Source of the DNA: Myxococcaceae bacterium
GTDB taxonomy: Bacteria; Myxococcota; Myxococcia; Myxococcales; Myxococcaceae
Reading direction: 5' to 3'
Length of the DNA stretch: 38,707 nt
Assembly (NCBI GenBank): GCA_003818285.1
Contig: RPRB01000023.1
Span: 1 to 38,707 of the forward strand
Shown here: piece by piece, positions 1 to 38,707 of the stretch
Layout: each line of letters begins with the position of its first letter
Position numbering within the stretch: position 1 is the stretch's first letter
Position numbers and translations under genes: made by a program
The notes under the pieces: generated by a model
The model's database searches: none
What the model was told of the DNA's origin: nothing
What the model saw: the letters and a program-made list of their open reading frames with translations, nothing else

Positions 1-157
1 TCAGCCCTTCGCGCGTGACGGGGATGTTCAGGCCCTTCGCCGAGGCGCCGGGGATGTTCAGTCCTTCGCGCGTGATGGGGATGTTCAGGCCCTTCGCCGA
101 GGCGCCGGGGATGTTCAGTCCTTCGCGCGTGATGGGGATGTTCAGGCCCTTCGCCGA
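1..157. repeat. 57-bp tandem coding repeat (GLNIP units)
   Basis: About two and a half copies of a 57-bp direct repeat lie inside the lipoprotein gene and continue past the left edge. The copies are almost identical at the nucleotide level; one visible difference is Val for Ile in the leftmost copy. This suggests recent expansion or gene conversion. The unit length is a multiple of three, so copy-number change keeps the reading frame. Confidence 0.9.
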
Positions 158-532
158 CCCGACCGTCCCCGCGGCTTCGGAGATGGCGTCGATGGCCAGC
201 GTCAGCATCGCCTGAACCCTCGCCGGATCTCCGCTGCGCGCTGCCTCGGCGAAGTCGAACAGGAGGCCAGGATGATTCTGCTCGAGCGCGTCGATCGTCG
301 CCGCCCGAGCCTCGGCCATCGCGCTCAGCTCCGCGGCGCTGCGCGCGTAGATCTCGGGGCGCAGCTGTGTACGTGCCTCGGGAAGCAGGTCGGCGACCGG
401 ACCGGCGCCGAAGACCGCGCCTTCGAAGATCTGGCGATCGGTGAAGTCCGTCGGGACCCCGGTGCCTTGTCCACAGCCGATGACCAGCGCCCCGAACAAC
501 ACAGCGATCGCGACCTTCGCGGTTCGTTGCAT
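1..532 (-). CDS. Lipoprotein with GLNIP tandem repeats (3' end beyond window)
   Basis: The reading frame starts at an ATG at 532, after a purine-rich AGGGGGA stretch, and runs off the left edge with no stop (177 complete codons). Residues 1-20 form a lipoprotein signal: basic start (MQRTAK), hydrophobic core and lipobox VIGC with Cys20. Residues about 25-125 are an Ala/Glu-rich, mostly helical region. From about residue 126 a 19-residue unit, GLNIPITREGLNIPGASAK, is repeated at least two and a half times. It contains two GLNIP motifs spaced 10 and 9 residues apart. I do not recognise the family. The protein is probably anchored in the outer or inner membrane and displays a repetitive tail. 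The carboxyltransferase gene on the same strand ends 229 bp upstream, so this gene probably has its own promoter. Confidence 0.72.
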   Translation of the reverse strand, partial: MQRTAKVAIAVLFGALVIGCGQGTGVPTDFTDRQIFEGAVFGAGPVADLLPEARTQLRPEIYARSAAELSAMAEARAATIDALEQNHPGLLFDFAEAARSGDPARVQAMLTLAIDAISEAAGTVGSAKGLNIPITREGLNIPGASAKGLNIPITREGLNIPGASAKGLNIPVTREGL

Positions 533-761
533 GTGGTCCCCCTGATGAGAGACGCCTCCAGCGCCCGCATGAGACGCATGAATACGCACAGCCGGCAAGT
601 CTTACGTGACCCGCGCGGGGCTCATGACACCCTGCTGAAACGAGTCACGACACTCGGGGGGGTCGCCTGGGACATCGTCAGACGTTGTCACACCTGCACG
701 GGTGCACCACCGCGCGATCGGATCGCCTGTACCGTTCGGTACGCCCTCGAGCCGTGGAGCC
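533..761. other. Gap between carboxyltransferase and GLNIP lipoprotein genes
   Basis: This 229-bp gap separates two genes read leftward. It should contain the promoter and leader of the lipoprotein gene. I see no clear terminator hairpin with a T run and no strong -35/-10 pair. Confidence 0.4.
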
Positions 762-2324
762 CTAGAGCGGGATGTTCCCGTGCTTGCGCGACGGGTTCTC
801 CTGCCGCTTGTCCTTGAGCATCTCCAGCGCGCGAACCAGCTTTTCCCGGGTTTGCTCGGGGCGGATCACCTCGTCCACGTAGCCGAGCTCGGCCGCCTTG
901 AAGGGGTTTGCGAACTTTTCCCGATATTCCGAGACCAGCCGCGCGCGCTCGGCAGCCGGGTCCGGCGCCTTTGCCAGCTCGTTGCGGAAGATGATGTTCA
1001 CCGCGCCCTCGGGTCCCATCACCGCGATCTCGGCCGTGGGCCAGGCGTAGTTCACGTCCGCCCGGATGTGCTTGCTGGCCATGACGTCGTAGGCGCCGCC
1101 GTACGCCTTGCGGGTGATGACCGTCACCTTGGGCACCGTGGCCTCGGCGAACGCGTAGAGCAGCTTGGCGCCGTTGGTGATGATTCCGCCCCATTCCTGT
1201 GCGGTGCCCGGGAGGAATCCCGGCACGTCGACGAACGTGACCAGCGGGAGGTTGAAGCAGTCGCAGAACCGAACGAATCGAGCGGCCTTCACGCTCGCCG
1301 AGATGTCCAGCACTCCCGCCAGGACCGTCGGCTGATTGGCCACGACGCCCACCGGGCGCCCGTTCAGCCGCGCGAACCCCACCACGATGTTCCGGGCGTA
1401 GTGCTCGTGCACCTCGAAGAAGTGGTGCTGATCGACCACTGCCCGGACCACCTCCTTGATGTCGTAGGGCTTGTTCGGATTCGGCGGAACGAGCGTTCGC
1501 AGGGACTCCTCGGCCCGGAACGGGTCGTCCTCGCAGGGGATGACCGGCGGATCCTCTGCGTTGTTGGACGGAAGGTACGAGAAGAGCTCACGGGTGAGGA
1601 GGATGCTGGACTGCTCGTTCTCCGCTGCGAAGTGCGCCACGCCCGATTTCTGGTTGTGCGCCAGCGCGCCGCCGAGATCCTCCTTGGTCACCTCCTCATG
1701 GGTCACCGCCTTGATGACCTCCGGACCGGTGATGAACATGTAGCTGGTGTGCTTGGTCATCACGATGAAGTCGGTGATGGCCGGCGAGTACACCGCCCCG
1801 CCCGCGCAGGGCCCGAGGATGAGCGAGATCTGCGGCACCACGCCCGAGGCGAGGGTGTTGCGCAGGAAGATGTCGGCGTACCCGGCCAGGCTCTCCACGC
1901 CTTCCTGGATCCGTGCCCCACCCGAGTCGTTGAGCCCGATGATCGGGGCGCCCACCCGGGTCGCCAGGTCCATGACCTTGCAGATCTTCTGGGCATACGC
2001 CCCGGACAGCGAGCCGCCGAAGACGGTGAAGTCCTGGGCGAAGACGAACACCTGGCGCCCGTCGATTCGCCCGTAGCCGGTCACCACCCCGTCCCCCGGG
2101 ATGCGCTTGTCCCCCATCCCGAACTCGGCACTCCGATGCATCACGAACTTGTCCAGCTCGGTGAAGGTGCCGGGGTCGAGCAGGAGATCCAGCCGCTCGC
2201 GAGCGGTGAGCTTGCCCGCCTCGTGCTGCTTGGCGATGCGCTCGGGGCCGCCGCCGAGCTCGGCCTGCCGCTCGAGGGCGTCCAGGCGGGCCCGGAGCGG
2301 GTCCTCATCGGGAGGGGAAGCCAT
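762..2324 (-). CDS. pccB: Acyl-CoA carboxylase carboxyltransferase (beta) subunit, propionyl-CoA type
   Basis: This is a 520-residue protein, the usual length for the biotin-dependent acyl-CoA carboxyltransferase family (PccB/MmdA/AccD-like). It would move CO2 from carboxybiotin to the alpha carbon of propionyl-CoA or acetyl-CoA, giving (S)-methylmalonyl-CoA or malonyl-CoA, in the cytoplasm. The N-terminal half has the family motif [11 protein letters not shown] near residue 130. The C-terminal half has [14 protein letters not shown] near 405, followed by [15 protein letters not shown]; these are the crotonase-fold oxyanion and acyl-CoA regions. The frame stays open upstream of 2324, but homology begins at [14 protein letters not shown], so the ATG at 2324 is chosen. 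No biotin carboxylase or biotin carrier gene is next to it, so the partner subunit must lie elsewhere. Propionyl rather than acetyl specificity is inferred from overall resemblance. Confidence 0.95.
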
Positions 2325-2420
2325 GGTGGCAGGCGCTTTAGCACGTGTGCCAGGATGCTCTGCCGCTCGTCGGAGCCCCGGTGACCTGGCCGGACCGGAC
2401 GCCCCGATGAACCCTGCCCG

Positions 2421-3002
2421 GTGACCCTGCCGACCCGCGCTCGCTCCGTCGCCCTCGCCCTCCTGGTATCGCTGGCCGCCCGAGCCGAGCCCGCGCCGGC
2501 CGCCGCCACCGAGCCCATCCCTCCATTGCTGAGAATCGGTGCCGAGACGGGCGGGGGCATCGTCGGCGGCCTCATCCTGGGCGGCGCCTCCGCCTGGGTC
2601 ATCTACGGCACGCTGAACACGCAGGGGGACGACGCCGCCCGGCGCTCGGCGGCCCAGGTGGGCGCGGCCGTCGGCGTGTCGGTGGGAGCCCCCATCGGTG
2701 TCTCCCTCACCGGCAAGCTCCTGGGCCGCCAGGGGAGCTTCATCATCAGCTGGCTGAGCAGCCTGGCCGGGCTGGGCGTGGGGTACGGCATCTACGGCCT
2801 CATCCGCTCGGGGAGCGACAGCTCGGCCGCCAAGGCCACCTACGCGCTCACGCTGCTGCTGCCGATCGCCGGAGCGGTCATCGGCTACGAGCTGTCCTCG
2901 TCGGACCAGACGACTCCGCCCGCGGCCTCGGTGCCCTCGCTGCTGCCGGCCGTGGCGGTCGGACCGGGCGGGGCGAGCTTCGGGCTGGTGGGCAGGTTCT
3001 AG
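2421..3002 (+). CDS. Gly-rich small membrane protein with signal peptide
   Basis: This 193-residue protein starts at a GTG at 2421; the only nearby upstream ATG (2407) runs straight into a stop. Residues 1-23 form a signal peptide (hydrophobic [12 protein letters not shown], then an Ala/Pro-rich stretch). The mature part has glycine-zipper-like hydrophobic segments: [20 protein letters not shown] near residue 42, a Gly/Ala/Ser-rich segment near 75-95, [14 protein letters not shown] near 113 and [14 protein letters not shown] near 145. It ends in [11 protein letters not shown], with a terminal Phe like many outer-membrane proteins. I cannot assign a function. It is divergent from the carboxyltransferase and its stop is 2 bp from the convergent HEAT-protein stop. 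The terminal GG...RF resembles the end of the Pro/Gln-rich protein at 36963-38405. Confidence 0.7.
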
Positions 3003-3004
3003 AG

Positions 3005-5212
3005 TCAGGTGTCGATGGCGCGCAGGCGCGGGTCGAGCAGCGCCTCTTCCCAGCGGGCGATGGCCTTCGCCCGCTCCGGCTCCGGCACGTCGGCTGCGTA
3101 CCCCAGCGTGTCCCCGAGCGCGCCGGCCAGCTCCTCTGCCGCCACCGAGCGGAGCCACGGCTCGGGATTGCGCAGCGCCGCCAGGAGCCACTGGACCCGC
3201 CGCCGTGCCTTGTTCTCCGCCCACCAGGCCATCCAGGCGTGGGTGCTGGTGCCGAACGAGGCGCGGGTGATCTCGATCAGCGCCTCGGCCGCAGCCTGAG
3301 CCGACAGAGCGTCGTCGCTTGCGGTCAGACCGATGAGCCCCTCCACCGACGCGCGGTCGTGGAGCATGCCCAGCGCCCGGGCGGCGAGCACCCGCCGCTC
3401 GGGCTCCTTCGCCACGAGCTCCTGGCGGAGATCGGGCAGCGCGGCCTGAAAGCGCGGCAGGCGCCGCAGCGCGGTGGCCGCCGCGCGCGCCGCGGAGGAG
3501 ACGTCGGGCTCGGGGTCGAAGAGCCCGCGCAGCACCCCCGGTACCAGCTCGCGGTAAGGCAGGCTCCCGGCGGTGAGGAGCGCGACGTAGCGAACGTCGG
3601 CCTCCGGCGCGTCGAGGAACCGGACCAGCGCGCGCGCACCCGCCTCGCCGAGACGGGCCAGGCCGGCGGGGACGGGGCCCAGCTCGTCCGGCGCCGGGAG
3701 CTCCTGCACCTGAACGCGGCTCCAGGCGCTGGGACCCGGGAACTGCGCCGACAGCGCCCGGGCCGCGGCGTCGGGCGCGCGGGTCAGCTCGGAGATGGCC
3801 GCGGCCCGCGCGGCGGCGTCGCTCCCCACCAGCCGCTCGAGCACGGGCCCGAGATCGCCGAGCGCGGCCGGCGGCGGGGCACGATCGAGGGTCTCTGGCG
3901 TCCGCCGGAGCGCGCCGTCCAGCCCCAGCACGCCGGGCTCGGCCGGGCGTTCGTCCTCGGAGAACCGCCGCTGCTTCCGGAGCACGATCAGCTCTGCGAA
4001 GGCCTGGCCCAGGTCCTGGCAGAAGAGGATCAGGTCCGAGAGGCGCCGCTGGCTGACCGCGCGGTCGCCGCGATCGGCATAGAGGACTGCCACCAGCCGA
4101 CCGCGCACCTCGACCGGGAAGACGAACACCGAGCGCGGAGAACGCCCGAGGGAGGCGAGCACCTCCCGGGTCAGCGCATCGGCCGGCACCGGTCCGGCGT
4201 AGCACGAATGGGCTCGCGCGGCGGTGCGGAACACCGACTGCGCGTCGAGCGGGAAGGAGACCTGCTGGATCGAGACCTCCTCCGCGCCCTCACCCTGCGC
4301 GTCCCACCCCATCGCCGCGCCGCGCACCACCGCGAACGCGGCGACGAAGTCGAAGGTGCGGCGGGCGTAGCGGAGAACCACGTCCTTCAGCCCCTCGCGA
4401 TCGCCAGCCACCGCCCGGAGCGCGGTGCGCGCCTCGCCGAGGGTCCAGTCGACGACCGACTCTCGTCCGCGGGCGCCCTCCTTCGCCGCGTCACGGGCGC
4501 GGCGCTGGGTCCGTGCCCGGGGCGATTCGGCCTGCCAGGAGGGCAGCTCGGGCTCCGCTGCGGCAACCCCGGCCTGGAGAGCCTCCAGGAGCGAGCTCGC
4601 CGGCTCCGCCGCGGCGGGAGGGGTCTCCGTGGAGGCGCGCGGTGCCTCCGGCTCGGGGCGAGGATTCATCAGAGGCACGGGCTCGGCCGCCACCGACTTC
4701 GCGGCCTGTTCCGCCATCTCCGTCGCCAGGCGCTCCTCGAGCGTGGGGCCCAGCGTGCCGAGCAGGGACGCGTCGCGGGCGGGCAGCGGCGTTCCGTAGA
4801 TCTGCGAGCGCCAGGAACGGACCCTCACGTCGGTGGACACCCACGGTGCCACCGAGCGCCCCAGCTTCCGGACCAGCGCCTCGAGGCCTCGCATCGGCAC
4901 CGGGAAGGCGACCGCGACGTGCAGCATGCCGTCCTCGACCGAGAGCGGGGCGATGTTGAGCCGCTCGGCGTCCTCGTGTGGCAGGGCCGAGGCCATCGCC
5001 GGGTTCGGCACGTAGTCCGCAAGGTAGATGGGCTGCAGCCCGCTCACCTCGCCCAGGGCGGTGATCAGGTCCTGCTCGCGGAGCGCCCCCATCTCGAGCA
5101 GCAGCGTGTCCATTGCGCCGCCGACCAGCGCCTGCGAGCGCAGGGCGTCGTCTGCCCGTTCCTGGCTCAACAGCCCCCGGGCGACAAGGTGCTCTTCCAG
5201 CCGTTCGATCAT
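3005..5212 (-). CDS. MshEN (GspE N-terminal) / GAF-like / HEAT-repeat protein
   Basis: This is a 735-residue cytoplasmic protein starting at ATG 5212. Residues 1-150 match the MshEN/T2SSE-N fold of type II secretion and type IV pilus ATPases: paired helices with [11 protein letters not shown] and [10 protein letters not shown], then [10 protein letters not shown]. In several relatives this module binds c-di-GMP. The ATPase domain itself is missing. Residues 170-250 are a Pro/Ala/Glu-rich linker. Residues about 265-415 look like a GAF-type sensor ([21 protein letters not shown], then [18 protein letters not shown]). Residues about 465-735 are HEAT-like helical repeats of the phycobilisome-lyase/PBS type ([46 protein letters not shown]). 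It probably acts as a scaffold or regulator. The RDD gene starts 30 bp downstream on the same strand's left side, so the two form a likely operon. Ligand binding is inferred. Confidence 0.85.
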
Positions 5213-5242
5213 TCGCCGGGCGCCATTCTAGGGCGCGAAGCG

Positions 5243-7522
5243 TCAGCCTGGACGGACGACGAAGGTCTGGGTCAGCTTGTCGTGGAGCGTTTGCCCGCGC
5301 CGGTCGAAGAGGGCGAGCCAGAAGCCGGCGAGGAACGGGATGAAGGAGACTACCGCCAGGGCGGCACGGGTGATGGCCCGTCCCGGGGTGGGCGCCAGCC
5401 CGGTGCGGTCCACGAGCCGGATCCCGAGGAGGCGGCGGCCCGGGGTGCGGCCGTTCCAGAGCAGGGCGAAGGCGGCGGTGTAGACCAGCCCGAGCACCAG
5501 GGCCAGGGCGACGCAGGGGGCGAGCACCGCGTTCAGCTGGTGCACGCGGGCCATGACCCCGTCGATGCCGGTGAGCTGGGTCGAGGGCACTCCCCGTGGG
5601 GTGATGAGCGCCGCGGCGAGCCCGACGTAGACGGCGAGCACGCCACCCACCAGCGCGCCGTCCACGAGGAAGGCGGTGATCCGCTGCCAGAGCGCGGCGG
5701 GCCGAGCCCGGATCTCGATGACTCCGTCCGCGGCAGGGAGCTCCTTCCACGGCCCGGAGCCGAGTGGCGCTCCCGACGTCTCCGCACGCGCCTCGACGTG
5801 GGCCGTCCCGCCCGACCTCGGGCCGGTGGGCGCGGCAGCAGCGGGAGCCTGGGAGCCCATCAGCTCGGCCATGGTGACGGCCGGGGCGAGGGGTCGCGGG
5901 GGCTCGACGGGAGAGGGCGGAGCTGCGCCGGGAGATGGCCCCGTCTGCGGCACGGAGCCCATCAGCTCCGCCATGCTCGGGGCCGCTGGCGCGGATGCGG
6001 GTCGTGGCGCAGGAGCCGCCGGAGCTGGCGGAGCACCCATCGGGAACCGATCGGAAGTCGTCGCGGTCGGCGGGGGCGCGGCGGGGCGGAGCACCGGAGC
6101 GGACGTCGCGGGAACGGCCGGGCCGCTGGAGGTTCCTGGTGTCAGCTCGGCGCGCGGAGTCGTCGTGGAGCTCGCAACCGGGGCGCCGCCCGCGTTCGGT
6201 GGGCCGGCCTCGGGCATGCGCGCCGCAGGAGCAGCCGGGCTGCCGGAGGTCCTCGGGGCGCTGCTGGTGAGCGGGGCCGCGGGCGAGCGGGGCGCCGCGT
6301 CCGGCAAGCGGGGCGCGGGCGCGGCGGGCACGCCGGGTCCACTCGAGGTCCTCGGAGCGACGTCGGTTCGAGCGGCGGGGGAGGACGCCGCCGGAGCGGA
6401 GCCACTGCCCGGCGGCCTCGGGGCGGTCTCGGGGAAGCGGGGGGCGGACGTCGCGGGGAAGGAGGAGCCGCTGGAAGTCCTCGGGACGTGAGCGGCGTCT
6501 GCCACGCGAGGCGGGGCGACGGGCGAGGTGCTCGGCGACTTCGGGTCGGGCTCGGGCATGCGCGCGGCAGGAGCAGCCGGGCTGCTGGAGGTTCTGGGGG
6601 CGCTGCCGGCGAGCGGTGCCGCGGGCGTTCGGGGCGCCGTGTCCGGGAGGCGTGGCGAGGTCGTGGGAGCGGCGGGAGCGGACGGGGCTCTCGGGGCCGC
6701 GTCGGGGAGTCGGCCGTGCGCTGGAGCCGGGGAGCCCGTGGTGGGACCAGGAACGGAGCCACTGGCGGGCCTCGAAACCGCATCGGGAGGAACGCCCCCC
6801 GAGCTGGCGCCAGGCGCGGTCGTCAGCCGCGGGCTCGAGACGGGGGCGACCGTGCCCGGGGACGCAGGACGAGACGCACTCGATGACCCCGAGCTCGGGG
6901 TGGCCGGGGTGGCGGGTGTCGCCGGGCCCGCCGACGTTCGCGGTGGCGGGAGCCCGGATCCGCCGGACGCAGGCACAGCGGGGTTGGACGGGGCCCGAGA
7001 AGGAGCGAAGGGGGCCGCGGGCACACCGGTGCGGGGCCATGACGGCATCGTGCCGGTCGGAATCCGCTCGGGACGGCGGGGAACGGCACCAGGAGAGCCG
7101 CTGCTGGCGTCCATCGGCGGCTGCCCCGTCGGGGTCGCAGGTCGGGCTCCGGCGCTGCCCGGTGGGGCGGGAGCTCCCGAGGGGGGAACGGGTCGCGGAA
7201 TGCTGCCCGCGCCGGTGGCGCCCGGGGCGGGGCCCGGCACGGGGGTGAGGACAGGAGGCCTCGAGTCGAACGCTGGCCCGGGTCGGGGAATGGGCGTCAG
7301 CATCGGGATCTGCGCGATCGGTCCCGGCGCGCCCGGCGGGTCCAGCTTGAACGGCTCCGGGGTCGAACTCGGGGGTGGAGCCTCGGGTGGCCCACGCCGA
7401 TCGAGCGGGAGCTCGCGGCTGAGGATCTCCGGCGGAGGTCGTTCCGGCACCATGCCCGGTTCGCAGGCCGTGCAATCGCCGTGTGGCGGCAATTCGGCGC
7501 CGCATCTCAGGCACTTGGACAC
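5243..7522 (-). CDS. RDD-family membrane protein with N-terminal zinc ribbon and long disordered region
   Basis: This 759-residue protein starts at GTG 7522; an ATG just upstream is out of frame. Residues 4-20 form a small zinc ribbon: Cys4, Cys7, Cys17 and Cys20 as CxxC-x9-CxxC. Residues about 25-600 are a Pro/Ala/Ser/Thr-rich, probably disordered region. It carries an imperfectly duplicated block of roughly 110 residues (SAPRTS-SPAAPAARMPE occurs twice) and two copies of the heptapeptide MAELMGS (517-523 and 551-557). Residues about 605-759 are an RDD domain: ALWQRITAFLVDGAL with the first Arg and Asp, two or three membrane helices, NGRTPGRRLLGIRLVD, then FIPFLAGFWLALFDRRGQTLHDKL. The RDD part is inner-membrane and of unknown general role, possibly transport. 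The MshEN/HEAT gene lies in the same orientation with a 30-bp gap and is transcribed after this one would be expected to start. Confidence 0.88.
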   Translation of the reverse strand: MSKCLRCGAELPPHGDCTACEPGMVPERPPPEILSRELPLDRRGPPEAPPPSSTPEPFKLDPPGAPGPIAQIPMLTPIPRPGPAFDSRPPVLTPVPGPAPGATGAGSIPRPVPPSGAPAPPGSAGARPATPTGQPPMDASSGSPGAVPRRPERIPTGTMPSWPRTGVPAAPFAPSRAPSNPAVPASGGSGLPPPRTSAGPATPATPATPSSGSSSASRPASPGTVAPVSSPRLTTAPGASSGGVPPDAVSRPASGSVPGPTTGSPAPAHGRLPDAAPRAPSAPAAPTTSPRLPDTAPRTPAAPLAGSAPRTSSSPAAPAARMPEPDPKSPSTSPVAPPRVADAAHVPRTSSGSSFPATSAPRFPETAPRPPGSGSAPAASSPAARTDVAPRTSSGPGVPAAPAPRLPDAAPRSPAAPLTSSAPRTSGSPAAPAARMPEAGPPNAGGAPVASSTTTPRAELTPGTSSGPAVPATSAPVLRPAAPPPTATTSDRFPMGAPPAPAAPAPRPASAPAAPSMAELMGSVPQTGPSPGAAPPSPVEPPRPLAPAVTMAELMGSQAPAAAAPTGPRSGGTAHVEARAETSGAPLGSGPWKELPAADGVIEIRARPAALWQRITAFLVDGALVGGVLAVYVGLAAALITPRGVPSTQLTGIDGVMARVHQLNAVLAPCVALALVLGLVYTAAFALLWNGRTPGRRLLGIRLVDRTGLAPTPGRAITRAALAVVSFIPFLAGFWLALFDRRGQTLHDKLTQTFVVRPG

Positions 7523-7606
7523 GGCGGCATGAAAGGCCGGATGGAGAGGGGACGCAAGAAACGGGCAGCCCGCATGTCCGCTCTGGACGGATCCCGGAGA
7601 ACCCCG

Positions 7607-7717
7607 ATGGAAAATGCCGGCTCGAGCCCCGTTCGCCAGAGCCTCGGGTGGATCCTGGGCGGTGCGGCCGCGGCCGTCGGCTTCATCGCTCTCGTTGGAC
7701 CGGCCTTTGGTTCCTGA
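7607..7717 (+). CDS. Possible small single-pass membrane protein (36 aa)
   Basis: A short frame starts at ATG 7607, preceded by GGAGAA at a good ribosome-binding distance, and ends at TGA 7715-7717. The peptide has a polar N-terminus (MENAGSSPVRQS) and one hydrophobic segment (LGWILGGAAAAVGFIALVG). In-frame ATGs at 7529 and 7574 would give longer versions with an Arg/Lys-rich N-terminus. It sits between the divergent RDD gene and the convergent rsmE gene. It could be chance: the evidence is only the RBS plus the membrane segment. Confidence 0.35.
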   Translation: MENAGSSPVRQSLGWILGGAAAAVGFIALVGPAFGS

Positions 7718-7729
7718 GGGTTGCTCGAC

Positions 7730-8449
7730 TCAGCCGAGCAGGCCGTCGAGGTGCCGCAGCACCGCGAGCGCCGCGATGCTGGAGGTCTCCGTCCGGAGCA
7801 CCAGCGGACCGAGCGAGACGGGGATGCCTCCCGCCGCGCGCAGCGCCTCCACCTCCTCGCGCGCGAGCCCGCCCTCGGGGCCCACCACCAGCCCGACCGG
7901 CCCTTCTCCAGCTGCCTGGCCGAGGCGCTCGGTGCGCTCGTCCTCGTCCAGTACGAGGAGCCGGATGCCCGCGGGCAGCGCGCGCACCGCCTCGTCGAGT
8001 GGCCGGAGTGGCGTCACCTCCGGCACGTCGGCCCGGCCCGACTGTCGCGCCGCCTCCTCGACGATCCGGAACCACCGCGCGTGCCGTGCCGCCAGCGCCT
8101 CCGGTTTCGGGCGCGCCACCGAGCGCGCCGTCACCACCGGCCACACCTCGGTCACCCCGAGCTCCGTCGACTTCTGGAGGACCCAGTCCAGCTTGTCCCC
8201 CTTCGGCAGCCCCTGGATGAGCACCACCGTGCGGCCGCTCGCGCCGAAGCGCTCCTCCCCCAGCCGGAGCACGGCACCGCTCGCGTCCACCGACTCCAGC
8301 CACGCGGCCCAGGCACGGCCGCGGCCGTCGAAGACCTCCATTGCCTCGCCAGGGACCACCCGGGCGACCCGCAGGTGGTGCAGTGGGTGGCCCTCGACCC
8401 GAAGGCGCTCGGGAACGGGGGTGGGGACATCGAGGCGAACCCGGAACAT
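7730..8449 (-). CDS. rsmE: 16S rRNA (uracil(1498)-N(3))-methyltransferase RsmE
   Basis: This 239-residue protein has the standard RsmE length. RsmE methylates N3 of U1498 in 16S rRNA of the assembled 30S subunit, using S-adenosylmethionine. The N-terminal PUA-like part starts with MFRVRL and HHLRVARVVPGE. The C-terminal SPOUT (knotted) domain has the hallmark motifs LPKGDKLDWVLQKSTELGV near 81-99, EEAARQSGR at 131-139, VGPEGG at 189-194 and LGPLVLRTET at 213-222. It begins 6 bp after the prmA stop, the common prmA-rsmE pairing, and is the last gene of the operon that starts with the M16 peptidase. Confidence 0.97.
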   Translation of the reverse strand: MFRVRLDVPTPVPERLRVEGHPLHHLRVARVVPGEAMEVFDGRGRAWAAWLESVDASGAVLRLGEERFGASGRTVVLIQGLPKGDKLDWVLQKSTELGVTEVWPVVTARSVARPKPEALAARHARWFRIVEEAARQSGRADVPEVTPLRPLDEAVRALPAGIRLLVLDEDERTERLGQAAGEGPVGLVVGPEGGLAREEVEALRAAGGIPVSLGPLVLRTETSSIAALAVLRHLDGLLG

Positions 8450-8455
8450 GCTTGG

Positions 8456-9313
8456 TCAGGGCCGGCGGAAGTCGAGCCGCACCCAGTCGCCGCTCCGGTC
8501 GCCGCCCGCGAACACCGCACTCGCTCGCTCGAATGCCTCGCGCACCTCGTCCTCCTGATGAACCAGCACGCCCGCGAGCACCAGCCGGTCCCGCGTGTGC
8601 CGCACCAGTTCCGGCGCGAACTCCACCAGCGTGTTGGCGAGGATGTTGGCCACCACCAGGTCGAACCGGCCCTCGACGCGGTCGAGCGACGCATCGGTGA
8701 CCTCCACCCCGGCGATCCCGTTCAGCGCCGCGTTCTCTCGAGCGAGCGTGACCGAGATCGGATCGTTGTCCACCCCGACGACGCGCCCGGCGCCGAGCTT
8801 CCGGGCCATCAACCCGAGGACCCCGGTCCCGGTCCCCACGTCGAGCACCGAGGCGCCGGGGTGCGCGGCGCAGAAGGCCTCGACCGCCGCCAGGCACAGC
8901 GCGGTCGTCGGGTGGTCGCCGGTGCCGAACGCCATCTTCGGCTCGATGGTGAGCGCCACCGTCCCCTCCGGTGCGGTCTCCCACGGTGGGCCGACCCAGA
9001 GCCGTCCCACCCGCGTCGACCGGATCCGCGAGCGCCAGGCGGTCGACCAGTCGGTCTCCGGAGCCACCTCGAACGCGCCGCGCGCGGCCGGGACCCATTC
9101 CCGCACCTCGGCCAGCGCCGCCTCGGCGGGCTCCCGGCCCTCGAACCATGCGACGACGATTGCCTCGCCGGGCGCCGGCCCCCGCACGCCAGGCATCGGC
9201 GGTGCCTCGCGGTCCCGGATCTCCAGCCCGGTGGCACCCGCGTCCCAGAGGAGCGCCTCCACCCGCTCCGCCTCGGGCTCGGGCACGTCCAGGGTCAGGG
9301 AGACCGCTGTCAC
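8456..9313 (-). CDS. prmA: Ribosomal protein L11 methyltransferase PrmA
   Basis: This 285-residue protein trimethylates lysines and the N-terminus of ribosomal protein L11. The N-terminal substrate-recognition domain covers about residues 1-85. The Rossmann-type SAM domain has AFGTGDHPTT at 128-137, SVLDVGTGTGVLG (SAM-binding loop) near 155-167, the acidic ribose-binding VDNDP at 181-185, and VANIL at 221-225, all characteristic of PrmA. The start is GTG 9313, whose GTGA overlaps the stop of the ABM-fold gene by 4 nt, which indicates translational coupling. The downstream rsmE gene follows after 6 bp. Confidence 0.97.
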   Translation of the reverse strand: MTAVSLTLDVPEPEAERVEALLWDAGATGLEIRDREAPPMPGVRGPAPGEAIVVAWFEGREPAEAALAEVREWVPAARGAFEVAPETDWSTAWRSRIRSTRVGRLWVGPPWETAPEGTVALTIEPKMAFGTGDHPTTALCLAAVEAFCAAHPGASVLDVGTGTGVLGLMARKLGAGRVVGVDNDPISVTLARENAALNGIAGVEVTDASLDRVEGRFDLVVANILANTLVEFAPELVRHTRDRLVLAGVLVHQEDEVREAFERASAVFAGGDRSGDWVRLDFRRP

Positions 9314-9615
9314 CGGCGTCGCCCGGGGAGCTGGAGCGGGATCCAGGTGTCCGGCGTGCGGCTCTCGATGATGCGGAAGAGCCCCCGCTGCACGTACTGC
9401 TCGAAGTGCGGAGTCGCGCGGTGCGCCTCGAGCGCCTTCTCGTCGTCGTACTGCTCGTAGAGGAAGAAGCGGCGCGGCTCCTGCCGGCTCCGGTGCACGT
9501 GGTACATGCGGCAGCCCGGTTCCTGGAGGGTGGCCTCGGTCAGCTTGATGAAGAGGTCGATCGCCTCCTCCTCCCGGTTGGGGAGGACGACGTAGGTGAC
9601 TGCCACGCAGATCAT
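9310..9615 (-). CDS. Antibiotic biosynthesis monooxygenase (ABM) family protein, putative quinol monooxygenase
   Basis: This 101-residue protein has the dimeric ferredoxin-like ABM fold: a strand (MICVAVTYVVLP), a helix (EEAIDLFIKLTEATLQEPG), then CRMYHVHRSRQEPRRFFLYEQYDDEKALEAHRATPHF, which carries the family pattern E-x-[YW]-x-D-x-x-A-x-x-x-H. Relatives such as YgiN oxidise quinols without a cofactor, and others use heme or are stress-related. The substrate here is unknown. ATG 9615 forms an ATGA overlap with the stop of the DCC gene, and its own stop overlaps the prmA start by 4 nt, so it sits inside a translationally coupled chain. Confidence 0.85.
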   Translation of the reverse strand: MICVAVTYVVLPNREEEAIDLFIKLTEATLQEPGCRMYHVHRSRQEPRRFFLYEQYDDEKALEAHRATPHFEQYVQRGLFRIIESRTPDTWIPLQLPGRRR

Positions 9616-9983
9616 CGCTCCGCTCCTCTCCGGAACAGGACCCGCGAGGCGAGCCGGCGGTTCCGGGCCACCAGCCAGTAGCCCAGCTCGACGACCCACA
9701 CCAGCGGCGGCAGCGCGAGCACCCGCGCCAGGACCGGATATCCGATGTGCTGCAGGACCCACAGACACGCGCGGCCCGCCCGGAGCGCGTTGCCCTCGGG
9801 GGTCAGGACGTGCACCGCGCGCGCGCAGGCGAGGCGGAGCTCGGGTGTCATCGGCGGAGAGGGTGCCTGCTGGTACGGGATGGCCCGGAATGCGTGGCCG
9901 CCATCCCGGCGCTCCGCCCACTCGACGCTCCGGCGGCAGAAGCCGCAGTCGCCGTCCCAGAGCAGGAGCGCCGGCGCGGTCAC
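9612..9983 (-). CDS. DCC-family (DUF393) thiol-disulfide oxidoreductase-like protein
   Basis: This 123-residue protein has the defining DxDC motif near its N-terminus (LLLWDGDCGFC, residues 7-17, with Cys14 and Cys17 as a CxxC pair) and a second family segment at the centre (AVHVLTPEG ... GRACLWVLQHIG). A hydrophobic stretch at about residues 85-107 (VLARVLALPPLVWVVELGYWLVA) suggests membrane association. The family is thought to be thioredoxin-like, but its physiological role is poorly known. The GTG start at 9983 overlaps the M16 stop by 4 nt (GTGA) and its stop overlaps the ABM start (ATGA). Confidence 0.88.
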   Translation of the reverse strand: MTAPALLLWDGDCGFCRRSVEWAERRDGGHAFRAIPYQQAPSPPMTPELRLACARAVHVLTPEGNALRAGRACLWVLQHIGYPVLARVLALPPLVWVVELGYWLVARNRRLASRVLFRRGAER

Positions 9984-12577
9984 GGCCCCACCACCGCCAC
10001 CACCGCCTGCTCGAGCTGGATGACGCGGCGGGCGACCCGCAGGACGTCCTCGGCGGTCACGGCCTGGATGCGCTCGTCGTAGTGCTCGAAGTTGTCCAGC
10101 CCGAGCCCGTACACGCCGTCCAGCGCCAGCAGCGCGGCACGGGCGGCGTTTCGCTGCAGCCCGATCTCGTGCGTCCCCACCAGGTGGGCCTTCGCCCTCT
10201 CCAGCTCGGCGGGGCTCACCGGCTCGTCGAGGACCCTCCGGAGCTCGGCCTCCATGCCCGCCTCGGCCGCCTCGCGCTTGTCGGGGCTCGTGCCGATGTA
10301 GACCGCGAAGTACCCGGGGTCGAGCCCCTCCACCGCCATGCTGGTCACGGTGTACGCCATGCTCCGCTTGTCGCGGAGCTCGGTGAACAGCCGCCCGCCC
10401 ATGCCCGAGAGCACCGTGGAGAGCACCTCCAGCGCGTGCCGGTCGGGATCGAAGAGCGTGAGCCCCTGGAAGCCGAGCACCACGTGCGCCTGTGCCCGTG
10501 CCAGGGTCCGGTGCACGCGGAGCCGCTCGGTCGGCGGCGCCTCCCGCGGAACGTCGGGGACCTGCTGCGGGCCCTCGCCGGCGGGGCCGAAGAGCGCCCG
10601 GGCTCGCTCCAGCACGTGGGATCCGTTCACGTCGCCGATGATCGCGAGCACCATCCGCGATGGATCCAGGAAGCGGCGGTGGTGCGCGCGCAGCTGCTCG
10701 GCGCCGAGGAGCTCCACCGTGGCCCGCTCGCCGATCTGCGGCATCCGGTACGGGTGATGCTGGAACAACGTCCGGGAGAAGGTGTCGAAGGCGAGCGAGG
10801 ACGGGCGGTCCTCGCGGGCGGCGATCTCCTGGAGGAGGAGGCTCCTCTCGCGCTCCAGCTCGTCCTCGGGGAACGCCGGGTCGAGCAGGCAGTCGGCAAA
10901 GAGGGTGAAGGCGCGGTCGAAGTGACGGGAGAGCCCCTCGGCACGGAGCGAGACCGAGTTCCGTCCGCCCGCGCCGGACATGGAGCCGGCGCAGGCGTCC
11001 ATCACGTGCTGGATCTCCTCCGCGCCGAGCGAGCTGGTTCCGCGGGTGAGCATCCGCGAGAGGAGCGTGGTGAGTCCGTTGGTCTGCTCGGTCTCGAAGC
11101 GCAGGCCACCGATGAAGGCCGCGCGCATCGCCACCAGCGGCGTGGCGCGCTCCTCCCGGAGAATGAGCCGCGCGCCGTTGGGCAGCGTCTCGAGGGTGAT
11201 GGTACCCGCCTCGGGCCCGGTCCCCTTGAGCTTCGGCATCGCCGCGGCCGGTACCGTCTGTGCCCGCCGCGCCGGGGTGGTCACGCCCGGTTCCCGGCGG
11301 GCCTCGTCCAGCGCCGCGTGCACCTCGACCTCGGTCAGCTGTGCGCCCGCCGGAAGCAGGCCGGTCACCACCGCGGTGTCGAAGTCGACGTAGCGCCGCG
11401 CCACCTGCCAGACCGCGTCCGGGGTCAGAGCGGCCACCCGTGCGTGGTACTTCTCCTCGGCCTCGTACCCGCCCAGCGTGGTCTCGTAGTGCCCCAGCTT
11501 CCGGGCCAGACCCTGCACGGTCTCGCGCGCGTACACGGCCTCGCTCTCGACCAGGGCCTTGATGGTGGCGAGCTCCTCCTCCGTCGGCGGCGCGGTCGCC
11601 AGCTGCGCCAGCGTGCGCAGCGATTCGGTGAGCGCCGGGCGGACCTTCTCCCCGGGGAGCGTCATCCCCAGGCCGAAGAGCCCCGGGTCCACCGGGGTGT
11701 ACGAATAGGCGCTGATCTCGTTGACCAGCCGCGCGTCGCGCTTCACCTGCCGGAAGAGCCGGCTGGTCTCGCCGGATCCGGCGAGCATCGCCAGCACGTC
11801 CAGGGCCGGCACGTCCTCGTGGTTTGCCGCGGGAATGGCGAAGGAGACGTTCAGCCAGGCCTCCTTCGCCTCGTCCGGCACGAGGTGGATGCGCCGCCCG
11901 GTCCGGCCCGGCTCCTGCCCGCGGTCCCGGCCCGGGGCGCGCGGTCGTCCCCAGTCCCCGCCGAGGAGCTCCTCGGCCCAGGCTCGCACCGAGGCGAGCG
12001 GGACGTCACCCACGGCGATCAGTGTCATCGCCTCGGGGGTGTAGTGCCGCCGGTAGAAGTCGAAGATGCGCTCGCGGGTGGTGGCGCGCACGCTCTCCGG
12101 CGTGCCCAGCACCGGGAGCCGGTAGGGATGCACCTGGTAGCTCACCTGGAACAGGTCGCGCGAGGCACGGCGCGCCGGCGCGTCGTCCGCGCGCTTGATC
12201 TCCTCCACCACCACCTCGCACTCGCGGGCGAGCTCGGTGGGATCGAAACGGGGGAACCGCACCGCGTCGGCCAGCACGTCCAGCCCCTCGCGGGCGAACT
12301 GGGACGCCATCACCGTGTGGTAGACCGTGTGGTCGAACGAGGTCCACGCGTTGACCTCGCCGCCGTGCGCCTCGATGTCGCGGGCGATCTCCCCCGGCCC
12401 CCGGCGCTCGGTCCCCTTGAACAGCATGTGCTCGTGGAGGTGCGCCAGGCCGGCCTCGTCGGGCCCCTCGTCGGCGCCGCCCACGTTGACCCAGATCTGC
12501 CAGGCGACGACGTGCGCGGCCCCCTGGTGCTCGTGGAGGACGGTGAGGCCGTTGTCGAGTCGGTGGCGGGAGGGCAT
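9980..12577 (-). CDS. M16 family zinc metallopeptidase, two-domain (pitrilysin-like)
   Basis: This 865-residue protein has two fused M16 halves. The N-terminal half has the inverted zinc motif HLHEH at 46-50 (HxxEH), followed by the glutamate-rich ECEVVVEEIKR that supplies the third ligand. The C-terminal half starts near residue 465 (LILREERATPLVAMRAAFIGG). It has no HxxEH at the equivalent place, where LTTLLSRMLTRG stands instead, so it is the usual inactive partner. That half keeps the substrate-binding Arg/Tyr segment (LRDKRSMAYTV). There is no signal peptide on the chosen start. ATG 12577 is chosen because homology begins at MPSRHRLDNGLTVL; the frame is open back to 12664 but would then overlap the divergent coiled-coil gene. 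It probably degrades peptides. It is the first gene of an operon leading to prmA-rsmE. Confidence 0.93.
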   Translation of the reverse strand: MPSRHRLDNGLTVLHEHQGAAHVVAWQIWVNVGGADEGPDEAGLAHLHEHMLFKGTERRGPGEIARDIEAHGGEVNAWTSFDHTVYHTVMASQFAREGLDVLADAVRFPRFDPTELARECEVVVEEIKRADDAPARRASRDLFQVSYQVHPYRLPVLGTPESVRATTRERIFDFYRRHYTPEAMTLIAVGDVPLASVRAWAEELLGGDWGRPRAPGRDRGQEPGRTGRRIHLVPDEAKEAWLNVSFAIPAANHEDVPALDVLAMLAGSGETSRLFRQVKRDARLVNEISAYSYTPVDPGLFGLGMTLPGEKVRPALTESLRTLAQLATAPPTEEELATIKALVESEAVYARETVQGLARKLGHYETTLGGYEAEEKYHARVAALTPDAVWQVARRYVDFDTAVVTGLLPAGAQLTEVEVHAALDEARREPGVTTPARRAQTVPAAAMPKLKGTGPEAGTITLETLPNGARLILREERATPLVAMRAAFIGGLRFETEQTNGLTTLLSRMLTRGTSSLGAEEIQHVMDACAGSMSGAGGRNSVSLRAEGLSRHFDRAFTLFADCLLDPAFPEDELERERSLLLQEIAAREDRPSSLAFDTFSRTLFQHHPYRMPQIGERATVELLGAEQLRAHHRRFLDPSRMVLAIIGDVNGSHVLERARALFGPAGEGPQQVPDVPREAPPTERLRVHRTLARAQAHVVLGFQGLTLFDPDRHALEVLSTVLSGMGGRLFTELRDKRSMAYTVTSMAVEGLDPGYFAVYIGTSPDKREAAEAGMEAELRRVLDEPVSPAELERAKAHLVGTHEIGLQRNAARAALLALDGVYGLGLDNFEHYDERIQAVTAEDVLRVARRVIQLEQAVVAVVGP

Positions 12578-12651
12578 GTGGGATGGGGCCTCGTCGGGCT
12601 GGCGGCTTTTGGGGAAACCCCCGGAGGACAGGTAGTCTGCCCGTTCAGGCG

Positions 12652-14982
12652 ATGCCCGGCGCACCGGAAGACGTCAATCCTCTTCAAGATCTGGACTTCG
12701 GCGACGAACCCCTCGCCCCGAAGGCTCCGGCGGCGCCGCCCCCCGCTCGACGCGCTCCCCCGACCCCTCAGCAGGCGGCCCCTCCGGGCCCACCTGCCCC
12801 GCCACCGCTGCCCCGGCGGTCCTCCGGGAACAAGCCGGCCGCCGCCCAGCCTCCCCAGCCCCCCGCGGGCAGCGGGGGCCTCGCTCCGGTCGCCCAGGTG
12901 CCGCCGGCCCTTCCGCGTCCCTCCGGGGACCCGTTCCAGGAGCCTCCCGAGCCCCGGCCTCCCCGCGGCATCGCCCTGGACGAGAAGCTCGAGTACTTCC
13001 GCGCCGTCCTCAAGCTGAAGGAGGAGACGCTCGGCCGGGCGCGCGGCGTGTACGAGCAGCGGGACCTCGAGGCCACCCGGCTCCGCGAGGTGGCCCTGGC
13101 CCTGAAGGCGCAGCTGGACGAGGTGCTCCCTCAGCTCGGTCAGCTCCGGTACCTGCCCGCGCGGCTCGAGCAGCTGCAGGCCGCGCTCGAGCAGGAGCGG
13201 CTCCGGGCCGATGCCGCCGAGGGCCAGTCCTCCCAGCTCGAGCAGCAGTTCGCCTCCAGCGAGGCGGACCGCAGAGACCTCGCCCGCGCCCTGGCCGAGG
13301 TGGAGGCCGAGCTCCCGGGGCTGAGGGCGGGACTCGAGGAGGAGAAGCTCACGCGAGCCGCGCTCGCCGAGGAGCTGGTGAACGTCAGGGAGTCGCTCCA
13401 GACGACCGAGGAGAAGGCGCGCCAGCTCGAGGTGGAGAAGCTCGAGGCGATGGGCAGCCTCGACGCGGTCAACGGCCAGTACCAGGAGATGGCGGCCATC
13501 GCGGACCGGCTCGAGCAGGACCTCCAGCGGGTGAGCGAGGAGGCGAGGACGCTCACCGCCGAGCGCGATGCCGCGAGGACGGAGAAGGACTTCGCCGGTG
13601 CCGACGTCGAGCGGCTCACGGCCGAGCTGGACCGGCTGCGAAAGGACGTCGAGGGCACTCGCCACTCGCTGTCCTCGCTCGAGCAGGAGCACGGGAAGAC
13701 GCGGACCGGCGCCACCGAGCTGGAGGGGCGCGTCCGGTACTTGACGAGTGAGCTGGACGACGCCCGCCAGCGGGCCCAGGCGCTGGAGGAGAGCGCGGCG
13801 CAGATGGCCGAGGCCTCCAGCGAGGAGCTGGCCGAGGCGAGCGCCGCGCTGGCCGCGCTCAAGGCGGAGAAGGAAGACCTGGACAAGGAGGCGGCGGACC
13901 TCCCGCGCCTGCGCCACGCGCTCGAGGCGCAGCTGGGGAAGGTGCGCGAGCTCCAGGGACAGCTGGAGGAGAGCAACCGGCACGCCTCGCAGCTTCAAGA
14001 CACGCTCCACGCGCACAGCGAGGAGTCGGCGGCGCTCCGCGGCGAGCTCGAGGCCGTCCAGTCCCAGATGCAGGCCGAGGAGCAGCGGGCTCGCGCCGAG
14101 CTGGATGAGGCGCTGGGTCGGGAGGGTCAGGCCCGGAAGGCGCTCGAGGTGAAGCTGGCCGAGCGCACCCAGCAGCTGCAGACGGCGCAGAAGTCCGAGG
14201 CCGCGGCGAAGCAGGAGAACGACTCGCGCGCGGAGCGGCTGAAGGCGCTCGAGCGCCAGCTCCAGGCCGAGGTCGAGAAGCGTACCCAGGCCGAGGCGAA
14301 GGGCGGGGAGCTGCGACGGCAGCTCGACGAGTACCAGGGAGCGCACGAGGAGACGAGCTCCGCGCTGGAGTCGCAGCGGGTCCAGGCGGCCCAGCTCGAG
14401 GCGGCACTTGGCGGCGAGGAGGAGAAGCGAAAAGGACTGGAGCAGAAGTTCCAGACGCTGACCCGGGAGCTCGAGGCGGCGCGGTCCGGCGAGGAGAAGG
14501 CCCGGTCCCAGGCCGCGCAGGTGGCGACCCAGGTGCAGAAGCTCCAGGATTCTCTCAAGGCCGAGTCGCAGAAGTCGCTGTCCCTGCGAGAGCAGCTGAG
14601 CGCGCAGCTCGCCGGCGGCTCGGAGGCCACCATCCGCAAGCTCACCGACGAGCTCGAGCGGCTCCGGGCCGACACCTTCGCCCTGAAGAAGGTCCGCGAG
14701 GAGCTGGTGGACGCCAACCGCAAGGCGATGGAGTCGCAGGCCTCGTACATGAAGGAGAAGCGCGAGCGGGAGTCGCTGGCCGCGCGCGTCGCCGAGCTGG
14801 AGAGTCAGCCCCGCGCCCCGGCGAAGGCGGCCGCCGCGAGCACCGACGAGGTGGAGAAGCTCCGCGCCGACGTGGCGAAGCTGAAGTCCAAGCTGGTCGC
14901 TGCGGAGAACGCCGCGGAGGCTGCCGCCCTGCTGAAATCGAAGGTGGCGCGGCTCGAGGCTCAGCTGAAGAAGAAGAGCTGA
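12652..14982 (+). CDS. Large coiled-coil protein with Pro-rich N-terminus
   Basis: This 776-residue protein starts at ATG 12652; the same frame is open from 12583, but that would overlap the divergent M16 start. Residues 1-105 are Pro/Ala-rich and disordered. From about residue 107 (LDEKLEYFRAVLKLKEETLGRARG) to the end it is an almost unbroken run of Glu/Lys/Arg/Gln/Leu/Ala heptads, typical of a long parallel coiled coil. It ends in LLKSKVARLEAQLKKKS. No enzyme domain, signal peptide or membrane segment is visible. Myxobacteria use comparable proteins in motility and polarity (for example AglZ and FrzS), but those begin with receiver-like domains that are absent here, so I give no gene name. 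A structural or cytoskeletal scaffold role is inferred. Confidence 0.88.
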   Translation: MPGAPEDVNPLQDLDFGDEPLAPKAPAAPPPARRAPPTPQQAAPPGPPAPPPLPRRSSGNKPAAAQPPQPPAGSGGLAPVAQVPPALPRPSGDPFQEPPEPRPPRGIALDEKLEYFRAVLKLKEETLGRARGVYEQRDLEATRLREVALALKAQLDEVLPQLGQLRYLPARLEQLQAALEQERLRADAAEGQSSQLEQQFASSEADRRDLARALAEVEAELPGLRAGLEEEKLTRAALAEELVNVRESLQTTEEKARQLEVEKLEAMGSLDAVNGQYQEMAAIADRLEQDLQRVSEEARTLTAERDAARTEKDFAGADVERLTAELDRLRKDVEGTRHSLSSLEQEHGKTRTGATELEGRVRYLTSELDDARQRAQALEESAAQMAEASSEELAEASAALAALKAEKEDLDKEAADLPRLRHALEAQLGKVRELQGQLEESNRHASQLQDTLHAHSEESAALRGELEAVQSQMQAEEQRARAELDEALGREGQARKALEVKLAERTQQLQTAQKSEAAAKQENDSRAERLKALERQLQAEVEKRTQAEAKGGELRRQLDEYQGAHEETSSALESQRVQAAQLEAALGGEEEKRKGLEQKFQTLTRELEAARSGEEKARSQAAQVATQVQKLQDSLKAESQKSLSLREQLSAQLAGGSEATIRKLTDELERLRADTFALKKVREELVDANRKAMESQASYMKEKRERESLAARVAELESQPRAPAKAAAASTDEVEKLRADVAKLKSKLVAAENAAEAAALLKSKVARLEAQLKKKS

Positions 14983-15016
14983 CTGTACCGGTCGCCCCTT
15001 GGCAGGATCCGGGGCA

Positions 15017-15721
15017 ATGCCTGCGCCTCCTCAGCACATCGGCATCGTTGCCTGTTCCGCGGAGGGAGCGGCGCTCTGCTACCGCACCCTCTGCACCGAG
15101 GCGCCGCAGCTCCTCGGACCGTACGCCCATCCCGAGGTGTCGCTCCACGGGCAGTCCTTTGCACTGTACGACGCGTGCATCACCCGCGACGACTGGGCGG
15201 GCGTGGCCGAGCTGATGCTCGACTCGGCCCGGAAGCTCGCCGCGACCGGGGCGCGGTTCCTCATCTGCCCGGACAACACCATCCACCAGGCGTTCCGGTT
15301 CTTCCAGGGTCGCTCCCCTCTGCCGTGGCTGCACATCGCCGAGGTGGTCGCGGCGGAGGCCGTCGAGCGGGGGTTCCGGAAGCTCGGGCTCACCGGGACC
15401 CGGTGGCTCGTGGCGAGCGAGGTGTACCCGGAGAAGCTCGCCGCGCGCGGCCTCGCGTGGGTGCGTCCGGCCGAGGCGGACCGCCTGGAGTGCAGCCGGA
15501 TCATCATGGAGGAGCTGGTCAACGGCCACTTCCTTCCCGAGGGGGTCCGCACCTTCCAGGAGGTGATCGGGCGGCTGAAGGGCGCGGGCTGTGACGCGGT
15601 GGTGCTCGGGTGCACCGAGATCCCGCTGATCATCTCCGACGCGAACTCGCCCTTGCCCACGCTCGACTCGACCCGGCTGCTCGCGCGGGCGGCGATCCGG
15701 CGGGCAATAGCGGGCGGGTGA
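15017..15721 (+). CDS. Aspartate/glutamate racemase family protein
   Basis: This 234-residue protein has the two-domain Asp/Glu racemase fold, which interconverts L- and D-amino acids with two cysteines as acid and base. Cys84 lies in ICPDNTIH and Cys199 in LGCTEIPLI, so both catalytic positions appear filled. The first motif reads CPDNT rather than the usual C(S/T)NT or CNT seen in well-studied aspartate racemases. ATG 15017 is preferred; a TTG at 14999 in the same frame is the alternative. The substrate cannot be told from sequence, and a maleate isomerase or hydantoin-racemase type activity is also possible. It lies 34 bp after the coiled-coil gene and 113 bp before hemW. Confidence 0.87.
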   Translation: MPAPPQHIGIVACSAEGAALCYRTLCTEAPQLLGPYAHPEVSLHGQSFALYDACITRDDWAGVAELMLDSARKLAATGARFLICPDNTIHQAFRFFQGRSPLPWLHIAEVVAAEAVERGFRKLGLTGTRWLVASEVYPEKLAARGLAWVRPAEADRLECSRIIMEELVNGHFLPEGVRTFQEVIGRLKGAGCDAVVLGCTEIPLIISDANSPLPTLDSTRLLARAAIRRAIAGG

Positions 15722-15834
15722 GCCCTTGACCTAGAGCGCAACGCAGGGCCGCTGCGCCTCCTCGAGTGAAAGCCGTCCCGTGGAGCGCGCCAACCGGGCG
15801 AGCGGAGCGCCTTGCCCGATATAGAGGCCTGCTC

Positions 15835-17025
15835 ATGGAGGTCGATCCGCTCACCGGGCTCGAGGCCGCTCGCCTCGGGCTGTACGTGCACTTCCCTTAC
15901 TGCCTTCGGCGGTGCCCGTACTGCGACTTCACCATCGCCATCGCGCGGTCGATTCCCGGAGCGCGGTACGCGGACGCGGTGCTCGGCGAGCTGCAGCTGC
16001 GACTGGCGCAGCGGCCGGCCTGGACGGAGCGACCGCTCGATTCCATCTACCTGGGGGGAGGAACGCCCTCCCTCTGGGACCCGGCAGAGGTGGGACGGGT
16101 GCTGCAGGGAATCGCCCGGGCGCTCCCGCTCGCGGTTGATGCGGAGATCTCGCTCGAGGCGAATCCAGAGGTCGCCGATACCGCGCGTCTTGCCGGGTAC
16201 CGTGCGGCGGGGGTGAACCGGCTCTCGCTGGGCATCCAGTCCTTCGAGCCCGGGGTGCTGGCGACGCTCGGCCGTTCGCATTCTCCCTCGGACGCCGAGG
16301 ACGCGTTCCGGGCGGCGCGCGCAGCGGGCTTCGAGAACGTCTCGGCGGATCTCATTCACGGCGTTCCCGGACAGTCGCTCGCCGGGGCCGTGGAGGACGC
16401 GCGCCGCGCGGCAGCGCTCCGACCGGAGCACGTCTCGTCGTACGTCCTCACCGTGGAGCGAGACCACCTCGGCGCGGAGACGGTGTTCAGCCGGCGCCTC
16501 CGGCAGGGGCGGCTCGCGCTGCCCGACGACGCGGCGGTGGTGGAGATGGTCGACGCGGTCGGCGAGGTGCTCGCCGCTTCCGGGCTCGAGCGGTACGAGA
16601 TCTCCAGCCACGCGGTGCCCGGCCGGCACTCGCGCCACAACGCGCTGTACTGGACCGGTGGCGAATCGCTCGCGCTCGGGGCGGGCGCGGTCGGCTTCCG
16701 GCGCGATGGGGCGGGCGGGCTCCGCACCACCAATCTCCGGAGCACCCCCCGATGGCTGGAGGCGGTGGAGGCAGGACGCCTTCCAGACGAGGAGCGCGAG
16801 ACGCTCGGGCCCGAGGCGCTGTACGAGGAGCGCCTTCTCCTCGGGCTCCGGCTCCGCTCGGGCGTGGACCTGCGCCGGCTCTGGGCGGAGCACGGCGCCG
16901 TCCCCCGGACCACCGCGGTCGAGGCGCTCGTGCGCGACGGCTTCCTGGAGCCGGTGGGCGCGCGCTTCCGGCTCACCGGGCGTGGCGCCCACCTGCACCA
17001 GGAGATCAGCGCCCGGCTGGTCTGA
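15835..17025 (+). CDS. hemW: Radical SAM heme chaperone HemW (coproporphyrinogen oxidase-like)
   Basis: This 396-residue radical SAM protein has the iron-sulfur motif CLRRCPYC, with Cys23, Cys27 and Cys30 (CxxxCxxC), followed by DF. LGGGTPSLW comes after it (SAM-binding GG motif). It carries HNALYW at 268-273, the HNxxYW signature that separates HemW from the true oxygen-independent oxidase HemN. HemW binds heme and hands it to target proteins such as respiratory enzymes. The C-terminal domain (about 300-396) ends in a winged-helix-like segment (LVRDGFLEPVGARFRLTGRG). ATG 15835 is chosen because a GAGG ribosome site lies about 8 nt upstream; the frame is open from a GTG at 15766. Confidence 0.94.
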   Translation: MEVDPLTGLEAARLGLYVHFPYCLRRCPYCDFTIAIARSIPGARYADAVLGELQLRLAQRPAWTERPLDSIYLGGGTPSLWDPAEVGRVLQGIARALPLAVDAEISLEANPEVADTARLAGYRAAGVNRLSLGIQSFEPGVLATLGRSHSPSDAEDAFRAARAAGFENVSADLIHGVPGQSLAGAVEDARRAAALRPEHVSSYVLTVERDHLGAETVFSRRLRQGRLALPDDAAVVEMVDAVGEVLAASGLERYEISSHAVPGRHSRHNALYWTGGESLALGAGAVGFRRDGAGGLRTTNLRSTPRWLEAVEAGRLPDEERETLGPEALYEERLLLGLRLRSGVDLRRLWAEHGAVPRTTAVEALVRDGFLEPVGARFRLTGRGAHLHQEISARLV

Positions 17026-17176
17026 TCCTTTCCTCGCGGCACGGCACGCCGGCCTTCTCGTCGCGCCAGGCGTGACCCCGCTGGCTCCGCATCGCGAGGG
17101 GGTTGCGTGCTGGCCGGGAGACCGATCCGCTCGGCGACCTGCTCGGCTGTGCGTGGTGTGCACATGGAGCCGATGA
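17026..17176. other. Gap between hemW and the histidine kinase gene
   Basis: This 151-bp noncoding stretch should hold the kinase promoter. I see no clear promoter hexamers or terminator. If the kinase starts at the alternative GTG at 17246, the gap is 220 bp. Confidence 0.35.
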
Positions 17177-18835
17177 GTGTGCATGCGGGTGCGGCGGCGC
17201 GACCGTCCGACAGCCTCGGATGCGCGCCAGACGGCCGCGGCCGGCGTGCTAGAAGAGTGCTCCTTCGCTCACGTGCACGCGCCGCACTCCGCTGCCGAGG
17301 TCCCCGCCGAGGTCGAGCCGGGGCTCGCCGCTTCCTCCGCTCCGCCCGTCCAGCTCGCGCCGGCCGCCGAGACGTTGGTCGTGGCAGCGCCACTCGTGCA
17401 CGAGACGGTGGAGTTCCGGCGCCTGCTCACCCGCGCCTTCCTCGTTCCCGCCATCCTCCTCGCGCTGCTCGCGGTTGCTCTGGGCGGCGGAGTGGCGCTG
17501 CTCGTGCGGCAGGCACGGCTGACGCAGCGTTCGGACCGGGTGCTCGCCCACTCGGCCCGGCTCCGCGAGCTGCTGGTCGACAGGGAGACCGGCCTGCGGG
17601 GGTATCTGCTCTCGGGGGACCGGACCTTCCTCGGGCCTCTCGAGCGGGCCGACGCCCGGCTGGTGGACACGGTGCAGAAGCTCCAGGTCCTCCTCCGCGA
17701 GGATCCGGATCAGCTTGCGCGTCTGGAGATCGTCGAGAGGATGGCCCGGGAATGGGCCGAGTACGCGGCGCACGAGCGGGTGCTCTTCGAATCCGGCGAG
17801 GACTACATCCGGCACTTCAAGGCCGGCGAGGGCGTCCAGCGGCTCTCCAGCATGCTGGAGGTGCTCGACATCCTCGGCGAGAGCGAGCAGGCACGCCGCC
17901 GCGAGCGCGCCGAGCAGGCCGCGCTCACCGGAAGGCTCCTCTTCTGGCTCTCGCTGGTCTGCGTCAGCGCGATGGCCCTGGTGCTGGGGTACACGAGCCG
18001 GCGGCAGCTGCTCGCGCTGGCCCGGAGTCACGGCGAGGCGGTGGTGGCCATGGCCGAGCGTGAGCAGGCGATCCGCGAGCTCAACGCCTCGCTCGAGCAG
18101 CGCGTTGCCGAACGGACCCACGCACTGGCGGCGGTCAATGCCGAGCTGGAGGCCTTCACCTCGTCGGTGAGCCACGATCTCCGTGCTCCGCTCCGGCAGG
18201 TGGGCGGGCTCACCCGCCTCCTGGACGAGAGCGCGCGCTCGCGACTCCACGCCGGCGAGCGGACCTACGTGGCGATGCTCCGGAGTACCGCGGCCGAGGC
18301 GGTGCAGATGGTGGACGACCTGCTCTCCTTCAGCCGGGTGAGCCGGGCGGAGCTGCGCCACGAGCCGGTGGACCTGACCTCGGTGCTCGCCTCTGCTCGC
18401 GAGGTCCTGCGGTACGAGCAGGAGGGTCGGGAAGTGGAGTGGGTGGTCCATTCCCTTCCGACGGTCCACGGCGATCCGACGTTGCTGCTCCTCGTGGTCC
18501 GGAACCTCCTGGGCAACGCCCTGAAGTACACCCGCAAGCGGCGGCCGGCGCGCATCGAGGTGGGCACGGTGAACGTCCCCGGTGCCGAGGACATCGTGTA
18601 CGTCCGCGACAACGGCGTGGGGTTCGACATGAAGTACGCCCACAAGCTGTTCGGCGTCTTCCAGCGGCTGCACCGCTCCGACGAGTTCGAGGGCACGGGG
18701 ATCGGGCTGGCCCACGTGCGGCGCATCGTCCAGCGCCACGGCGGCCGGGTGTGGGGCGTGGGAGTGCCGGAGCAGGGCGCGACCTTCTATGTCGCGCTGC
18801 CGCGGCGCGAGCAGCCCGGCGAGATCGCGATCTGA
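17177..18835 (+). CDS. CHASE3-domain sensor histidine kinase
   Basis: The protein has up to 552 residues. Membrane helix 1 is near 86-110 and helix 2 near 252-272. Between them lies a CHASE3 sensor domain with the hallmark RETGLRGYLLSGD at 136-148. A short linker coiled coil (ELNASLEQRVAERTHAL) follows. The HisKA domain has the phospho-acceptor His333 in SHDLRAPLR. The ATP-binding domain has the N box (NLLGNALKYT, 443-452), the G1 box DNGVGF (478-483) and the G2 box GTGIGL (506-511). It resembles the bacteriophytochrome-like kinase group (FQRLHRSDEFEGTG). It should sense an unknown periplasmic signal and pass phosphate to a response regulator, but none is adjacent. The start is uncertain: an ATG at 17177 adds an odd basic N-terminus, while a GTG at 17246 would start just before a more typical sequence. 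Confidence 0.93.
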   Translation: MCMRVRRRDRPTASDARQTAAAGVLEECSFAHVHAPHSAAEVPAEVEPGLAASSAPPVQLAPAAETLVVAAPLVHETVEFRRLLTRAFLVPAILLALLAVALGGGVALLVRQARLTQRSDRVLAHSARLRELLVDRETGLRGYLLSGDRTFLGPLERADARLVDTVQKLQVLLREDPDQLARLEIVERMAREWAEYAAHERVLFESGEDYIRHFKAGEGVQRLSSMLEVLDILGESEQARRRERAEQAALTGRLLFWLSLVCVSAMALVLGYTSRRQLLALARSHGEAVVAMAEREQAIRELNASLEQRVAERTHALAAVNAELEAFTSSVSHDLRAPLRQVGGLTRLLDESARSRLHAGERTYVAMLRSTAAEAVQMVDDLLSFSRVSRAELRHEPVDLTSVLASAREVLRYEQEGREVEWVVHSLPTVHGDPTLLLLVVRNLLGNALKYTRKRRPARIEVGTVNVPGAEDIVYVRDNGVGFDMKYAHKLFGVFQRLHRSDEFEGTGIGLAHVRRIVQRHGGRVWGVGVPEQGATFYVALPRREQPGEIAI

Positions 18836-18842
18836 CCGACGC

Positions 18843-19382
18843 TCAGCCGTTCCCGCGGGCGGCCTGCGGGAGATGCGCCTGGGTGACCGCCGCGGCGTCG
18901 CGGTTCCTCCGTCGGAGGATGAGCGCGATGGGCAATCCGACGACGAACGGGTGCATCGCGAGCTGGATCCAGAACCAGGGAATGGTAGGCGGGACGACCC
19001 TTGCGCGGCTGAGGGGAAGCACGACGCCGTCCATCAGGAGCCAGACGGCCGCGCCGTAGACGAACCCCGCCAGCACGGTGCCCCGCGTGCTGGCGGTCCA
19101 GGCGCGAAGGCGTGGCCAGCGCAGGAGGAGGACCAGGAACACCAGAGTCCAGCCGAGCGCGACGACGAAGTGGAGGAGAAGGCCGAGCGCTGCGGTCGCG
19201 TTTCCGCCCTGGAAGGAGGCCGGTCCGAGGAGGCCGGAGGCGATGCTCTGGAGGATCCGCTGCACGGTGCTCCGCTGGAAGATCACGACCCAGACGACGA
19301 TCGCGTAGAGCAGATCGGCGGCTGCGACCACGGCCGCCGCGAGGAGAACCGTTCCCGGGGAGGGGCGCGTCGAGTCCGGCAT
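18843..19382 (-). CDS. Four-helix integral membrane protein
   Basis: From ATG 19382 the protein is 179 residues; an in-frame ATG at 19394 is equally possible. Four hydrophobic helices are visible: TVLLAAAVVAAADLLYAIVV, ALGLLLHFVVALGWTLVFLV, VLAGFVYGAAVWLLMDGVVL and IQLAMHPFVVGLPIALIL. The charged C-terminus is probably cytoplasmic. Motifs such as LGLLLHFVVALGW (His in helix 2) and AMHPFVVGLP are the kind kept in small uncharacterised bacterial membrane proteins. I do not name a family. It converges on the histidine kinase (stops 7 bp apart). Its upstream gap carries a 19-bp palindromic repeat and then the DoxX gene on the other strand. Confidence 0.75.
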   Translation of the reverse strand: MPDSTRPSPGTVLLAAAVVAAADLLYAIVVWVVIFQRSTVQRILQSIASGLLGPASFQGGNATAALGLLLHFVVALGWTLVFLVLLLRWPRLRAWTASTRGTVLAGFVYGAAVWLLMDGVVLPLSRARVVPPTIPWFWIQLAMHPFVVGLPIALILRRRNRDAAAVTQAHLPQAARGNG

Positions 19383-19394
19383 GGACCGCCACAT

Positions 19395-19813
19395 TGCCGG
19401 TCGGGCTGTGCCCGACCACGGGCGGGCAGCGGGTGGATGTTCCTGGGCCGCGGACGGTCTGAAGCCCCGGACGGTGTCCGACCGGAGAGACACCGCTCCG
19501 ACGAGAACGCTCGGGCCTTGCCCGCATCGGAGGGGTGCCCCTCGGACGGTGCACGCCGAGGTGCCAGACACCTCGTGATGGTGATCCTCGTGATGCGACC
19601 CGTGATGCCTCGTGAGGGACGTCTCGTGGCGAAACGCCTCGCCCCGGATGCGTCCTCGACAGGGCTTTGCGAGTACAGGTCGTCCAACACCCTGAGTGTG
19701 TCTCCGCGATGTCTTCTCGCGAAACGGATCGCTGCTCGGGCTGCGGCGTTTCCGGGAGGCTCTGTTAGAGACCCCCGACCGCGGCTTCGCCGCTCAACGC
19801 CCGAGGAGATTCC
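19395..19813. other. 419-bp divergent gap between membrane protein and DoxX genes
   Basis: This gap serves two divergent promoters. It holds one full palindrome of the dispersed family (19557-19575), then several close repeats of CTCGTGATG or CGTGATG between about 19572 and 19612, and a short GCGGC-TTC-GCCGC hairpin at 19781-19793. No gene is supported. Confidence 0.6.
19557..19575 (-). repeat. Dispersed 19-bp palindrome, copy 1
   Basis: CGAGGTGCCAGACACCTCG: perfect 7-bp arms around a CCAGA loop. The same element, or its reverse with loop TCTGG, occurs at 29076, 29119, 29176, 29385, 33907 and 34136. Orientation is given here as minus when the loop reads CCAGA on the plus strand. Confidence 0.85.
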
Positions 19814-20251
19814 ATGCCGGACGAGAACATCGTCACCCGGTGGCGCTCGTGGGCTCCGCAGCTGCTGAGCGTGCTTCGCATCATCGCCGCCTTCCTCTTC
19901 ATCCAGTTCGGGACGGGGAAGCTCTTCGCCTCGCCCGGTCCCCTGATGCCGGGCGGCGGCACGGTTCCCGTCGGTTCGCTACCCGGGATCGCCGGGCTCC
20001 TCGAGGCCGTCGGCGGCAAGTTGCTGTTGCTCGGGCTCTTCACCCGTCCCGTCGCCTTCCTCGTCTCGGGCGAGATGGCGATCGCCTACTTCCATTCCCA
20101 CGCACCCAGTGGCTTCTGGCCCGTTCTGAACGGGGGACACCCCGCGGTCCTGTTCTGCTTCGTCTGGCTCTACCTCTCCTCGGCGGGGCCGGGTCCCTGG
20201 AGCCTCGACGCGCTCCTCCGCCGTGCGCCGCGCGTGGTCGAGCAGAGCTGA
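19814..20251 (+). CDS. DoxX family membrane protein
   Basis: This 145-residue protein has four membrane helices and the DoxX pattern: LLSVLRIIAAFLFIQFGTGKLF near residues 17-38, LPGIAGLLEAVGGKLLLLGLFTRPVAFLVSGEMAIAYF in the middle, then PAVLFCFVWLYL. DoxX proteins are linked to thiosulfate:quinone oxidation in archaea and to redox or detoxification complexes in bacteria; the exact role here is unknown. ATG 19814 has a good ribosome site (GAGGAGA, 6-7 nt upstream). Its stop is 10 bp from the convergent stop of the DUF3857 gene. Confidence 0.92.
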   Translation: MPDENIVTRWRSWAPQLLSVLRIIAAFLFIQFGTGKLFASPGPLMPGGGTVPVGSLPGIAGLLEAVGGKLLLLGLFTRPVAFLVSGEMAIAYFHSHAPSGFWPVLNGGHPAVLFCFVWLYLSSAGPGPWSLDALLRRAPRVVEQS

Positions 20252-20260
20252 CACCCACGC

Positions 20261-23200
20261 TCAGCGTTCGGTGCGACCGGCCGGGTTCTTCAGCGCTCCC
20301 GGCTTCACCGCGATCAGGTCGCGCGTCTGGAGCAAGTCCACCTGCCCGGCAAAGCCGGCGAACGCTTCGTACTGCTTCACCGGGATGCGCGCCATGTCCA
20401 GCCGGTAGCGCTCCTCGACCCGGAACACGTCGCCCTCCTGCTCGTCGCGGGTGAAGAGTCCGAACGAGCTCTCCAGCTTTCCGCCCTTCAGCGGATCGTC
20501 GATGTGCCAGCCCTTGGGGAGCCGCAGCGCCACGTGGCTCACGTTCTGCTCGGTGGAGTCGATGAAGAGCGGCGAGCGTCGTGTCCCCACGGTCACGTAC
20601 CGACGCCCCACGTGGGCCGGGTAGGTGAGCGGACCGAGGGTCATCCGGTTGTCGTCCACGCGGGCGAACCGCGGGGCGACGAAGCGGTAGCGAAGCGAGA
20701 GCGGCGCGCCCACCGCCCGCTTCACGTCGAGCCGCAGGTTCGACAGCTCCGCACCCCCGAAGTACCGGGACAGCGCCTGCTGCAGGGCCTGGTCGCGCTG
20801 CTCGTTGGACACGCCCTCGAGGGTCTCCGCGAGCTGCGCCGCCTCGAATCCGCTGTAGATCTCGAGCACGTCGCCGCTCAGCGTCCCGTCCTCGGCCAGC
20901 GCGAGGTCGAGCCTCACCTCGCGCCCGCCGAGCGGTGGCTGCACCGGGGTCTTCACCGCCACCAGCGGCCGCGTGGGCTCGGGCAAGAGGTACGCCTCCC
21001 GTCCGTTCGCCGCCTGCTCCGGCAAGAGCCCGAACGGTCCGTAGCGAATCACCGTGTCCAGCCACACCGGCTCGTGGCCTGGCACCTCCACCCGCAGGCA
21101 CCCATAGGGAAAGAGCGCCTCGTTGGGGAAGCGGTAGGGGTTCGGGTCGGTGGCGAAGGTCCGCACCATTGCCACCCGGGCCGGGAAGCCCTCGGCCTCG
21201 AGCGCCGCCTTCAAGAGCCACAGCCGGCTTCCGCGCTCCTGGGCCAGGGTGCTCGCGGCGGTGAGCCCAAGCCCCGCGTCCCGGCCCGAGATGCGGTCCA
21301 TCACCGCCGCGTGCAGCGCGCGCACGGCGTCGAGCCCGGACTTCCCTGCCGCGGCTGCCCGGGCGAACGCCTCGACCTCGAAGGTGCGCTGTGCGCGGGC
21401 ACTCAGCGCGTCGCCGGTGGCGGTGAGCAGCCCGCCCGGGCCGGTGTCGCCCGCGCCGACGACGAGGAACGGCAGCTGCTCGGTCCCGGACGGAGGCGCG
21501 TTGGGCTCGGGGACCAGCGCGGGCGCGCCGCGGACCTCCGCCCGGAGCACGTCCAGCCCCCCCTCGGTCTTGATCGTCGGTGCGGGCATGTTGTGCGCGT
21601 CGACGGTCATCCCCGAGCCGCGGGGAGCCACGACCGCGTAGGTCGCCCAGTCATCGGCCACCCCGCCCACCTGGAAGTAGAAGGCGCCGGCGGTCCAGCC
21701 CGGGCTCGCTGCTCGCCGCGTCGGGTGGGCCAGGAGGTACTCGAAGTCGACCGCGTCCCCCACGCCCACACCCGGCAGGCTGACCGTGTCCTTGTCCAGG
21801 CTCTCTGGCTCGAGCACGGTGCCGTCCGCCTTCAGCGTGCGCAGAGCGAGGACCTGCGCGCCCTGGGGAACCTGCACCTCGGCCACCCGGGCCACTGCGC
21901 TCTGGTCGAGCACCTTCTCCACCGTGTGGACCCGATCCACCATCGACCCGTCGGCGAAGGCCCGCGTCGCGGCGGCATCCACCACCAGCACGCTCGAGCC
22001 CTCGACGTTGCTCCCCCGCGCGTCGAAGGCCCTCAGCGCCTTGCGGCCGTCGATGGCGAAGTTGGCGAGGATCTCCTTCCCGGTCCTCGCGCGCTCCACC
22101 GTCCGGCGCAGGGCCAGGTCCGAGCCGTCCAGAACCAGCGCCTGCTCGCGGGCGGCGATCGCCTCGGCATCGTGCTTGCCCAGGGCGAGCGTGTCCCCCA
22201 GCCGCTTCCAGAGAGAAGGGTCGCGCGGACGGAGCGCGGTGAGCGACCGGAGCACCTGAGTCGCCTCGTCCATCCGCCGAAGGGCCACCAGGAGATCCGC
22301 CTCCTGGGTTCCGAGCACCACGTCGCCGGGCTGCCGCCCGCGAAGCCGCCGCAGCTCGGTCAACGCGCGGTCGTTCTGTCCGCGAGTCTTCCAGTGATTC
22401 ACCCGCCGGAGCTGCTCGCCGGGGCAGGTGGAGATGGCGTCGAGGAGCGAGTCGGTCGTGGCGATCGCGTCCCGGCGTCGCGCGACGTCGTAGCGGACCA
22501 GGAGCGCCTCGCAGAGACCGGAGATCTGGTCGAGGCTCTGGCGGGCGAGGGTGTCGGCCTGCGCGTCGACTCCCTGGGCGAGCGCGATGCGCGACTCGAG
22601 CCCGAGCACCGGGGTGCCCACGGGCGAGTGCGCCGCGCGTGCCCGGGCCGCGAGCCCCACGGCCTGGTCCACCCGCTGGTCGTTGACCGCCAGGAGACCC
22701 CGGGCGACGAGGGCGCCGACGTTGGCGGGATCCCTCTCCACGGCGACCTCGAGGTCCCGGGTGGCCCGGCCCTGACCCACCTTGCTGGGCAGGCTCCGGT
22801 CACGGACGGCGAGGTCGGCCGAGAGCACGTTCCAGGGCGCGGCCGCGGGCAGGGCCCCGAGCCCGGCGAGGAGGCGTCGCGCGCCATCGACGTCTCGTGC
22901 CTCGGCGTCCCGCGCCGCGAGGTAGCTCGCCAGCGATCGTCCTGCTTCGGGTGCCAGGGCCGCCTCGACGCTCGTCGCGTCCGGATAGAACCTCGGTGCG
23001 TCCTCCACCTTCGCTCCGCTCCAGCGCGGGGCCGGCCCGCGCGCCGGCGAGAAGCGCACGCCCGACGGCTGTCCATCCGCCCGGGACACGGTGAAGGACA
23101 GCGAGCCGGCTCGCTCCTCCTTGAGGAGCACGGCCATGAGCCGGTGCACCCCCGGCTCGAGGCGAACCGCGCGGGCGGCGACGGTGGAGCCAGGCCGCTC

Positions 23201-24043
23201 GTACGTCCGGCGCTCGTGGAGCGGGCTGCCGTCGAGGAGCATCCGGTGCGTGCTCGGGCTGGTCGCCCGGACCACGTAGAGCCCCGCGGCGGGCACCTCG
23301 ACGTCCACCGCCATCACGTAGACGTCCCCGCTCAGCCCCTCGGCTTCCAGCGACAGCCGTCCCGAGGTCAGGGGAAGGGTCCGGGGGCTCAGCGCGCCGA
23401 AGGGTCCGGACAGCGTCTCCGGGATGGCGCCGCTGCGCTCGGGCTCGGTGCGTTCGCCGAACGCGAGCAGGTGCAGGGGCGAGAGCGGCCCGAGAAGGGT
23501 GACCTCCGCGGGGATGCCTGCCGCGGCGCGGGTCTCGGCCAGCTCCGGCCGATCGCCGAGGAACTGCAGCTGCGCCAGCGCCTGCCGGAGCAGGACCGCG
23601 GTCTCGCCGTCGGCCCCGGCCGCGAGCGCACGGGGTGCGTCGGCGAGGATGCGCGCATCGAGCGAGCCGGCGAGTCCCGCCATCTCCTGGATCTGCCGCG
23701 CGGCGACCACGGCCAGCGGATGCCTCGGTGCGCCCCGGACCAGCCGCAGGGCCGCGTCGAGCGCCGCCTCGGGATGCCCGTCCCGTTGCGCGAGCACCTC
23801 TTCGAGGGCCAGGGCGTAGGGTTCGACACCGTCCCTCCGGAGCGCGTCCTGGGCCAGCGCCCGGGCGCGCTCGGGCTGGTTCTCCACCAGGAGGGCATGG
23901 AAGCCTGCGAGCGCCACCGTCCGGGCAGGCGCTCCGGCGTCCTTCGCGCGTCCGGCGGCCTCGTCGAGGACCGCGGTGGGAGAGGGTGGGACATGGGCGC
24001 AGGCGCAGAGCGCAAGCACCAGGGCAGAGAGGACACGACGCAT
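20261..24043 (-). CDS. Large DUF3857 / transglutaminase-like lipoprotein
   Basis: This 1260-residue protein starts at ATG 24043; the frame is open to 24172, but the secretion signal begins here (MRRVLSALVLALCACAHV). The Cys in ALCAC suggests a lipoprotein, although the lipobox is imperfect. Residues about 20-640 are Ala/Leu/Arg-rich helical repeats of TPR type (ALALEEVLAQRDGHPEAALDAALRL, DPANVGALVARGLLAVNDQRVDQAVGLAARA). DUF3857 spans about 655-860. A transglutaminase-like region spans about 890-1020 (GLDAVRALHAAVMDRIS; LWLLKAALEAEGFPARVAMV). A beta-rich C-terminal domain follows. In the transglutaminase motif the expected catalytic Cys is replaced by Ser (RGSRLWLLKAAL), so peptidase activity is doubtful. 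Its gap to the kinase gene on the same strand is 34 bp, so both probably belong to one operon. Function is unknown; an envelope location is inferred. Confidence 0.9.
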   Translation of the reverse strand: MRRVLSALVLALCACAHVPPSPTAVLDEAAGRAKDAGAPARTVALAGFHALLVENQPERARALAQDALRRDGVEPYALALEEVLAQRDGHPEAALDAALRLVRGAPRHPLAVVAARQIQEMAGLAGSLDARILADAPRALAAGADGETAVLLRQALAQLQFLGDRPELAETRAAAGIPAEVTLLGPLSPLHLLAFGERTEPERSGAIPETLSGPFGALSPRTLPLTSGRLSLEAEGLSGDVYVMAVDVEVPAAGLYVVRATSPSTHRMLLDGSPLHERRTYERPGSTVAARAVRLEPGVHRLMAVLLKEERAGSLSFTVSRADGQPSGVRFSPARGPAPRWSGAKVEDAPRFYPDATSVEAALAPEAGRSLASYLAARDAEARDVDGARRLLAGLGALPAAAPWNVLSADLAVRDRSLPSKVGQGRATRDLEVAVERDPANVGALVARGLLAVNDQRVDQAVGLAARARAAHSPVGTPVLGLESRIALAQGVDAQADTLARQSLDQISGLCEALLVRYDVARRRDAIATTDSLLDAISTCPGEQLRRVNHWKTRGQNDRALTELRRLRGRQPGDVVLGTQEADLLVALRRMDEATQVLRSLTALRPRDPSLWKRLGDTLALGKHDAEAIAAREQALVLDGSDLALRRTVERARTGKEILANFAIDGRKALRAFDARGSNVEGSSVLVVDAAATRAFADGSMVDRVHTVEKVLDQSAVARVAEVQVPQGAQVLALRTLKADGTVLEPESLDKDTVSLPGVGVGDAVDFEYLLAHPTRRAASPGWTAGAFYFQVGGVADDWATYAVVAPRGSGMTVDAHNMPAPTIKTEGGLDVLRAEVRGAPALVPEPNAPPSGTEQLPFLVVGAGDTGPGGLLTATGDALSARAQRTFEVEAFARAAAAGKSGLDAVRALHAAVMDRISGRDAGLGLTAASTLAQERGSRLWLLKAALEAEGFPARVAMVRTFATDPNPYRFPNEALFPYGCLRVEVPGHEPVWLDTVIRYGPFGLLPEQAANGREAYLLPEPTRPLVAVKTPVQPPLGGREVRLDLALAEDGTLSGDVLEIYSGFEAAQLAETLEGVSNEQRDQALQQALSRYFGGAELSNLRLDVKRAVGAPLSLRYRFVAPRFARVDDNRMTLGPLTYPAHVGRRYVTVGTRRSPLFIDSTEQNVSHVALRLPKGWHIDDPLKGGKLESSFGLFTRDEQEGDVFRVEERYRLDMARIPVKQYEAFAGFAGQVDLLQTRDLIAVKPGALKNPAGRTER

Positions 24044-24077
24044 CGGAGGGTTCCAGTGAATCGGGGCGGACCCGCGG

Positions 24078-25931
24078 TCACTTCTTCGCTTGGCGGGTGG
24101 TGGGTGCCGGGGAGCGCAGGAAGAGGGTCTTCTTGTCGCTGGAGGTCTTGCGCTTCGTGGTTCCCTTGGCAACCGTCTTCGACTTCGGCGTGGTGGAAGG
24201 TTCGGTGAGCACCAGTGGCTCGGGAAGATCCGGCGGCTCCCGGCCGATCTCGTAACCCACCTGACGGAACGTGCACTCCCCGTCGATGCATCCCAGGGCG
24301 GGAGTGGGGGGCGCGCCGAAGCTGTTGCGCCAGTCGGTCCCCAGGTAGAGGGGCTCGCCCACTGGCCGCTGGTCGATGTCCGTCCCGACGAAGGCCTGGA
24401 GCTGCCCGGCCCGATCGACCTCCAGCTTCACGTGCGCGGCACCGCCGAGCGGGCTCGGGGGGCCGAGCATGGTGCCTCTCCGCTCGCCGAGCGCCCACTC
24501 GAACGCGACCGGCTCACCGGCCCCGGAGACGATGACCGCCACGTACCGCCCGGGGCTGCCCAGCAGCACCAGCGCCGACTGCGGTTCGCGGGTCACGCCG
24601 AGGAGCTGCTCGCGGATGCCGGCCCAGAAGGAGGACGGGGGCGCGGTGGCGGTCACGTCGGCGATGAGCTGGGCGGAGATGCCGTCCCGGTCGACCAGGT
24701 CGAGGTTCAAGCGTCCGACGCCGACGTCGTCGGAGGTGGCGGGGAAGCGCACCGTCCGGCCCTCCAGCCCGGGGATCCGGCCCCAGGCGATGAGGGGGAT
24801 GGGGTCCGGCCCTTCGCCGAGCACCATCCGGCGGACGGTGCTGGTGTCGGCGATGCGGCCGGGCGAGGTGGTGGCCGTCTCGAGCCGGAGCTCGGGCGAG
24901 GTCAGGGCAGTGCCGGGGGAAGGTCGGGCGGGCGGGTGGTAACGGCTCCGGGCCCAGCTGATGCCCAGGACGGCGAAGGCGGCGACTACCACTGCGATCT
25001 CGGCGACCCGGAGCGCCTTGCGGAGGACCGCGCGGACCTGGTTCTTCAGCTGCTCGACCCGGGAGATCTTCCGCGGCACCTGGCTGAACGACACCGGCGC
25101 GAACGGCTCGAGGTCGAGCATCAGGTCCGCCACTCGCTGGTAGCGATCGGCGGGAGAGGGCTTGAGGCAGCGGAGGACGATGTTGTCGAGGCGCCTGTCG
25201 GTGCCCGGCCGGCGCTGGCTCGGCGGGTCGAAGGTGCCGATGGGGACCTCGCCCACCAGGAGCTCGTAGAGCATCACCCCGAGCGAGTAGACGTCGGCAC
25301 GGTGGTCGGCGTTCTTCGCGTCCACCCGCTGCTCGGGCGCCATGTAACTCAGCGTGCCCATCGAGACGTGGGTCTCGGTGACGTTGAACCGGCTGGTGAG
25401 CTTGCTGTCGTCGAAGAACGTCGCGAGGCCGAAGTCGGTCACCTTGGCGATGCCGCCCGCCTGCTCGTCGAAGAGGATGTTCTCCGGCTTGAGATCGCGG
25501 TGCACGACCCCGCGACTGTGCGCGTAGTCGATGGCCCGGGCGATCTCCATGATGATCCGGAGCGCGCCGGGGATGTCGAGCAGCGGCGAGCGCATCACCT
25601 CGCGGAGCGAGGGCCCGTCCACGTACTCCATCACCAGGTAATAGGTGTTCTCCGCCTTCCCCTTGTCGACGATGCTCACCACGTTGGGGTGGCTGAGGGT
25701 GGCGAGCGCCGCGGCCTCCTTGTCGAACCGGGCGACGAAGGTGGGGTCGGCGGCGAGCTCGCCGGAGAGGATCTTCACCGCCACCACACGGCCGAGACTC
25801 AGCTGGACCGCGCGGTGGACCTCGCCCATCCCGCCCTTGCCGACCAGCTTCTCCAGACGGTAACCGGGGATGTGCGGAGGGCCCGCGCCCGGCCGCGATG
25901 GAGGATGGGTGGCTTCGATGGAGGCGGACAT
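24078..25931 (-). CDS. Transmembrane Ser/Thr protein kinase (PknB-like)
   Basis: This is a 617-residue Hanks-type kinase. The catalytic domain (about 22-285) has the glycine loop GKGGMGEV (31-38), ATP-binding Lys53 in AVKIL, HRDLKPEN (144-151) with the catalytic Asp, DFG (166-168) and APE (198-200). A membrane helix lies near 309-326 (AEIAVVVAAFAVLGISWA). The remaining roughly 290 residues are outside and contain two Cys in ALGCIDGECTF; this part does not show PASTA repeats and looks like a beta-rich binding domain. ATG 25931 is chosen because the kinase fold begins at IPGYRLEKLVGKG; the frame is open further upstream but overlaps the divergent glycosylase. It is divergent from the glycosylase and upstream of the DUF3857 gene. 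Confidence 0.95.
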   Translation of the reverse strand: MSASIEATHPPSRPGAGPPHIPGYRLEKLVGKGGMGEVHRAVQLSLGRVVAVKILSGELAADPTFVARFDKEAAALATLSHPNVVSIVDKGKAENTYYLVMEYVDGPSLREVMRSPLLDIPGALRIIMEIARAIDYAHSRGVVHRDLKPENILFDEQAGGIAKVTDFGLATFFDDSKLTSRFNVTETHVSMGTLSYMAPEQRVDAKNADHRADVYSLGVMLYELLVGEVPIGTFDPPSQRRPGTDRRLDNIVLRCLKPSPADRYQRVADLMLDLEPFAPVSFSQVPRKISRVEQLKNQVRAVLRKALRVAEIAVVVAAFAVLGISWARSRYHPPARPSPGTALTSPELRLETATTSPGRIADTSTVRRMVLGEGPDPIPLIAWGRIPGLEGRTVRFPATSDDVGVGRLNLDLVDRDGISAQLIADVTATAPPSSFWAGIREQLLGVTREPQSALVLLGSPGRYVAVIVSGAGEPVAFEWALGERRGTMLGPPSPLGGAAHVKLEVDRAGQLQAFVGTDIDQRPVGEPLYLGTDWRNSFGAPPTPALGCIDGECTFRQVGYEIGREPPDLPEPLVLTEPSTTPKSKTVAKGTTKRKTSSDKKTLFLRSPAPTTRQAKK

Positions 25932-25997
25932 CGCGGGAGAGGGGTGCGACCCTCCGAGGCTACTCTTCTGCTGAATGCTCGGACAACCTGACGACGC

Positions 25998-26630
25998 ATG
26001 CCCACCACCCGAGAAAGACTCCTGGATCTGCACGCCGAGCTCTCGGGGTGCCGTGCCTGCCCACGGGTGGTGGGGACGCCCGTCCACCCTTCCGCACAAC
26101 CGGCGCGGATTCTCCTCGTCGGCCAGGCTCCGGGGCCGCGCGAGGCCTCTCTGGGGAAGCCGTTCGCCTGGACCGCCGGGCGCACGCTCTTCGGGTGGTT
26201 CGCCTCGGTGCTGGGCGCCGACGAGCAGACCGTCCGGAGGCACATGTACCTCTCGGCGGTCACCCGCTGCTTCCCGGGGAAGGCGCCCGGGGGCGGCGAT
26301 CGACGGCCGGATCCGGACGAGGTGGCGCGCTGTCGGCGGTGGCTGCGCGCCGAGATGGAGCTCATGCGTCCGAGGCTGGTGGTGCCGGTGGGAACCCTGG
26401 CCATCGCCGAGGTGATGGGCCATCGCGGCGGGCTGGCGGAGGTGGTGGGCACGTCGCACCGGCTGGTGTTCGAGGGGCACCGCGCGGACGTCATCCCGCT
26501 TCCCCATCCGTCCGGCGCGTCCACCTGGCATCGGATGGAGCCGGGGAAGACGCTGCTGGCGCGAGCACTGGCGCTCCTCGCGGCGCATCCGGAGGTGAAG
26601 CGGGCGTTCGGGCCTCGCCGGAAGGCTTGA
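25998..26630 (+). CDS. Uracil-DNA glycosylase family 4-like, [4Fe-4S] type
   Basis: This 210-residue protein removes uracil or related deaminated bases from DNA. Cys18 and Cys21 (CRAC), Cys91 and Cys112 fit the C-x2-C-xn-C-x(14-20)-C iron-sulfur arrangement of families 4 and 5. The active-site motif is GQAPGPREASLGKPF (42-56), where family 4 usually has GEAPG. The DNA-intercalating loop motif is HPSGAS at 170-175. ATG 25998 is the only good start. It is divergent from the kinase, 66 bp apart. The Glu-to-Gln change in the water-activating motif leaves the exact subfamily open. Confidence 0.92.
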   Translation: MPTTRERLLDLHAELSGCRACPRVVGTPVHPSAQPARILLVGQAPGPREASLGKPFAWTAGRTLFGWFASVLGADEQTVRRHMYLSAVTRCFPGKAPGGGDRRPDPDEVARCRRWLRAEMELMRPRLVVPVGTLAIAEVMGHRGGLAEVVGTSHRLVFEGHRADVIPLPHPSGASTWHRMEPGKTLLARALALLAAHPEVKRAFGPRRKA

Positions 26631-26744
26631 GAGGCGGGAAGGGGTGGTCGCCGTTCCGGAGCTCGAGGCCCGGCGCCTGTCCGCCGGGAGGCGCGCCTGG
26701 TCTCCCGCAGCGCTCCGGCATGCAGGACGGGCGTCCGCTCTCCC

Positions 26745-27230
26745 TCACCAGGAGGAGGGGCCGGTGGTGTCGGTTCCACTGCCGCCACCGCGCGGAACCG
26801 GACGGCTGGGGGCGAGAGGGACGACCGGCATCACCGAGGACCCGATCCGAACGGCGACGGCCGGGAGGGGAGCGTCCATCGCGCCCGGGTTCGGGTGCCG
26901 GGCCTGAAACTGATCGCTCGCCAGCGCCGCAATCTGATCTCCGAGCGCGGCGACCCGGCCGGTGTCCAGTTGAAGCAATGACCAGCGACCTCGTCGGACG
27001 CGGCGGATGAGACCCGCCCGGAGCAGGACCTGGACGTGGTGGGACACGAGCGCGTGCGCGCGGCCTATCCGGGCGCGGAGGTCCGACACGCACATCCCCG
27101 GTTCACTGTCGGCGAAGGGTCCGGAGCGTGCCCCCGGGGGGTGGGCAAGGAGCACCAGCATCCGGAGACGCAGTGGATCGCCGATCGCCCGAAGGCAGGG
27201 AAGCAGGTCCTCTCGAGGCAGCGCGAGCAC
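26745..27230 (-). CDS. ArsR-family winged-helix regulator
   Basis: This 161-residue protein starts at GTG 27230. Residues about 8-105 are an ArsR winged helix: LRAIGDPLRLRMLVLLAHP, the metal-box region GMCVSDLRARIG (Cys47) and the recognition part ALVSHHVQVLLRAGLIRRVRRGRWSLLQL. The classic metal motif is ELCVCDL with two Cys; only one Cys remains here, so metal sensing is doubtful. Residues about 105-161 are a Pro/Gly/Ser-rich tail not found in ordinary ArsR proteins (usually 90-120 residues). It is divergent from the LuxR pair, with a palindrome between them, and probably regulates itself or the neighbours. Confidence 0.87.
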   Translation of the reverse strand: MLALPREDLLPCLRAIGDPLRLRMLVLLAHPPGARSGPFADSEPGMCVSDLRARIGRAHALVSHHVQVLLRAGLIRRVRRGRWSLLQLDTGRVAALGDQIAALASDQFQARHPNPGAMDAPLPAVAVRIGSSVMPVVPLAPSRPVPRGGGSGTDTTGPSSW

Positions 27231-27325
27231 GATGCCGGGGTTGGATGTCGCCCGGGAACCGGCACCGCATCGGGTTCGTTCGCACCAGTCGCGCTGGGTA
27301 CGTGTCGGTCAAGCGACGGAAGTCA

Positions 27326-27343
27326 CTAGAACGTTCGTTCTAG
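27326..27343. promoter_or_regulatory. Palindromic operator-like site, TetR-type
   Basis: CTAGAACGTTCGTTCTAG: 8-bp arms CTAGAACG and CGTTCTAG around a TT centre. It closely resembles many TetR/AcrR operators (cores such as GAACGTTCGTTC), yet the adjacent regulators are ArsR and LuxR types. It lies 96 bp upstream of the divergent ArsR start and 68 bp upstream of the LuxR start, so it can control either side. Confidence 0.7.
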
Positions 27344-27410
27344 GGGCCTTTCCTGGGGTGGTGCAGATGCCCTACGGTCTCGATCAGGGGCCCCACCGGG
27401 GGAGGGGAGC

Positions 27411-28124
27411 GTGACGGGGGTCCCGGATTCGAGCGCGTTGAGCCTCGCCGTCACGTCGCTGCTCCCCGAAATCGCCGAGTGGGCCTGCCAGGCGCGAAGC
27501 CGCCTCGGGTTCAGGCGCGGCGTGCTCGAGCGGCTGAGGGCTGTGCTGACGCTGGAGGCCGCGGCCTTCGCCAGCCTGCCGCCCTTGTCCGGGGACGAGA
27601 CGGTCGCGGTGTGGAACACCAGCGCGCGACGGGTGATCACTCTCTGGTCGGAGGAAAGCTCGGATCTCCGAGCGCAGCTGCGTCCTCCGGCGCGATTGTT
27701 GTTGTGTGGACCGGGTGAGCGGGACTGGTCCGCCACGGAGCGTAAGCTCATGTGCTGCGTACTCCGGGTCGGCGAGCGGTCGACGTCCGCGCTGTCGCTC
27801 TCCAGAACCCATCCCTTCTCCACCGCGGAGCTCCGGTTGCTCGATCAGCTCCAGCCCGTCCTGCAGCTGGGGGACGAGCGGCAGGTCGAGGTCGGGGAGA
27901 CGATCGGTGCTCGTCTCTCGCCTCGGGAACGGCAGATCTTCGAGTACCTCGTCCGGGGGTTCCGGAACGAGGACATCGCGCGGGCGCTGGGGACGTCGCC
28001 GGCCACGGTGCGGAACCAGCTGGTGCGGCTCTACCGGAAGACCGGCGTGGGGACGCGGTTGGAGCTGGTAGGGCTGGCGACCTCGCGGCTGCTGTCGAAC
28101 GCGGCGGCGGGAGGTGGTCGATGA
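27411..28124 (+). CDS. LuxR-type HTH transcriptional regulator
   Basis: This 237-residue protein starts at GTG 27411, with GGAGGGGA just upstream. Residues 1-160 are a poorly recognisable helical N-terminal domain without a receiver aspartate pattern. Residues 169-225 are a LuxR/GerE HTH: LSPRERQIFEYLVRGFRNEDIARALGTSPATVRNQLVRLYRKTGV. It would bind DNA and activate or repress transcription; the signal is unknown. Its stop overlaps the ATG of the next gene (ATGA, 28121-28124), so the two are translated together. Confidence 0.9.
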   Translation: MTGVPDSSALSLAVTSLLPEIAEWACQARSRLGFRRGVLERLRAVLTLEAAAFASLPPLSGDETVAVWNTSARRVITLWSEESSDLRAQLRPPARLLLCGPGERDWSATERKLMCCVLRVGERSTSALSLSRTHPFSTAELRLLDQLQPVLQLGDERQVEVGETIGARLSPRERQIFEYLVRGFRNEDIARALGTSPATVRNQLVRLYRKTGVGTRLELVGLATSRLLSNAAAGGGR

Positions 28125-29017
28125 CCGCGCCTCTGCCAGTGGAGCCCGCGGTTCGGCCCGAGCCGTCCGATCCTTCCGAGCTGGTCCCCGAGCTCACGCG
28201 CCTGGCGCTCGCCTCGGCGTGCAAGGCCGAGTTCCGAGGGCGGGCGCTCGCGCTGCTCTCCCGTGCGCTCCCCTTCGACCGCGCGGTCTGGGAGGAGGTT
28301 CCGCCGTTCGGCGAGTTTCGCGTCGTGTACCCCGGGCTGAGCTGGGTCGCTGGTCGCGCCGGCGAGGAGCGGGGTCCGGCGTGCGTGATGTCCGGCCCGG
28401 CGTGCGACGGGAACCCCGATGGACCGGTGACCGGCGGCGAGCTTCGCTCCGCGCCGGAGCCGGAGCGCCGGCGAGCGGTGCTGCGCCTGGACCTCGAGCG
28501 CCTCGGACGCACGCGGGCGGTTCTCACGGTGGAGCGGGCAGGGGGGGCGTTCGGAGTCAGGGACGTCGACTGGCTCCGGGCGCTTCTACCGACGCTCATC
28601 CTCGCGGACGAGGGCACGGCGATGAGCGCCGGTCCTTCGCGTGCGCTCACCCCGCGGGAGGCCGACGTGGTGGAGTACGTGCGGCTCGGGTACACGAACG
28701 CGCAGATCGCGCTGGCGACCGGGCGGTCAGTCGCGGCGGTACGCAACGTGCTGGTGCGGATCTTCGACAAGACGGGAGTTCGCACGCGGGCCCAGCTGGT
28801 GGGCGGTCCGTTGACCACCTCGGGGCTCACCCGGCGCGAGCGGGAGATCGTGGAGAAGCTCAGGGCGGGCCTGACCAACCGGGAGATCGGCCGAGACCTC
28901 GGGATCTCCGCCAACACCGTCCGGAACACGCTCTCGCGCCTGTTCGAGAAGGTGGGCGTGTCGACTCGGTCCGAGCTGATGGGCGCGCTCGCGGCGGATC
29001 CCTCGGAGACGACGTGA
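28121..29017 (+). CDS. Double-HTH LuxR-type regulator
   Basis: This 298-residue protein starts at ATG 28121 (the frame is open upstream from 27752, but that would lie inside the preceding gene). The N-terminal region (about 20-165) resembles that of its partner in layout. Two complete LuxR HTH domains follow in tandem: 176-228 (LTPREADVVEYVRLGYTNAQIALATGRSVAAVRNVLVRIFDKTGVRTRAQLVG) is split by GGPLTTSG from 236-288 (LTRREREIVEKLRAGLTNREIGRDLGISANTVRNTLSRLFEKVGVSTRSELMG). Both keep the LuxR core (LTxRE, TNxxI, TVRN-like). One LuxR protein normally has a single HTH and dimerises, so this looks like an internal duplication that could bind two half-sites as a monomer. Confidence 0.92.
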   Translation: MTAPLPVEPAVRPEPSDPSELVPELTRLALASACKAEFRGRALALLSRALPFDRAVWEEVPPFGEFRVVYPGLSWVAGRAGEERGPACVMSGPACDGNPDGPVTGGELRSAPEPERRRAVLRLDLERLGRTRAVLTVERAGGAFGVRDVDWLRALLPTLILADEGTAMSAGPSRALTPREADVVEYVRLGYTNAQIALATGRSVAAVRNVLVRIFDKTGVRTRAQLVGGPLTTSGLTRREREIVEKLRAGLTNREIGRDLGISANTVRNTLSRLFEKVGVSTRSELMGALAADPSETT

Positions 29018-29060
29018 GGCGGTCGGGGTATCCCGTCACGAGGTTGGTGCCGAGGCGGCC

Positions 29061-29202
29061 GTAACGAGTCCGTAACGAGGTGTCTGGCACCTCGAACCTT
29101 GCACCTCGAACCCGGTAACGAGGTGTTTGGCACCTCGAACCTGGCACCTCGAGCCGGTAACGAGGTGTCCGGTAACGAGGTGTCTGGCACCTCGAACCCG
29201 GG
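29061..29202 (+). repeat. Tandem array of the dispersed palindrome (copies 2-4)
   Basis: Units starting GTAACGAGGTGT occur at 29072, 29115, 29157 (cut short) and 29172, with a fragment at 29061. The full units are spaced 43 and 42 bp. Three carry complete palindromes: 29076-29094 (loop TCTGG), 29119-29137 (loop TTTGG) and 29176-29194 (loop TCTGG). Between them lie half-arms such as GCACCTCGA. All three face the same way, opposite to copies 1, 5, 7 and 8. Confidence 0.88.
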
Positions 29203-29357
29203 CACGTCGAGCCTCCCGGAGCCGACGGGGGCGCGCTCGCAGCCAACCCGCGGAAAGGACGTGAGCAGGCCGGAGGGTGTCCGGTCCGAGGGGGCTCGCA
29301 CTCAGGGCACCTCCACGGGGACGAAAGCCGAGTGCGTGCAACCGGCAACGGCCAACC

Positions 29358-29408
29358 GGGTGCCCGCACGCGGGTGCCCGCACGCGGGTGCCAGACACCT
29401 CGTTACCG
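29358..29408 (-). repeat. 14-bp tandem repeat ending in palindrome copy 5
   Basis: GGGTGCCCGCACGC is repeated about two and a half times and runs into GGGTGCCAGACACCTCG (palindrome 29385-29402), followed by TTACC. The orientation is inverted relative to the array at 29061-29202, so the two ends enclose about 340 bp with GTAAC tails pointing outward. Confidence 0.8.
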
Positions 29409-29473
29409 GCCTCGTTACCGCCGCGGTCGCACCCTTGCTGGAGAGCGGTTTCACCGCGCACCGGTCGCCGTCA

Positions 29474-29492
29474 CGAGATGTCTGGCACGTCG
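29474..29492 (+). repeat. Decayed palindrome, copy 6
   Basis: CGAGATGTCTGGCACGTCG matches the family at 17 of 19 positions with loop TCTGG, but a change in each arm breaks the pairing. It is the last copy before the receptor gene. Confidence 0.6.
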
Positions 29493-29685
29493 ACCGGCGC
29501 GTCAGTGAGTCGTCAAGTCAGCGCGCGAGGAGTTCGAGCCGGACCGTTGCGACGTGGTTGCCGGCCTCGACGTGTCCGGCACCGGAAGAAGCAGCGGCGG
29601 CCGATTGTCCTCGTGCCGCCTCCTCCGCGCAGCGACGCACGACACCCAGCACGCGCTTCGTTGCGGCCGCATCGGCGCTCGCGCG

Positions 29686-29751
29686 TACCAGCCCCGTACC
29701 GGTCGTTCGGACCACGGGTACCAGCGTCGTACCGGTTGGTCGGACCACGGA
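29686..29751 (+). repeat. 33-bp direct repeat (two copies) upstream of the receptor
   Basis: Copy 1 is 29686-29718 and copy 2 is 29719-29751. They start TACCAGC, share GTACCGG and end TCGGACCACGG. Each contains an imperfect dyad around GGTC/GACC. The 33-bp spacing is close to three helical turns and the second copy ends 45 bp before the receptor ATG, so this may be a pair of binding sites for an activator; that use is inferred. Confidence 0.7.
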
Positions 29752-29770
29752 AGTGATCGAGCACGCTCCG

Positions 29771-29800
29771 GTATCCCTCCTCGAAACGGAGGAGGGATGT
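29771..29800 (+). promoter_or_regulatory. Hairpin covering the RBS and start codon of the TonB receptor
   Basis: ATCCCTCCTC (29773-29782) pairs perfectly with GAGGAGGGAT (29789-29798) around the loop GAAACG. Two further G-U wobble pairs are possible outside. The right arm contains the Shine-Dalgarno GGAGG and the A and T of the ATG at 29797. In RNA this would hide the ribosome site until it is opened. Confidence 0.75.
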
Positions 29801-32800
29801 TCGTGCGATTGATTCGTTCGAGAGGGGTTGGCGCGCTCGCGCTCGCTGCCGCGCTGCTCCCCTCGGTGGTTCTTGCGCAGGGGGCGACCTCGGTCCTCAC
29901 CGGAAACGTGGTCGACACCCAGACCCACGCTCCGGTTCCCGACGTGGTCGTGACGGCCACCTCGCCCAGCCTGCAGGGAGAGCAGGTGGTGGTCACGGAC
30001 TCGACGGGGCTGTACCGGATCCCGCAGCTGCCGCCGGGCACGTACACCCTCCGGTTCGAGAAGGAGACGTATCGCCCGTACACCCGGACCGGGATCGACG
30101 TCGCGGCGGACCGGACCTTGCGGCTCAACCTGGAGCTCCTGCCCGAGGCGCTCGAGAGCGAGACCATCGTCATCACCGGTGCGGCCCCGGTGGTGGACGT
30201 GGGCTCCAGCGCGGTCGGAGCCACCATCAATCAGGACTTCCTTCGCAACTTCGCGCTGAGCCGCGCGGGCGGCATTGGCGGGGCGGTCCGCTCGTTCGAC
30301 TCGATCGCCACCGCGGCTCCCCAGGCGGCGGCAGACCTCTACGGCATCTCGATCAGCGGCGCGACCTCGCCCGAGAACTCGTACCTGATCGACGGCCTGT
30401 CGGTGAACAACCCGGCCTACGGAGTCCTCGGCACCCCGCTCACGGTCGAGTTCCTCGACGAGGTGAACGTCATCACCGGCGGCTACATGCCCGAGTACGG
30501 GCGCACGACGGGCGGCGCGGTGAGCGGCGTCACCAAGTCAGGCGGCAACGAGTTCCACGGGAGCGTGTGGGGCACGTTCACCCCTGGCGCGCTCCAGGGT
30601 CGCGCCAAGACGGTGACCACCGCCGGAGCGGTCGTCTCCGGAAAGCGCGAGCTGTACAACATCGGTGATTTCGGGGCGACGCTCGGCGGTTACATCATCA
30701 AGGACAAGCTCTGGTTCTTTGCCGGCATCCAGCCGAGCTTCACGCGGTACTCGTATACCCGGCAGTTCTACATCGAGAACCCGGGTCAGACCGATGCCGA
30801 CGGAAACCAGGCCTACTCGCTCATCCCCAACAGCGATCAGCGCCGGTTCGCGGACGAGAAGTCGTTCCAGTTCATCGGCAAGCTGACCTACCTCATCAGC
30901 TCCGATCACCGCCTGAGCCTCACGGTGACCGGAACGCCGACCACGGGCGGCAGCGACGCGGCGTTCTCGGTCCGGCCGCCGGGTGGGCTTGCCAACCGTG
31001 CTCCCTTCGCGCTCAGCGGCTACACCTTCCAGACCTTCAACTCCAACCACTACCTGACCAACGACACGGCCTACGACCTGAGCGGGGAGCTGAACAGCAG
31101 CTTCCTGGACAAGAAGCTGCTCCTCGACGTGCGGCTCGGCTGGCACCACCAGCTCGACGAGGGCGCGCCGGGCGACGGGAGCGGGTTCGACAACATCCAC
31201 CACCTGAACACGCTCGCCGGCATCCCGTCGCTGCAGCCCCTCTACGTCAGCAACGTGCTCGACTTCGAGGACCAGGTCCCGGCGAGCGTCAGAGACGCGT
31301 GCGGAACCGGTGACCGCACCACGAAGTGTCAGACCACCTGGAATCTCTACGGTGGGCCCAACTTCCTCGAGCGCCAGACGCTGGACTCGTTCCAGGGGAA
31401 GGCGACCCTCACCTATCTGCTCGCCGCGCTCGGCCACCATGTGATCAAGGCCGGTGTCGACGGGAGCCTCTCCTACTACGAACATCTCAAGACCTACGGC
31501 GGCGGGGCCTGGTACTTCGATTTCGGTCCCGGTGGGGTGGCGCCGGGGAACTCCCTCGGCGTCCAGGAGGCGCGGCGGTTCGGATTCCTTTCGGACATCG
31601 ACACGCCGACTGGCAACGGCATCCTCACCGTCAAGAGCAAGTCGGTGATCATCGGCGGCTTCGTCCAGGACAGCTGGAGCATCCTGGACAAGGTCACGCT
31701 GAACGTCGGCCTGCGGTGGGACGGCCAGTACCTCTACGACAAGGATGGCCTGTTGGCGATGAAGCTCGGCAACGAGTGGTCGCCGCGCATCGGATTCGTG
31801 TGGGATCCGACGCAGCAGGGCCGCTCGAAGATCTTCGCCAACTACGGCCGCTACTACGAGGCGATCCCGCTGGACATCGCCGACCGGGCGCTCTCCGGCG
31901 AGAGCCTGGTGATCGCCAACCACGACTGCGATCCGCGCGTCGTCGGAGTCGCGGGCTGCGACCTGGCCACGGCCAACCGGGGGTCGAACATCGCCAGGCC
32001 CAACGTGAAGTGGCGAAACCTCGCGGTGGACAAGACGGCGGTGGATCCGAACCTGCAGCCGACCACCAACGACGAGGTCGTCGCCGGCGGCGAGTACGAG
32101 GTCTTCCCCAGCGCCCGCGTCGGCGTCTCCTACACGTACCGGAACCTGGTCCGCACCATCGAGGACATGTCGGCCGACAACGGGAACACCTACTTCGTCG
32201 GGAACCCCGGCGAGGGCATCGCCACGTCCTTCCCCAAGGCGACGCGCACGTACCACGCGGTGACCGTCCAGTTCACGAAGAACTTCAGCGACCTCTGGCA
32301 GGCGCAGGTCAGCTACACCTGGGCACAGCTGCGAGGGAACTACGAGGGCCTGTTCGTCAACGGAACCGGGCAGCTCGATCCCAACATCAACGCGACCTTC
32401 GACCTGGCCCAGCTCCTGGTGAACCAGGACGGGCCGCTGTCTGGCGACATCACCCACACCATCAAGTTCTTTGCAGCGAAGGAGTTCATCGTCACGCCGG
32501 TGCTGAGCCTCACCCTCGGCCTGACGTACACCGGCGCGTCGGGACCACCCATCAGCTACACCGGCCCGTCCAACGAGACCGGTTACGGCCCGGGAAACGT
32601 GTACATCCTCGAGCGCGGGCAGGGTGGGCGGCTCCCGTGGGTGCACAGCGTCGATGCCCGGCTCGCGCTGAACCTCCGGCTGGGCAAGGACAGCGTGATC
32701 TCGGTCGGGGTCGACGGGTTCAATCTCTTCAACTTCCAGAACCCGATCCGGGTCGACGAGGAGTACGTGGTCCTGCCGTCGCTGACCGGCGGCGGGCGCG

Positions 32801-33036
32801 ACCCCGGGCCGATCATCAATGGGAAGCAGGGCAGTGTGCCTCCCCCGTACGGGGCGAACGGGAACCTGCCTCGCGGTGGAGTGGTGGCCGGGCCGAACGG
32901 GCCAGAGCTGAAGACAGTTGTCCTGCCGGATCCCGACCAGCAGCCGCAGACCTACGCGATCAACCCGAACTGGGGCCGGGCTCTGCAGTACCAGGCCGTG
33001 CGCAGCTTCCGGTTCACCGCCCGCTTCACCTTCTGA
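29797..33036 (+). CDS. Oar-like TonB-dependent receptor with carboxypeptidase regulatory-like domain
   Basis: This is a 1079-residue outer-membrane protein. The signal peptide covers residues 1 to about 27 (RLIRSRGVGALALAAALLPSVVLA). Residues 32-115 form the carboxypeptidase-D regulatory-like Ig fold (GNVVDTQTHAPVPDVVVTATS ... PPGTYTLRFEKETY). ETIVITG at 122-128 is TonB-box-like. The plug covers about 130-255 (SYLIDGLSVNNPAYG, MPEYGRTTGGAVSGVTKSGGNEFHG), followed by a barrel of about 820 residues ending in the outer-membrane signal ARFTF. This is the layout of Myxococcus Oar, which is needed for PopC protease export and development; the substrate here is unknown. ATG 29797 is used, but a GTG at 29803 has ideal spacing from GGAGGG and would give the same signal peptide without MF. 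It is followed 14 bp later by a Cys-rich lipoprotein. Confidence 0.95.
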   Translation: MFVRLIRSRGVGALALAAALLPSVVLAQGATSVLTGNVVDTQTHAPVPDVVVTATSPSLQGEQVVVTDSTGLYRIPQLPPGTYTLRFEKETYRPYTRTGIDVAADRTLRLNLELLPEALESETIVITGAAPVVDVGSSAVGATINQDFLRNFALSRAGGIGGAVRSFDSIATAAPQAAADLYGISISGATSPENSYLIDGLSVNNPAYGVLGTPLTVEFLDEVNVITGGYMPEYGRTTGGAVSGVTKSGGNEFHGSVWGTFTPGALQGRAKTVTTAGAVVSGKRELYNIGDFGATLGGYIIKDKLWFFAGIQPSFTRYSYTRQFYIENPGQTDADGNQAYSLIPNSDQRRFADEKSFQFIGKLTYLISSDHRLSLTVTGTPTTGGSDAAFSVRPPGGLANRAPFALSGYTFQTFNSNHYLTNDTAYDLSGELNSSFLDKKLLLDVRLGWHHQLDEGAPGDGSGFDNIHHLNTLAGIPSLQPLYVSNVLDFEDQVPASVRDACGTGDRTTKCQTTWNLYGGPNFLERQTLDSFQGKATLTYLLAALGHHVIKAGVDGSLSYYEHLKTYGGGAWYFDFGPGGVAPGNSLGVQEARRFGFLSDIDTPTGNGILTVKSKSVIIGGFVQDSWSILDKVTLNVGLRWDGQYLYDKDGLLAMKLGNEWSPRIGFVWDPTQQGRSKIFANYGRYYEAIPLDIADRALSGESLVIANHDCDPRVVGVAGCDLATANRGSNIARPNVKWRNLAVDKTAVDPNLQPTTNDEVVAGGEYEVFPSARVGVSYTYRNLVRTIEDMSADNGNTYFVGNPGEGIATSFPKATRTYHAVTVQFTKNFSDLWQAQVSYTWAQLRGNYEGLFVNGTGQLDPNINATFDLAQLLVNQDGPLSGDITHTIKFFAAKEFIVTPVLSLTLGLTYTGASGPPISYTGPSNETGYGPGNVYILERGQGGRLPWVHSVDARLALNLRLGKDSVISVGVDGFNLFNFQNPIRVDEEYVVLPSLTGGGRDPGPIINGKQGSVPPPYGANGNLPRGGVVAGPNGPELKTVVLPDPDQQPQTYAINPNWGRALQYQAVRSFRFTARFTF

Positions 33037-33050
33037 GGACCGACGACACC

Positions 33051-33791
33051 ATGTTCAAGCCTTCGTTCCTTGTGGTGCCTCTCCTCGTGATGCTCGCGGC
33101 TTGCGGAGGAGAGGTGAACACCACCTGCCTGGTGCAGCGCCCGGGGCTGGGCGGGTACCTGTTCGTGATGGACCGCACGGGGGCGGTGACCGGCGGAGCG
33201 GGATGCGACGACTCCGTGCTCCCGCCGCGGCTGGCGGACAACCTCCGCTTCGACAAGCTCGGTGCCGAGCAGCGCGAGGTGGTCTTCCGCGCAGAGTCGA
33301 TGCTGCCGACCGACGCTGATGGCAATCCGGACTTCCCGGCCTCGACCGGTGACGTGGGCCGAGGGCAGATCGGCGACTCGCCCGACGCGCAGGGAGTCTG
33401 CACGGTTCCGACCTTCACCACGGCCAACGCCGTCGCCGCTCTGAGCGACGGGAACCCTCCGAATCCGCCGCGGTCGGTCACCCTGACGAACACCCGGTTC
33501 CTGAGCGCCCCGGAGTACCAGGGCTCTCAGGCCGAGAGCGACGCGACCTACACCATCGGATCCTGCAGCGCGAGCTACCACGGCCTGTTGCTGACGCCGA
33601 TCGCGACCTGCGCCACGGACGCCGACTGCAATCCGTTCGCCGATCCGGCGAACGGGCGAGCGGCAGGCTCCGGCGTGAACCCCCTCTATCCGGTGAGCTG
33701 CAACATGGAGGTCGGGGCGCTCTACGGCCAGGATCCCGGAACCGGCATCTGCTGGTTCACGGGCAGCACGTTCCCGCAGATCCAGAAGTAG
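33051..33791 (+). CDS. Cys-rich lipoprotein, partner of the Oar-like receptor
   Basis: This is a 246-residue protein. Residues 1-18 form a lipoprotein signal with lipobox LAAC (Cys18). The mature part holds about nine more Cys (TTCLV, GAGCDD, GVCTV, GSCSAS, ATCATDADCNPF, VSCNME, GICWF), so disulfide bonds in the periplasm or on the surface are likely. CATDADC matches the C-x-x-D-x-D-C segment frequent in secreted myxobacterial proteins. No known domain is recognised. It starts 14 bp after the receptor stop in the same orientation, so the two are very probably one operon, and a role in recognising or holding the receptor's substrate is inferred. Confidence 0.88.
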   Translation: MFKPSFLVVPLLVMLAACGGEVNTTCLVQRPGLGGYLFVMDRTGAVTGGAGCDDSVLPPRLADNLRFDKLGAEQREVVFRAESMLPTDADGNPDFPASTGDVGRGQIGDSPDAQGVCTVPTFTTANAVAALSDGNPPNPPRSVTLTNTRFLSAPEYQGSQAESDATYTIGSCSASYHGLLLTPIATCATDADCNPFADPANGRAAGSGVNPLYPVSCNMEVGALYGQDPGTGICWFTGSTFPQIQK

Positions 33792-33829
33792 CCGGAGTGT
33801 CGATCGGACCCTGACGGGGAGGGCGCCCG

Positions 33830-33930
33830 GAGGTGCCCCCCCGGTGCCGCCTCGAACGTGCGTCGGGGGGTGCCGGTCGGTGCCCCCCGAGCGGTGCCCC
33901 CCCGAGCGGTGCCAGACACCTCGTTACGTT
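33830..33930 (-). repeat. GGTGCC-rich cluster ending in palindrome copy 7
   Basis: Repeated GGTGCC segments include CGAGCGGTGCC at 33888-33898 and 33903-33913 (15-bp period). They run into CGGTGCCAGACACCTCG (33907-33923, core GGTGCCAGACACC) followed by TTACG. The left arm differs by mutation from the consensus. Confidence 0.75.
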
Positions 33931-34093
33931 GTTTGCCCGGCAGCCGAGACGGGGGGCATCACCTCGTCGGTCTTGCTCACCGGACGGCACCGTCCGCGCT
34001 GGTCGACGGTCCTCACCCGTTGTCGTGTCCTGAGGTCTTCTCCGAGTCGGGGTTCCCAGCCGGCCGTCGGCCGGGAAGTGCCGTCGGGAGGTA

Positions 34094-34160
34094 CCGAGGT
34101 GCCGGTACCCGAGGTGCGTACCCGAGGTGCCTGCCCGAGGTGCCAGACACCTCGTTACGG
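34094..34160 (-). repeat. CGAGGTGC half-site array ending in palindrome copy 8
   Basis: CGAGGTGC occurs at 34095, 34110, 34123 and 34136 (spacings 15, 13, 13). The last one is part of the perfect palindrome CGAGGTGCCAGACACCTCG (34136-34154), followed by TTACGG. It faces the same way as copies 1, 5 and 7. Confidence 0.85.
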
Positions 34161-34216
34161 GCCCGTCCTGCCGGCACGGCACGACGGCTGTGTGTGGTAC
34201 GAGCCCTCCGTCCAGG

Positions 34217-34945
34217 ATGATCGAGGCCCGGGGACTCTCCAAGCGCTACGGCGAGGTGGTGGCCGCCTCCGACGTGAGCTTCACCGTCTCCGCCGGAGAG
34301 GTCGTGGGCCTGCTCGGTCCCAACGGCGCCGGCAAGACCACCGTCCTCCGGATGCTCGCCGGGGTGCTCACCCCGACCTCCGGCGAGGTGCGTGTCGCCG
34401 GCCACGGCACCGAGGGCGAGGCCTTCCAGCTGAAGCGGGCCCTCGGGTTCCTCACCGGCGACACGGCGCTGTACCAGCGTCTCACCCCCCGGGAGGTCCT
34501 CCGGTACTTCGGCCGGCTGCACGACATCCCCGAAGCGGCGCTCGCGCCGCGCATCGAGGCTCTCGTGGCTCGCTTCCGGCTCTCCGACTTCGCCGACCGG
34601 CAATGCGGCAAGCTCTCGGCCGGCCAGAAGCAGCGGGCGAACATCGCGCGCGCCTTCGTCCACGACCCGCCGGCGCTCATCCTCGACGAGCCCACCACGG
34701 CGCTGGACGTCGTGACCGGCCGCTTCCTCCTCCAGGCCTTCCGCGAGGCGCGTGCGGCCGGCAAGTCCATCCTCCTCAGCACCCACGTGCTCGGCGACGC
34801 CGAGGCGCTCTGCGACCGCGTGGTCCTGCTCCACCGGGGCCGGGTGCTCGATCAGGGGACCATCCCCGAGGTGTGCGCACGGGCCGGCGCCCGGACGCTC
34901 ACCGACGCCTTCCTGGCCCGGGTGGGCGACGAGGTCGCCGCGTGA
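34217..34945 (+). CDS. ABC transporter ATP-binding protein (NatA-like)
   Basis: This 242-residue ATPase powers an ABC-2 type exporter. It has Walker A GPNGAGKT (34-41), the signature LSAGQ within KLSAGQKQRANIARAF, Walker B LILDEPTTALD and the H-loop STHVLGDAE. It is closest in layout to NatA-type sodium-export ATPases. ATG 34217 is chosen since the fold begins at MIEARGLSKRYG. Its stop overlaps the GTG of the permease (GTGA), so the two are translationally coupled. Confidence 0.95.
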   Translation: MIEARGLSKRYGEVVAASDVSFTVSAGEVVGLLGPNGAGKTTVLRMLAGVLTPTSGEVRVAGHGTEGEAFQLKRALGFLTGDTALYQRLTPREVLRYFGRLHDIPEAALAPRIEALVARFRLSDFADRQCGKLSAGQKQRANIARAFVHDPPALILDEPTTALDVVTGRFLLQAFREARAAGKSILLSTHVLGDAEALCDRVVLLHRGRVLDQGTIPEVCARAGARTLTDAFLARVGDEVAA

Positions 34946-36966
34946 GACCTCGCATCGTCCTTCACATCTTTCGCAAGGACCTGGTGGAGACGCTTCGCGA
35001 TCGCCGCACGGTGGTCATGGCCTTCGTGGTCCCGGCGCTCATCTATCCGCTGCTCTTCACGCTCCTGGGCTCGGTGGCCACCGACAAGCGCGGCGAGCTC
35101 GAGCGCACGCGGGCCCGGATCGCCGCGTGGGGGCCGGTGCCGGAGGACACGCTGCGCGCCGTCGAGCAGCAGGCGCGGGCCGAGATCGTCGACCGCCGGG
35201 CCCTGCCCCCGCCCGAGCCCGAAGCCGAGGCACGGACGCTGGTCGCCGCGAAGAAGGTCCACGTGATCCTGCTCACGCCACCGGGCGCTTCGGGGGCGAG
35301 CACCCCGGTCCGCGTCCTGGCCGACTCGACCAACGTGGACTCGGACGCGATGGAGCGCCGGGTCTCGCGCGCCCTGACCGAGCACGGTGCTGAGCTCCTC
35401 CGCCAGCGGATGACGGCGCTGGGGCAGGACGCCGCGGCGGCGACACCGCTCGATGTGCACGAGGAGGACCTGGCCGACGCCGCCCGTCGTGGCGCCAGCT
35501 TCGCCGCGGCGCTCCTTCCCTACCTCCTCCTCGTCCTGGTGGCGACTTCGGGCTTCTACGCCGCGCTCGACCTGACCGCCGGCGAGAAGGAGCGGGGAAC
35601 CCTGCAGACGCTGCTCACCGCGCCGGTGAGGTCGGTGGAGATCGTCGCCGGCAAGTACCTGGCCGTGCTGGCGCTCACCCTCGCCGCGACGGTGTGCAAT
35701 CTCGGGTCGATCGCCCTGACCCTCTCCCGGGCGACCGCCGCGATGGAGGCAGGCGCGCGCTTCTCGCTTGGCCTCTCCGGCGCCGGCGCCATCTTCCTCA
35801 CCGTCCTGCCGGCGGCCCTGCTCATCGTCGCGCTCCTGATGGCTGTCGGGGTCCTCGCCCGGAGCTACCGTGAGGGTCAGAGCTACCTGATGCCGATCCT
35901 GCTGCTGGTGATGGTCGCCGGCTTCGCCAGCTTCCTCCCCGGCGCCGAGCTCACCGCGGGGACCGCCCTGGTCCCGCTCCTCAACGTCACGCTCCTCGTG
36001 CACGACATCCTCGTCGGCAAGGCAGGGGCCACGCAGATCACCGTGGTCTGGGCGGTGAGCCTCGCCTGGGCGGTGCTGGGCATCCTCCTCGCGGCCCGAG
36101 TGTTCCAGAGCGAGCAGGTGCTGCTCTCGGGCGAGAAGCCCTGGCGCGACGTGCTCTCGCCCGGACTCCGCCAGGCACGTGAGCTGAGCCCGGGCAACGC
36201 GCTGGCCTTCGCCGCGGTGCTCCTGGTCCTGACCTTCTACGGATCGGCGCTGATCGAGCGCCGGGGCGGCGTGGTGGCGCTCATCCTCGTCTCCCAGCTC
36301 GGCTTCTTCCTGGCTCCGTCGTTGCTCTGGTGCCGGCTCTTTCGCGTTCCGCTCCGAGACACCCTGCAGCTGCGCTGGCCCACCGGGCGGGGCTGGGCGG
36401 CCACGGTCCTGCTCGCCGCGGGCGGCTGGAGCGTGGGGGCGGTGGTCTGGGCGCAGCTCCTGCGCTTCCCGGGGGCCCGGGCTTACTCCGACTGGCTCGG
36501 CGAGCTCCTCGGCAAGCAGGGACAGCTCGGGCTGGGCACGGCGCTGCTCCTGGTCGCGTTGCTCCCCGCGGTCGCCGAGGAGGTGACCTTCCGCGGCGTG
36601 GTCCTCGCCGGGCTCCGGCGCAGCGGCTCGCGGTGGATCACCGTCGCAGGCAGCGCGCTCGTCTTCGGGCTGTTCCACGTCAACCCGTACCACGTGCTCG
36701 CCGCGACGGCGGTCGGCCTGCTCCTGGGGTGGGTGGCGCTGGAGAGCGGGAGCATCCTCCCCGGGATGCTCATCCACCTGGTGAACAACGGGGCGCAGGT
36801 GCTGCTCGATCGGATCCCGGGCCTGGCCGACCGGCTCCAGTCGCCGATGGTCCTGGCCCTCGCGCTCGCGACCACCGCGGCGGGGGTCCTCCTCGTGCGT
36901 GGGAGCCGGCGGCCGGCACCGGAAGAACCACCCGGGCCGGCCCCGGTGTCCCTCGCCTCCCCCTAG
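34942..36966 (+). CDS. ABC-2 permease fused to a CPBP (Abi) intramembrane protease
   Basis: This is a 674-residue fusion starting at GTG 34942. Residues 1 to about 400 form a NatB-type ABC-2 permease: helix VVMAFVVPALIYPLLFTLLG, a large extracytoplasmic loop (about 50-185), then helices with GEKERGTLQTLLTAPVRSVEIVAGKYLAV and more membrane segments. Residues about 430-640 form a CPBP/Abi domain with all three motifs: EEVTFR (546-551), FGLFH (575-579) and HLVNN (612-616). CPBP proteins are intramembrane glutamate or zinc-dependent proteases of the Rce1 type, so the exporter may process or protect against its substrate (for example a peptide or bacteriocin). Its last 4 bases overlap the convergent stop of the next gene. 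Confidence 0.93.
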   Translation: MRPRIVLHIFRKDLVETLRDRRTVVMAFVVPALIYPLLFTLLGSVATDKRGELERTRARIAAWGPVPEDTLRAVEQQARAEIVDRRALPPPEPEAEARTLVAAKKVHVILLTPPGASGASTPVRVLADSTNVDSDAMERRVSRALTEHGAELLRQRMTALGQDAAAATPLDVHEEDLADAARRGASFAAALLPYLLLVLVATSGFYAALDLTAGEKERGTLQTLLTAPVRSVEIVAGKYLAVLALTLAATVCNLGSIALTLSRATAAMEAGARFSLGLSGAGAIFLTVLPAALLIVALLMAVGVLARSYREGQSYLMPILLLVMVAGFASFLPGAELTAGTALVPLLNVTLLVHDILVGKAGATQITVVWAVSLAWAVLGILLAARVFQSEQVLLSGEKPWRDVLSPGLRQARELSPGNALAFAAVLLVLTFYGSALIERRGGVVALILVSQLGFFLAPSLLWCRLFRVPLRDTLQLRWPTGRGWAATVLLAAGGWSVGAVVWAQLLRFPGARAYSDWLGELLGKQGQLGLGTALLLVALLPAVAEEVTFRGVVLAGLRRSGSRWITVAGSALVFGLFHVNPYHVLAATAVGLLLGWVALESGSILPGMLIHLVNNGAQVLLDRIPGLADRLQSPMVLALALATTAAGVLLVRGSRRPAPEEPPGPAPVSLASP

Positions 36967-38405
36967 AAGGTGAAGCGGGCGGCGATGCCTCCGCCGTCCT
37001 TTCCGAAGATCGGCGTGACCTGCACCCGTGGCTCGGCGGCAGCGTTGAGCCGCCTCGAGAGGTTGCGGTTGTACTGGTCGGCGAGCTTCGCGGTCTCGTC
37101 GGCGCTGGTCACCATGTCCGGAGTGAGCGCCGCGATGGTGGCGAGCAACCCTCCCACCACGACACCGCCGCCGATGAGCAGGGCGCCGTAGAGGTTGGTC
37201 TTCTGCGCGCGGTCGACGCAGTCGTTGTAGCTCTTCGTGCCCTGCGAGAAGCAGGCCGGATCGTTGAGGTTCTGTGCGTTGCTGGTCACCAAGATGCCCG
37301 AGGCGACGCCCGCGGCGAAGGTGAGGAATCCGAAGCCGTAGAGGATCCCGCGCTCACTCTTCCGCGCCTCGGAGGCGGCGGCGAGATCCCCCCGGCCGAC
37401 AAGCCGATAGAACTCGACCGCCGAGAGCTGACGCGCGCCGTTCTGGGTGTAGACGTCCGTCTTGTGCGAGCGGACGCGCAGCATGTCCCGGTAGTAGACC
37501 TCGCGGGCCAGCCCCGCTGCTGGCAGGTCCTCCTGGACCGCCCTGCCCGGCTGGTTGTCGACCGATTGTGACCCGGGAGCGGCAGGCGCCGGCTGGGCCG
37601 GGACCGCTCCGGGCGGCAGGAGCGGCTTGGCCGGAGGGCTCTGGGTGGCGGGGGCGGCGGCAGGCGGAGGCGCGGCGGCAGGTGGCGCAGCCACGGCGGC
37701 TCCTGCGGCCGCAGGCGGCGCGACCTGCTGGAGGGGCGCGGCCTGGGGAGCCGGGGCGGCCGGCTGGGGCGCCGTGTACTGCGGCGGAGCGGCCTGTGGG
37801 GCGGGCGCGGAGTACTGGGCCGGCGGCGCGGCCTGTGGGACGGGTGCGGCGGCGGGCGGAGCCGCCACTGCGGCCCCGGCGGCGGCTCCGGCGGCTGCCC
37901 CCGGTGCTGCGGAGGGAGGCGGCGCGTACTGAGGGGCGGCCTGTGGCGCGGGGGCGTACTGCTGGGGCGGGGCCTGCGGTGGCGCGGCGTACTGCTGGGG
38001 CGGCGCGGCCTGCGGCGCGGGCGCGTACTGCTGAGGAGGCGCTGCCTGCGGTGGCGCAGCGTACTGCTGCGGCGGTGCCTGCTGAGGTGCGGCCTGCTGG
38101 GGCGGCGCGGCTTGCGGCGCCGGAGCGGCCTGCTGCGGCGCCGGGGCGTACTGCGCGGGCGCCGGAGCCGGAGCGGGAGGGGCCGCGTACTGTTGAGGTG
38201 GGGCGGCCTGTGGCGCAGGCGCGTACTGCTGCGCCGGCGCCGGGGCGTATTGCGCCGGCGCGACCTGGGCGGGTGCAGGTGCGGGCACGTATTGCTGAGG
38301 CGGCGCAGCCTGCGGCGGCGGGCCCCACTGCTGCGGGGCCTGCTGTCGAGCCAGCGCCAGAGAGGAAACCAGAAGACCCAAGACACAACCGAGCCGACCC
38401 TGCAT
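36963..38405 (-). CDS. Pro/Gln/Ala-rich protein with C-terminal membrane domain
   Basis: This 480-residue protein starts at ATG 38405, with GGAGG upstream; the frame is open to 38597, but the signal peptide begins here (MQGRLGCVLGLLVSSLALA). Residues about 20-290 are built from loose QQYAPAPQAAPP-type repeats and are disordered. Residues about 350-480 are globular: a charged segment (DLAREVYYRDML-like region), FLTFAAGVASGILVTS, two Cys in NDPACFSQGTKSYNDCV that may form a disulfide, GALLIGGGVVVGGLLATIAAL, and an end GKDGGGIAARFTF with terminal Phe. No family is recognised. An envelope location is likely. The stop overlaps the convergent permease stop at CTAG. Confidence 0.83.
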   Translation of the reverse strand: MQGRLGCVLGLLVSSLALARQQAPQQWGPPPQAAPPQQYVPAPAPAQVAPAQYAPAPAQQYAPAPQAAPPQQYAAPPAPAPAPAQYAPAPQQAAPAPQAAPPQQAAPQQAPPQQYAAPPQAAPPQQYAPAPQAAPPQQYAAPPQAPPQQYAPAPQAAPQYAPPPSAAPGAAAGAAAGAAVAAPPAAAPVPQAAPPAQYSAPAPQAAPPQYTAPQPAAPAPQAAPLQQVAPPAAAGAAVAAPPAAAPPPAAAPATQSPPAKPLLPPGAVPAQPAPAAPGSQSVDNQPGRAVQEDLPAAGLAREVYYRDMLRVRSHKTDVYTQNGARQLSAVEFYRLVGRGDLAAASEARKSERGILYGFGFLTFAAGVASGILVTSNAQNLNDPACFSQGTKSYNDCVDRAQKTNLYGALLIGGGVVVGGLLATIAALTPDMVTSADETAKLADQYNRNLSRRLNAAAEPRVQVTPIFGKDGGGIAARFTF

Positions 38406-38626
38406 CGTCGCCTCCAACCGAGCGGCGCTCCCCTCGTGCCGCCCGGGAACCCCCCAGGGCCCCGCATGATCCTCGGGCAGGCCTTCTTGTACCAGCCTGC
38501 TCGAGATGGCCGGCCGCCAGCCCGGCAAGAGATCCGACACTCCCAGCGATGATTCGTTGCAGCCGGAATGCCCTGGCGACCCCACTCCGGGGTCCACCGG
38601 GTGACGGTCGGGTGTCGGGCCCGGGC
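38406..38626. other. Gap upstream of the Pro/Gln-rich gene
   Basis: This 221-bp gap should hold the promoter of the Pro/Gln-rich gene, read leftward. No promoter or terminator is clear. Confidence 0.35.
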
Positions 38627-38707
38627 TCAGGACACCTGGCGAGGGACCGCCTCCGCATCGAGACGGGTCTTCTCCGCCACGATGAGCGCCCGGACGTGTT
38701 CCCGGAA
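38627..38707 (-). CDS. C-terminal fragment of an unidentified protein (5' end beyond window)
   Basis: Read leftward, 26 codons are open from the right edge to a TGA at 38627-38629. The peptide begins FREHVRALIVAEKTRLD and ends AVPRQVS. It is amphipathic and probably helical. It could be the end of a real gene, but 26 residues are too few to identify it. Confidence 0.35.
   Translation of the reverse strand, partial: FREHVRALIVAEKTRLDAEAVPRQVS

Follow-up and report, generated by a model that had tools for sequence, protein, structure and literature searches.

In RNA thermometers of the ROSE and fourU types, the Shine-Dalgarno sequence (SD) is paired in a stem beside the start codon. Translational riboswitches have expression platforms in which an anti-SD arm lies upstream of the SD. 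Ribosome sites that are hidden by structure can also be served through standby binding (PMC7708055, PMC3936740). In Myxococcus xanthus, Oar is a TonB-dependent transporter required for the secretion of PopC (PMC6434023). A literature search for riboswitches or SD control in myxobacteria returned nothing specific. Here, an Oar-like receptor gene of an uncultured Myxococcaceae bacterium is considered, the SD of which is buried in a perfect hairpin. The gene lies in contig RPRB01000023.1, analysed over 38,707 nt (the window), and all coordinates below refer to the forward strand of this stretch. Most likely, the hairpin is either a brake on receptor expression or a product of chance.

The hairpin is real as a sequence feature. 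Positions 29772–29799 read TATCCCTCCTC-GAAACG-GAGGAGGGATG and provide 10 Watson–Crick pairs between 29773–29782 and 29789–29798, closed by a 6-nt loop, as a preliminary description had stated and as sequence and folding confirm. The structure comprises a 5′ arm (29772–29782, with ATCCCTCCTC at 29773–29782), the loop GAAACG (29783–29788) and a 3′ arm (29789–29799, with GAGGAGGGAT at 29789–29798); an extra closing pair, U29772–G29799, lies beneath the ten-pair stem. The G/C-rich core of eight pairs given in the same description holds loosely, six of the ten pairs being G–C and four A–U. The right arm (29789–29798) consists of the SD itself, GAGGAGGG, plus the AT of an ATG at 29797–29799. At 37°C, the hairpin alone is predicted to fold at −19.9 kcal/mol. 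It dominates the fold of the 101-nt leader (−44.9 kcal/mol; z −2.34, with 6 of 200 shuffles equally good) and is present in both the minimum free energy and centroid structures. By predicted fold, the SD lies in a stable local stem, as in SD-sequestering control hairpins.

For all tested transcript 5′ ends from 29520 to 29775, the predicted probability of an unpaired SD is 0.000, and freeing the SD is predicted to cost 11–17 kcal/mol. A transcript beginning at 29777 is predicted to have its SD partly free, and one beginning at 29779 or later largely free. A search for a sigma-70-like promoter upstream of the receptor gave no match. Some homologues have a recognisable TTGACA...TATTTT promoter, the spacing of which implies a 5′UTR of ∼40 nt; the same spacing applied by analogy to the window leader would include the whole hairpin. 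A static and very stable leader hairpin, the 3′ arm of which is the SD itself, would leave the SD essentially never free in transcripts starting upstream of ∼29775, and the closed SD would allow only weak initiation at the GTG at 29803. Ribosomes might enter by standby binding combined with breathing of the stem, by S1-assisted unfolding or by read-through from upstream. We infer that the hairpin is transcribed and that no trans-acting factor opens it; it would then probably keep receptor translation low. That the hairpin is a constitutive, static and lineage-specific brake on the expression of one receptor paralogue, and not a sensor, is the reading we favour, at about even odds.

The preliminary description had both the SD and the start codon hidden by the hairpin. 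The first part stands; the second probably does not. The gap from the GGAGG core is 7 nt to GTG 29803 and 1 or 4 nt to ATG 29797. Leaders of close relatives read GAGGAGGG-NTGNTC-NTG. The window leader was aligned with those of two relatives, C161a from the same genome and G001_C396 from the same genus. The start regions are GAGGAGGG-ATGTTC-GTG in the window, GAGGAGGG-CTGCTC-TTG in C161a and GAGGAGGG-GTGCTC-TTG in G001_C396, so that TTG stands opposite GTG 29803 and CTG or GTG opposite ATG 29797. The aligned TTG codons and the 7-nt spacing make GTG 29803 (29803–29805) the likelier start, as the description had offered as an alternative, and place the start codon outside the stem. In practice, the receptor start should be annotated at GTG 29803.

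The receptor open reading frame (29803–33036) has Pfam matches above cut-off to PF13620, PF25183 and PF00593, and a plug match (PF07715) just under cut-off, with 21.5 versus 23.9 bits. This architecture, with a carboxypeptidase regulatory-like domain, a weak plug match and an outer-membrane beta-barrel, is that of the Oar-like family, and the N-terminal residues MRLIRSRGVGALALAAALLPSVVLA can be read as a signal peptide. A lipoprotein-like gene (33051–33791) follows downstream, recognised by tblastn matches beside the receptor paralogues (best E 5e-29). It has no Pfam match, and its relatives adjoin several other Oar-like receptors; judged from these neighbourhoods, the two genes appear to form a conserved pair. 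Just upstream of the hairpin, a repeat search detected a 33-nt tandem duplication, 85% identical (29682–29747), which is possibly a promoter or operator region. It contains GGACCAC and GGTTGGTC. C161a and a further paralogue, C161b, likewise have GGACCAC and TGGTTC-like motifs ∼80 nt before their starts, perhaps as a promoter element common to receptor paralogues.

The sole other member of the genus (G001, 82% complete) lacks the receptor gene at the matching site, on contig C40. There, the flanking regulator and ABC-transporter genes adjoin each other with ∼340 bp between them, in place of the ∼5.2 kb (28993–34193) that contain the receptor and the lipoprotein-like gene in the window. Both borders of this segment carry a dispersed palindromic element, GGTGCCAGACACCTCGTTAC, and similar copies are found in the short G001 interval. 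This comparison indicates that the receptor gene was gained or lost at the locus, as a cassette between repeats; therefore, a strict orthologue for covariation was not found. The palindromic element GTAACGAGGTGTCTGGCACC occurs in several copies and both orientations in the window, at 29072–29488, 33908–33928 and 34139–34159. It is also present at many places in G001 and constitutes a dispersed intergenic repeat family. A repeat-element reading of the hairpin leader itself is ruled out, since the whole leader and the exact stem pattern (CCCTCCTC N3–9 GAGGAGGG, searched in the 5.77 Mb genome) each occur once.

Four receptor paralogues pass the E 1e-10 threshold in the genome of the bacterium, three of them close (C49, C161a and C161b; 59–61% identical). 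In a supported tree, the window gene groups with C161b, C49, C161a and G001_C396, and branches first. The SDs of C161a and C161b are folded into local stems (CCCUCC.UCAC/GUGAGGAGGG and UCCUC/GAGGA over an inner GCUGC/GCAGU stem), with 5′ arms unlike that of the window and SD-opening costs among the highest 2% in the genome sample. In G001_C396 the SD-covering stem is weak, and C49 and its genus counterpart G001_C494 (two of the five relatives' leaders) have an open SD without such a stem. Among the four close relatives, a different SD-covering stem is found in two, a weak one in one and none in one. When the five other leaders from both genomes of the genus are all counted, the SD-covering tendency is not significant (Fisher p 0.15–0.18). 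Restriction to three chosen favourable relatives gives p 0.03–0.04; C161a and G001_C396 are not independent in these values. The hairpin arms differ in every relative, those of the paralogues being unlike except for the SD. The alignment of four leaders is unreliable in the 5′ arm and hence carries no covariation count; maintenance of pairing could be compared among paralogues, with a mixed outcome. Distant Myxococcaceae homologues have unrelated leaders with mostly open SDs, many of which combine an accessible GGAGG with TTGACA and a TATTTT-like box. As the stems of the relatives differ or are missing, the 5′ arm appears not to be conserved, an outcome that the preliminary description had named as evidence against its own reading and that applies here as far as relatives allow.

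Short-loop perfect stems of 10 bp are nothing unusual in the window. With stems of at least 10 bp and loops of 3–12 nt, there are five entries at four distinct sites, versus ∼2 per Markov shuffle. The position over an SD is rare. A 719-kb sample of the same genome (72% GC) contains 422 SD-bearing starts, and among these the hairpin is the longest perfect stem covering an SD, the runner-up having 9 bp. Shuffles of the upstream 60 nt predict 0.05 starts per 422 with such a stem of at least 10 bp, or ∼0.6 when scaled up to ∼5,000 genes. The SD-opening cost of 12.4 kcal/mol ranks second of the 422 and is matched by 0.3% of mononucleotide and 0.7% of dinucleotide shuffles; local hairpin energy ranks only ∼12th of the 422, and some of the higher-ranked starts may be miscalled. 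Collectively, an SD-covering stem of this kind is rare at gene starts, yet one per genome is compatible with chance.

A functionless pairing is accordingly a serious contender, tentative as it is and of lesser probability than the brake. A strong purine-rich SD and a pyrimidine-rich stretch upstream, in a 72% GC genome, would have met by accident and been tolerated, the gene being rarely expressed or transcription starting inside or after the left arm. The near-shuffle stem count of the window and the genome-wide expectation fit this explanation, as do the unconserved arms, the open SDs of C49 and G001_C494 and the absence of the gene at the matching site of the congener. It accounts less well for an opening cost that beats 99% of upstream shuffles and for two paralogues, C161a and C161b, that likewise sequester their SD. 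A regulated switch, with the hairpin opened by a protein, an sRNA or ligand-driven refolding and the receptor turned on under some condition, is not supported and we regard it as improbable. An SD in a stem is the anatomy of translational switches, and PopC secretion links the gene family to regulated physiology in Myxococcus (PMC6434023). Folding at several temperatures, proposed in the preliminary description, nonetheless leaves the SD closed, with predicted unpaired probabilities of 0.000 at 37–45°C, 0.001 at 55°C and 0.012 at 75°C. An RNA thermometer is rejected, no SD opening being predicted below 75°C. An Rfam search of 29200–30200 returned three chance-level matches and none near its gathering score; a Whalefall-1 match overlapping the hairpin scores 13.6 bits, where the gathering threshold is 37. 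No competing fold freeing the SD lies within ∼11 kcal/mol in leaders of up to 280 nt. With neither an Rfam aptamer match nor an alternative SD-freeing fold (opening 11–17 kcal/mol), a riboswitch is not supported either, nor is the RNA switch that the description had suggested. The lack of arm conservation and the mostly open leaders of homologous Myxococcaceae genes also speak against regulation. Oar reaches the same level in M. xanthus cells whether they are fed or starving (PMC6434023), which offers no sign of translational switching in this family.

Other explanations carry less weight. The genus's expanded Oar-like receptors may have independently evolved SD-covering hairpins with a fixed arm, GAGGAGG, and variable partners, such that a common factor or leader-peptide coupling could switch receptors on singly; this broader proposal is decidedly speculative. 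Coupling at the window locus itself would require ribosomes on a leader ORF to open the hairpin and then start anew at GTG 29803. A mechanical ORF scan yields a hypothetical 19-codon candidate with a weak SD (29753–29812, GTG to TGA; a longer frame could also serve) that spans the entire hairpin, overlaps the GTG 29803 start and stops 7 nt past the receptor GTG. We consider this very unlikely, since GTG 29753 has no convincing SD, an equivalent ORF was not established in the relatives' leaders, read by eye, and such open frames are common in GC-rich DNA. Hardly credible, finally, is a palindrome acting as a DNA operator for a transcription factor, with the RNA stem as a by-product. The perfect dyad with 10-nt arms near the start codon and the 33-nt tandem repeat just upstream would suit an operator, but the single occurrence of the arm pattern in the genome and the differing paralogue arms, apart from the SD, would not.

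If the static brake works as predicted, the low expression of one receptor paralogue would be set by RNA structure alone. If true, it would show hidden ribosome sites coming and going among outer-membrane receptors that arose by duplication. At present, the locus offers a single hairpin, unconserved and set in a GC-rich genome. In comparison with RNA thermometers, the window stem is perfect and GC-rich, without mismatches or internal loops, and its predicted SD opening is ∼0 up to 65°C. In contrast to riboswitch platforms, the leader has no aptamer, anti-anti-SD fold or Rfam match. The receptor belongs to the same family as M. xanthus Oar by domains and by ∼45–50% identity to homologues throughout the Myxococcaceae; a TTGACA promoter together with an accessible GGAGG is found in many leaders of this family, whereas the window leader has neither. 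The standby hairpins of the tisB mRNA type (PMC7708055; biophysics in PMC3936740) likewise have their ribosome-binding site closed in a stable stem. The tisB mRNA depends on both a pseudoknot and a single-stranded region some distance away (PMC7708055); the window hairpin is a predicted fold. In tisB-type leaders, as would hold here, initiation must use upstream binding or unfolding.
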